This document shows positions 1-45,907 of a stretch of 45,907 nucleotides of DNA, piece after piece; position 1 is the stretch's first letter, and every line of letters starts with the position of its first letter. This stretch comes from an uncultured Bacteroidales bacterium (GTDB taxonomy: Bacteria > Bacteroidota > Bacteroidia > Bacteroidales > UBA932), in contig CAMVGM010000016.1 of NCBI GenBank assembly GCA_947167015.1, forward strand, positions 1-45,907. Reading direction: 5' to 3'. A program made the position numbers and the translations under genes. Under the pieces are notes generated by a model. It saw only the letters and a program-made list of their open reading frames with translations. It did no database searches and had not been told where the DNA came from.

Positions 1-587
1 ACCTCGTTCATCTCGCCTTCGACCATCATGATGTTCTCCTCGGTGGCGGCGACCATCAGGTCCAGGTCGGCGCGGGCACCGTCGGCGAAGCCGGGATTGA
101 TCACGAACTTTCCGTCGATGCGGGCGACGCGGACCTCGGAAACCGGACCGCCGAAGGGCAGGTCGGAGGTGGCGAGGGCGGCGGAGGCGGCCAGGCCGGC
201 GAGGGCGTCGGGCTGGATGTCCTTCTCCGCGGAGATGAGCATGATGTTCACGAAGACCTCGAGATGGAAGTCATCCGGCCAAAGCGGACGGATCGGACGG
301 TCCACCAGGCGGGCGATGAGCACCTCGTAATCGGAGGGACGGCTCTCGCGCTTGAGGAAACCGCCGGGGAAACGGCCGGCAGAATAATACTTTTCACGAT
401 AATCTACGGTGAGGGGCATGAAGTCGGTTCCCTCCTTGACTTCCTTCGCGCAGGTGACGGTGGCGAGCAGCATCGTGCCTCCCATCTTCACCACCGCGGA
501 ACCGGCGGCCTGCTTGGCCAGTTTGCCGGTCTCGATCTCGATTACCCGACCGTCGGGCAATTCGATCTTCTTGTTGATGATGTTCAT
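1..587 (-). CDS. pnp: Polyribonucleotide nucleotidyltransferase (PNPase), N-terminal part
   Basis: PNPase is a cytoplasmic 3'-5' phosphorolytic exoribonuclease that degrades mRNA. The gene runs off the left edge; about 195 codons are present, covering the first RNase PH domain. The minus-strand reading begins [19 protein letters not shown] and continues through hallmark PNPase stretches such as [32 protein letters not shown], and [12 protein letters not shown]. The start at 585-587 follows an A-rich leader and no Shine-Dalgarno, as is usual in Bacteroidota. It lies downstream of rpsO, the classic rpsO-pnp order, but a terminator and a dispersed repeat separate the two. I saw no clear promoter for pnp alone, so expression may depend on readthrough. 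The catalytic second RNase PH domain, KH and S1 domains lie outside the window. Confidence 0.97.
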
Positions 588-640
588 TTGTTTTACTTCT
601 GTTACGTCTTTACGTCTTCTATCGTCGATCCTTGCTTCCT

Positions 641-668
641 GTCATTCCGAGCGGAGCGAAGGAATCTC
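641..668. repeat. Dispersed CATTCCGAGC-type repeat
   Basis: The spacer between rpsO and pnp contains GTCATTCCGAGCGGAGCG followed by AAGGAATCTC. This imperfect palindrome (ATTCC...GGAAT) resembles a short repeat recalled from intergenic regions of many bacterial genomes. No second copy was seen in this window, so its status as a genome-wide repeat is known only by resemblance. Confidence 0.5.
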
Positions 669-677
669 TTTTCATCG

Positions 678-719
678 AAAAAGGGGGAGAGACCCTGCCT
701 TGCATAGATCTCTGCCCCC
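678..719 (-). terminator. Rho-independent terminator downstream of rpsO
   Basis: Read on the minus strand, GGGGGCAGAGA (709-719) pairs with TCTCTCCCCC (683-692), with one bulged C, and TTTTT (678-682) follows. The stem plus U-tract starts about 20 bases past the rpsO stop, as expected for an intrinsic terminator. It should reduce readthrough into pnp. Confidence 0.75.
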
Positions 720-739
720 GCATTTTCCTATTCCGGAAC

Positions 740-1015
740 TTATCGACGGAGACCCAGCTCCTTGATAAGCGCCCTGTATCTCTCGATGTCCACCTTCTGA
801 AGGTAGTTCAGAAGCTGACGACGCTTACTGACCAGGCGGAGAAGGGAACGACGGGTAACCACGTCCTTCTTGTTCTTCTTCACGTGCTCGGTAAGGTGAG
901 CGATACGGTAGGAAAATAAAGCAACCTGACTCTCAGGAGAGCCGGTGTCCTTATTGGACTTCCCGTACTTCGCGAAAATCTCTTGCTTCTTCTCAGGCAT
1001 CAGATATTCAGCCAT
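740..1015 (-). CDS. rpsO: 30S ribosomal protein S15
   Basis: S15 is a primary 16S rRNA-binding protein of the small ribosomal subunit. The 91-residue product is full length and carries the family signature, including [14 protein letters not shown] near residues 25-38, [11 protein letters not shown], and the [18 protein letters not shown] stretch in the middle. It starts [14 protein letters not shown] and ends KELGLRR. The gene precedes pnp on the same strand, a widely conserved order. Its promoter at 1076-1106 is the clearest in the window, and a terminator follows the stop. Confidence 0.99.
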
Positions 1016-1075
1016 CTCAGCAAAAAAATATAAGGGTTAATACAATCACTCTCTCCCACTGCGGGAAAAAGCGTG

Positions 1076-1106
1076 CAAATTTAGGCATTTTTTGCAATAA
1101 ACCAAA
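1076..1106 (-). promoter_or_regulatory. Canonical Bacteroidota promoter of rpsO
   Basis: On the minus strand, TTTG (1103-1106) is followed after exactly 19 bases by TAAATTTG (1076-1083), matching the -33 TTTG and -7 TAnnTTTG consensus. Transcription would begin near 1071, giving a leader of roughly 55 bases before the rpsO ATG. This site supports assigning the window to Bacteroidota. Confidence 0.8.
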
Positions 1107-1161
1107 AAGTTATGTTTTTTTCCGCCGGCAGGCAGTGTTTTTGTCCCGACGCCGTTATCTA

Positions 1162-1192
1162 TTTGGTCTTGTCCGCATTATTATTATATTTG
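1162..1192 (+). promoter_or_regulatory. Canonical Bacteroidota promoter of the 1198-7554 operon
   Basis: TTTG (1162-1165) is followed after 19 bases by TATATTTG (1185-1192), a full match to the Bacteroidota consensus. The ATG of the first gene lies at 1198, only five bases beyond the -7 box, so the transcript may be leaderless or nearly so. Confidence 0.7.
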
Positions 1193-1197
1193 TGACG

Positions 1198-1929
1198 ATG
1201 AAAAAAGCCGTTATAATAGCCATCAGCAGCGTTTTCGCACTGCTTGCGGGCATCCAGCCCGCCCGGGCGCAGGTCCCGCCCGAACTGGAAATCTACCAGC
1301 AGAAAGCCGGCGACCGCTCCATCCTCTACCGCGGGAAACAGGGTGCGAGATACAACGTGCTCGCGAACGGGCATCCGTACTGGTCCACGACCGACTTCCA
1401 GTCCGGCGACGTTCTCTTCGAGGGTAACCTGTACCCAAACGTATCCCTCAACATCGACGCCCTGGCGCAGCGCGTCCTCGTGCAGCTGGCGAACGGCCCT
1501 TTCGCCGTCGCGCTCACCCCGGACCTGACCCCGTCGTTCACGATGGGCGGGAGCCGTTTCGTGGGCATCGGACCGGGCGGAAGCCTGCCCGAAGGCTTCT
1601 ATGAGGTATTCGGAGAAGGCCCGGAACAGGTGTACAAGCAAGTCACCAAGATGATGAACTCCAACACCCAGAACGTCAACGGCGACACCATCGGCTATTA
1701 CGACGAGAACTACCGCAACGACGTGACCCGGCATTTCGCCATCCACAAATCCTATTATTTCCGTGACGCCGAAGGCAACTTCACGCGTTTCAAGAGCCGG
1801 GGCGCGCTCATCCGCAAGTTCCCGGAGCGCAAGAAGCAGATCCGCCAGGCCGTCAACGCCTTCCGCCAGCATTCGGACCTGGATTTCGACGGTTTCTGCA
1901 AGCTGGTCCTCAACACCGTCTCCCAATGA
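1198..1929 (+). CDS. Secreted protein of unknown function
   Basis: I do not recognise a family for this 243-residue protein. It starts MKKAVIIAISSVFALLAG with a signal peptide that probably ends after ARAQ near residue 25, so it should be exported. An in-frame upstream ATG at 1135 exists, but the signal peptide and promoter favour 1198. The body has stretches such as YRGKQGARYNVLANGHPYW and ends in a basic helical tail (KFPERKKQIRQAVNAFR). Its stop overlaps the next start as ATGA, so it is translationally coupled to the TonB-dependent receptor. It may be a small accessory protein of that uptake system, but this rests on position alone. Confidence 0.85.
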   Translation: MKKAVIIAISSVFALLAGIQPARAQVPPELEIYQQKAGDRSILYRGKQGARYNVLANGHPYWSTTDFQSGDVLFEGNLYPNVSLNIDALAQRVLVQLANGPFAVALTPDLTPSFTMGGSRFVGIGPGGSLPEGFYEVFGEGPEQVYKQVTKMMNSNTQNVNGDTIGYYDENYRNDVTRHFAIHKSYYFRDAEGNFTRFKSRGALIRKFPERKKQIRQAVNAFRQHSDLDFDGFCKLVLNTVSQ

Positions 1930-4586
1930 AAAGGATCCCCTGCATCCTCCTCCTGCTGGCCGCCATCCTGGCCGGCGGCGAACTGTACGCGCAGGACCTC
2001 GTGGAGGTCAAGCGCGTGGAACTGGATTCGCTCGTCCGCTTCCTCCGCAAGGAATTCCAACCCGACATCTACTATGTCAAGGATGCCGCGGAACAGTCCA
2101 CCTTCAGCGTAAGCGCACCCCGCGCGCAATTCCTGGAAGCCGCTTTCGACGCCCTGCGGGAAAAGGGCTACGTGGTCAGCAGCTACGGCAGTTCCCGCTT
2201 CATCCTGCACAGCAAGTCCGTCTTCACCTCCCTGCCCTCCGGCTACTTCGATGACGGGAAGACCTCCCACCTGGTCAACGACAGCGGGCTGCAGCAATAC
2301 CTCGCCGAGCAGAGCGCCATCGTGACTTTCCAGAACAAGATCTACGAGATCGGCGAGAGCAACGCCGGCCGCCGCGGCAAGGTCTATGTCAGCGGCCACG
2401 TACGCGACATCTCCAGCGGGGAACCGCTCACCGGCGTGTCCGTCTATGACGAGAAGACCGGCGCCTACGCCGTCACCGACGCCGCCGGCTTCTACCGCGT
2501 GGCGCTGCCCGTCGGAGACAACCAGCTGAACCTCAGCGGCTACTCCCTCGACGACATGCACCTCAACCTCAGGGTCTGGGACGACGGCGTGCTGGACGTC
2601 GTGATGAAGGAAAAGGTCCTGGCGCTGACCGGAGCGGTGATCTCCGCCGACGCCGTGTCCCACCACCGCGACGCCAAGATGGGCATCGAGCGCGTCCGGA
2701 TGGAAGTGATCAACAAGATCCCGAGCGCCTTCGGCGAAGGCGACATCATCAAGGCCGTCCTCACCCTGCCGGGCGTGAAGTCCGTGGGCGAGGCCTCCAG
2801 CGGCTTCAACGTCCGCGGCGGCTCCACCGACCAGAACCTCGTCCTGTTCAACGACGGCACCATCTACAACCCCACGCACCTGTTCGGCATCTTCTCGGCC
2901 TTCAACCCCGACATCGTCAGCGAGGTGGAACTGTACAAGAGCAGCATCCCCGCCGAGTTCGGCGGCCGCATCTCGTCGGTGCTCGACGTGCGCACCCGCG
3001 AGGGCAACGCCAACAAGGTCGCCGGTTCGCTGGGCCTCGGCCTGCTGACCAGCCGCCTCCACCTCGAAGGCCCCCTCGTCAAAGGCAAGACCACCTTCAT
3101 CGTGGGCGGCCGCACCACCTATTCCAACTGGCTGATGAAACTGCTCCCGCAGACCAGCGAATACGCCGGCGGCAAAGCCTCCTTCAGCGACGTGAACGCC
3201 TCCGTCACGCACAAGGTCGATGACGCCAACACCCTCCAGGCCTTCATCTACTGGTCCCGGGACGGCTTCGAGTTCTCGCGCGACCCGGCCTTCCGCTATT
3301 CCAACCTCAACGGCTCGCTGAAATGGCGCAGCCGCCTGGGCAGCCGGCTCAACCTCACCGCCGTGGCCGGCTACGACCGCTACGGCGCGCGCCTGGAAAA
3401 CAGCCTGGGCAAGAACCAGATGTCCGGATACAGCGTCGATACGCAGATCAACCAGGGCTTCGCCAAACTGAATTTCCGCTACGCCGCGACGGACGCCCAC
3501 GACCTATCGTTCGGACTCAACGCCACCTATTACAACCTGCAGCCCGGCGCCATGGCCCCGCTCTACGAGGGCGAGTCGCTGGTCAGGACCTGGGCGCTCG
3601 ACCGGCAGCATGCCGTGGAGCCCGCCCTGTACGCCAGCGACAGCTGGACCCTGAACTCAAAGCTGACTCTCGAAGGCGGCATCCGCCTGAGCGGCCTGCT
3701 GGCCCTGCATCCCGCCAAGTTCTACCTGACCCCCGAGTTCCGCCTGTCCGGCAAGTATTCCTTCCTCGACAACCTCTCGGTCAAGGCCGGCTTCAATACG
3801 ATGAGCCAGCACATCCACCTCATCTCGAACACCTCCTCCATCTCCCCGATCGACACCTGGCAGCTGTCCACCGACCGCATCCGGCCGCAGACCGGCTGGC
3901 AGGCCGCCAGCGGCATCTACTGGTCCGTCGCGGACGGCAGCATCGACCTCACGCTCGAGGCCTACTACAAGCGCACCGCGCACCAGCTCGACTACAAGTC
4001 CGGCGCCACCACCCTGATGAACCCCCACCTGGCCGACGACCTCGTCGAGACCTACGGCAAGGCCTACGGCGTGGAGCTGATGGCCAAGAAGACCTCCGGC
4101 AAGCTCACCGGCTGGGTTTCCTACACCTACTCCCGCTCCCTGCTCCGCGAGATGATGGACCGCGGCGTGGAGACCATCAACGGCGGCGCCTGGTACAACG
4201 CCCCGCACGACAAGCCGCACGAGGTGAAACTGGTGAGCAACTACAAGTTCACGCACCGCTATTCCATCTCGGCCAACCTGGACTATGCGACCGGGCGGCC
4301 CGTCACCCTGCCTATCGGCTCCTTCATCTACGGCGGCGGCTGGCGTCTCGCCTACTCGCAGCGCAATACCTTCCGCATCCCGGACTATTTCCGCCTGGAC
4401 CTGGCGCTCAACATCGACCCGGGCCACTATCTCCGGCAGTTCTCGCACATGTCCTTCACCATCGGCGTCTATAACGTGACCGCCCGGAAGAACGCCTACT
4501 CCGTATTCTTCAACGGAACCGAAAGCTACATGCTCTCGGTCTTCGCCTACCCCATCCCCTATATCAACCTCAACCTGAAGTTCTGA
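1926..4586 (+). CDS. TonB-dependent outer-membrane receptor with STN-like and carboxypeptidase-regulatory domains
   Basis: This 886-residue protein should be an outer-membrane transporter energised by TonB. It begins with a signal peptide (MKRIPCILLLLAAILAGG). A short STN-like region follows at about 25-105, then a carboxypeptidase-regulatory beta-sandwich at about 150-235 (VYVSGHVRDISSGEPLTGVS). A plug domain lies at about 250-360 (SGFNVRGGSTDQNLVLFNDG), and the rest is a long beta-barrel ending in aromatic/hydrophobic residues (YINLNLKF). It lacks the SusC signature. The next gene encodes a DUF4249 lipoprotein, a common partner of this receptor type. Start and stop overlap both neighbours (ATGA and TGATG), so the genes are cotranslated. 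The substrate cannot be told from the sequence. Confidence 0.93.
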   Translation: MKRIPCILLLLAAILAGGELYAQDLVEVKRVELDSLVRFLRKEFQPDIYYVKDAAEQSTFSVSAPRAQFLEAAFDALREKGYVVSSYGSSRFILHSKSVFTSLPSGYFDDGKTSHLVNDSGLQQYLAEQSAIVTFQNKIYEIGESNAGRRGKVYVSGHVRDISSGEPLTGVSVYDEKTGAYAVTDAAGFYRVALPVGDNQLNLSGYSLDDMHLNLRVWDDGVLDVVMKEKVLALTGAVISADAVSHHRDAKMGIERVRMEVINKIPSAFGEGDIIKAVLTLPGVKSVGEASSGFNVRGGSTDQNLVLFNDGTIYNPTHLFGIFSAFNPDIVSEVELYKSSIPAEFGGRISSVLDVRTREGNANKVAGSLGLGLLTSRLHLEGPLVKGKTTFIVGGRTTYSNWLMKLLPQTSEYAGGKASFSDVNASVTHKVDDANTLQAFIYWSRDGFEFSRDPAFRYSNLNGSLKWRSRLGSRLNLTAVAGYDRYGARLENSLGKNQMSGYSVDTQINQGFAKLNFRYAATDAHDLSFGLNATYYNLQPGAMAPLYEGESLVRTWALDRQHAVEPALYASDSWTLNSKLTLEGGIRLSGLLALHPAKFYLTPEFRLSGKYSFLDNLSVKAGFNTMSQHIHLISNTSSISPIDTWQLSTDRIRPQTGWQAASGIYWSVADGSIDLTLEAYYKRTAHQLDYKSGATTLMNPHLADDLVETYGKAYGVELMAKKTSGKLTGWVSYTYSRSLLREMMDRGVETINGGAWYNAPHDKPHEVKLVSNYKFTHRYSISANLDYATGRPVTLPIGSFIYGGGWRLAYSQRNTFRIPDYFRLDLALNIDPGHYLRQFSHMSFTIGVYNVTARKNAYSVFFNGTESYMLSVFAYPIPYINLNLKF

Positions 4587-5860
4587 TGGCCACGAAATAT
4601 CTTCTCCGCACCGCGGCCTTCGCCGCACTGCTGCTCGCCGCGAGCGCCTGCATCTATCCCTACGAGGTCGATATCAAACAGGGCAACTCCTACCCCCTCG
4701 TCGTCGAGGGAGACATCCATATCGGAAGCACCACCATCCTGAGCCTGAGCCACGTCCGGCCTTTCCACGACGAAGAATACGCCTATACGCCCATCGTGGC
4801 GCGCGGATACATCGAAGGCGAGGACGGCACCCGGGTGGATGGCGTCAGCCCTTATGCGGACCCGGTCGATCCGGGATATCCCGGCGGCGGATACATCGCC
4901 AGCGGGTACGGGTACGCTTCTTCGTACTATCCCGGCTACGGTTCCGGCGCTCCCACGCTGATCTTCGACACCGGCTCCCTGCGGGGAGACCAGCGTTACC
5001 GCCTGCATTTCGAGACGGTCAGGCCCTATGTCAACACCTACGAATCGGATTGGCTGGAACCTTGTCCCGCCCCCACGATCGACGAGCTCAGCTACAGCAA
5101 GAACGACGAGTTCGAGGAACTGTGGATCGGCCTGAGCATGCACTGCCACGGCTCCCACTATTTCCGCTGGACCTTCTCGGAAAACTGGGAATACCACAGT
5201 GACCTCTACACCGACCTCAAGTATGTCCCGGAGGAAAGGAGGATCGGGCATTATTACGAGTACGGGGAACACAACCTGTATTACTGCTGGAACTCCGCAT
5301 CTTCCAGCAAGATCAACATCTTCTCCACCGTCAACCAGATCGAGGACCGCTTCGAGAAGCTTTCCTTCCACACCATCCCGCTGTCGGACCAGCGCCTGCA
5401 GGTATTGTACCGCATCCGGGTCCGGCTGGAAGCGATGAGCGAGAACGCCTACAACTACTGGGTCAACATCCAGCAGAACTCCGAGGAGCAGGGATCCATC
5501 TTCGCCCCCACCCCGAGCGAGATGGCCAGCAACGTCCACTGTATCTCGGATCCCGCCGTCCAGGTGATGGGCTACCTGAACGCCGCCGTCCAGGCAGATG
5601 CCGAGATGTATTACGACAATGCCCAGAACCAGTTTTACAAGCCGGGCAGGCCCCGCAACCGGGACGACCACCAGGTTACGAACACGCCCGACTCGCTGGC
5701 CTACTGGTATCACCTCGGATACCTCCCCTACCAAGAGATTTACGAAGCCCCCTCCGAAACGCCGAGCCACCACATGTGGGCGCTGAGCAGCTGCATCGAC
5801 TGCCGGAGACTGGGCGGTTCCAAGACCAAGCCGGATGGCTGGCCCGACACGCATAACTGA
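4586..5860 (+). CDS. DUF4249-type lipoprotein
   Basis: The 424-residue product starts MATKYLLRTAAFAALLLAA and has a lipobox ending at Cys22 (AASAC), followed by the typical DUF4249 opening with PYEVDIKQGNSYPLVVEGD. Such lipoproteins are generally encoded beside a TonB-dependent receptor and are thought to act with it at the cell surface; their ligand is unknown. The segment at about 90-120 is rich in Gly, Tyr and Pro and looks disordered. The ATG overlaps the receptor's stop, so the two are coupled. The DUF4249 assignment rests on the N-terminal motif and the gene pair, not on a profile search. Confidence 0.85.
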   Translation: MATKYLLRTAAFAALLLAASACIYPYEVDIKQGNSYPLVVEGDIHIGSTTILSLSHVRPFHDEEYAYTPIVARGYIEGEDGTRVDGVSPYADPVDPGYPGGGYIASGYGYASSYYPGYGSGAPTLIFDTGSLRGDQRYRLHFETVRPYVNTYESDWLEPCPAPTIDELSYSKNDEFEELWIGLSMHCHGSHYFRWTFSENWEYHSDLYTDLKYVPEERRIGHYYEYGEHNLYYCWNSASSSKINIFSTVNQIEDRFEKLSFHTIPLSDQRLQVLYRIRVRLEAMSENAYNYWVNIQQNSEEQGSIFAPTPSEMASNVHCISDPAVQVMGYLNAAVQADAEMYYDNAQNQFYKPGRPRNRDDHQVTNTPDSLAYWYHLGYLPYQEIYEAPSETPSHHMWALSSCIDCRRLGGSKTKPDGWPDTHN

Positions 5861-5868
5861 TCCTGCGT

Positions 5869-7554
5869 ATGAAAAAGATCCTGATATTCCTGTCTTGCCT
5901 GTTCGTTTCCCTGCTTACCGTGCAGGGAGCGGAACGGCTGCGCGAACGCGTCTATATTTCGACCGACCGGGACGTTTACGTGGCGGGCGACGCCGTCTGG
6001 CTGTCCGCCTGGTGCCTGGATGCAGGGACCGGCCGGCTTTCCGGTTTCAGCAAGACGGCCTACGTCGAGGTCCACTCCCCCACGGGAATGGTCCAGACCG
6101 CCAAGATCGCCCTGAACGGCGGCCGGGGCGCGGGACGCCTGACCCTGCCCACCACCCTGCCCACCGGAAACTACCGGCTCTTCGCCTACACCCGGCTGGG
6201 TGCCTCTGAAGAGGGGTTCGACCCGGTTCCCGGTTCCAGGACGCTGTCGGTCTTCAACACCCTCAGCACCGAACGGACCGAAGGAGGCGTAGAACTCGTT
6301 CCGGAAGCGCCGCAGGCGCCTTCCGTCCCGTCTGCCGGTCAACTTTCCGTCCTGGCGGGGAACGCCGGTCCGTCCGGCTCCACCCGGATCATCCTGACCA
6401 ACAACGGGTCCGAGACGGTCAGCTTCAGCCTGAGCATCCGCCACGACGACGGCATCCCGGCACCGGCAGGCGCGCACGTCGCCGACTTCGTGCGCGGCAT
6501 CCGCAGCCTGCCCGCAGCCCGCGGCTTCGACGCCAGCGTGATCCCCGAATACGAGGGCGAGGTCATCCGGGCCCGCGTCACCGGGACCGATGCGGCCGGC
6601 GTGAGGGCCGTCCGGGACAAATACGCCTTTATCTCCTCGCCCGGAAGCGGCGAAGACCTCTACACCGAATCCATCGACGGCGAGGGCAACGCCCTGTTCT
6701 TCACCTCCAACATCTACGGCGACAAGGACATGTTCCTGGAAATCCAGGACCTCGACCGGAACAACATCTGCCACCTGGAACTGGTCAGTCCCTTCCTCGA
6801 CCTCCCGGCCGGGGAGCTCCCGTCCCTGCAGCTTTATAACGGATGGGGCCGTGCGCTGGAGCTGCGCGGCCTGGGCATGCAGCTGGAGAAGAATTTTGAC
6901 GCGGACACCCTCTACACCGCCCTGCCGGCCAGGGTGCACCGCATCTTCGACGAACGGGACTGCGTCCGCTACATCCTGGATGACTATACCCGCTTCCCGC
7001 TGATGGAAGAACTGTTCATCGAGTTCATCCCGGAACTCCGCGTCCGGCGCGTCAACGGCAAGCGGGAGCTTCAGATCCACATCTCCGACCACCTCGGCGG
7101 CTTTTACTTCCAGAGCGGTTACTCCCTTGTGCTGCTGGACGGCATCCCCGTGCTCGACCACGAGAAGCTCTTCGCCTACGACCCGCTGCTCGTGCACCAC
7201 ATCGACATCTATCCCGACGCCTATTTCCTCGGCATACGCAGTTTCTCCGGCGTGGTGAATTTCGTCACCTACAAGGGCACGCTCCCTTCGATGAAGTTCG
7301 AGGACAACGTGCGCGTGGTCGATTTCCAGGGCTGTTCCCTGCCGCTCGCCTACACCTGCCAGGGCGTCGGAAGCGACTATCCGGACTACCGCCAGACGAT
7401 CTACTGGCACCCCCTGCTGACCCTCGCCCCGGGCGAGAGCACCTCGGTGGAATGCAAAACGCCCGCCTACAGCGGACGTTTCGAAGTGTTTGCGGAGGGC
7501 TTGAGCGAAGCCGGAGAGGCCGTCGTCGCCCGCACTATGCTGGACGTTCGATAA
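5869..7554 (+). CDS. Secreted protein with MG2-like (macroglobulin) N-terminal domain
   Basis: This 561-residue protein has a signal peptide (MKKILIFLSCLFVSLLTVQG). A region at about 25-125 resembles the MG2 domain of alpha-2-macroglobulins (RVYISTDRDVYVAGDAVWLS and TLPTGNYRLFAYTR). Near the C-terminus there is a plug-like stretch (VLLDGIPVLDHEKLFAYDP and FSGVVNFVTYKG) reminiscent of TonB receptor plug segments, but no barrel follows. It begins eight bases after the DUF4249 gene and is the last gene of the operon. Similar proteins in Bacteroidota are annotated as hypothetical. A role as a periplasmic or surface accessory of the receptor is inference. Its last 20 bases overlap the convergent glycosyltransferase gene. 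Confidence 0.85.
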   Translation: MKKILIFLSCLFVSLLTVQGAERLRERVYISTDRDVYVAGDAVWLSAWCLDAGTGRLSGFSKTAYVEVHSPTGMVQTAKIALNGGRGAGRLTLPTTLPTGNYRLFAYTRLGASEEGFDPVPGSRTLSVFNTLSTERTEGGVELVPEAPQAPSVPSAGQLSVLAGNAGPSGSTRIILTNNGSETVSFSLSIRHDDGIPAPAGAHVADFVRGIRSLPAARGFDASVIPEYEGEVIRARVTGTDAAGVRAVRDKYAFISSPGSGEDLYTESIDGEGNALFFTSNIYGDKDMFLEIQDLDRNNICHLELVSPFLDLPAGELPSLQLYNGWGRALELRGLGMQLEKNFDADTLYTALPARVHRIFDERDCVRYILDDYTRFPLMEELFIEFIPELRVRRVNGKRELQIHISDHLGGFYFQSGYSLVLLDGIPVLDHEKLFAYDPLLVHHIDIYPDAYFLGIRSFSGVVNFVTYKGTLPSMKFEDNVRVVDFQGCSLPLAYTCQGVGSDYPDYRQTIYWHPLLTLAPGESTSVECKTPAYSGRFEVFAEGLSEAGEAVVARTMLDVR

Positions 7555-8737
7555 GCGGCAGGCCGCGGGAGCGCAGCAAGGCGTTGTAGCGGTCCAGGAC
7601 CTCTTCCACGCAGTCCTCCCAGGAGCGGACGATGCTCTTGGAAGCCTGCACCCCCACGCGGTGCACGCGCTCGGGGTCGTGGATCAGGCGGCGCAGCAGC
7701 TCCGCCATCTTATCGGGGTCATTCTCCACCAGGAAGCCGTTCTCGCCATCCTTCAGGATGGTGGCCGCCGTCGCACCCTCGGCCATCACGGCCGGGGTGT
7801 GCAGGGCCGCCGCCTCGCGCACCACGAGCGGCGCGTTGTCGTACAGCGACGGGAAGAGGAAGAGGTCGGAAGCGGCATAATAGTCTGTGATCACGGCACG
7901 GTCGGTGACCGATCCCACGAACGTGACCTTGCCGTCCAGGCCCTTCTCGCTCACCAGCGCCTTCATCTCGTCGGCGGCATAGCCGGTCCCCACGAAGAAC
8001 ATCCGGAACGGCACGTCCGGGATGCGGGCGAGCCCCTCGATGATCAGCCGCGGGTTCTTCTCCCAGATGTGCTGGCCCACGAACAGCAGCACGAACTCCT
8101 CCGGGGCGATGCCCAGCCGCCGGCGGGCTTCCACGAAATACTTTTCGGGATAGTCGGCCACCAGGTCGGACCCGTTGTCCATCACCTCCACGTGGCCCTT
8201 GTAGCCATATTCGCGGATCACGTCCACCACCGACTCCTGCGGCACCCACACCAGGTCGGCGCGTTCATAGAACTCGATGATCTGGTCGATGACCATATCC
8301 ACCGCCAGTTTGGGCAGCACGCGCGCGAAGTCATCGCGGTATTTCGAGTGGAAGGTCGCCACGACGGGGATTTTCTGGATCCGGGCGATGCGCATCGCCG
8401 CCATGCCGGAAGCAAAGGGGCAATGCGCGTGCAGGATCTTGAAGCGCGTCGTCGCGATCTTCGCCAGGAAGGTCGGGTCGATCTCCGCGATGCCCGTCAC
8501 ATACGGGCGGCGCATCGGCACCGGGACGGAGAAATAGTCGAACACCTTGAAATCGTGGACGCTATAGTCCGCTCCCGGGACGCTTGGCGTGACCACGCAC
8601 ACCCCGCCCACCTTCTTCTGCATCCAGTAGGCGTAGTTCTGCATGCAGACGGACACGCCGTCCATCACGGGCGGGAAAACGTCACAGAACAGGCCGACAT
8701 TGGCCTGTTCCGGAGAAAAAATCGTCGGTTTCGCCAT
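7535..8737 (-). CDS. Glycosyltransferase family 4
   Basis: The 400-residue protein has a two-Rossmann GT-B layout. The acceptor half opens with VGLFCDVFPPVMDGVSV and contains HAHCPFASG. The donor half has LLFVGQHIWEKNPRLIIEG and the nucleotide-sugar motif SLYDNAPLVVREAAALHTPA, with the usual spaced acidic residues. GT4 enzymes transfer a sugar from an NDP-sugar with retention, often to lipids or cell-surface glycans. There is no signal peptide, so it acts in the cytoplasm or at the inner face of the membrane. It starts three bases after the stop of the EF-hand membrane protein gene, forming a two-gene operon. The acceptor is unknown; a membrane glycolipid is possible. The 3' end overlaps the convergent gene by 20 bases. 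Confidence 0.9.
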   Translation of the reverse strand: MAKPTIFSPEQANVGLFCDVFPPVMDGVSVCMQNYAYWMQKKVGGVCVVTPSVPGADYSVHDFKVFDYFSVPVPMRRPYVTGIAEIDPTFLAKIATTRFKILHAHCPFASGMAAMRIARIQKIPVVATFHSKYRDDFARVLPKLAVDMVIDQIIEFYERADLVWVPQESVVDVIREYGYKGHVEVMDNGSDLVADYPEKYFVEARRRLGIAPEEFVLLFVGQHIWEKNPRLIIEGLARIPDVPFRMFFVGTGYAADEMKALVSEKGLDGKVTFVGSVTDRAVITDYYAASDLFLFPSLYDNAPLVVREAAALHTPAVMAEGATAATILKDGENGFLVENDPDKMAELLRRLIHDPERVHRVGVQASKSIVRSWEDCVEEVLDRYNALLRSRGLPLIERPA

Positions 8738-8740
8738 CGG

Positions 8741-10963
8741 CTATTCGGCTTCGGGGGCGGCCTCTTCCAGGGCCGGGGCCGGGGTTTCTTCCACCTGCTC
8801 GACGGCAGTCTCATCCACTTTCGGCTTGCGCTCGATGCCCATCCACTTCAGATTGTCGGTGAACCAGCAGACGGCGAAGGCGACGACCAGCAGGGCGAGG
8901 AGCCAGCGCAGGCACTTGCGCCACCAGGGGGTGCGCTTTGCATACGGGTCGTCGAGTTTCATCTTCGGATACTTCGCAACGCTCGTGAGGATCTTGCCGA
9001 AGAGGGTGTTCACCAGCACGCGGGAGTTGATGGCCCAGCCGTTGGCGTTGAGCACGGGACCGAGGTTGCGGCGGCGCAGTTTGCGCCAGGCGATGAAGCA
9101 GGACGGGCCGGAGATGATGAGCATCACGGCGGCGATGACGATGAGCCAGTGCCACCAGGTCAGGCCCTTGATGGCGGTGCCGAGCAGGGCCAGCGCCCCG
9201 CCGATGCCGGCCAGAGCCAGGCCGATGGCCGCGGCGATGCCGGCGAACTTGCCGACGTCGAAGGGCTGCTTGCCGGCCGCGGGGGCGCCGTCGGCGCTGC
9301 CCTGCAGCTTGGCCGTGGCGGCGTTCTCCTTGTCGGCCGCCGACTTGTCGATCCTGTCGGAGATGAAGCGGGCGAACTTGCGGTAAGGGGCCCAGAAGGC
9401 TTCCTTGACGCTGAGCGGATTCTCCACCACCTTGGTGATCACGGCGTCCCAGTCGCCTCCGTCGAGGTCGTAGAAGATACCGTTCTTGCCGGGGCGCAGG
9501 TCGCTGGTCTTGCCGTCGGTCATCACGGCCACGATATTCATCGTGCCGCCGTGCGTCTTGGAGGTGCAGGTGCAGTACAGCAGGAACATGCCGCTGAGCT
9601 TGGGCATGTCGCCGTGCGCGCCCAGGTCGCTCACCTTGATGCAGAGGTCGCAGCAACGCTCGTCGATGTAGAGCTGCCCGATCTCGAAAATGCCCCGGGT
9701 GTTCTTCTCCTTACGTCCGTAGAAATCAGTGAATATCACATAGTTGCGGAGCAGTTTCGCGAAGTCGCGGTAGTAGCGCATCAGGCGCCCCACCTCGTCG
9801 ATGGAACCGGCTTCCTCCTCGAGGGCCTTGTCGGCCTCGACCAGGGCGAGCAGCTCGGCCTTGCGGTCGGCCTTCAGCAGGACCTTGACTTCGTCGATGC
9901 CGAAGGACTCCACGGCCTCGCCCTTCTTGGCGCCCATCCAGGCGGTGTAGGGGGCGAACTTGGCGAGCACGCCGGCCCACTGCTCTTCCGTGATGCCTTC
10001 CGCCTTGGGGAACTCCTTGTCCAGGACCAGGGCCCGGACGGCCGCGAATGCGGGCTGCCAGGCCGGGTTGACGGCGTCCAGCGGCAGGACGGCCTCCTTG
10101 CCGGGACGGGCCAGCGGATAGGAGGCGATCTCCTCGGACTGCGTGGCGAGGTTCTTCTCGCTGATCGAGCCGAGTTTCTCGGCGGACACGTCCACGGCCG
10201 CGGCCACCGCCTCGTCGAAGCGGATCAGTTTGCAGCGCATGAAGTAGTCGGCCACCTTGTCCTTGACGGCATTGCAGGCGTCCAGCGCGGCGGCGGTGTC
10301 GTCCCCGTACGGGAAGATGCCCGCCTTGTCGGCCGCGGCGGCATCCTGCCAGGCGGCGTAGTCCGCGAGGGCGGCGTAGAAGGTTTCGATCTGTTCCGCC
10401 GTGATGCCCGGCTCCCCGCTGCGGTCGGTCGCGCCGCCGGTCTTCTCGGCGATCGTGGCGATCAGCGGCCGGAGCGTCTCGTCGTCCGCGGAGGCCTGCG
10501 TGATCACGCCGTCGCCGTTGAACTGCGTCTTCGCGAAGATCGCCACGCTGTCGGAGGCTTCCTCCACGCTGATCTCGTCCTTCTCCAGGCCGAGGTTCGC
10601 AAGGATCTGCTTCGCGGAGCCGTAGAGCTTCGCCCCGGCCTCGCAGTCCGTATTGATGCCGTCGAGCTTCAGCACGCTCTCCCCCTTGAGGATGGCGTCC
10701 TTGTCTTTCACCACGGAAGTGATCCACTGCGCCGCAGCCACGATTTCCGCCACGCGGATGCGTCCGTCGCCGTCGGTGTCGATCAGCTGCAGGGTCTTCT
10801 CATCGAGGTCCAGGTCCTTGACGGGGCACGCCAGGACCGTCCAGAGTTTCTGGTCGAGTTCGCCCAGGTGGGCGATGTCCTCTCCCGAGGTGATGTTTAC
10901 CCGGACCACGCCCCCCAGGGAGCAATATTTCCAGGGATAGCCGTCAGTTTTTTTCTTTGCCAT
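8741..10963 (-). CDS. EF-hand-containing membrane protein of unknown function
   Basis: No enzyme family is recognised in this 740-residue protein. A clear EF-hand calcium loop lies at residues 62-73 (DTDGDGRIRVAE, with ligands at D62, D64, D66 and E73). A weaker second candidate surrounds FNGDG at about 148-152. The middle is acidic and Ala-rich and includes a Cys-containing stretch (IDERCCDLCIKVSDLG) and LLYCTCTSKTHGG. Hydrophobic helices lie at about 571-594, 600-620 and 683-700, and the tail is acidic. There is no N-terminal signal peptide, so the long N-terminal part is probably cytoplasmic and anchored through the C-terminal helices. It is upstream of and close to the GT4 gene. A calcium-responsive role is inference. 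Confidence 0.85.
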   Translation of the reverse strand: MAKKKTDGYPWKYCSLGGVVRVNITSGEDIAHLGELDQKLWTVLACPVKDLDLDEKTLQLIDTDGDGRIRVAEIVAAAQWITSVVKDKDAILKGESVLKLDGINTDCEAGAKLYGSAKQILANLGLEKDEISVEEASDSVAIFAKTQFNGDGVITQASADDETLRPLIATIAEKTGGATDRSGEPGITAEQIETFYAALADYAAWQDAAAADKAGIFPYGDDTAAALDACNAVKDKVADYFMRCKLIRFDEAVAAAVDVSAEKLGSISEKNLATQSEEIASYPLARPGKEAVLPLDAVNPAWQPAFAAVRALVLDKEFPKAEGITEEQWAGVLAKFAPYTAWMGAKKGEAVESFGIDEVKVLLKADRKAELLALVEADKALEEEAGSIDEVGRLMRYYRDFAKLLRNYVIFTDFYGRKEKNTRGIFEIGQLYIDERCCDLCIKVSDLGAHGDMPKLSGMFLLYCTCTSKTHGGTMNIVAVMTDGKTSDLRPGKNGIFYDLDGGDWDAVITKVVENPLSVKEAFWAPYRKFARFISDRIDKSAADKENAATAKLQGSADGAPAAGKQPFDVGKFAGIAAAIGLALAGIGGALALLGTAIKGLTWWHWLIVIAAVMLIISGPSCFIAWRKLRRRNLGPVLNANGWAINSRVLVNTLFGKILTSVAKYPKMKLDDPYAKRTPWWRKCLRWLLALLVVAFAVCWFTDNLKWMGIERKPKVDETAVEQVEETPAPALEEAAPEAE

Positions 10964-10993
10964 ATACGTTATATTGATTATTAGCGTTTCTTA

Positions 10994-11001
10994 CAAAGAT
11001 A
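10994..11001 (-). promoter_or_regulatory. -7 box for the EF-hand/GT4 operon
   Basis: TATCTTTG on the minus strand is a perfect TAnnTTTG match about 30 bases upstream of the ATG at 10963. No TTTG was found at the expected -33 distance, so the assignment relies on the -7 box alone. Confidence 0.5.
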
Positions 11002-11020
11002 GTCATTTTTTCCGCAGGGT

Positions 11021-13663
11021 TTACCGATTGAATTCCCCAAAAAACTCCTGGTCGCGCTTCACCTGCTCCAGCTCCGCCTTGTGGTCTTCGATCGATTTCT
11101 GGTCCGTATTCCACAGATACGGCAGCAGCGGCGCCTGGACGCGCTCCGTACGCACCTCGTCCGCAAGGAAACGGTCCCCGGAAGGGGCGCTCTCGAAGGT
11201 CAGCTCAGCCGACTCCGGGGCCAGTTCGCCGCCGAACTGCACCCGGGCCCGGACGGTAATCCGGCCGGCCTTTCCGGTGGAGCGGATCAGGACGGGCGCC
11301 GTGCCGAACTCCACCTGCCGGGGATTGGCCTGGATGCGCTCGTCGCCGATGATCTCCCCCTCGCCTTCCACCTCGAAGACGATCACTTCCTTGGCCAGGT
11401 CGCGCACCTCGCCCTGCCGGTCCGTGATGGAAGCGATGACGGTCACGATGTCGGAGCCGTTCGCCCGGAACGGCACCCCGGCGTCGTCCACGCGCAGGCG
11501 CACCTCATACGAGCGGGCGGAAGGCTTGGTCGTATAGGTGGCCGCCACCTTCCCGTCGATCAGGCCTTCGGCCGTCACGGTCAGGGTGCCGTCCCGGTTG
11601 ATGCGCCGCAGCGTATGGAACGAATAGGCATCCTTGAACACCACCGGGGCGTTGGGCATCGCATAGTCCCGCCGGTTCACCTCCCGGTAAAGGGTGTCCC
11701 GGCCGAACAGGGTCAGCCGCACGGCGTCGCAGTTGGTAAATACCGTCACGTCCGGCCCGGAGAAAGGACCGAATTCATGGGCGACGTAAACCATCGGACC
11801 GGAGGAGACCAGCGGGGAGGTCGAACGGAAGGAGGCCGCCTGCTGCGAAACGAACATATAATAGGAATACTTCGGCTGCCGGAAGGCATCCATGATGCCG
11901 CCCCAGAACGGGTCCGGATGGTAGCCCCGCTGATGGTCGAAAGAATGCCACAGGCATCCGCCGACGTGCTGCGCGGGGGTTCCGGAGAGCATGTCGTAGT
12001 CGATGGAATTGTGCTGGTTGGCATAGTGCATGGCCTGGATGAGCATCGCTCCCTCACCCCAGCTGCGGGAGGCGCGGCTAAGCGAGTTGTGGTGCTCCCA
12101 GTTGTCCACATAGTCACCCCACTCGCGCGTGAAGGTGCTCTGGGGCATCTCCCGCTGTTGCCGGAAAGGACCGGCCCCGCCGGCGGGACGGAATGCCCCC
12201 GGAGGCATCCCGTAGAGCACGTCATACAGGCCGGCGACGCCCTGGCTGCCGGCGTCCGCCGCGCAGAAGCAGCCCGGATACGGATACTCCGCATGGACGG
12301 TCCGGTAGGTGCGTTCCGCGAAATCCGCCGGATAATGCGTCTCGTTCAGGATGGGCTCCCACATCAGCACGCTGGGATGGTTGCGGTCCCGCCGGACCAT
12401 CTGACGGATGTCGTCGTAAACGTGTTCGGCAAAGGAAGGGTCTTCGTTCCAGAACTGCCAGCCCGGCGTGGCCACGATCACGAACATGCCGAGTGCGTCG
12501 CAGGCATCCATGAAGGACGGGTCCTGCGGATAGTGGGCGGACCGGATGATGGTGCAGCCCGCGTTGCGCAGCAGGATGGCGTCCCGCCAGGTGAGGTTGT
12601 TGGGCATCGCATTGCCGATGTAGGCATAATCCTGGTGACGGTTCACGCCCATCAGTTTCCCTTCATAAGGCTTTCCGTTCAGCCAGAAGCCGTCCTTGCC
12701 GCGGAACTCGATGCTGCGGATGCCCGTGCGCGTCTTCATCCCGTCGATCACGGTCTTGCCGGAAAGCAGGGTGGACACCACCTCGTAGAGCTGCGGCGTG
12801 CCCGGGGTCCAGAGCGAGGGATCCTTCACCTCCAGCCGCTGGCTCACCTTGCGGGACGCGCCGGCCGGGAGGGTCACCCGCGTGACCGCCTTCTGTACCT
12901 GGCTGCCTTCCAGCATCAGGCGCGTGTCCACCGAGATGGTCCGCGCCTTCGCGGCGTCGTTGCGGATGTCCGTTTCCACCACGACGACCGCCCGCCGGTC
13001 CGACACCTCCTCCGAATGGACGAAGATGCCGCCGCCGGCCTCCCGGTCCGCCAGGTTGGGATCCGTGATATAGGTTTCGCCGGTGGAAATCAGCCAGCAA
13101 TCGCGGTAGATGCCGCCGTGGTAGGTGAAGTCCAGCACATCTTCGGGCTTGCCCGGCGGATAGGACCCGTCGTCACTGTTGTCGGCGCGCACCGCGATAA
13201 CGACCGGTTTTCCGATCGGGATGCCGGCTTCCTGCAGGTCCAGCACCACCGGCAGATATCCGCCCGTGTGCTTGCAGACGGACCGGCCGTCGATGAAGAT
13301 CTCGCTGCAGCCCATGATCGCCTCGAAATGCAGGAACAGCCGCTTGCCCGCGAACCCGGGGCCGAAAGTGACGTGCTTCCGGTACCAGGCGGGACCCTGG
13401 TAGTTGCGGCATCCGCTGCCTTCCGCCCCGATCAGGCCGACCGTATGCGGGAGATTCACCACCTCCCAGGAGGCGTCGTTGAAAGACGGCACCGCCGCCC
13501 CTTCGGCATCGCCCTGCAGGAAGCGCCAGCCGGTGTTGAAATTATAGACTTCGCGCCCGCTGCCGGGGAGCTCATAGAACCCCGCCGTGCTGCTCTGCTG
13601 GGCAAAAAGGGCGGTGGCGAGCAGACATCCCGCCAGGATTGTGGTCATCTTGCTGAACTTCAT
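11021..13663 (-). CDS. Glycoside hydrolase family 2, probable beta-galactosidase
   Basis: The 880-residue secreted enzyme has a signal peptide (MKFSKMTTILAGCLLATALFA). A GH2 jelly-roll domain follows at about 40-200 (FNTGWRFLQGDAEG, GPAWYRKHV), then an immunoglobulin-like domain and a TIM barrel from about 330 (MGVNRHQDYAYIG, RSAHYPQDPSFMDACD). The predicted acid/base is E441 in MWEPILNETH, where most GH2 enzymes have W-S-x-G-N-E. The predicted nucleophile is E514 in TFTREWGDY. C-terminal beta-sandwich domains include VFTNCDAVRLTLFG. GH2 enzymes remove terminal beta-galactose, glucuronate or mannose; galactan is suggested only by the neighbours. It is divergent from the broken GH53 gene and shares its promoter region. 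Confidence 0.9.
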   Translation of the reverse strand: MKFSKMTTILAGCLLATALFAQQSSTAGFYELPGSGREVYNFNTGWRFLQGDAEGAAVPSFNDASWEVVNLPHTVGLIGAEGSGCRNYQGPAWYRKHVTFGPGFAGKRLFLHFEAIMGCSEIFIDGRSVCKHTGGYLPVVLDLQEAGIPIGKPVVIAVRADNSDDGSYPPGKPEDVLDFTYHGGIYRDCWLISTGETYITDPNLADREAGGGIFVHSEEVSDRRAVVVVETDIRNDAAKARTISVDTRLMLEGSQVQKAVTRVTLPAGASRKVSQRLEVKDPSLWTPGTPQLYEVVSTLLSGKTVIDGMKTRTGIRSIEFRGKDGFWLNGKPYEGKLMGVNRHQDYAYIGNAMPNNLTWRDAILLRNAGCTIIRSAHYPQDPSFMDACDALGMFVIVATPGWQFWNEDPSFAEHVYDDIRQMVRRDRNHPSVLMWEPILNETHYPADFAERTYRTVHAEYPYPGCFCAADAGSQGVAGLYDVLYGMPPGAFRPAGGAGPFRQQREMPQSTFTREWGDYVDNWEHHNSLSRASRSWGEGAMLIQAMHYANQHNSIDYDMLSGTPAQHVGGCLWHSFDHQRGYHPDPFWGGIMDAFRQPKYSYYMFVSQQAASFRSTSPLVSSGPMVYVAHEFGPFSGPDVTVFTNCDAVRLTLFGRDTLYREVNRRDYAMPNAPVVFKDAYSFHTLRRINRDGTLTVTAEGLIDGKVAATYTTKPSARSYEVRLRVDDAGVPFRANGSDIVTVIASITDRQGEVRDLAKEVIVFEVEGEGEIIGDERIQANPRQVEFGTAPVLIRSTGKAGRITVRARVQFGGELAPESAELTFESAPSGDRFLADEVRTERVQAPLLPYLWNTDQKSIEDHKAELEQVKRDQEFFGEFNR

Positions 13664-13683
13664 ATGTCTCGCGATTGGTTACG

Positions 13684-13723
13684 TTTACACAAATATCCGT
13701 TTTTTTTCGTAACTTTCCACAAA
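13684..13723. promoter_or_regulatory. Overlapping divergent promoters for GH2 (minus) and GH53 (plus)
   Basis: On the plus strand, TTTA (13684-13687) precedes TAACTTTC (13710-13717) by 22 bases. On the minus strand, TTTG (13720-13723) precedes GATATTTG (13690-13697) by 22 bases. Each box is one change from consensus and the two promoters interleave in a 40-base window, so the divergent genes are likely co-regulated. Confidence 0.45.
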
Positions 13724-13735
13724 TTCAGCACATCC

Positions 13736-14872
13736 GTGAGAACGACACGCCATATTCTTCTCCTGGGGACAGCCGCCCTCCTGGGTCTGGCATCCGCCTG
13801 CCAGCCGAAAATCCCGGACGAGGAAAGCCCCGTCCAACGCCGCATCCTGATCGGCGGGGACATCTCCGAGTTGACCTACGTCGAAAAGAACTGAGGGAAA
13901 TACTCCATGGACGGCCGCCAGCAGGACTGCATCTCCATCCTGCAGCAGGGCGGCTTCAACATCGTCCGCCTGCGCCTTTACAACGACCCCGGCAACCCCG
14001 ACTACTCGCCTTCCAAGCGCCTGCCGGCCGGAATCCAGGACGAGGCGGACGTCCTGTCCCTCTCCCGCCGCGCCAAGGCGGCCGGGATGCAGATCGAGCT
14101 GACCTTCCACTATAGCGACTACTGGACCAACGGGGAAAGCCAGACCAAGCCGCACGAGTGGGAGTCCCTGGACTATCCCGCCCTCAAGCAGGCCGTCTAT
14201 GACTACACCTTCAAAGTGATGAAGGACCTGGCGGCCCAGGGGACGGCTCCGGAATACGTATCCCTGGGCAATGAAACCCAGAGCGGGCTTCTTTTTCCGG
14301 ACGGGAAATACGACAAGCCCGCCCAGATGTGCGAGCTGCTGAACGCCGGGGCCAAGGCGGTCCGCGATGCGAACCCCTCGTCCCGGATTATCATCCACCT
14401 CGACGACGGGGGCAACCTGGACAAGTACACCTGGTATTTCGACATCCTGAAGACGCACAAGGTCGATTACGATGTCATCGGCGCCTCCTATTATCCTTAC
14501 TGGACCAGGAAGACCGTCGCAGAGTTCATCAGCTTCGCCGGCAAGGTGCTGGACCGCTACCCCGACAAGACCCTGATGGTGATGGAGACGGGCTACGCCT
14601 GGAATCCCACCCTCCCCTCCGGCTGGCCCGGCCAGTTGAAGGACAACGGTCCCTATCCGGACATGACGAAGGCAGGACAGAAAGCCTTCATGGCGGAACT
14701 GATCGAGGGCATCCGCACCGACGAACGCATCCTGGGCGTCCTGTACTGGGATCCCATCTTCATCGAGGTTCCCGGTATCGGCTGGGAACTGGGAGCGGGG
14801 AATGTGGTCAGCAATACCACCCTGTTTGATTTCCAGGGCAATGCCCTGCCCGTCTTCGAGGCTTTCAAGTAA
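13736..14872 (+). pseudogene. GH53 endo-beta-1,4-galactanase interrupted by an in-frame TGA
   Basis: GH53 enzymes cleave internal beta-1,4-galactosyl bonds of pectic galactan. Reading from GTG at 13736 gives a lipoprotein signal (RTTRHILLLGTAALLGLASA, then Cys) and the family opening ILIGGDISELTYVEKN. TGA follows at 13892-13894 (codon 53). The same frame then continues without a break as GKYSMDGRQQDCISILQQGG to a normal C-terminus at 14872. Both catalytic glutamates are intact: E180 in SLGNE and E284 in VMETGY. The TGA replaces a residue in the loop where relatives continue, most simply from a GGA glycine codon by one base change. A restart at ATG 13907 would lack the export signal and the first barrel strand. 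It may be a recent pseudogene, a read error or, less likely, a readthrough case. Confidence 0.85.
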
Positions 14873-15039
14873 TGAATCGTCTCCTTCTTTCCCGCCATAC
14901 AGGACAACTCCGTATCCCGGCAAAGGGTCTCCAAAAGAGCGACACGCTCGAACTCGATTGCCGGGACCAGGGCGGATTGCAGGTAGACGAATACCTCTTC
15001 TGCATCGGAGCGGAGTCCTTCCGTCTCCCTCCGGGGTAA
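14872..15039 (+). pseudogene. Remnant of a GH2-type enzyme (55-codon tail fragment)
   Basis: Directly overlapping the GH53 stop (TAATG), a short frame reads GQLRIPAKGLQKSDTLEL, then LQVDEYLFCIGAESFRLPPG and a TAA stop. This matches an internal part of the GH2 protein encoded at 32293-35130 (TFYIPARQWKAGDVVELA and VQVDEYRLNVGTGPFRLP). It therefore looks like a decayed piece of a GH2 C-terminal domain rather than an independent gene. No catalytic region is present. It ends one base before the SGNH remnant on the other strand. Confidence 0.65.
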
Positions 15040-15040
15040 C

Positions 15041-15237
15041 TTAAGGTTGCAGCACTGCGAGCACCTGCTTGGCGATGGCCTCCATCCCGACGATGTTGGG
15101 ATGGCCGGCCTGCTTGCCGATGTCCTTCAGCTGCAGGTATTCCACGTTGAAATGCTTGCAGATTTCGATGATGGATTCGGTGATCTCCTTCCGCAGGCCG
15201 GTGTTGATCAGGAAGAGATTGGGGAACAGGTTTACCT
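15041..15237 (-). pseudogene. C-terminal remnant of an SGNH/GDSL-type hydrolase
   Basis: The minus strand encodes NLFPNLFLINTGLRKEI, then EYLQLKDIGKQAGHPN and a short tail before a TAA stop at 15041. The GHP motif in this setting resembles block V of SGNH hydrolases, which carries the catalytic His. The nucleophile (block I) and the rest of the enzyme are absent: going upstream the frame runs straight into the stop of the carboxylesterase gene. It appears that the 5' part was deleted and the remaining tail fused to the 3' end of that operon. The protein is unlikely to be made or active. Confidence 0.6.
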
Positions 15238-16773
15238 CTCCTGCATGATGGTGACCAGCTCCCGGTCGTGGTTGTGGCGCAGTGTGCACTCCTTGCCGAA
15301 GACCATGACATCACCGTCCTGGGCATTGTAGGCCTTCCAGTCGAATCCTTCGACAAAAGGCTTCCCGGTCTTGGCGAAGCAGACCCAGGCGGCGCTCATC
15401 TTGTCCGCGAGCGCACGGATCTCGTCTGTCTCTTCGCCCAGGTATTGTTGGGAGACTTCGGTCGTATGGAACACAAAAGGCAGTTCGTAGGCGTGCGCCG
15501 CACCCATCTTTCCGCCCTGGATCGGGGATTTCCAGGAGAATAGATACGTATAAACGGGCGCCACCTGCTCCGCGGAGCGGGCGTCTGCGGTACGGACGGT
15601 GTTCGGGCGGAACATCTGGTCCACGGAGAGCCAGTCGGCGGGGGTATCGAATTCCGGGTAGGCCTTCTTGAAAGCCGCCACATATGCGTCGGCTTTCTTG
15701 CCGTAGGTCTCCTTCAGGATGGCGCGCGCCTCCTTCTCGGAGGGCTGCTCGACATAGTAGGTCCGCTGGAGTTCGTTGAAGGTCGTCCCGATCATCAGGG
15801 GGATATCCTTGGACAGGTCGGAGAACGAAGGCTGGAAGGGCTGCATGACAAGAATCTCGCCGTCAATGGTGGGGCCGAAGCCCCAGAAATTGGCGCTGCC
15901 CGGACGGCGTTCGCCCCTGAGTTCCGTGTTGGCTTCGTTGCCCGCCTGGACCAGGGTCTCATAAGGGACATCGGCAAGTTTGTCCACCTCGTCCGGCTTG
16001 AGCCCGAGCTTCTCCAGGGTCTTCAGGCCAAGGGCGCGAGATGCCTCAGCTTTGTTGCCGTTGAGTAGGGTCCCGCTCAGGATTACGGCCTTATGGAAGA
16101 GCCCCTTCGCGGAAGGCATGCACATCAGGGTGCCGACTTTGCCGCCGCCACCGGACTCGCCGAAAATGGTCACGTTGGACGGGTCGCCGCCGAACGCGGC
16201 AATGTTGTCACGCACCCATTCGAGCGCGGTCACGATGTCCATCATACCCACGTTGCCGGAATATTTGTATTTCCCGCCACAGGCGGAAAGGTCCAAAAAG
16301 CCCAGAATGTTGAGCCGGTGGTTGACGCTCACCACCACGACATCCTGCCGGGCCAGGCCACGGCCGCTATCGTTGGGGTTGTTGTATCCAGCGCCGGAGG
16401 AGAAGCCGCCGCCATGGAGCCAGACCATCACCGGAAGTTTGCCGTTCGGGTCGGGCGTCCAGACATTGAGGCGCGTGGCTCCCTCCTCGCTCTGTCCCAG
16501 TTGATCATTCTCGATCGGACTGGTGAACTGCATCGCGCGGGGCGGGTATTTCGTGCACTCAAGCACACCCGCCCAGGCATCCGGCTTCTGCGGCGGCATA
16601 AACCGCTCGGCCTTGCAGTAAGGGATGCCGGCAAAGGCATAAATGTCTTCGTCCATAAATCCGTGGACGATGCCGGTCTGGGTTTTGACCTCCAGGGGGT
16701 CTTGCGTCTTGGGCGTGCAGGCGTTGAAAGCGGCTGCAAGCACCAGGCAGGTCAAAAAAAGAGCTCTTTTCAT
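15232..16773 (-). CDS. Carboxylesterase type B, lipoprotein
   Basis: The 513-residue protein is an alpha/beta-hydrolase of the carboxylesterase type B/para-nitrobenzyl esterase group. A lipobox signal (LVLAAAFNAC, Cys19) indicates a membrane-anchored lipoprotein. The oxyanion-hole motif is WLHGGGFSSGAG. The nucleophile elbow GESGGGG places Ser207 as nucleophile; most relatives have GESAGG. The probable catalytic His is H427 in GAAHAYELPF. These enzymes hydrolyse carboxylic esters; the natural substrate in glycan loci is unsettled, and acyl or aromatic esters on pectin are possible. It follows the GH2 gene by five bases and is the last intact gene of the GH53-GH2-esterase operon. Confidence 0.92.
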   Translation of the reverse strand: MKRALFLTCLVLAAAFNACTPKTQDPLEVKTQTGIVHGFMDEDIYAFAGIPYCKAERFMPPQKPDAWAGVLECTKYPPRAMQFTSPIENDQLGQSEEGATRLNVWTPDPNGKLPVMVWLHGGGFSSGAGYNNPNDSGRGLARQDVVVVSVNHRLNILGFLDLSACGGKYKYSGNVGMMDIVTALEWVRDNIAAFGGDPSNVTIFGESGGGGKVGTLMCMPSAKGLFHKAVILSGTLLNGNKAEASRALGLKTLEKLGLKPDEVDKLADVPYETLVQAGNEANTELRGERRPGSANFWGFGPTIDGEILVMQPFQPSFSDLSKDIPLMIGTTFNELQRTYYVEQPSEKEARAILKETYGKKADAYVAAFKKAYPEFDTPADWLSVDQMFRPNTVRTADARSAEQVAPVYTYLFSWKSPIQGGKMGAAHAYELPFVFHTTEVSQQYLGEETDEIRALADKMSAAWVCFAKTGKPFVEGFDWKAYNAQDGDVMVFGKECTLRHNHDRELVTIMQER

Positions 16774-16778
16774 ATCGG

Positions 16779-19181
16779 TTATCGGGTTTTGATGTCAATC
16801 GATGCGTCTCCCAGTTCGCTGGAGACAGTGAGGGTCGCGGTGCCGCGTTCGCCGCGTAGTGATCGCACCACGGCGAGGGCCTTGCCGCTGAAGAGCGCCT
16901 TCTGCGTACCCTTGAGGCAGAGGGTATCGGCGGCGTTGCCGTTGTCCACGCCGAAGAGTTCACCGGCGCCTTCTACGCGGAAGCGCAGCATCTCTGAGGC
17001 GGTCGGGACGGCGCGGCCGGCGGCATCCACTGCCTCGACCGTAACGAAACTCAGGTCGTAACCGTCGGCGTTTATCAGTTCCCGATCGGCGCTTAGGCGG
17101 AGGGTGGCAGCAGCGCCGGTCGTCTCGCGCACGACGCGGGCGACTTCGCACCTGGCCTTATAGGAGACAGCCTCGATCCTGCCGGGCTCAAAGACAACCT
17201 CCCCCCAGAAAGCGTGCAGGCGGTCGCGCGTCTTGGCGCTGCGGCCAAGGGATTTGCCGTTCAGGAAGAGTTCGACTTCGTCAGCGCCATTGTAGTAGGC
17301 CCAGACATCGATTTTCTCGCCCGGCGTCCAATTCCAGTGGGGCAGCAGGTAGAGCATCGGGCCGTCTGTCCATTCGGACTGATACATATAATAGACATCC
17401 TTGGGGAAACCGGCCAGGTCCACCGCTCCGAAATAGGAGCTTCGGGAAGGCCAGCCCCAGGCAGTGGGCTCGCCCAGATAGTCGAAGCCGGTCCAGATGA
17501 ATCCGCCCGCGACGTAGTCCTTGTCCCGGACGGCAATCCAGCTGGCCTCGTGGGTGGTGGCCACATCCCAGATGGCACGGCAGTTGTCGTAGGCGGTCGC
17601 CTGGTTCGGGACCTGCCCCGCCAGCTCTTCCTCGGTCGGTTTGGGCACGCCTGCCCAGCGAGACCAACCGGCGACCCTTAGCCCCGTCGAGGGCTGGTAA
17701 TAGATACCGCGGCTGTTCTGGGCAGACACGGTCTCGGTGGCCAGAATCGGCTTGCCGGGGAACCAGACGCGCAGGGAATCGTATGCCCAGGCCCGGTAGT
17801 TGAGTCCCATCACGTCGAGCGCTCCGCTGGTATATACGCAGTTGTCGGCGTCAGCGCCGTTGCAACCGCAGGTCACCGGTCGCGTGGGATCGACGGAGCG
17901 GACCACCTCCGCGAGATGCCTGGAGAGTTTTTCGTTGGCCTGACGGGCTTCGGGTGTACGGGCAGACTGCTCGCCAATCTCGTTGCCGATGCTCCAGATC
18001 ACGACGCTCGGGTGGTTCCGGTCGCGCTTCACCCAGTCGGTCAGATCCCGGGTGTTCCATTCGTCGAAATAAGGGCTGTAGCCGGCGCCCCTTCCGTTTC
18101 CGCGCCATTTGTCGAAGGCCTCGTCGAGGACCAGCAGGCCCATTTCGTCACAGAGGTCCAGCAACTCGGACGCCGGGATATTATGGGAAGTGCGGATTGC
18201 ATTGAAGCCAGCGGCGGAGAGAATCTCCAGCTGGCGCTCCAGGGCCCTGCGGTGCACGGCGGTACCGATACAGCCCAGGTCGTGGTGCAGGCAGGCGCCG
18301 TTCATCTTGACGACGCGCCCATTGAGCAGGAAGCCCCGGTCGACATCCCACTCCGTGGTGCGGATGCCGATGCGGGTCTCGATCCGGTCGGCGAGCCTCC
18401 TTCCTAAGCGAACCTCCGTAACCACGCGGTAAAGGTAGGGATCCGTGATGTCCCATCGGTGCGGACGCCGAATTGTGAGGGGTTTACTGTCGGCGCCCTT
18501 CGCCACAGTGCGGCCACGCGCATCCAGAATCTTATGCCGGACACTCACGGCGCCGCCCTCCGGCGCATCGATTTCGGTCCGCACCAGCACGGTGGCCGCT
18601 TCGTCGCTGATTTGCGGGGTGGTCACGCAGACTCCGTTGTAGGCCACCCGCACGGCGGAAGTCGAGACTAAACGCACGTTGCGGTAGATGCCGCTGCCGG
18701 TATACCAGCGGCCGCTGGGCTGGAGGGAATGGTCCACCCGCACCGCGATAACATTGTCTTGTCCCGGGGGATTCAGCCAGGGCGTGAGCTCATAAGCAAA
18801 AGAACTGTAACCGTAAGGACGAAAACCCAGTTCGTGGCCGTTGACCCAGACAGTGCTGTTCAGATAGACACCGTCGAACTCCACCGCGACGCGCTCCGCC
18901 TGCGGCGTTGCGAAATGCTTGCGATACCAGCCGATGCCGCCGGGCAGGGCGCCGCCGTTGACCGTGGCGGGGTTCGTTGGGGAAAACTCTCCCTCGATGC
19001 TCCAGTCATGCGGCAGATGCAGGATGCGCCAATCACCGTCCATGAATCCCGGCGCCGACCAGGCGGAGTTGTCCCCGATGCGGAAACGCCAGTTGAAATT
19101 GAAATCTTCTGTGGTGCGGGATGCCGCCCAGACGTAACAGGACAGGAAACCAAGCAAAACCGGCAGCAAGATCTTTCTCAT
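16779..19181 (-). CDS. Glycoside hydrolase family 2 beta-galactosidase
   Basis: The 800-residue secreted enzyme starts MRKILLPVLLGFLSCYVWA; a longer frame opens upstream inside the GH53 gene, but the signal peptide fixes the start at 19181. Domains: GH2 sugar-binding (about 25-185, including LPHDWSIEGEF and YRKHF), Ig-like (about 185-290), TIM barrel (about 290-585) and C-terminal sandwich/Big-like domains (including WAYYNGADEVELFLNGKSLG). The acid/base is E401 in WSIGNE and the nucleophile E483 in LATETVSAQ. The motif VKMNGACLHHDLGCIG is typical of Bacteroidota GH2 beta-galactosidases. It should remove galactose from galacto-oligosaccharides in the periplasm or at the surface. One base separates it from the GH53 stop and five bases from the esterase start. 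Confidence 0.94.
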   Translation of the reverse strand: MRKILLPVLLGFLSCYVWAASRTTEDFNFNWRFRIGDNSAWSAPGFMDGDWRILHLPHDWSIEGEFSPTNPATVNGGALPGGIGWYRKHFATPQAERVAVEFDGVYLNSTVWVNGHELGFRPYGYSSFAYELTPWLNPPGQDNVIAVRVDHSLQPSGRWYTGSGIYRNVRLVSTSAVRVAYNGVCVTTPQISDEAATVLVRTEIDAPEGGAVSVRHKILDARGRTVAKGADSKPLTIRRPHRWDITDPYLYRVVTEVRLGRRLADRIETRIGIRTTEWDVDRGFLLNGRVVKMNGACLHHDLGCIGTAVHRRALERQLEILSAAGFNAIRTSHNIPASELLDLCDEMGLLVLDEAFDKWRGNGRGAGYSPYFDEWNTRDLTDWVKRDRNHPSVVIWSIGNEIGEQSARTPEARQANEKLSRHLAEVVRSVDPTRPVTCGCNGADADNCVYTSGALDVMGLNYRAWAYDSLRVWFPGKPILATETVSAQNSRGIYYQPSTGLRVAGWSRWAGVPKPTEEELAGQVPNQATAYDNCRAIWDVATTHEASWIAVRDKDYVAGGFIWTGFDYLGEPTAWGWPSRSSYFGAVDLAGFPKDVYYMYQSEWTDGPMLYLLPHWNWTPGEKIDVWAYYNGADEVELFLNGKSLGRSAKTRDRLHAFWGEVVFEPGRIEAVSYKARCEVARVVRETTGAAATLRLSADRELINADGYDLSFVTVEAVDAAGRAVPTASEMLRFRVEGAGELFGVDNGNAADTLCLKGTQKALFSGKALAVVRSLRGERGTATLTVSSELGDASIDIKTR

Positions 19182-19182
19182 A

Positions 19183-20313
19183 TCAATAATTCTTGAATGC
19201 ATCCATAATGACTGTCGGCTTCCCTTCGGAATCAAACGCGCCCAACTGATAGCCTCCCGGCATGGATTCCGGCTCCCAATAGAAAACCCCTTTGCAATGG
19301 CCGTCCGTGCGGTCCTGGCCTTCGCGGAGCAGGCGCGCGAGCTGGCGGCGGCCCTCCTCCAGCACCTCAGGGTGCTCCGGATCATCCAGGAAGCCGGTCT
19401 CGACGATCAGGCACTCCTTGCCGAATCTCTCCCAGACATGTTTGATGTTCTCGATGCAGTCGGAGATGACCTGGTCCGCATCCGTCATAGCGTGTTCTTC
19501 CGCCGCCCAATAGGGATAAAGCGACATACCAACCTGGTCGTACTGCGCACCATATTTTTCCAGCACGCCGAGATTCCGGTCGTACAGGTCCTGGTCAAAA
19601 CCGCTGTCCAGGTGGCAGAGGGTGATGATGTCCGGGAACACGCTCTTGGCAGCCAGCGCCCCTGCGTTGATGAATCCGGCATACTGCTCGGGGTTCAGTT
19701 CGAGGTGTCCCATACTCTCTTCGGGGATGGGAATCCTGTTCCTGCCGTTCCAAAGCATACCGTTCGCCGTCTCGTTGCCGATCTTGGCCCAGCGGGGGGT
19801 GATTCCATTGTCCTTCAGGCACTGCAAGATGTCTATTGTGTGGTCCCGGACATCCTTGAGCATTTGCTCATAGCTGTGATCCATCCACGCCGCCGGAATC
19901 GGCTGCTGCTTGGGATCGGACCAACTGTCGCTGTAATGGAAACTCAGCAGGATCTCCATGCCCTGCTCCTTGGCCACCAACGCCTTTGCGAGCACATCCT
20001 CTTTGTCGCAGAGGCCAATATGGTAAGCGGGGTCCGAGGGGTCGGGGGTCGGCTGGCCGGGACGCACCCACGGTTTGGGATTGACCCAGACCCGCAGGCT
20101 GACGGCGTTGAGCCCCAGTTCTTTCATCAGGGCTGTGCACTCACGCGCTTCGCCCGCAGCGTTCTTGTAATGGAACCCGCGCGCTTCCTGCGAGCGCGCG
20201 AAACTGATATCGGCACCCAGCCAGTAGGGTTCTGAAGAAGAATTGCCGTTGTTGCAGCCGACGAGCAGAATGGCTGCTGAAAGGACGATGAATGATAATG
20301 CGTATCTCATCAT
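19183..20313 (-). CDS. GH53 endo-beta-1,4-galactanase, lipoprotein
   Basis: GH53 cleaves beta-1,4-galactan side chains of rhamnogalacturonan I. The 376-residue protein has a lipobox (SAAILLVGC, Cys20) and is probably surface-exposed. The barrel begins YWLGADISFARSQEARG and shows LRVWVNPKPW and SFHYSDSWSDP, all family hallmarks. The catalytic pair is E181 in KIGNE and E305 in LIVETGF. Start is ATG 20313 or the next codon (MMRY). It is the first gene of a tightly packed minus-strand operon with GH2 and carboxylesterase, and is divergent from the esterase-SusC-SusD operon. This is the intact copy; the plus-strand GH53 at 13736 is broken. Confidence 0.95.
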   Translation of the reverse strand: MMRYALSFIVLSAAILLVGCNNGNSSSEPYWLGADISFARSQEARGFHYKNAAGEARECTALMKELGLNAVSLRVWVNPKPWVRPGQPTPDPSDPAYHIGLCDKEDVLAKALVAKEQGMEILLSFHYSDSWSDPKQQPIPAAWMDHSYEQMLKDVRDHTIDILQCLKDNGITPRWAKIGNETANGMLWNGRNRIPIPEESMGHLELNPEQYAGFINAGALAAKSVFPDIITLCHLDSGFDQDLYDRNLGVLEKYGAQYDQVGMSLYPYWAAEEHAMTDADQVISDCIENIKHVWERFGKECLIVETGFLDDPEHPEVLEEGRRQLARLLREGQDRTDGHCKGVFYWEPESMPGGYQLGAFDSEGKPTVIMDAFKNY

Positions 20314-20331
20314 ATTGCGTTTTTTACCATT

Positions 20332-20339
20332 TAAAAGTA
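20332..20339 (-). promoter_or_regulatory. Possible -7 box for the GH53-GH2-esterase operon
   Basis: TACTTTTA on the minus strand differs from TAnnTTTG only at the last base and lies about 20 bases upstream of the GH53 start. A CTTG at 20356-20359 could be a poor -33 element. The surrounding 241-base intergenic region separates two divergent operons. Confidence 0.35.
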
Positions 20340-20458
20340 CGCCTTATGCACGAGACAAGCAAGCCTCCGACCGATTTGTGTTACAATCCGTCCGAACAGG
20401 ACAAGCGCACGGAATGGTGCCGGAAAGCGATTGTTATCCTTTTCAGTCCGTGTCAAGC

Positions 20459-20474
20459 TTTGTCCGATTCGTGA
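20459..20474 (+). promoter_or_regulatory. Candidate operator shared with 30489-30504
   Basis: TTTGTCCGATTCGTGA lies between the divergent GH53 and esterase-SusCD operons. A near copy (13 of 16 bases) occurs at 30489-30504, in front of the HTCS and the second type-B carboxylesterase. A related half-site, CAGTCCGTGTCA, lies just upstream. A shared motif in both control regions of the locus would suit an HTCS binding site; binding is not shown by the sequence. Confidence 0.4.
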
Positions 20475-20554
20475 AAAGTTGCCAGAGTAATATTCTTCAT
20501 TTTTGCTACACGGGAATGAAGTCCTCTACACGGAAAACAAATACGATATTAGCA

Positions 20555-21703
20555 ATGCAAATCAAAAACCTTTTCACTACCCTTGCCGGACTTATCGCAT
20601 GCGCCGCACTTTCCGCACAGGAGAAACTGGTCTCTCCTGTAATCGGAGAGCGCGAGGTTACTTTCTCCATGTATGCCCCCGCCGCCCGGGAAGTGTCGGT
20701 CCACGGATCCTGGATGGATCCGGACGACAACTGCTACGGCACACCGGTCTGGACGTCCGAGATCGAGGTTGTCAAGATGAAGAAGGACAAAACCGGCGTC
20801 TGGTCTTGCTCGATTCCTCTTCCTTCCTGCGACCTGTGGACCTACAATTTCTATGTGGATGGTGTCTATGTCCTCGATCCTAACAATAAATTCGTCCAGT
20901 GGGACGGGACGCGCGAACTCAGTGTCCTGCTCATCGAAGGGGACGTGACGAAAAACTTTACCGGGGCGACACGGCACGGCAATGTCGAACTTGTCTGGTA
21001 TGACTCTCCCACACTCGGGCAGGAGCGCCGGATGATGGTCTATACGCCCTATGGCTATGAGACATGTAACAAGCCCTATCCCGTGTTGTACCTGCTTCAT
21101 GGCGGAATGTGCGACGAAACTACCTGGGACAATATGGCGCAGGCCACAGCCATCCTCGACAACCGCATCCAGAAAGGCGAGGCGGAGCCGATGATCGTCG
21201 TAATGCCCAATGGCAATCCTTCCCAGAATGCCGCTCCGTACAAGTTCTTTGCCAATGAAGACCGCAACGAGGCTCTCACGAGAGAGCGAAATGCCTATGT
21301 CAATTCGTTGGTCATGGACATCATCCCCTATGTTGAGAATCACTACCGCGTGATTCCGGACAAGGCCCACCGAGCCGTCTCGGGCCTGTCGATGGGCGGA
21401 GCGCATACCCTGGCCGTGACGGCAGCCTATCCAGACGTGTTTGATTACATCTGCCCGATGGGGTGCGGCGGCAATCGCAGCGAAGATTTCCTTGCCGGTA
21501 TCCAGGGCATCAAGAAAGCCGGGTATAAACTCTATTGGCATGCAGCCGGGACGGCGGACTTCGCCCATCCGGGCGCCGTGGTGCTGGACGAGATCCTGAC
21601 CGAGAACGGTATGCCGCACACTTTCTACGAGAAGAACGGAGGCCACACCTGGAGCAACTGGCGCATCTTCCTGGACACGATGCTCCCGCTGCTGTTCAGG
21701 TAA
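20555..21703 (+). CDS. CE1-like esterase with N-terminal E-set (CBM48-like) domain
   Basis: The 382-residue secreted protein starts MQIKNLFTTLAGLIACAALS with a signal peptide; an in-frame ATG at 20516 is less likely. An N-terminal E-set/CBM48-like domain spans about 25-120 (REVTFSMYAPAAREVSVHGS). An alpha/beta-hydrolase of the esterase D/feruloyl esterase type follows from about 140 (YTPYGYETCNKPYPVLYLLH). The nucleophile is Ser279 in SGLSMGG and the catalytic His is H364 in NGGHTW. Enzymes with this architecture in Bacteroidota include feruloyl and acetyl esterases. It precedes SusC by 71 bases on the same strand, so it is probably the first gene of the esterase-SusC-SusD operon. Removal of ferulate from galactan is a reasonable inference. 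Confidence 0.9.
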   Translation: MQIKNLFTTLAGLIACAALSAQEKLVSPVIGEREVTFSMYAPAAREVSVHGSWMDPDDNCYGTPVWTSEIEVVKMKKDKTGVWSCSIPLPSCDLWTYNFYVDGVYVLDPNNKFVQWDGTRELSVLLIEGDVTKNFTGATRHGNVELVWYDSPTLGQERRMMVYTPYGYETCNKPYPVLYLLHGGMCDETTWDNMAQATAILDNRIQKGEAEPMIVVMPNGNPSQNAAPYKFFANEDRNEALTRERNAYVNSLVMDIIPYVENHYRVIPDKAHRAVSGLSMGGAHTLAVTAAYPDVFDYICPMGCGGNRSEDFLAGIQGIKKAGYKLYWHAAGTADFAHPGAVVLDEILTENGMPHTFYEKNGGHTWSNWRIFLDTMLPLLFR

Positions 21704-21774
21704 AGATTCGTTTGTCCTACGTCCAAACATCTGCAACGAACTATTGATCCACAATAACCTCTAAAAAAAATCCA

Positions 21775-24700
21775 ATGAAAAAAACTCTCTTCTCCATGTT
21801 GGCTCTTTTCCTCGGCACTGTCGCGGCGCTGGGACAGACCGTGACCGGCCAGGTCATGGACAGCCAGCGTGAGCCGATCATCGGGGCCGGCATCGTCGCT
21901 CCCGGCAGGACCGGCGGCGCCATTACCGATGTAAATGGCCACTATTCCATTGCCGCCAAGGCGGGCGATGTACTTGAGTTCTCCGCCATCGGCTACAAGA
22001 CCACCCGGGTCACAGTCGGGACGGGGAGCGTGATTGACGTTATCCTCCCGGATGATGTCGACCTGCTCAACGAAGCCATCATCACAGGCTATGGTTCCGT
22101 GTCCAGAAAGAACCTTACGACAGCTATCGCCAAAGTCGAAGCCGACAAGGTCGATAAAGTGGCTACCGCCAACATGAATCAGATGCTCATGGGACGTGCG
22201 GCAGGTCTTCAGGCCACCATGCAGAGTGCTCAGCCGGGCGGCGGTGTGAGCGTGACCATCCGCGGTGGCGGCACCCCTATTTATGTCGTCGACGGCATTG
22301 TTGTGCCGAGTGATGCACTGAATGGCTCTTCCGGCGGAACGGTAACCACCATGCCGAGCAGTATCAACCGCGCAGGTCTTGCCGGCATCAATCCGGAAGA
22401 CATCGAGTCCATCGAAGTCCTGAAGGATGCATCTGCATCCATCTATGGTGTCAATGCGGCCAACGGTGTCATCCTCATCACCACCAAGAAAGGAAGGGAA
22501 GGCAGGCTTCGCGTGACGTATGACGGAGCCTATTCCCTGGTTACACTCTATCCTTTTATGGAAATGCTCAGCGGAAAGGACTACATGACGTATGTCAACA
22601 AGTTCCAGATGGAGAGATATCTCTATAACAATAAGATGGGCGCATATGGTCCGAACCCCTATGACGGCAATGCGCCTTCTACGTTCAGTGATGCTCAGAT
22701 AGCAGCGGCGACCAACGACACCAACTGGATCGACTACGTTCTCCGTAACGGTCATATCCACAATCACAACCTGACCATCAACGGCGGTACCGACAGGGTC
22801 ACCTATTATGTGTCGGGCAATTTCTTCCAGCAGCAAGGAAATGTCCAGAACAACGACATGCAGCGCTTCATCATCAGAAGCAACGTTTCCGCCAAGCTTG
22901 CGAACTTCATCAGGGTCTCCAGCAATTTGAACTATACCAAGTCCGTCAACCACAACGGTACGGTGGGTTCTTCTACGCAGGGACGTGGTGCGCAGGCGGG
23001 CGGTATGATCATCGCCGCACTCAGTTATCCCAACTATCTTCCCGTCAGGGATGAAAATGGTAATTATACGACCTGGAGTTATTATCCCAATGCCGTCGCC
23101 ATGCTCGAGATGACCGACAAGAGTGAACAGTCCTTGTTTACGGCAAATTTCAATGCAGATGTGGACATCATCAAGAACATGCTCACCTTCAAGGCCATGT
23201 ACGGATTCAACGTCGAGAACGACAAACGAAGCTGCTACATTCCTTCAACGGTATTCTTTGATGGTCTGTTCCGCTCCAGGGGCAGTGTCGTGACTTCGGA
23301 CCGGTTCTATGACAGCTTGGAATCCACCCTCAACTTCGATCACAAGTTCTTCGATGCGTTGCAGGTGAATGCCATGGTCGGAGTCGGGCGTTACACCACT
23401 AATTATGAAGGACTTGGCGTAGCATATACGGACACATACGACGCCATCCAGAATTACAATATTTCCGCAGCGTCCGGCGTGGTCAGTCCTTCATCCTGGA
23501 AGAAGGCTTCCGAAAAGCGTTCCTTCTTCTCCACGCTCTCCCTTGACCTTCTTGACCGTTATGTCCTTGCCGGTACGCTCCGTCGTGACGGTACCGACAA
23601 GTTCTTCCCGGGTCACAAGTATTCCTGGTTCCCCTCCGTATCGGGTGCCTGGAAAATATACAACGAAGGCTTCATGAAGGATATTCCCTGGATCAACATG
23701 CTCAAACTCAGGGCTTCCATCGGCGTAACGGGTTCCGATACCATCACCGATGAACTCTATAGCGCATACTCCCCGAACAACACGCTTGTGAAATTCGACC
23801 AGAACTCGACCACATTTGTCCCTGTTTACCTTTCTTCCCAGGAATACTCTGATATCTCCTGGCAGAAAACCATCATGAAGAACATCGGTCTCGACTTCGT
23901 TGTCCTGGACAACAGACTGTCCGGCAGTTTTGACCTCTTCGCCAATGATATCACGGACATGTTGACGTACGGCAACACCAGTGCTCTTGACATATTCGGT
24001 ACCAAGCCCATCAATTACGGACATATCCGCCGTCACGGATGGGATGCGACGATCACCAGCCAGAATATCGTCAAGCACGACTTCAGCTGGTCTTCGACGC
24101 TCACGCTGTCCAGGTACAAGGCTTATTGGATCGAGCGTGAGCCGAATTACACCTACGGCAACGACTATCAGATCCGCGTCAACGAGCCGACCAGCATCAG
24201 TTACTTCTATGAAACAAACGGATTCATCCTTCCCGACAAGAGCAACATGCCTTCTTACCAGCCTGAAGGATGGCAGGATCCGGGCCAGCCCATCATCGTG
24301 GATCAGAACGGCGATGGAGAAATCACGATCGAAGATATCGTCCATAAGGACGGATTCCCGTCGCTCTATCTTGGATTCGGGAATACCTTCAACTATAAGA
24401 ATTGGGACCTTGACATCTTCATGTACGCCCAGCTTGGCGTAGTAAAAGGCAATACCCTTTCGACCTGGTCATCTATCAATGACATCTATAACGCCGAGCG
24501 CAACCAGTCCATCTATGTAAAGGACATCTACCACTCCACGGATAATTATCAGAACGCCAAGTATCCCGGTATTGCACAAGCACTCATGGCATCCGCTCCG
24601 CTGCCGGGCAGCTGCGGCACGGATCTCGGTCGTGAGAAAGCGGACTTCCTCCGGGTAAGGAACATCACGCTCGGCTACAACTTCAACACCCAGCGCATGG

Positions 24701-24885
24701 GATTGGGGAAAGTCTGCAACGCTCTGAGACTCTACTTCGATGTCCAGAATCCGTTTACATTTACCAGTTTCAGAGTATTTGACCCTGAGATCAACACGCA
24801 CGGCAATGCCGGCGGAAAGGCCAACGGCGGAGAATATCCTATGACCAGATCCTGGTCAGTCGGTCTTAAGGTATCTTTCAACTAA
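21775..24885 (+). CDS. SusC/RagA-like TonB-linked outer-membrane transporter
   Basis: The 1036-residue protein imports oligosaccharides through the outer membrane together with the SusD-like lipoprotein. It has a signal peptide ending near ALGQ, then a carboxypeptidase-regulatory domain at about 22-105 (VTGQVMDSQREPIIGAGIV). The plug is at about 110-235, with GRAAGLQATMQSAQPGG, IYVVDGIVV and the SusC signature ILITTKKGREG. A 22-strand-type barrel follows and ends WSVGLKVSFN. No STN domain is present, so no direct anti-sigma signalling is expected. It is followed by the SusD gene after 14 bases. Third positions look more AT-rich than in the flanking genes, hinting at a different history for this pair. 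Confidence 0.97.
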   Translation: MKKTLFSMLALFLGTVAALGQTVTGQVMDSQREPIIGAGIVAPGRTGGAITDVNGHYSIAAKAGDVLEFSAIGYKTTRVTVGTGSVIDVILPDDVDLLNEAIITGYGSVSRKNLTTAIAKVEADKVDKVATANMNQMLMGRAAGLQATMQSAQPGGGVSVTIRGGGTPIYVVDGIVVPSDALNGSSGGTVTTMPSSINRAGLAGINPEDIESIEVLKDASASIYGVNAANGVILITTKKGREGRLRVTYDGAYSLVTLYPFMEMLSGKDYMTYVNKFQMERYLYNNKMGAYGPNPYDGNAPSTFSDAQIAAATNDTNWIDYVLRNGHIHNHNLTINGGTDRVTYYVSGNFFQQQGNVQNNDMQRFIIRSNVSAKLANFIRVSSNLNYTKSVNHNGTVGSSTQGRGAQAGGMIIAALSYPNYLPVRDENGNYTTWSYYPNAVAMLEMTDKSEQSLFTANFNADVDIIKNMLTFKAMYGFNVENDKRSCYIPSTVFFDGLFRSRGSVVTSDRFYDSLESTLNFDHKFFDALQVNAMVGVGRYTTNYEGLGVAYTDTYDAIQNYNISAASGVVSPSSWKKASEKRSFFSTLSLDLLDRYVLAGTLRRDGTDKFFPGHKYSWFPSVSGAWKIYNEGFMKDIPWINMLKLRASIGVTGSDTITDELYSAYSPNNTLVKFDQNSTTFVPVYLSSQEYSDISWQKTIMKNIGLDFVVLDNRLSGSFDLFANDITDMLTYGNTSALDIFGTKPINYGHIRRHGWDATITSQNIVKHDFSWSSTLTLSRYKAYWIEREPNYTYGNDYQIRVNEPTSISYFYETNGFILPDKSNMPSYQPEGWQDPGQPIIVDQNGDGEITIEDIVHKDGFPSLYLGFGNTFNYKNWDLDIFMYAQLGVVKGNTLSTWSSINDIYNAERNQSIYVKDIYHSTDNYQNAKYPGIAQALMASAPLPGSCGTDLGREKADFLRVRNITLGYNFNTQRMGLGKVCNALRLYFDVQNPFTFTSFRVFDPEINTHGNAGGKANGGEYPMTRSWSVGLKVSFN

Positions 24886-24899
24886 CAGATGAATCAACC

Positions 24900-26501
24900 A
24901 TGAAAACGAATTTATATAAAGTAGCTGTTACAGCCCTGGCTGTCCTGTTGATGGCTTCTTCTTGCGAGAAGAATTTCGACGCCCAGATTTACGACAAGCT
25001 TAGCTCGACCAACTTCCCGCTGACCGAGTCGGATTTCGAGAATTACGTCATGCAGTGCTACCTTCCTTTCACGGGGGTGTGGGACTATACGCTCTCGGCA
25101 TCGGGACCGTTCTATTCCTACAACAAAGGCATTCAGTGCCACTTCAACCAGCCTTCCGATGAATCGGCGCGCCCGATTACGAGATGGTGGAGCACGACCC
25201 TCGTGGAATGTAATTTCAAGCCCTGCGAGACTTGGGGAAGAGGGGCCGGCGACGGTACTCCGTCCTATCTGAACAAGATCCGTGACATCACCCGTTTCAC
25301 GCAGATTGTGGGTGAGCTGGAGGAGACTGACAAACTCTCCGACGCAAAGAAAAAAGCTTTTGTGGCCGAGGTTCGGCTCATCCGGGGTATTACGATGTAC
25401 TACCTGATGCACATCTATGGCCCCGTCCCCGTGATCGTCGATCCCGCATTGGTAAAAGACGAGGATGCGCTCAAGGACTGGAGCCGTCCGTCACTCGACC
25501 AGATGTGCAAATTCATTGAGGACGATTTCAACTTCGCCGTCGAGAATCTCCCCGAGACACAGCCGCAGAGCGGCCGCTATAACCGGGACTATGCACGTTT
25601 CTGGTTAATGCGCCACTGCCTCAACGAGGGCTCGCACATGTCGGGCAACTATCAGAAGGCGTATGACCTGTACACGCAGTTCAAGGGCGGTTATCGGCTA
25701 TTCACCCAGGGAGCGAACCCGTTCAAGGAACTCTTCTACGAAGAGAACGAGAAGAACTCCGAGTACATCATGGCTATGGAAACGACGGCAAGCGCAGACC
25801 TCGAGGCCAAGAACGGAAACGGGGTTTGTATCCTCAATTATGTCATTCCCATGGACCTCGCGAAGGAAGGCGAATTCGAGAGCCTCGGCCTCAGCTGGTC
25901 CGGTCAATGCTATGCGGTCAATCCGAAATTCTACGACACTTTCGAGGAGAATGATCTGCGCAAGGCCTGTATCGTGACCCACTACAATTCCGCGTGGGGA
26001 TGGGGATCCTATAGTCCGGAAACGATCAATGCCAACTGGTATGGCTACATCATCTGGAAGTATCCCATGACAAAAACCTCTGCCCACAATGGCGCCGACT
26101 ACCCGCTTGCCCGCTGGGCTGATGTCATGCTTATGCGCGCAGAGGCTGATGTCCGGCTCCACAACGCCGTTTCTGCAGAAGCTGTCGATCTCGTGAACCA
26201 GATACGTGCCAGAGCGGGACTCGAGGGACTCAAGGAAGAAGCGACCTCGTCGGTAAGTGCATTCCTCGATGCCCTTCTTATGGAAAGAGGCCACGAATTC
26301 TTCTGGGAAGGCCAGAGGAAGATCGATCTGATCCGGTTCGGGAAATACCATACGATCATGACGGCCGATGGCAGGGAACCGTCCGCACAGTATCTGCCGA
26401 TGCCTAATTTCGCCATGGAAGAAGCCGAGGCAGCGGGCATCACGCTTGAAAGATATTTCTTCCGCGATGATTATGACGGTCCGAAGAACTCTCTTAAATA
26501 G
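24900..26501 (+). CDS. SusD/RagB-like glycan-binding lipoprotein
   Basis: The 533-residue lipoprotein (Cys22 in LLMASSC) is the surface lid that binds glycan and delivers it to the SusC channel. Family features include RDITRFTQIVGELEETDKLS, AEVRLIRGITMYYLMHIYGP with the Arg/Tyr TPR-like helices, and the C-terminal MLMRAEADVRLHNA, VNQIRARAGL and ERGHEFFWEGQRKIDLIRFG. Length is normal for SusD. It sits 14 bases after SusC. No surface glycan-binding protein gene follows, unlike most pectic-galactan loci; a hairpin terminator comes next and the HTCS gene is convergent. Confidence 0.96.
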   Translation: MKTNLYKVAVTALAVLLMASSCEKNFDAQIYDKLSSTNFPLTESDFENYVMQCYLPFTGVWDYTLSASGPFYSYNKGIQCHFNQPSDESARPITRWWSTTLVECNFKPCETWGRGAGDGTPSYLNKIRDITRFTQIVGELEETDKLSDAKKKAFVAEVRLIRGITMYYLMHIYGPVPVIVDPALVKDEDALKDWSRPSLDQMCKFIEDDFNFAVENLPETQPQSGRYNRDYARFWLMRHCLNEGSHMSGNYQKAYDLYTQFKGGYRLFTQGANPFKELFYEENEKNSEYIMAMETTASADLEAKNGNGVCILNYVIPMDLAKEGEFESLGLSWSGQCYAVNPKFYDTFEENDLRKACIVTHYNSAWGWGSYSPETINANWYGYIIWKYPMTKTSAHNGADYPLARWADVMLMRAEADVRLHNAVSAEAVDLVNQIRARAGLEGLKEEATSSVSAFLDALLMERGHEFFWEGQRKIDLIRFGKYHTIMTADGREPSAQYLPMPNFAMEEAEAAGITLERYFFRDDYDGPKNSLK

Positions 26502-26573
26502 GTAGATAATAGACTTTGCTAAAGGCGGTTAGTTCGCTTTTAGTTTAACATTGGGTTAAATAATTAAATCACT

Positions 26574-26604
26574 GAAGGGCGCCCGCTCGATGCGGCCGCC
26601 CTTC
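26574..26604 (+). terminator. Hairpin terminator after susD
   Basis: GAAGGGCG (26574-26581) pairs with CGCCCTTC (26597-26604); inside it CCGC (26583-26586) pairs with GCGG (26592-26595). A weak T-rich tail (TTCTTCC) follows. It lies about 70 bases past the SusD stop and just ahead of the convergent HTCS stop, so it could serve either strand, though the tail suits plus. Confidence 0.5.
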
Positions 26605-26642
26605 TTCCATTGAATGCCGGTCCTGTACGGATGCCGGGCCGG

Positions 26643-29600
26643 TCAGTCATGTTTCTTATATTGTTTGAGATACTCCGACGGCGTCTTGCCGTATTGGGCC
26701 GCGAAGGCGCGGGTGAAATAGGAAGCGTTGGAGAAGCCCACGGAATACATCGCTTCAGATACGGTGAAATTGCCGTTCTGAAGCAGGAGAGCAGCCTTCT
26801 TCAGGCGGACGGAGCGGATGTATTCGACGGTGGAGAGGCCCGTGAGTTGCTTGAGTTTGCGGTAGAGCAGTTTTTCGCTGAAGTCCCCCAGTTCGCAGAG
26901 CCGGGCAACGGACAGGTCGGAGTCGTCCATATGCTCTTCGATGACCTGCGTGACCTTCTTGAGGTATTTCTCATCGTAGGAGAGGGGCGCGTTGTCCTGG
27001 GGAGCCGAGAGATACTCCATCCGGAGTTTCTGCTCCATCCGCTGCTTGTTGCCGATGAGCTGGTCGATGCGCGCCGTCAGGTTGGGCAGTTCGAAGGGCT
27101 TTGGAATGAAGGAGTCGATACCCAGCGAGATGCTTCGCTTTTCGGTCTCTTTGTCGCCCTTGGCGGTCAGCAAGACAATCGGGATGGTGCTGAGCGGTCC
27201 GTATTCGCGGATCTGGCGGCACATCTCCAGGCCGTCCATGACCGGCATCATCACGTCAGCGACCACCAGGTCGGGCAGGACATCCTTGCAGAGTTTCAGT
27301 CCGCTCTTGCCGTTGTTGGAGCTGATGCAGCGGTATTTTTCTTTGAGCACGGACTCCAGGAAAGCGCAGATCTGCGGGTTGTCATCCACGATGACGATGA
27401 GAGCCCGGTCGTCTGTGCCATGATAGGTCTGCCCGCCGTTTGCGGCCACGACGCTTTCAGTCGTGTAAGGGATGACGACGGTGAACGTGGATCCGTTGTC
27501 ATCCGAATCGGCAACGACCGTCCCGCCGTGGCTTTCGATATACTGCTTAATCAGGGACAGGCCGATGCCGGTGCTATCGTAGCCGCCCGTCTTGCTGCGG
27601 GAGGATTCAAAGTAGCGCTGGAAAACGAGCTGCAGCTCGTCCCTGGGAATACCGATACCGGTGTCGGAGACTTTGATGATCAGCTGCTTGTGGGATTTGT
27701 CTCTTTCCAGGGTCAGGATGACGGAGCCACTCTCGGGCGTGTATTTGCAGGCGTTCGAGAGCAGGTTGTTCAGCACGGCCTCCATCTTGACCACGTCCAC
27801 GTCGACCACCATGGAAGGCTCGCTGCTGTCAAAGATAAACTCGTGCTTAGGATAATTGTCTTTGTATGAGAGGAAGATGGCCCTAGCGAACTCCACGAAT
27901 TCGACCTCGGTCCGAATCAGGTCATCCGTGGTGCGGTTCTTTTCGTTATAGTAGTCGATGGTGTGGCGCACCAGGGCGTTGAGCTTGCCGGCGTTTTCGT
28001 GGGCCATTTGCAGGATTTCCCGCTCCCGAGGGTCCGTCGTTTCCTGCAGCAGCCGCGTCAGCGGGGCGATGACCAGGCTGAGCGGCGTTTTGAACTCGTG
28101 GGCGATGTTACCGAAGAAAGCTTCTTTCTGCTTCGACTGTTCCAACAGAAGTTCACGCTCCCGCTGCTCCACGTCCAGGCGGTTCTTGATGGAGAAGTAT
28201 CGGATCATCCAGAAAATGACGGCGGAGAGAATGATCAGATAGAGGAGCAGCATCGGCCAGGATGCGTACCAGGGTTGCCTGATCCTGATGGAAAGCAACT
28301 CGGAACCGTCTTCTGGTCGGTTCGTCGTGGATACCGACAGGCGGTAGCGGCCCGGCTGCAGATCCGGAAGGGAAATGGAGTTGTCTGGGACGGACTCTGT
28401 CCAATGGGAGCGTCTCCCGGAGAGGCTGACCAGGAAGCGGTGGGGAATCTCGTTGCTATAATTGAAGTCCGAAAAGAAGACATTGAGCTTGTTCTGCCGG
28501 GGACCCAGGGTCAGCGTTCCGGAACGAATATCTGCATGAGGGAGTGCACTCTGGTTGTTGATCAATACCGCTGTGACAGAGACGGGCAGGCTTCTGCTGC
28601 CTGTCATCCGGTCCAGTTCCGTTCCCGGGAAGAAGGCTATCTCTCCCGGAGCGCCGAACAGGATCCTGTCCTCGCCGGCATCATAGGCAGCGCTGACGTA
28701 GCGCATCCCGGTGTTGATATGGCGGGCGGCGCCGTTTTCCTTGTCTATCAGGAAGATACCATCGGAGGTGCAGGCGCAGACCTGCCCCAGGAAATCACAC
28801 AGGGAGTAGACTTCCAGCGAAGGGGTAGCCTCCAACGGCCAGAGGCTGACCGGATCCGATTCCGCGAAACCGCCGATGCGGATGACCTGCCGCTGGGCGG
28901 CAATCCAGATCCTTCCTTCCAGGTCGCTCATCACGCAATCGGCGAAAGGGCTTTGCGCCACTTCTTCGAGCGGATACGCCTGCAGGGTTCCGCTCTTGGG
29001 GTCAAGGGTGTGGAGATGCTGGTCCCGTGTGAGGATCCAGATCTTGCCGGAGCGGTCCCTGGCCAGTTGGGCCACATCGTCGGTGGACAGGCCGTCCGTC
29101 GTCGTATAGTGGGCCTTGACCGTGTCGGCATGCATCCGGTACAGGCCCTCGAAACTGGCCAGCCATAGATCGTTGCCGTCAATCAGGATGTCATAGATCC
29201 AGTTGTTGGAGTCTGCGACGCGCCGGCGGAGGAACTGACCGCCCAGCTCGTCGAGAATCAGATAGCCCGCATCCGTTGCCACATAGATCTTGCCGTTGTG
29301 GCGGTCCTCCACGATGGTCTTAACCCGGTTGTGGGGGATCTGCCAGGGGCCGCTGCCCATGGTGTAGCGGCGGACCAGCCGGTAACCTGCGGCGCTGTCG
29401 GACTCATAGAGCAGCAGCCCCTCGGAACTGCCGACCCACAACCTGCCCCGGGAATCCTTGAAGATCGAAGAGTACAGGGTGTTGTCCGGGGCGTCTCCGG
29501 TGTCCAGCGTTTGCAGGAGCGCACCCGGACGGCTGAGGAGCAGGCCGTTTTCCGTCGCCGACCAGATATCTCCCTCCCGGTCGGTGAACAGGTCCCAAAA

Positions 29601-30416
29601 GGTGCCTTCCCGGATCATCCGGGATTCTTCCGTTTCCGGATTGTAAGCGAGCAGACCGTTGTCCGTTCCCAGCAGGTAGCAGTTGTCGGAGTAGCGTGCC
29701 ACGGCTTTGAGAACTTGCAGCGGGACGGTCCTGACCGCTTCTTCCGAACGTGTGTCCAGTTCAATCATCTGGTGCGGGGAGCCTAGCCAGATGTGTCCTT
29801 CCTGATAAGGGTACAGGGTCGTGATGACCCGGTGATTGCCAGGAATGTCCAGGGGAACCGGCTTGTATTGTTTACCTGAGAAAAGATAAAGTCCCAGGCC
29901 GTCCAGGGTACCGAGCCAGAGCCGGTCCCCGCCGTCCAGCATCGAGAAGATTCCTTCCGTGCAGAGGCGTTGGACGGAGGTAGAAGAATCAGGTTCCTGC
30001 CAGCGGAAGGCATACAGTCCGCTTTCGGCACCGACGTAGAGGCAGTCTCCCCGGATGGCGATGGCGCGGACCATGTCGTCCCGGAAATAGGCAAACTGCG
30101 TGAAGGACTCCCGGTCGCAGTCATACAGGAACAGCCCGTTGTTGCAGCAGAGCAGCAGCTGGCCATCCAGCGCGGAAATGGCATTGATCTGCATCCTTCC
30201 GAATTCGGAAGGATGTGCGGACAGGGTATATCCGTCGTAACTGTAAAGACGCTTGTCCGTCCCGAACCAGATCCGCCCGGTGCTGTCCTGCGTGACGCAG
30301 CGGGCGGAGAGGAGTTCCGTCCGTCCGGCCAGGTTATCGAACGGGATCTGCCGCGGGATAGCGGCCTGCCCTAAAAGGGCATGGAAACAAAGGAAGAAGA
30401 CCAGAAAACGTCTCAT
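26643..30416 (-). CDS. Hybrid two-component system regulator (HTCS)
   Basis: This 1257-residue fusion senses glycan in the periplasm and regulates transcription. Domains: signal peptide (MRRFLVFFLCFHALLG), two-component-regulator propeller repeats to about 610 (DSTGRIWFGTDKRLYSYDGY, DREGDIWSATENGLL), Y_Y_Y domain to about 705, and a TM helix at about 718-740. The kinase follows, with the phospho-acceptor His773 in IAHEFKTPLSL and an ATPase (NNLLSNACKYTPE, DTGIGIP). The receiver domain has the phospho-acceptor Asp1054 in VVADVMMPVMDG. An AraC-type HTH at about 1150-1257 ends the protein (YSVGFSNASYFTRAFAAQYG). An upstream ATG (30437) would precede the signal peptide by seven residues; 30416 is preferred. 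Position next to SusC/D suggests control of this locus. Confidence 0.96.
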   Translation of the reverse strand: MRRFLVFFLCFHALLGQAAIPRQIPFDNLAGRTELLSARCVTQDSTGRIWFGTDKRLYSYDGYTLSAHPSEFGRMQINAISALDGQLLLCCNNGLFLYDCDRESFTQFAYFRDDMVRAIAIRGDCLYVGAESGLYAFRWQEPDSSTSVQRLCTEGIFSMLDGGDRLWLGTLDGLGLYLFSGKQYKPVPLDIPGNHRVITTLYPYQEGHIWLGSPHQMIELDTRSEEAVRTVPLQVLKAVARYSDNCYLLGTDNGLLAYNPETEESRMIREGTFWDLFTDREGDIWSATENGLLLSRPGALLQTLDTGDAPDNTLYSSIFKDSRGRLWVGSSEGLLLYESDSAAGYRLVRRYTMGSGPWQIPHNRVKTIVEDRHNGKIYVATDAGYLILDELGGQFLRRRVADSNNWIYDILIDGNDLWLASFEGLYRMHADTVKAHYTTTDGLSTDDVAQLARDRSGKIWILTRDQHLHTLDPKSGTLQAYPLEEVAQSPFADCVMSDLEGRIWIAAQRQVIRIGGFAESDPVSLWPLEATPSLEVYSLCDFLGQVCACTSDGIFLIDKENGAARHINTGMRYVSAAYDAGEDRILFGAPGEIAFFPGTELDRMTGSRSLPVSVTAVLINNQSALPHADIRSGTLTLGPRQNKLNVFFSDFNYSNEIPHRFLVSLSGRRSHWTESVPDNSISLPDLQPGRYRLSVSTTNRPEDGSELLSIRIRQPWYASWPMLLLYLIILSAVIFWMIRYFSIKNRLDVEQRERELLLEQSKQKEAFFGNIAHEFKTPLSLVIAPLTRLLQETTDPREREILQMAHENAGKLNALVRHTIDYYNEKNRTTDDLIRTEVEFVEFARAIFLSYKDNYPKHEFIFDSSEPSMVVDVDVVKMEAVLNNLLSNACKYTPESGSVILTLERDKSHKQLIIKVSDTGIGIPRDELQLVFQRYFESSRSKTGGYDSTGIGLSLIKQYIESHGGTVVADSDDNGSTFTVVIPYTTESVVAANGGQTYHGTDDRALIVIVDDNPQICAFLESVLKEKYRCISSNNGKSGLKLCKDVLPDLVVADVMMPVMDGLEMCRQIREYGPLSTIPIVLLTAKGDKETEKRSISLGIDSFIPKPFELPNLTARIDQLIGNKQRMEQKLRMEYLSAPQDNAPLSYDEKYLKKVTQVIEEHMDDSDLSVARLCELGDFSEKLLYRKLKQLTGLSTVEYIRSVRLKKAALLLQNGNFTVSEAMYSVGFSNASYFTRAFAAQYGKTPSEYLKQYKKHD

Positions 30417-30449
30417 CGGAAAACCAGTTTTCCGCAAGGTACAAATAAA
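30417..30449 (-). promoter_or_regulatory. HTCS leader: palindrome abutting the start codon, with possible -7 box
   Basis: CGGAAAAC (30417-30424) and GTTTTCCG (30427-30434) form an 8-base palindrome with a two-base centre, touching the HTCS start codon. TTTATTTG on the minus strand (30442-30449) is one change from TAnnTTTG. If used, nearly the whole leader would be the palindrome. It could be an RNA hairpin or a protein-binding site. Confidence 0.4.
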
Positions 30450-30488
30450 TATCGGATTGTGTCATGGCCCTTCCGATTAGTACAAGGA

Positions 30489-30504
30489 TTTGTCCATTCC
30501 GTGA
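30489..30504 (+). promoter_or_regulatory. Candidate operator, second copy
   Basis: TTTGTCCATTCCGTGA matches 13 of 16 bases of the site at 20459-20474. It lies between the divergent HTCS and carboxylesterase genes, where a regulator of the locus would be expected to bind. It is followed by TTTG (30532-30535), which may belong to the promoter of the downstream esterase. Confidence 0.4.
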
Positions 30505-30601
30505 CATTGATTGTTGGCGGAAAGCCGGAACTTTGTATTGGACAGAATGAAGATAGTCCTGTGTTGGTTTTCATTTTGGAATTAATAGAATTGGTTGGTG
30601 T

Positions 30602-30636
30602 AGACGGGGCAAACGCGGGATGCGTTTGCCCCGTCT
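30602..30636. promoter_or_regulatory. Perfect 15-bp inverted repeat in the esterase leader
   Basis: AGACGGGGCAAACGC (30602-30616) and its exact complement GCGTTTGCCCCGTCT (30622-30636) are separated by GGGAT. The hairpin ends 23 bases before the ATG at 30660. No gene ends here and no U-tract follows on the plus strand, so it is more likely an attenuator, mRNA-stabilising leader or operator than an ordinary terminator. Confidence 0.6.
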
Positions 30637-30659
30637 TGCACTGAAAATAAGGGATCATC

Positions 30660-32228
30660 ATGAAAACACGTTTCCTGCTCTTCCTGCTCGCTGCGGCTTG
30701 CATGGCCTCCTGCAGTCCCAAACCCGGGCGAGTCAAGGTCGAAGGCGGCCTGATCCGGGGCGTCGTCACTGACAGCATTACGGTCTATAAAGGAATCCCG
30801 TTTGCGGCTCCGCCTATCGGGGACCTTCGCTGGAAGGCACCGCAGCCGGTCATTCCCTGGACCGGCGTGCGGGAAGCGACGGATTATGCCGCCTGTCCGA
30901 TGCAGGCCGGCAACAACCCTTACGGCTACAGCGAAGATTGCCTTTACCTCAATGTCTGGACGCCGGCGAAATCCGCAAAAGACAAGCTTCCGGTGATGGT
31001 CTGGTTCTATGGCGGAGGCTTCGCGGGGGGCTGCACCGCGGATCCGGTCACGGACGGCACGGAACTCGCCCGCGAGGGCGTCATCCTCGTGACGACGGCC
31101 TATCGCGTCGGCAAGATCGGATTCCTCGCACATCCGGAACTGAGCGCAGAAGACCCGCACGGCGTGTCCGGCAACTTTGGCCTGCTGGATCAGATAGCCG
31201 CCCTGCGCTGGGTGCAGAAGAACATAGCGGCTTTTGGCGGTGACCCGGACCGGGTCACGATATTCGGCGAGTCCGCCGGGGGCATCGCGGTGAGCATGCT
31301 CTGTGCTTCCCCGCTGGCCGCGGGTCTCTTCCGCCGGGCGATCTCAGAGAGCGGAGGCTCATTCGGCCCCACGCGCCGGCACATGTATCCCGGAGAGAAC
31401 ATGAAACTGCTCCGGGATGCCGAACAGGATGGCGTACGGATTGCGGAGGGCCTGGGTGCCGCCTCGCTGGCGGAACTGCGGGCCCTCCCTGCGGAAAGAT
31501 TTCTGGAACGGGGCCTCCCGCAGGGCGGCGGCTGGCCCGTCGTGGACGGTTACGTCATCCCGGACGACCAGTTCCGGCTTTATGAGCAAGGCTGTTTCAA
31601 CGATGTGGACATCCTGGTCGGATACAATTCCGACGAAGGAGCCAGCTTCTCCTGGAGCAAGGAGGCCGCCTCGCATGTCGCGGGCGTGAAGGAGCGTTTC
31701 GGCCCCTATGCCGACGCCTTGCTAGAAGCGTATCCCGTGGCGGGCAATGCCGTGCCCAAGACGGCGCGGGACCTGATGCGCGACGTCGCATTCGGCTGGC
31801 ACACCTGGAGTTGGTGCCGCCTGCAGGCGGAAAAGGGCAGTTCGAACGTCTATCTGTACTATTTCGACCAGCATCCCTACTACCCGGCGGACTCGCCACG
31901 ATATGGTAGCGGTTCCCCGCACGGACAAGAGGTGCGTTTCGTCTTCCAGCATCTGGATCCGGACGATATTCACCCGACGGACGAGGACCTGATGCGGATC
32001 ATGGGGAAATACTGGACGAATTTCGCCAGATCGGGCGACCCCAACGGTCCGGGCTTGCCGGCCTGGCCGGCTTTCGACAATGCCAATCCGCAGGTAATGT
32101 ACTTGACCGGCAGCGTCCCCTTCTCGGGACCGGTTCCCGATGAAGCATCCATGCAGGTGGCGGATGATTATTTCCGCTGGCGCCGAAGCCCGGAAGGCGC
32201 TGCCTGGGCAGAAACGACTGACAACTGA
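30660..32228 (+). CDS. Carboxylesterase type B, lipoprotein (second copy)
   Basis: The 522-residue protein has a lipobox (LLAAACMASC, Cys18) and the type-B carboxylesterase fold. Typical motifs are YKGIPFAAPPIGDLRW, SEDCLYLNVWTP, the oxyanion hole WFYGGGFAGG, the nucleophile Ser205 in FGESAGG and the likely catalytic His421 in GSPHGQEVRF. It is a divergent relative of the esterase at 15232-16773 and keeps the canonical GESAGG elbow. The substrate is unknown; in this locus it probably acts on ester groups of the glycan. It is first in a plus-strand pair with a GH2 enzyme 64 bases downstream, and is preceded by a strong hairpin. Confidence 0.93.
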   Translation: MKTRFLLFLLAAACMASCSPKPGRVKVEGGLIRGVVTDSITVYKGIPFAAPPIGDLRWKAPQPVIPWTGVREATDYAACPMQAGNNPYGYSEDCLYLNVWTPAKSAKDKLPVMVWFYGGGFAGGCTADPVTDGTELAREGVILVTTAYRVGKIGFLAHPELSAEDPHGVSGNFGLLDQIAALRWVQKNIAAFGGDPDRVTIFGESAGGIAVSMLCASPLAAGLFRRAISESGGSFGPTRRHMYPGENMKLLRDAEQDGVRIAEGLGAASLAELRALPAERFLERGLPQGGGWPVVDGYVIPDDQFRLYEQGCFNDVDILVGYNSDEGASFSWSKEAASHVAGVKERFGPYADALLEAYPVAGNAVPKTARDLMRDVAFGWHTWSWCRLQAEKGSSNVYLYYFDQHPYYPADSPRYGSGSPHGQEVRFVFQHLDPDDIHPTDEDLMRIMGKYWTNFARSGDPNGPGLPAWPAFDNANPQVMYLTGSVPFSGPVPDEASMQVADDYFRWRRSPEGAAWAETTDN

Positions 32229-32249
32229 CGCACTTAAGTATTTCTTGCT

Positions 32250-32257
32250 TATCTTTA
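32250..32257 (+). promoter_or_regulatory. Possible -7 box for the GH2 at 32293
   Basis: TATCTTTA is one base from TAnnTTTG and lies 35 bases upstream of the GH2 start, within the 64-base gap after the esterase. No -33 TTTG was seen. The GH2 gene may be transcribed both from here and from upstream. Confidence 0.35.
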
Positions 32258-32292
32258 CGAAGAATCCCTGCGGGGAAGACAATCACCTTTAT

Positions 32293-35130
32293 ATGTCAAG
32301 AATAACCATCCTCACCGTAGCGACGGCCCTTCTCTGCCTGAACGCCACAGCACAGTATCTCCCGGTCCAACCCAATCCGTACGGAGAACGACCCATCATC
32401 GTACCCACCCCTGCGTCGGTCGCCGGGATCGCGGAGCCCGTCATCAGCCTTGACGAAGGCTGGTTCCGCCGGGAATCCCCCTCCGAGGATTTCACCTCGG
32501 CGACATCCCTCCCGGCCGGATTCGAGCCTTTCAGCCTCGTCAACCCTGTCTGGGCCACCCGCACCCCGAATGCCTTGGTCGGGTTCTGGCGCTCTGTCAG
32601 GATCCCCGCCTCCTTTGCGGGGCAGCGTGTCATCCTGCACTTCGACGGCACCACCCACGCCGCTTCCCTCTGGGTCAACGGCCGCCATGTCCGCGACCAC
32701 TGGGGGGCCTATACCTCCTGGACGGCGGACATTACGGATTTCGTGACTCCCGGACAGGAAGCCTGCGTCGCCCTGCGGCTGGACGAACGGAGTGAAGGCC
32801 TCGCCGCTTTCGTCCGCTTCTCCGCCGACATCCACGGCCACGTCAGCCTGTACGCCGTGCCGCAGACTTATTTCCGCCGGGTGCGACTGCACACTGATCT
32901 GGACGCCGCCTACCGGGACGCGATGCTGCGCTTGTGGCTCGCCTTCCCACAAGGCAGCAAGGGTTCCGTGCGCGTGTCACTGACCGGCCCGGACGGGAAG
33001 AGGCTCGCCACTACACCCACCTCCTTCCGCCTCCCGGAGGGCCTGGATGAGTTCCAATATGAACTGAAGGTCAAGAACCCGCGCAAGTGGGATGCGGAGC
33101 ACCCCAATCTGTACAAACTGACACTCAGCCTGACGGATGCGCGCGGCAAGGTAGTGGAGACCGTGGAGAAGAACGTCGGCTTCCGCAAGCTCGAACGCCG
33201 GGGGAACCAGCTCTTCGTGAACGGTCAGGAAGTGAAGTTCCGCGGCATCTGGGGCGTGGACGACGCCGAGACGATGCGCTCTCTCAACGTCAACCACGTC
33301 CGTCACAAGTACATGACCGAGGAAATCCTGGACGAATGTGACCGCTGCGGCATCTATGTCCTGGACGAGAACGCGGTCGATTTCGCCAAGTTCCGGGGCG
33401 GAGAGAGCCCCGAATACGCCTGGCAGTGGCTCGCGCTGCTCCAGGACATGATGGAGCGGGACTACAGCCACCCTTCGGTGGTGATGTGGGGCCTGGGCAA
33501 CGAGTCCTACAACGGAGACTTCACCCTGCAGACCCACCGATACGCCAAGTTCGACGATCCCGACCGGCAGACGATGTTCAGCTGGGCCAACCGGATCTCC
33601 CCGGACGAGGAGATTCCTTACGACATCTATAGCTTCCACTATGCCCCCTTCCACAAGCCGGACCTCGACCTGTCCCGCTACGGCGTGTCTGTCTGGCACT
33701 CCCCTTCACTGCTGCTGGACCGGGCGGACGCGCCTGCGATGCCCGTCCTGGTGGACGAGAGTACGCACGTGACCATCTCGACGGTCGAAGCCGGACGCGA
33801 CCCGAATGTCCGCAATTTCTGGGGTGAAAGCATCAAGCACAGCTGGGAAGTATGCTGGAATACGCCGGGCGCCCTGGGCATGGACCAGTTCGGCATGTTC
33901 ACCGACATCCCCGCCTGGGACATGCCGGAGCAATGGCTGATGCGCAAGGCCTATTCCCCCTTCGTCATCGCGCAGCGGGATTATCCCCTACCCGCCCCCG
34001 GGCAGCCGCTCGCCGTGGAGGCGGAGAACCGGTTCTGCCACACGGACCTCTCGGAAGTGAGCATCGAGTGGAAGACCCCGCGTGAGAGCGGGGTGGTCAA
34101 GGGGCCGAAAACCGCACCGCGCGGTAAGGGCACCTTCTACATCCCCGCCAGACAGTGGAAGGCCGGCGATGTGGTCGAACTCGCCGTCAAGCGCGCCGAC
34201 GGCGTCCAGGTGGACGAATACCGCCTGAATGTGGGCACCGGGCCCTTCCGGCTGCCGGCTTTGTCCGCTACTCCCCCGAAAGTGGAAGAGGACGCGAATG
34301 AAATCCGCGTCAGCGGCCGCGACTTCGTCCTCACCTTCGACAAATGGGGCGGGCAGATCGCCTCGCTGGTGTATAAAGGCGAGACCGTGCTGACCGGCGG
34401 ACCCCACCTCCAGGTACTCGGTTCCAACCTTTCCCTGGGCGAATTCTGGCCCCAGAGCGTGGCCGTTCACACGGAAGGCAGCGAAGCCGTCATCGACCTG
34501 GACGTGATCTATTCCCCGATTGCGGGGGCCTTCCAGATCCGCATCGACGGGAACGGCCTGATGACGGTGCACTACACCGTCAAGCACCTCCCGGATCCGC
34601 CGCCACCGGTCACGACCATCCCTTGGGGCAGCTGCCACTACGGCGGTTACACCGAGGTAGGCGTAGTCTTCAACGTACCCGGTGAAGTGGACCGCATCCG
34701 GTGGGACCGCCGGGGGCTGTGGACCACCTATCCGGAGGACCACCCCGGCCGGGAGCAGGGCATCGCCTACAAGACGGTCGCTTCACCGCGCGAAAGGGTC
34801 TGGGGCGACCTGAACTATGATTTCAACTGGATGGGCGGCAACCTGGCCCGCTCGAACGTGACCAACGACTTCCGCGGCTCCAAGGAGTACATCCGTACGG
34901 CCGATGTGCTGCTCGGCGGCAAGAGTGTCGGCATCCAGGTCCTCTCCGAGGAGCGGGATGCCGTCCGGCTGGAGCCTCCCCGCTACGGAAATGGCACCAT
35001 CAGCATGTATATCAACAATTTGTGGAATTACCCGACTCTGGGCGTGGGCAACTGGATGAAGCCGGCCATCCTGATTGGCGACGGCTACTCCAATACCGTC
35101 CATTTGAGGCCCGTCGAAGTGGTGGACTAA
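32293..35130 (+). CDS. Glycoside hydrolase family 2 with C-terminal small-chain-like domain
   Basis: The 945-residue secreted enzyme starts MSRITILTVATALLCLNATA; the longer open frame upstream overlaps the esterase and is discounted. Domains: GH2 sugar-binding (about 50-220, FWRSVRIPASFAGQRVILHF), Ig-like, TIM barrel from about 310 (VKFRGIWGVDDAETM), an Ig-like domain containing FYIPARQWKAGDVVEL, and a Bgal_small-like domain at about 680-940 (WGGQIASLVYKGETVLTG). The acid/base is E404 in MWGLGNES and the nucleophile E489 in VLVDESTHV. The LacZ-like layout points to beta-galactosidase activity. The barrel entry reads GVDDAETM instead of the usual G-x-N-x-H-D, so specificity may differ. The gene converges with GH35, with 12 bases between. 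Confidence 0.92.
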   Translation: MSRITILTVATALLCLNATAQYLPVQPNPYGERPIIVPTPASVAGIAEPVISLDEGWFRRESPSEDFTSATSLPAGFEPFSLVNPVWATRTPNALVGFWRSVRIPASFAGQRVILHFDGTTHAASLWVNGRHVRDHWGAYTSWTADITDFVTPGQEACVALRLDERSEGLAAFVRFSADIHGHVSLYAVPQTYFRRVRLHTDLDAAYRDAMLRLWLAFPQGSKGSVRVSLTGPDGKRLATTPTSFRLPEGLDEFQYELKVKNPRKWDAEHPNLYKLTLSLTDARGKVVETVEKNVGFRKLERRGNQLFVNGQEVKFRGIWGVDDAETMRSLNVNHVRHKYMTEEILDECDRCGIYVLDENAVDFAKFRGGESPEYAWQWLALLQDMMERDYSHPSVVMWGLGNESYNGDFTLQTHRYAKFDDPDRQTMFSWANRISPDEEIPYDIYSFHYAPFHKPDLDLSRYGVSVWHSPSLLLDRADAPAMPVLVDESTHVTISTVEAGRDPNVRNFWGESIKHSWEVCWNTPGALGMDQFGMFTDIPAWDMPEQWLMRKAYSPFVIAQRDYPLPAPGQPLAVEAENRFCHTDLSEVSIEWKTPRESGVVKGPKTAPRGKGTFYIPARQWKAGDVVELAVKRADGVQVDEYRLNVGTGPFRLPALSATPPKVEEDANEIRVSGRDFVLTFDKWGGQIASLVYKGETVLTGGPHLQVLGSNLSLGEFWPQSVAVHTEGSEAVIDLDVIYSPIAGAFQIRIDGNGLMTVHYTVKHLPDPPPPVTTIPWGSCHYGGYTEVGVVFNVPGEVDRIRWDRRGLWTTYPEDHPGREQGIAYKTVASPRERVWGDLNYDFNWMGGNLARSNVTNDFRGSKEYIRTADVLLGGKSVGIQVLSEERDAVRLEPPRYGNGTISMYINNLWNYPTLGVGNWMKPAILIGDGYSNTVHLRPVEVVD

Positions 35131-35142
35131 CTAATCCAACGT

Positions 35143-37209
35143 TTACAGCGGTTTCGGAGTCACGGTGATGCTGAGGACCTCCTCGCCCGGGGTCGTGTCG
35201 GCTTCCCTGGGGAAATAGACGGGCATGTCCTTCTGCAGGGGCAGGATACGGAGCTCCAGCTCGGTCACGTCGGCAGGCAGCCGCCACAGGCCCATCAGGA
35301 AAGGTCGGCCGTTGTAGAAGTTGTCGCCGATCAGTTTCCCGTTTGCGTAGAGCCGGGCCACGTCGCCGCGATATCGGATCTGCATCAGCGCCTGCCGCGC
35401 CGTAGCATCGGCAGGCAGGGGGATGCGATAGACGGCTGCCGCGTCAAAGTCGGCATCCACGGGCTCTTCGGCCGCTCCGGCCACGCCCAGGGTGATGGTT
35501 CGCGGCGCACCGGACTCCCGGACCTTATGGCAGGTCAGGGTCTGCAGGATACGGTCCGCATCCTTTTCCACTTTGTCCAGGAACAGACCTTCCGCCTCTT
35601 CGGTGCAGATCAGGTAGAGACTGACGCCGCCCAGGGTCGCGAAAGGCTTCTCCAGGCTGGTGGTTTTCACGGTCTGTACCTTGCCGTCCCAGCAGAACTC
35701 GGCAGGGATGCCTTCTTTCTTCTCAAACCACATCTTTCCCTCCCGGCAGGCCACGGGCTGGGCCGTGGCATAGGTGAGCGTGGCGTCGCCTACGGGCAGA
35801 CCCACGGGGAAGAGGGTCATCATCCCGGCAGGGATTGTGACAGGCCGCTTCGGGAACTTCACGCCGCACAGCTCGAACTGTACCTTCTTCTTGGCTGTCA
35901 GGTTGGCAAAGCGCTCATAATTGTTGACAAAGACAAAGGCGCTCTGTCCGTCGGCAGTGCGGTAGCTCCACCGCAGATAGGAGTCGTCGTACTGCCTGGC
36001 TTCCTTGTCGGCACAAGGGAACACGGCCTCCATCGGTGCCAGCTGCTCCCCGAAGTCCTGCATGAAGAGGTGCAGCGGGCGGAGCCCATAATAGTGGGGC
36101 CCCCGCTGGCCGAACTCGCCGAGCGGAGCCTGGAAGTCATAGGTCTTCACGGGCAGGTCGTTGTAGTTGGTATAGGCCGTACGCTGCTCCTCGTTCAGGT
36201 AGGTCAGGTGGCCTTCGGGGTTGGTTCCGCCGTGGTACATGTAGTAGCCCAGCAGGTTCGAACCGCTGCCCAGCTTCACCAGCGCCATGGAATAGGCATC
36301 TTCGGGATAAAGATAGACGCGACGGTGGTAGGAGGTCATCATGCCGCCGCCCAGCTCGCAGGTAAAGTAAGGATAGCCTCTGACGCCTTCGCCCTGCTCC
36401 CTGCCGTCAGCGTAGGTAAGTTGTTCCGAGCCGATGGCCCCCGAGGTGGGCGAAGAGGTGAAGTGGAAAGCCCGCCAGTAGGTACCCACCCCTTCGGTAA
36501 TCTCCCGGTCCCAGAATCCGTCGGCATAGTCGCCGAAGAGCGGCAGCAGCTCACCATAGGGTACGGGCTTGCTCAGGCCCGGCCAACCTGTCCGGGTGTA
36601 GAACGGCAGGTCAAACCCGATACGTTCGGCTATCTGCTTGAGCGTCATCAGGTAAGCCCCGTCTCCTCCGAACTCGTTGTCGAACTGGGTCGCCATCACG
36701 GGGCCGCCATCCTTCCACTGCAGTCCTTGAATCTGGGTAAAAATCTGGCGATAGAGCGCTTCCACGTAGCCCAGGAACTGGGGATCCATGCTGCGCAGTT
36801 TGCAGCCGCTTTCTATCACCCAGTCGGGGATGCCGCCACCACGCACTTCGCCGTGGCAGAAGGGGCCTATGCGCAGGCAGACGGGCAGGCTCTCCGCCTG
36901 GCACAACTCAATGAATCGGCGCAGGTTGCGCTGTCCGCTCCAGTCGAAGATGCCCTGCTGCTCCTCGATGTGACTCCAGAATACATAGGTGGCGATCACG
37001 GTCACGCCGCCCTCCTTCATCTTATGGATTTCACCCGCCCATTCCGCTTCGGGAAGGCGCGAATAATGGATTTCTCCCATCACGGGGACCACACGTCGCC
37101 CGTCGAACATCAGGCTGTGACTGTCCCAGGTGATTGCAGGGGACTGGGCCCGGGCTGTGAATATAGTCCCGGCAAGAGCGAGCAGCGTCGCCAGCAGCAA
37201 TCTTTTCAT
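35143..37209 (-). CDS. Glycoside hydrolase family 35 beta-galactosidase
   Basis: The 688-residue secreted enzyme has a signal peptide ending near ARAQ (residue 22). The GH35 barrel opens RRVVPVMGEIHYSRLPEAEW and shows TYVFWSHIEEQQGIFDWSG and LCLRIGPFCHGEV-like sequence with GGIPDW. The acid/base is E179 in QFDNEFG, where most relatives have Q-x-E-N-E-Y-G. The nucleophile is E285 in CELGGGMM. Further hallmarks are YYMYHGGTNP and the C-terminal jelly roll (ARLYANGKLIGDNFYNGRPF). GH35 removes terminal beta-galactose. It follows the DUF5107/TPR gene by 37 bases and is probably the last gene of the MFS-DUF5107-GH35 operon. Confidence 0.94.
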   Translation of the reverse strand: MKRLLLATLLALAGTIFTARAQSPAITWDSHSLMFDGRRVVPVMGEIHYSRLPEAEWAGEIHKMKEGGVTVIATYVFWSHIEEQQGIFDWSGQRNLRRFIELCQAESLPVCLRIGPFCHGEVRGGGIPDWVIESGCKLRSMDPQFLGYVEALYRQIFTQIQGLQWKDGGPVMATQFDNEFGGDGAYLMTLKQIAERIGFDLPFYTRTGWPGLSKPVPYGELLPLFGDYADGFWDREITEGVGTYWRAFHFTSSPTSGAIGSEQLTYADGREQGEGVRGYPYFTCELGGGMMTSYHRRVYLYPEDAYSMALVKLGSGSNLLGYYMYHGGTNPEGHLTYLNEEQRTAYTNYNDLPVKTYDFQAPLGEFGQRGPHYYGLRPLHLFMQDFGEQLAPMEAVFPCADKEARQYDDSYLRWSYRTADGQSAFVFVNNYERFANLTAKKKVQFELCGVKFPKRPVTIPAGMMTLFPVGLPVGDATLTYATAQPVACREGKMWFEKKEGIPAEFCWDGKVQTVKTTSLEKPFATLGGVSLYLICTEEAEGLFLDKVEKDADRILQTLTCHKVRESGAPRTITLGVAGAAEEPVDADFDAAAVYRIPLPADATARQALMQIRYRGDVARLYANGKLIGDNFYNGRPFLMGLWRLPADVTELELRILPLQKDMPVYFPREADTTPGEEVLSITVTPKPL

Positions 37210-37246
37210 TCGGTAGCTGTTTTGGTAATTGCTTGATTATTCATTA

Positions 37247-40200
37247 TTAATTTGTTGTAGAAACGCAGACGGCAAGACCCTGGCGGCCCAGCCGGGCCAT
37301 CAGGTCACAGTGGGCGACATTCCGGAGCTTGAGGTCTTCGTCCCAGATGGCCAGGTCCGGCAGCGACACGGCGAAGTAGTCCATCACCACCTCGTCGTCG
37401 CGGTGCGCCTCCCCGTAGTCGATCAGCATGCGGAACTTCGCCCGCGCCTCTTCGCTGCGGCCCAGCGCGGCCAGGCAGAGGCCCTGGAAGTAGATCTTCT
37501 CGGGCTTGGCATCGTTGTAATAGAGCGCGGGGACGGGCTTCAGGTTCCCCTTGGAGCCATGTTCCCAACATTCGCGCGCCTTGTCGTCCGCTCCGGCGCC
37601 TTTCCAGGCGCAGCCCAGATAGTAGTAGAAGTCCTGCTCCTGGGCACCGTAAAGTTTCCCTTCGCCCAGGTGGTGCGGATACTCCAGGCACTCCTCCAGC
37701 AGGGCCACGGCATCTCTCCAGCGCTTCTCTTCCATCGCCTGTTTCGCGAGCTCCACGCGGCAGAACTGGTACTGGGCCGGGACTTTGCCTTCACCGCCCT
37801 CCCAGGGATGGAAGCGGTGGGCGTCCAGCTTGACTTTCGCCTCTTCGTAGCGGCCGAGTTCATTCAGCAGGGTGATCTCCTCGAGCACCAGGTCGTCGCG
37901 GCTCTCCACCTGCGCCCGGTGGGCCTGCAGGCGGTCGAGGCGCCCCTGCGCGGGGCTGCCGAGCTTTTTGTGGAGCTGGTCCAGCTCCATCAGGATGCGG
38001 GCGTCGCCCTCATCCAGGGCATAGGCCTTTTCCATCGCGGCCAGGGCACCGGCGGCGTCGTGGCGCTTGTTGTACAGCACCAGCGCCAGGCAGCGCCAGG
38101 CGGCCGGGAAGGCCGGATCCGCCGCGACGGCCTTCTCCCAGCACGCTTGTGCCAGGTCGTACTGCCGTTTGTCGTACCACAGGTTGCCCAGCAGCCACGC
38201 CGCCCGGGGATCCCCCTTCTGCGCCCCCAGCACCTCGATGGCCTCCAACCGGTTCGGGAACGCAAGTTTTCCGGAGGCTGCTGCCGCTGCGGCTTCGTTT
38301 GCGGAGCAGCAATAGTATTTCCAGTAGTAGCGGGACATTTCGCTGAGGGCGGTACGGGAGGCGCCGAAAGCCCAGAGGGCGTCGGCTTCTTCGAGCAGGC
38401 CGGCGGCGCAGAAATCGAGGGCGATCTCGTCGTAATTCTCCGGCTCGCCGCGCATCAGAACAGCAAACTCTTCCAGCCCGCTGCCATCCAGCAGATACTG
38501 CACCCAGCGGCAGCCGAAATTGAACGGATCGATCCGCAGCGACTCGGCGATCAGCGCAAGAGCTTCTTCCGTGCGGTCCAGGCGACGGAGTACGGCGGCC
38601 TTCATAGCGCGCGCCTGGTGGTTGTGCCAGCCACGCCACAGCGCGTGGTCCAGCTCCCGGAGGGCATCCTCCCAGCGGCCTTCCGCACAGCTGATGCGTG
38701 CGCAGGCGAGATAGGCCGGCTCCTGCCAGGCGGCATTCCAGGCGGACTTGCAGAGCCAGTCATACGCCTCGTCCATACGGCCCTGATACTTCAGGCAGAG
38801 GCCGAGGTTGTAGATCGGTTCGCCGTCGTAGGGGTTCAGGTTGCGTTTCTGCAGCACTTTCACGGCCGTGCGGAGATACGGCTCCGCCACGTCGAAACGG
38901 CCGCGGCGCAGGTACCACAGGCCCAGGGCGTTGTTGTTGCGAACGTCCAAAGGATCGCGCCGGAGCGCCTCCTCGTAATAATCCTTGGCGCTCCAGGTCG
39001 CATGACGGTACTGCTCCAGATGCAGGCCCGTCAGGAAGAGCTGCTCGCAGGTCGCGATTTCCTCCGGCCGCAGGGCCGCCTCCGCTGCAGGCGGAATCTC
39101 GCTGTCGGCAGGCTCCGGATGCCAGCTCAGGGACCCGGCCTGCAGGGTAAGGGCGTCGAAAGGCACGCCCCCCGTCGGAACGGTCTCGTCGAAGACCTGT
39201 TCCGGCCCCATGACGGTCTGCTTTTCAAAGAGGACCGTTCCGTCCGGACCTGTCAGCGTGATGCGCACATCCTGGCGCGAGGTCGTGAACACACGGATGC
39301 GGGCGGCGTCCGGCCCGGCCGGGTCGAGATTGAGCACCACGTCTTTGGACGCGTTCTTCACGACACCCAGCTCGCGGTACGGGAAGAAATACTGCACGAA
39401 AGATTTCTCCTCGCCGGGCATCAGCCAGCTGAAATCCGGCTGGTTCTCCGTATAGACGCCCGCCATCAGCTCGATGTACGGGCCGTCCTCGTCGGTGAGG
39501 TTGCGGTCCCAGGCCCGGCCGAAATCGCCGTTGCCCCAGGTCCACTGCTTCTTGCCCGGCGCGAAACGGTGGTCCGCCACGTGCAGCATGCCGCCGTGCG
39601 TGTCATTCTCGTAGCCGCCCTCGAAATCATACTTCGACTTGGCGATCATGTAGGAGGTCGGGACGTAGATATTCTTGTAGTTGGAGATGTCCACCCCGGC
39701 GGAGTAGTCCATCTTGTAATAGACGCCCGTCGCGATCGGGAAGGTGCTGACCGCCCGCTTGCCGTGGTCGAACACGGCGTTCACGTCCGGCGGAAAGACG
39801 CTCTGGTAGGCCTCGTTCACATGCACCGCAGGGTTGGCCCACCACAGGAAGGTCTGCGGAAGTTCGGAGCGGTTGCACAACACGCCGTGTATCTCCAGAT
39901 ACGCGCAGCCCGGACGCAGGGTGAAGCCCGCCTGGGCGCGCTGGTGGAACATCCGCTCCATCTCGTTGCACCATACGGTCACGCTCCCGTCCGGGTGCTC
40001 CTCGATGGTGCAGTCCACCGGCATGAAGGTGCTCGGACGGTGGTGCTGCGGCCAGTTGAACTCGATGCCGCCGCTGATCCAGGGACCCGCGAGGCCCACG
40101 AGGGCCGGCTTGATCACCTGGTTGTAATAGATGAAATGCCGCTGCGCGATCTTGTCGTATGCCATCTGCACGCGTCCGCCCAGCTCCGGCAGGATCATCA

Positions 40201-40402
40201 CCTTGATATATTCATTTTCCAGGAAGACGGCCTCGTACTCCTTGTCCACCTTCTCGTCGGAGATGGACTCGATCACAGGATAGGGATATACTACGCCGCT
40301 GCTCCCCTGATAGACGCGCTTTTCCAGGAAAATGGGATTCTTCTCCGGCGCCCCCGCCTCATAGGTCGGGATGACGACCTTCTCTTTCCACGCTTTCGCC
40401 AT
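37247..40402 (-). CDS. DUF5107 domain protein with C-terminal TPR repeats
   Basis: This 1051-residue protein has no signal peptide and should be cytoplasmic. The N-terminal part (about 1-400) matches the DUF5107 type, with VFLENEYIKVMILPELGGRV, WISGGIEFNWPQHHRPSTF and LEIHGVLCNRSELPQTFLWW. This segment resembles galactose-mutarotase/beta-sandwich folds. From about 450 onward there are tetratricopeptide repeats (e.g. LGLWYLRRGRFDVAEPYLRT and YNLGLCLKYQGRMDEAYDWL). Its function is not established to my knowledge; a cytoplasmic sugar-handling or glycosidase role is suggested by the fold and by its place between an MFS sugar porter (one-base overlap, TAATG) and GH35. Confidence 0.88.
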   Translation of the reverse strand: MAKAWKEKVVIPTYEAGAPEKNPIFLEKRVYQGSSGVVYPYPVIESISDEKVDKEYEAVFLENEYIKVMILPELGGRVQMAYDKIAQRHFIYYNQVIKPALVGLAGPWISGGIEFNWPQHHRPSTFMPVDCTIEEHPDGSVTVWCNEMERMFHQRAQAGFTLRPGCAYLEIHGVLCNRSELPQTFLWWANPAVHVNEAYQSVFPPDVNAVFDHGKRAVSTFPIATGVYYKMDYSAGVDISNYKNIYVPTSYMIAKSKYDFEGGYENDTHGGMLHVADHRFAPGKKQWTWGNGDFGRAWDRNLTDEDGPYIELMAGVYTENQPDFSWLMPGEEKSFVQYFFPYRELGVVKNASKDVVLNLDPAGPDAARIRVFTTSRQDVRITLTGPDGTVLFEKQTVMGPEQVFDETVPTGGVPFDALTLQAGSLSWHPEPADSEIPPAAEAALRPEEIATCEQLFLTGLHLEQYRHATWSAKDYYEEALRRDPLDVRNNNALGLWYLRRGRFDVAEPYLRTAVKVLQKRNLNPYDGEPIYNLGLCLKYQGRMDEAYDWLCKSAWNAAWQEPAYLACARISCAEGRWEDALRELDHALWRGWHNHQARAMKAAVLRRLDRTEEALALIAESLRIDPFNFGCRWVQYLLDGSGLEEFAVLMRGEPENYDEIALDFCAAGLLEEADALWAFGASRTALSEMSRYYWKYYCCSANEAAAAAASGKLAFPNRLEAIEVLGAQKGDPRAAWLLGNLWYDKRQYDLAQACWEKAVAADPAFPAAWRCLALVLYNKRHDAAGALAAMEKAYALDEGDARILMELDQLHKKLGSPAQGRLDRLQAHRAQVESRDDLVLEEITLLNELGRYEEAKVKLDAHRFHPWEGGEGKVPAQYQFCRVELAKQAMEEKRWRDAVALLEECLEYPHHLGEGKLYGAQEQDFYYYLGCAWKGAGADDKARECWEHGSKGNLKPVPALYYNDAKPEKIYFQGLCLAALGRSEEARAKFRMLIDYGEAHRDDEVVMDYFAVSLPDLAIWDEDLKLRNVAHCDLMARLGRQGLAVCVSTTN

Positions 40403-41772
40403 TACAGTTCATTTTCAAGTTGCTCGAGGCTCTTGCCCTTGGTCTCCGGGCAGGCCTTGAGGAAATAGAGGAAGCCGACCAGGCAGATGCCTGCGTAGAT
40501 GAGGAAGCTGCCGCTGCAGCCCAGCGAGGCGTTCATCGACGGGAAGGCGAAGGTCAGCGTGCAGCTGCCCACCCACAGGGCGAAGGTACAGACCGCCATC
40601 GCGATGCCGCGTACGCGGTTGGGGAAGATCTCCGACAGGAGCACCCAGGTCACGGGGGCGAGGGTCATCGCATAGCAGGCGATGGCCGCCACGGTCAGCA
40701 GCACCATCACGACGCCCGTCACCCCGGCGCGGAAGCACAGGCCGAGGACGAGGTAGATCAGGGCGAGCCCGCCCGAGCCGAGCAGCATCAGGCTGCGGCG
40801 GCCCCAGCGGTCCACGACCTGGAGGGCCAGGATGGTGAAGATCACGTTGGCCACCCCCGTCACGACAATGTTCAGGAAGGCCTCGCTGATGGAATAGCCC
40901 GCCCCGGCGAAGACGTCCTGCGCATAGATGAAGATCACGTTGGTGCCGCACCACTGCTGGAACACGGCGATGATGACGCCGAGCGCCAGCACCCGGGCGT
41001 AGCGCTTGCGGAAGAGTTCTTTCAGGCCCGCCTTGTGTTCGGGCACGTCCGCCACGGAGGCGGAGATCGCCGCCAGTTCGCGGTCCGCATAGGCCTCCCC
41101 GCCGATGAGGGACAGGATGGTGCGGGCCCCGCCGCGCTGTCCGTTGAGGGCCAGCCAGCGCGGGCTCTCCGGGATGAAGAAGGCCATCACGAGGAACGCG
41201 GCCGCCGGGACCGTCTCGGCCCAGAACATCCAGCGCCAGCCCATCTGCACGTTCCAGGGATCGATCTGCCCGCCGACATCCGGCCGGGCGATGGCCCAGT
41301 TGGCGATCTGCGCCGCCAGGATACCCAGCACGATGGTCATCTGGTTGAGGCTCACCAGCCGTCCGCGCACGTCGGCAGGCGACACTTCCGCAATGTACAT
41401 CGGGGAGATGGCCGACGCAAGGCCGATGCCCACGCCGCCGACGAGGCGGGCGATGCAGAACAGCCAGAACGCGTTGAACAGGCCCGTGGCGACGGCGCTC
41501 ACCGTGAAGAGCACGGCGGCGAGGATCAGCAGGCGCTTGCGGCCGAAACGGTCCGCCAGGGCACCGGCGGTCAGGGCGCCGAACATGCAGCCCACCAGGG
41601 CCGCGCTCGTGGCAATCCCCTGGAGGACGGTGTTCCCGCCCAGGCCGAAGAAAGCCTCGTAAAACTTGACCGCCCCGCCGATCACGACCCAGTCGTAGCC
41701 GAACAGCAGGCCGCCCATCGCGGAGACGATACAGATGAAATAGATGAAACTTTTGTTGTAAGATGAAGCCAT
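40402..41772 (-). CDS. MFS sugar porter
   Basis: The 456-residue inner-membrane protein is a 12-TM sugar:proton symporter of the major facilitator superfamily. Signatures are GGLLFGYDWVVIGGA in TM1, ADRFGRKRLLIL after TM2, RLVGGVGIGLASAISPMYIAE, FFIPESPRWL before the central loop, VVDRWGRRSLML, and the terminal PETKGKSLEQLE. The open frame extends upstream, but the start at MASSYNKSF (41772) fits the family and the -7 box at 41788-41795. It is the first gene of an operon with the DUF5107/TPR protein and probably GH35. The likely cargo is galactose or a related monosaccharide; this is inferred from context. Confidence 0.95.
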   Translation of the reverse strand: MASSYNKSFIYFICIVSAMGGLLFGYDWVVIGGAVKFYEAFFGLGGNTVLQGIATSAALVGCMFGALTAGALADRFGRKRLLILAAVLFTVSAVATGLFNAFWLFCIARLVGGVGIGLASAISPMYIAEVSPADVRGRLVSLNQMTIVLGILAAQIANWAIARPDVGGQIDPWNVQMGWRWMFWAETVPAAAFLVMAFFIPESPRWLALNGQRGGARTILSLIGGEAYADRELAAISASVADVPEHKAGLKELFRKRYARVLALGVIIAVFQQWCGTNVIFIYAQDVFAGAGYSISEAFLNIVVTGVANVIFTILALQVVDRWGRRSLMLLGSGGLALIYLVLGLCFRAGVTGVVMVLLTVAAIACYAMTLAPVTWVLLSEIFPNRVRGIAMAVCTFALWVGSCTLTFAFPSMNASLGCSGSFLIYAGICLVGFLYFLKACPETKGKSLEQLENEL

Positions 41773-41896
41773 AATGTGGAATTTGTACAAAGATACGCCT
41801 TTCCCAAGGGCCGGAGAATAGATTATTTGACAAAAAAGATGGACAAAATTATAATTATTGACTATCTTTACGGAAACCGCCAACCCCGCCAGGCCC
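41773..41896. promoter_or_regulatory. Divergent control region between MFS operon and AraC regulator
   Basis: On the minus strand TATCTTTG (41788-41795) is a perfect -7 box for the MFS operon, giving a leader of about 12 bases. On the plus strand TATCTTTA (41863-41870) is a near match for the AraC gene. Between them GACAAAA occurs twice (41829-41835 and 41842-41848) with 13-base spacing, a possible direct-repeat operator for the AraC protein. No -33 element stands out for either gene. Confidence 0.5.
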
Positions 41897-42781
41897 ATGC
41901 TCAAACTCAAGGACGGATTCAAGGGCAGCCGGATGATCGTCCTGCCACCGCCGATCACGGATGCGCTCGCGCGCGATCCATTTACTTCGCGTCTCTACCT
42001 GACCGACATCGGCCACTTCCCACATGCCCGGCACCACTACCGCCAGCGCCCGGAAGGGGCCGACGGATGGATTCTGCTCTACTGCACCGACGGACGGGGC
42101 TGGATTGACTACAAGGGCGCCCGCCATACGCTGGGTCCCGGCCAGTCCTTCATCATCCCGGCTGGAGCGGCCCACGCATACGGCGCCGACGAGAAGCAGC
42201 CCTGGACGCTCTACTGGGTCCATTTCAAGGGAGAACTGGCGCCTTATTTCGCCGATGGCTGCGACCGGGTCTGCTCGATGGCCGATCCGGACCACGACCG
42301 CATCACGGGCCGCACGACGCTTTTCGAAGAGCTTTACCTGGCCGTGGAAGCCGGCTACGGCGATGCGCAGCTGCGCTATGCCTGCGCCACGCTGTATCAT
42401 TTTCTCGGGACTTTCCGCTATCTGCAGGCCGGCTATACACCCCGGCAGGACGGCCGGTCGCTGGGCATCATCGAGCGCTGCCGCAACTATATGCAGGAGC
42501 ACCTCGAGGAGCACATCGGGCTGGACGATTTATGCCGCTTCACGAGTTTCTCGCCCGCCCGCTGCAACGCCGTCTTCAAGCAGCACACCGGCATGACCCC
42601 GGTCGCCTACCTGCAGGAGCTGCGCATCCAGACCGCGATGCAGCTCTTCGAGCTCACGGACCTGCACGTCAACCAGGTCTGCCAGAAAGTCGGCATCGAA
42701 GATCCGTACTACTTTTCCCGCCTGTTCCGCAAGCACACCGGCTTCTCCCCCTCCGCCTGGCGGCGGCAGGGGAAGAAGTAG
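41897..42781 (+). CDS. AraC-family transcriptional regulator with cupin sensor
   Basis: The 294-residue cytoplasmic regulator has an N-terminal AraC-type cupin (about 20-150), with GWILLYCTDGRGWIDYKG, LGPGQSFIIPAGAAHAYGA and WTLYWVHFKGELAPYF. A C-terminal double HTH follows at about 190-290, including LDDLCRFTSFSPARCNAVFK and the signature VGIEDPYYFSRLFRKHTGFS. Such proteins bind a small sugar and activate nearby genes. ATG 41897 was chosen over an upstream TTG because the -7 box overlaps the latter. It is divergent from the MFS-DUF5107-GH35 operon and is the natural candidate for its regulator. Confidence 0.94.
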   Translation: MLKLKDGFKGSRMIVLPPPITDALARDPFTSRLYLTDIGHFPHARHHYRQRPEGADGWILLYCTDGRGWIDYKGARHTLGPGQSFIIPAGAAHAYGADEKQPWTLYWVHFKGELAPYFADGCDRVCSMADPDHDRITGRTTLFEELYLAVEAGYGDAQLRYACATLYHFLGTFRYLQAGYTPRQDGRSLGIIERCRNYMQEHLEEHIGLDDLCRFTSFSPARCNAVFKQHTGMTPVAYLQELRIQTAMQLFELTDLHVNQVCQKVGIEDPYYFSRLFRKHTGFSPSAWRRQGKK

Positions 42782-43463
42782 GGTTTTGTCGATCACCCGC
42801 AAAGTTCCGTGCCGGGCGCACCGTTCCGGCAGCCGGATGATCCGCCGGCGCCGAGGGATGTCCAATCAATCGGCCCCAGAAGCAATCTGCGTGGACACCT
42901 CCCCTCTCCCTGCCGGGTTTTGGACCGAAAACGCCGGGAGGTGTCCTGCTTTTCGCCGCCTGGGGCCGAAAAACGGGACACCTGTCGGAGCCCCCAGCCC
43001 CGGGGCCGGCAGCTTCGGGCCGGAGCGGGCCGTCGGCGGGACAGATTTACAAAAAGTTGCCTTCTGGAGCGAAATAGCTGATCATCTGTCCCGGTTTTCG
43101 GGGGAATCCCCCCGAATCCGGGTAGGGATTAACACGCAGAACGCGCAGGAGGCCGGAAATTTGTTAATCTGTTTGCAAAATGGGATAAAGCCCGGCTTCC
43201 CGGCAGCCGCCGGCCGCTTATCCCACAAGGCTTCCACGGAACTTTGCCGGAGGGCTGGATCTTCCTGCTGGATGTCAAGGTCAACGGCAACGCTCCGGAT
43301 ATCCGGCAGCCCGGCGTTTCTTCTTCGGTAGTCGTCCGGTGACCCGTCGGGAGGAGGATTCCCGCTACCGTTCAAAGATCCAGCAGCGTTGTTCAAGGCA
43401 GTTTCCTCCTATGTGGCCGGAAAATACACGGGGCTGAATCGGCTGGGGAAACTGTAGGACTTG
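42782..43463. other. Intergenic region with no clear intact gene
   Basis: This GC-rich stretch between AraC and the ATPase has no convincing intact gene. It holds the inverted-repeat cluster listed at 42893-43101. A second pair of arms lies at 43181-43188 (TGGGATAA) and 43218-43225 (TTATCCCA). From about 43160 one plus frame reads protein-like (HGTLPEGWIFLLDVKVNG) to a stop at 43342. A shifted frame from 43332 reads FPLPFKDPAALFKAVSSYVA to a stop at 43457. Together they could be the tail of a frameshifted gene, but this is weak. Confidence 0.5.
42893..43101. repeat. Nested inverted repeats with a CCGAAAA(N)CGGGACA motif
   Basis: GGACACCTCCC (42893-42903) is the exact complement of GGGAGGTGTCC (42936-42946). 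CCGAAAAACGGGACA (42966-42980, plus) matches 14 of 15 bases of CCGAAAACCGGGACA on the minus strand (43087-43101). GGGACAGAT (43038-43046) pairs with ATCTGTCCC (43084-43092). A diverged CCGAAAACG copy lies at 42925. The arms could fold into stable structures; no gene is associated. Confidence 0.6.
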
Positions 43464-43471
43464 TATTTTTG
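43464..43471 (+). promoter_or_regulatory. Possible -7 box for the ATPase
   Basis: TATTTTTG is a full TAnnTTTG match 50 bases before the ATPase start. If transcription begins near 43477, the leader would consist almost only of the palindrome at 43485-43523. No TTTG lies at the -33 distance. Confidence 0.45.
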
Positions 43472-43484
43472 GGAGATTCTGCCG

Positions 43485-43523
43485 ATATTGCGAAAAAATT
43501 CGGAACGAAAATTTTCGCAATAT
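43485..43523. repeat. Left palindromic repeat bounding the ATPase gene
   Basis: Outer arms ATATTGCGAAAA (43485-43496) and TTTTCGCAATAT (43512-43523) are perfect complements. An inner stem TTCG (43499-43502) / CGAA (43506-43509) has a GAA loop, and AA faces AA between the stems. The last two bases of the right arm are the A and T of the ATPase start codon. The 35-base core (43487-43521) recurs as a direct repeat at 44586-44620 with three differences. Confidence 0.85.
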
Positions 43524-44583
43524 GGATAATCCATTCAAATTCGGAACTGTTGTTGACGGCAAATATTTCACGGATAGGAAGGAAGAAAGGGCATATCTTG
43601 CCCAGATTCTGGACAGCCCTAACCATGCTGTGCTGATCAGCCCCAGACGCTTTGGAAAGAGTTCTTTGGTGAAGGAAGTGCTCAATGGGCAGAAGCGGGA
43701 AGTCATCTTCGTGAACCTGCAAGCCATAACCAGAGTGCATAAACTGGCAGAGGCGTTATACCGGCAGTTTTTTGCTTCGCGTCCCCTGGAAAAGGCCAAA
43801 CATTATTTGTCAAGATTGAGGGTTGCACCAACCGTTTCCTACAACCCGCAAACCGGGGCCCCGGAGTTTTCGCTGCAACCCACGTCTGACAAGCAGGTAA
43901 TCCTGGAAGATGCCTTCAGCGTCCTGGAAAAAGCTGGGGAGAAGAAGCGCCTTATTATTGTATTGGATGAGTTTCCCGAGATTCTCGAGATTGACAAAAG
44001 CTTGGACAAGATGCTTCGCGCCATCATGCAGGAGCAGAAGAATATCAATTATATCTTGATGGGAAGCCAAGAAGATATGATGAAAAAAATCTTCCTAAGA
44101 AAGAAATCCCCCTTTTACCACTTCGGAAGCATTATCCATTTGGACAGGATTCCCGAATCCGACTTCGGACAATATATCGAAGAGCGGCTTCCCGTCAATT
44201 ATCAGGGCCGGGGTGTTACGGAGGAGATACTTTCTTTTACATCCTGTCATCCCTATTATACCCAACAACTCGCCTTTCAAGTATGGTTTAATCTACAGCA
44301 AGGGGCAGAAGTATCATCAGTGGTTTCAACTGCCATTGAGCAAATCGTCCGGGCGCATGATTTTGACTATTCCCGCCTATGGGAATCTATGAACCGGACA
44401 AACCGCTTGGTTTTGTTGAAATTGGCCACAAGTACCACTCCGCCCATGGAGAATCCGGAATTGCCGTCTAGTACGATATACAGCGCATTAAAACGGCTGG
44501 TCTGCGCCGGAATCCTGATTAAGAATGGGAAGTATGTCTATGATGACCCCTTCTTCAGAATTTGGGTGAGTAGTATTATCTAA
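43522..44583 (+). CDS. AAA-type ATP-binding protein bounded by palindromic repeats
   Basis: The 353-residue cytoplasmic protein belongs to the archaeal-type/AAA ATPases common in Bacteroidota. It opens with the usual NPFKFGTVVDGKYFTDR. The Walker A region is LISPRRFGKSSLV (GKS at 45-47) and Walker B is RLIIVLDEFPEI (Asp149-Glu150), followed by a sensor-like YILMGSQED. The C-terminal part (about 230-353) looks like a winged-helix region (SSTIYSALKRLVCAGILIKN). Cellular role is not known for most such proteins; P-loop and winged helix suggest nucleic-acid or signalling functions. It is visibly more AT-rich than its neighbours, lies alone, and is flanked on both sides by the same hairpin repeat, which suggests acquisition as a unit. 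Confidence 0.92.
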   Translation: MDNPFKFGTVVDGKYFTDRKEERAYLAQILDSPNHAVLISPRRFGKSSLVKEVLNGQKREVIFVNLQAITRVHKLAEALYRQFFASRPLEKAKHYLSRLRVAPTVSYNPQTGAPEFSLQPTSDKQVILEDAFSVLEKAGEKKRLIIVLDEFPEILEIDKSLDKMLRAIMQEQKNINYILMGSQEDMMKKIFLRKKSPFYHFGSIIHLDRIPESDFGQYIEERLPVNYQGRGVTEEILSFTSCHPYYTQQLAFQVWFNLQQGAEVSSVVSTAIEQIVRAHDFDYSRLWESMNRTNRLVLLKLATSTTPPMENPELPSSTIYSALKRLVCAGILIKNGKYVYDDPFFRIWVSSII

Positions 44584-44585
44584 CC

Positions 44586-44620
44586 ATTGCGAAAAATCTC
44601 GGAACGAAAAATTTCGCAAT
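44586..44620. repeat. Right palindromic repeat bounding the ATPase gene
   Basis: ATTGCGAAA (44586-44594) and TTTCGCAAT (44612-44620) are complementary arms around CTCGGAACGAAAAA-like sequence. It matches the left repeat in 32 of 35 bases in the same orientation and begins two bases after the ATPase stop codon. It may also act as the 3' hairpin of the transcript. Confidence 0.85.
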
Positions 44621-44635
44621 ACGCCTGAGCCTTTC

Positions 44636-44920
44636 TCATTGGCCATTTGGTATCACTGCAATATTGGAAAGGCTCCGGACCCCCGCCGTCGGCGGCAGGA
44701 TGGCTCCGAGCCGATGCTCCCAGAGGCCCGTGCCAAGCAGGAAGGAACCGTAGGCGGCGAAAGTGCTGATTACGGAAGGGTCGGCATAGCGATGCATGAA
44801 CTATCGGGCGGTGGTCTCGGACCAGATGCGCGTCCGGGGTTGGGCAAACAAAGGGGACTGACACAGCATCATGGCCAACGCCAGGATGCCCAGGAGGTAG
44901 CTTTTGGGTTGCTTTTCTAC
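44636..44920 (-). pseudogene. Decayed secreted-protein gene divergent from GH28
   Basis: From 44920 the minus strand reads EKQPKSYLLGILALAMMLCQ and SPLFAQPRTRIWSETTAR, a good signal peptide and mature start, then TAG at 44801-44803. The same frame continues FMHRYADPSVISTFAAYG and ends at a TGA at 44636. There is no usual start codon: GTA stands where ATG is expected, right after a TATATTTG box. The W-S-x-x-x-A-x-x-F-M pattern faintly recalls the N-terminus of GH105 rhamnogalacturonyl hydrolases, which would suit a pectin locus, but similarity stops soon after. It is most likely the broken 5' end of a lost gene. Confidence 0.4.
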
Positions 44921-44946
44921 AAATATATTAATTTTTCTTATCTTCG
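44920..44946. promoter_or_regulatory. Divergent -7 boxes upstream of GH28 and the decayed ORF
   Basis: On the minus strand TATATTTG (44920-44927) is a full TAnnTTTG match facing the decayed ORF. On the plus strand TATCTTCG (44939-44946) is one change from consensus and lies 21 bases before the GH28 start. No -33 match stands out on the plus strand. Confidence 0.45.
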
Positions 44947-44967
44947 TGACAACTAGAACCACCATCG

Positions 44968-45907
44968 ATGAAACCCGTCAAACTGATTCTCCTGCTCGCC
45001 CTGCTGCTGCCGGCAGCCCTCTTTGCACAGACCGATACGTTCCCCGACGGCAAGCCCGTGCCTGCCTGGTTCTCCGAGAGCGGAAAGGTGGACGTGTCCG
45101 CACTCGGGCCGCAGTACGTCGTCACGCGCTACGGCGTGAAGCGCGACAGTACCCGCGTGCAGACCGCTGCCATCCAGCGGGTGATCGATCTCGCTGCGGA
45201 GCGCGGCGGCGGGGTGATCGTGATTCCGAAGGGGACCTTCCTCAGCGGCAACCTTTTCTTCAGGCCGGGCACGCACCTGCTCATCCGCAAGGGAGGCGTG
45301 CTGAAAGGCAGCGACCGCATCGCCGATTTCCAGGTGATGGAGACACGCATCGAAGGACAGACCTGCCAGTACTTCCCCGCCCTGGTCAACGCCGACGGCG
45401 TGGACGGATTCACGATCGCCGGCGAAGGCATCCTCGACGGTAACGGCTTCCATTATTGGGAGGAGTTCTGGATCCGGCGCGAATGGAACCGCCAGTGCAC
45501 CAACAAGGATGCCCAGCGGCCCCGGCTGGTGTATATCTCCAACAGTTCCAACGTCACCGTCCAGGACGTGCGGATGCGCAACAGTCCCTACTGGACCAAC
45601 CACATCTACCGCTGCGACCACGTCCGCTTCCTGGACCTGCACATCACCTCCTCCACCAGCGGCGTGAAAGGTCCGAGCACCGACGCCATCGACATCGATG
45701 CCTGTCACGACGTGCTCGTGCGCGGCTGCTATATGAGCGTGAACGACGATGCCGTGGTCCTCAAAGGCGGGAAGGGTACCTGGGCGGACCAGGACCCGAC
45801 CGACGGGCCCTGCCGCGACATCATCATCGAAGACTGCAGATTCTGCAAGACCCACGGCTGCCTGACGCTCGGCAGCGAGTCGGTGGACGACCGTAACGTC
45901 ATCCTGC
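44968..45907 (+). CDS. GH28 polygalacturonase, N-terminal part
   Basis: GH28 enzymes hydrolyse alpha-1,4-galacturonosyl bonds of pectin. The frame is open from ATG 44968 to the right edge (313 codons) with no stop. A signal peptide (MKPVKLILLLALLLPAALFA) is followed by the pectate-lyase-type N-terminus (YGVKRDSTRVQTAAIQRVID). The right-handed beta-helix repeats include GEGILDGNGFHYWEEF, which has the usual GxGxIDGxG pattern. Active-site motifs visible are STDAIDID (N-T-D in most relatives), NDDAVVLKGG with the paired Asp, and KTHGCLTLGSES for the G-H-G region. The R-I-K motif lies beyond the edge. It extends the locus toward the galacturonan backbone. Confidence 0.93.
   Translation, partial: MKPVKLILLLALLLPAALFAQTDTFPDGKPVPAWFSESGKVDVSALGPQYVVTRYGVKRDSTRVQTAAIQRVIDLAAERGGGVIVIPKGTFLSGNLFFRPGTHLLIRKGGVLKGSDRIADFQVMETRIEGQTCQYFPALVNADGVDGFTIAGEGILDGNGFHYWEEFWIRREWNRQCTNKDAQRPRLVYISNSSNVTVQDVRMRNSPYWTNHIYRCDHVRFLDLHITSSTSGVKGPSTDAIDIDACHDVLVRGCYMSVNDDAVVLKGGKGTWADQDPTDGPCRDIIIEDCRFCKTHGCLTLGSESVDDRNVIL

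Follow-up and report, generated by a model that had tools for sequence, protein, structure and literature searches.

A probably mobile and putatively self-regulated one-gene ATPase cassette between palindromic boxes in Bacteroidales

Restriction-modification systems are described, in passages of PMC3031569 and PMC4978471, as lying between long target duplications of variable length without a transposase, and Nobusato et al. 2000 is cited there for insertion with long target duplication. The RAYTs, as presented in part of PMC2817692, are HUH-type tyrosine transposases whose genes lie between two inverted REPs, palindromes that are usually abundant. Among proteins with a PF01637-like AAA+ domain, those of the DUF1703 type combine it with a PD-(D/E)XK nuclease, according to a section of PMC1913061.

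Here we describe an ATPase gene framed by palindromic direct repeats ('boxes') in a 45,907-nucleotide stretch of DNA from an uncultured Bacteroidales bacterium, which we refer to as the window. From sequence comparison, the unit at 43487-44620 is likely a mobile, self-regulated one-gene cassette without a recombinase of its own. Its likely mobility is read from relatives. These occupy unrelated loci, where homology stops at the outer ends of the boxes; they have empty counterparts that keep a single box, and several of them lie between long duplicated stretches of flanking DNA. The anatomy was observed in the unit itself, and changes of locus, empty sites, replacement of the cassette alone and flanking duplications were observed in its relatives. 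The features of the unit and its promoter region are:

43464 to 43471, plus strand: candidate promoter -7 element TATTTTTG, which fits the TAnnTTTG pattern.
43487 to 43521, plus strand: left box, with the tandem 12-bp palindromes CGAAAAAATTCG and CGAAAATTTTCG; predicted operator and one predicted end of the unit.
43522 to 44583, plus strand: ATPase gene (353 aa, AAA+, PF01637/AAA_14) with a predicted C-terminal winged helix; the stop codon is TAA.
44395 to 44544, plus strand: codons of the predicted winged helix (about residues 292-341), from model secondary structure and fold comparison.
44586 to 44620, plus strand: right box in direct orientation, 32/35 identical to the left box; predicted other end of the unit.

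The first-pass annotation had described an ATPase ORF bracketed by 35-base direct repeats, with nothing else inside and a composition more AT-rich than its surroundings, and this description holds. The boxes, 35 bp each, lie on both sides of the ORF and differ at three positions; the last base of the left box immediately precedes the ATG at 43522, and the right box starts two bases past the stop codon. No other plus-strand ORF of at least 80 aa lies wholly within the cassette, which is overlapped by minus-strand frames of 86-144 aa, and its GC content is 45.7%, compared with 60.2% for the window. The repeats had also been called hairpins; they are indeed palindromic, but each is described more accurately as two 12-bp palindromes in tandem, separated by 3 bp and with centres 15 bp apart, than as a plain hairpin. 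Compared as inverted repeats, the two boxes agree at 78% over 36 nt, as against 32/35 when they are compared as direct repeats.

The source genome (2.46 Mb in 108 contigs, 78% complete) holds two copies of the box, namely the flanking pair. Neither the window nor the source genome contains a third copy with up to three mismatches to the consensus, and 100 dinucleotide shuffles of the window gave no match. We discarded the idea of a common genomic repeat, since the box has two copies in the focal genome and its sites are tied to the ATPase. The box itself was the only duplication detected at the focal locus. To the right of the cassette, the piece 44706-44770 recurs in four other genomes of the same genus (88-91% over 44-65 bp) and, because of this recurrence, looks like a dispersed repeat or a gene remnant.

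The ATPase passes the curated Pfam cut-offs for PF01637 ATPase_2 (37.7 bits; cut-off 33.2) and for AAA_14 (36.7 bits; cut-off 27). The modelled secondary structure of its C-terminus has helices at residues 292-303 and 316-328 and strands at 332-334 and 338-340, and fold comparison predicts that this segment is a winged helix. The best full-length fold matches were 2qen and 2fna, followed by DNA-bound Orc1/Cdc6, and a sequence search of the PDB gave no significant match (best E 0.62). Scans of the cassette with Pfam and NCBIfam returned ATPase families only, with no nuclease, transposase or recombinase domain recognised and no HUH/Y1 tyrosine transposase found; PADLOC gave weak partial matches to two candidate families. 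The literature searched held no function for relatives of the ATPase, and the open-licence PMC literature held no account of the gene together with its boxes. Phage or plasmid cargo was not supported, as no relative was confirmed in viral contigs and a distant-mode plasmid search gave no match.

Relatives of the ATPase occur in 89 of the 99 genomes of the source taxonomic family, often in several copies per genome. As a close set we took the best 80 of 549 listed loci in species genomes (46-83% identical) together with the focal locus (n=81); counts over this set treat related loci separately, and most of the genomes compared are metagenome assemblies. The hosts are nearly all labelled as Bacteroidales or subgroups of it, apart from two Lentisphaeria/Victivallales assemblies. 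The boxed genes in these two (loci L138 and L141; L and G are our labels for loci and genomes) represent either inter-phylum transfer or a binning error.

Upstream of the gene the box is almost constant. It lies within 130 nt of the gene at 80 of 81 close loci, and 59 of 86 upstream boxes end 3-5 nt ahead of the ATG. The motif TAnnTTTG, which we take to be the Bacteroidetes -7 promoter pattern, is found within 60 nt of the ATG at 66 of 81 close loci, compared with 4 of 80 control windows. A second copy of the box (27-bp core) follows 3-30 nt past the stop codon at 18 of the 81 loci and is absent from the other 63. The first-pass annotation had suggested testing whether box copies consistently flank family members at different loci; boxes do accompany them there. 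The remaining 502,689 bases of the close loci contain ten more matches to the box.

The palindrome had been expected to be linked to this ATPase family, and it is. A strict box pattern, searched in 49 genomes that represent 50 of the 80 close loci, was present in 48 of them, whereas the reversed pattern matched once overall. Distinct sites numbered 75 (64 inside known close loci and 11 further), with 66 at an intact close-family ATPase, three by decayed remnants and six apart. The further sites comprise two at intact ATPase genes (L241 and L246), three at decayed remnants (L240, L244 and L245) and the six apart from any close-family ATPase (L242, with a distant paralogue downstream, L243 and L247-L250). 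At L243, L247, L248, L249 and L250 the box is intact and intergenic and has no ATPase remnant within 900 nt. These solo boxes may mark sites of earlier insertion, be targets, or act as operators of other genes; as five or six boxes stand without the ATPase, some boxes may serve other genes.

The gene changes its surroundings. Among 83 locus pairs whose cassettes are at least 75% identical and whose flanks are long enough, neither flank was common in 61, one flank in 13 and both in nine, so that family members sit at different loci, as had been anticipated, and not at one conserved locus. Two species of the focal genus have the complete box-ORF-box unit at other places; the match to the window covers 43487-44620 alone for L304 (73%) and 43485-44620 alone for L307 (70%), and the right box is the exact outer limit of homology between the focal unit and both. 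At two more loci of this genus (L306 and L308), the gene is preceded by the left box but not followed by a matching right one. The site of L304 is found in G103 without the cassette and without a box. On its left side L304 has a decayed duplicate, about 50 bp long, from the gene beginning on its right, a UvrD/PcrA-like helicase as judged by eye (score 19; the maximum of 500 shuffles was 15).

Empty sites with a single repeat, which the first-pass annotation had suggested looking for, were found at two loci of relatives and not for the focal locus. Among 151 same-genus genomes cassettes were found elsewhere and the focal flanks were never joined; orthologues of the left neighbour occur in G106 and G113, where synteny is lost after 42795 and 42777, respectively. 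The two loci, A (defined by its right flank) and B, belong to one genus, in which 26 genomes were searched. Locus A is filled in six species, with a different left flank in G177, G208 and G225, and locus B is filled in G187 and G192; homology between the units of the two loci is confined to the stretch between the boxes. At locus A, the flanks of G214 and G223 are joined with one box between them, and at locus B those of G177, G208 and G225 are joined around one partly decayed box. As G223 is the sister of the filled G194 (right flank 98% identical) within a mostly filled clade, the simplest reading of its empty site is a loss that left one box. Empty sites can, in fact, be read purely as losses.

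At locus A we also observed replacement confined to the cassette. Between G177 and G208, left bins are at 84-96%, right bins at 90-100% and cassette bins at 81-93%; cassette bins of the control pair G177-G225 are at 90-100%. The trees disagree correspondingly, the cassette tree grouping G177 with G225 and the flank tree grouping G177 with G208. Elsewhere, L188 has an upstream flank like that of L180 and a downstream flank like that of L185, which reflects either recombination at the gene or a misassembled contig.

Several copies without a right box lie between other direct repeats. With the boxes masked, 14 of the 84 usable close loci have repeats shared by the left and right flanks, whereas each of five partner shuffles gave none. 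Three of the 14 are weak (L166 and L177, distant copies and perhaps dispersed repeats, and L199, neighbouring paralogues), and L014 and L201 are one locus. Clear duplications are those of L146 (127 bp), L151 (90 bp), L178 (68 bp), L195 (66 bp), L156 (56 bp), L179 (53 bp), L154 (51 bp), L182 (49 bp) and L157 (45 bp). Flanking duplications of copies without the right box measure 24-234 bp and mostly begin directly past the stop codon; the right repeat copy starts within 26 nt of it in eight of the ten cases listed. The duplicated piece is promoter-like at L195 and resembles the beginning of the next gene at L179. Across the wider family such repeats flank 6 of 102 loci, compared with 1, 0 and 0 in shuffles. 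One of the six is L010 (G000:C3), the second family member of the focal genome, which has 29-bp hairpin-like direct repeats with the right copy 5 nt past the stop codon.

Other ORFs of the same loci served as a control. Of 177 ATPase genes, 34 have flanking direct repeats, as do 11 of 203 other ORFs; the latter figure was corrected to 7 of 199, as four of the 11 were the ATPase cassette itself (L253, L256, L304 and L315). Among the 177 ATPase genes, 29, box copies included, are flanked by repeats that begin no more than about 26 nt from the stop codon, compared with 3 of 199 other ORFs (Fisher p 1e-7, which is too small, given these box copies and the non-independence of related loci). Four of the seven repeat-flanked control genes are themselves related ATPases or a PD-(D/E)XK gene: another family ATPase at L169, an ATPase_2 protein with sub-threshold DUF234 at L149, an AAA_14+DUF4143 protein at L131 and a PDDEXK_2 nuclease at L166; the remainder have no Pfam match (L178) or lay outside the Pfam scan (L139 and L157). 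The ATPase_2 gene L149:556-1983 is flanked on each side by a palindromic repeat unlike the box, with the right copy (AAAAGTGTCCATA...TATGGACACTTTT) a few bases past the stop codon. The gene L166:772-1674, a PDDEXK_2 'nuclease family transposase', lies between promoter-like 35-bp direct repeats, with the right copy 4 nt past the stop codon. The AAA_14+DUF4143 gene L131:4519-5739 has a 25-bp direct repeat on both sides, and other nomadic ATPase families may, therefore, share such mobility.

For upstream palindromes in the wider family we used, from genomes of the source taxonomic family, the 111 of 112 loci that could be oriented, leaving out L016, which is broken and has no usable start codon. 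Strong tandem palindromes with 15-bp spacing were found in 20 of 111 upstream regions, compared with 1 of 108 downstream, 0 of 111 coding, 1 of 108 further upstream and 0 of 111 shuffled regions. The sequence of the box varies among paralogues, even inside one genome, and a right copy of a locus's own box is present at 2 of 106 loci. Tandem palindromes of 15-bp period near the promoter, with paralogue-specific sequence, are an unusual operator layout across the whole ATPase family.

Because the box keeps a constant position at the promoter and ATG and the fold is Orc1-like, we infer that the box next to the ATG is a promoter-operator bound by the ATPase's own C-terminal winged helix. Two sequence tests for coevolution of protein and box did not confirm binding. 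Mutual information between box class and protein columns ranked residue 334 first (K/R versus Y), a result confounded by two clades. In a Mantel-type test on 109 genes (5743 pairs), the partial correlation was 0.125 for the AAA+ domain (permutation p 0.005) and, contrary to expectation, a weaker 0.038 for the winged helix (p 0.045). Right copies matched the locus's own box in 18 of 79 cases and a shuffled box in 40 of 234, among close loci whose boxes all resemble each other.

The mechanism that we propose starts from this operator. The winged helix would bind the adjacent box as promoter-operator, and the gene would therefore bring its regulation to any landing site. New copies would arrive by insertion with a long target duplication, the right junction falling at or just past the stop codon. 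A box-ORF-box form would result if the target stretch that is duplicated happens to be a box, and this form might then also move as a block, as L304 suggests. Recombination between direct copies of the box could remove the gene and leave one box, or swap alleles. As the cassette encodes no recognised nuclease or recombinase, cutting and joining would be supplied by the host, by another element or by an activity of the ATPase that is not evident from sequence. Exchange of the cassette at its boxes, as originally envisaged, agrees with boxed units at different loci and with the empty sites, but is only part of the story, because copies without a second box, which make up all but 18 of the 81 close loci, also relocate, some between long target duplications. 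A bolder proposal, to which we give limited credence, is that a large Bacteroidales family of ATPase genes constitutes a novel class of one-gene mobile elements that work without a recombinase: the AAA+/winged-helix protein would recognise its own operator boxes of 15-bp period and would itself steer insertion, either next to boxes or, with long target duplications, into new sites, the operator doubling as the element end. If the ATPase relatives are one-gene nomads, this would explain their abundance.

Alternatively, the box may be an autoregulatory operator only, the gene having spread passively by ordinary horizontal transfer and homologous recombination and the right copies and repeats being by-products of local duplication. 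The tie of the box to promoter and ATG, the upstream bias of 15-bp-period boxes in the wider family (20/111 versus 1/108 downstream, with own-box right copies at 2/106) and the 63 of 81 close loci without a right box all fit such an account. We nevertheless consider it unlikely, as homology stops at the outer box ends, the right copy sits close to the stop codon in 18 loci, and repeats within about 26 nt of the stop codon favour ATPase genes (29/177 versus 3/199). A passenger role, with a separate transposase or PD-(D/E)XK nuclease cutting in trans at or near the boxes and the ATPase acting as target selector or partner, like TnsC or MuB, appears improbable: the fold match to TnsC is not specific, because AAA+ folds match broadly, and the target duplications have no fixed length.

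Less probable still is a role of the boxes as RNA hairpins, forming a 5' structure at one end of the transcript and a terminator or 3' stabiliser at the other. The focal copies do fold as RNA at both ends of the ORF (-12.0 and -9.3 kcal/mol), but the hairpin is weak in boxes of the TTACG class (median -5.7, n=30, versus -10.4 for the TTGCG class, n=51), and the missing right copy in 63 of 81 genes likewise speaks against the earlier suggestion that one RNA structure caps both transcript ends. We regard it as equally improbable that misjoined repeated genes in assemblies created false new loci or false empty sites. Most of the genomes are, indeed, metagenome assemblies, and L188 may be a misjoin; the empty sites, however, recur across several genomes and at two loci, and the gene with its box is present in named genomes, among them Hoylesella and Phocaeicola.

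How, then, does the probable mobile cassette compare with described systems? Membership among insertion sequences or transposons was rejected, as no transposase or recombinase domain was recognised. The likeness to RAYT/REP units, in the part of PMC2817692 that outlines them, is one gene between short palindromes that are also present elsewhere, in a transposon-like arrangement. The boxed unit differs in having an AAA+ ATPase, direct repeats and two box copies in the genome, and membership was rejected, since the HUH/Y1 transposase, the inverted palindromes and the many copies per genome were all missing. In outline, with one gene and a palindrome, the unit looks like an integron gene cassette. 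The archaeal-type AAA+ ATPases PAB2304 (2qen) and SSO1545 (2fna) combine AAA+ and winged helix, as in the focal model, with 16-17% identity in the aligned part, and no box or mobility data were found with these structures. The DUF1703 proteins, in the section of PMC1913061 that describes them, have the Walker A motif RPRRFGKS, compared with SPRRFGKS in the focal ATPase, which differs in having no recognised nuclease domain and ending after the winged helix. As in an autoregulated operator-promoter unit, the box lies at the promoter and start codon. Both marks of insertion with long target duplication occur in relatives, a duplicated target at 14 of 84 close loci, some of them weak, and an insert-free target in G103 for L304 and in G214 and G223 for locus A. 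The unit resembles the restriction-modification systems of the passages in PMC3031569 and PMC4978471, genes without their own transposase between long, variable target duplications; it differs from them in being a single ATPase gene with no methylase or endonuclease, and in carrying a palindromic box of its own at the promoter, which some copies have at both ends.
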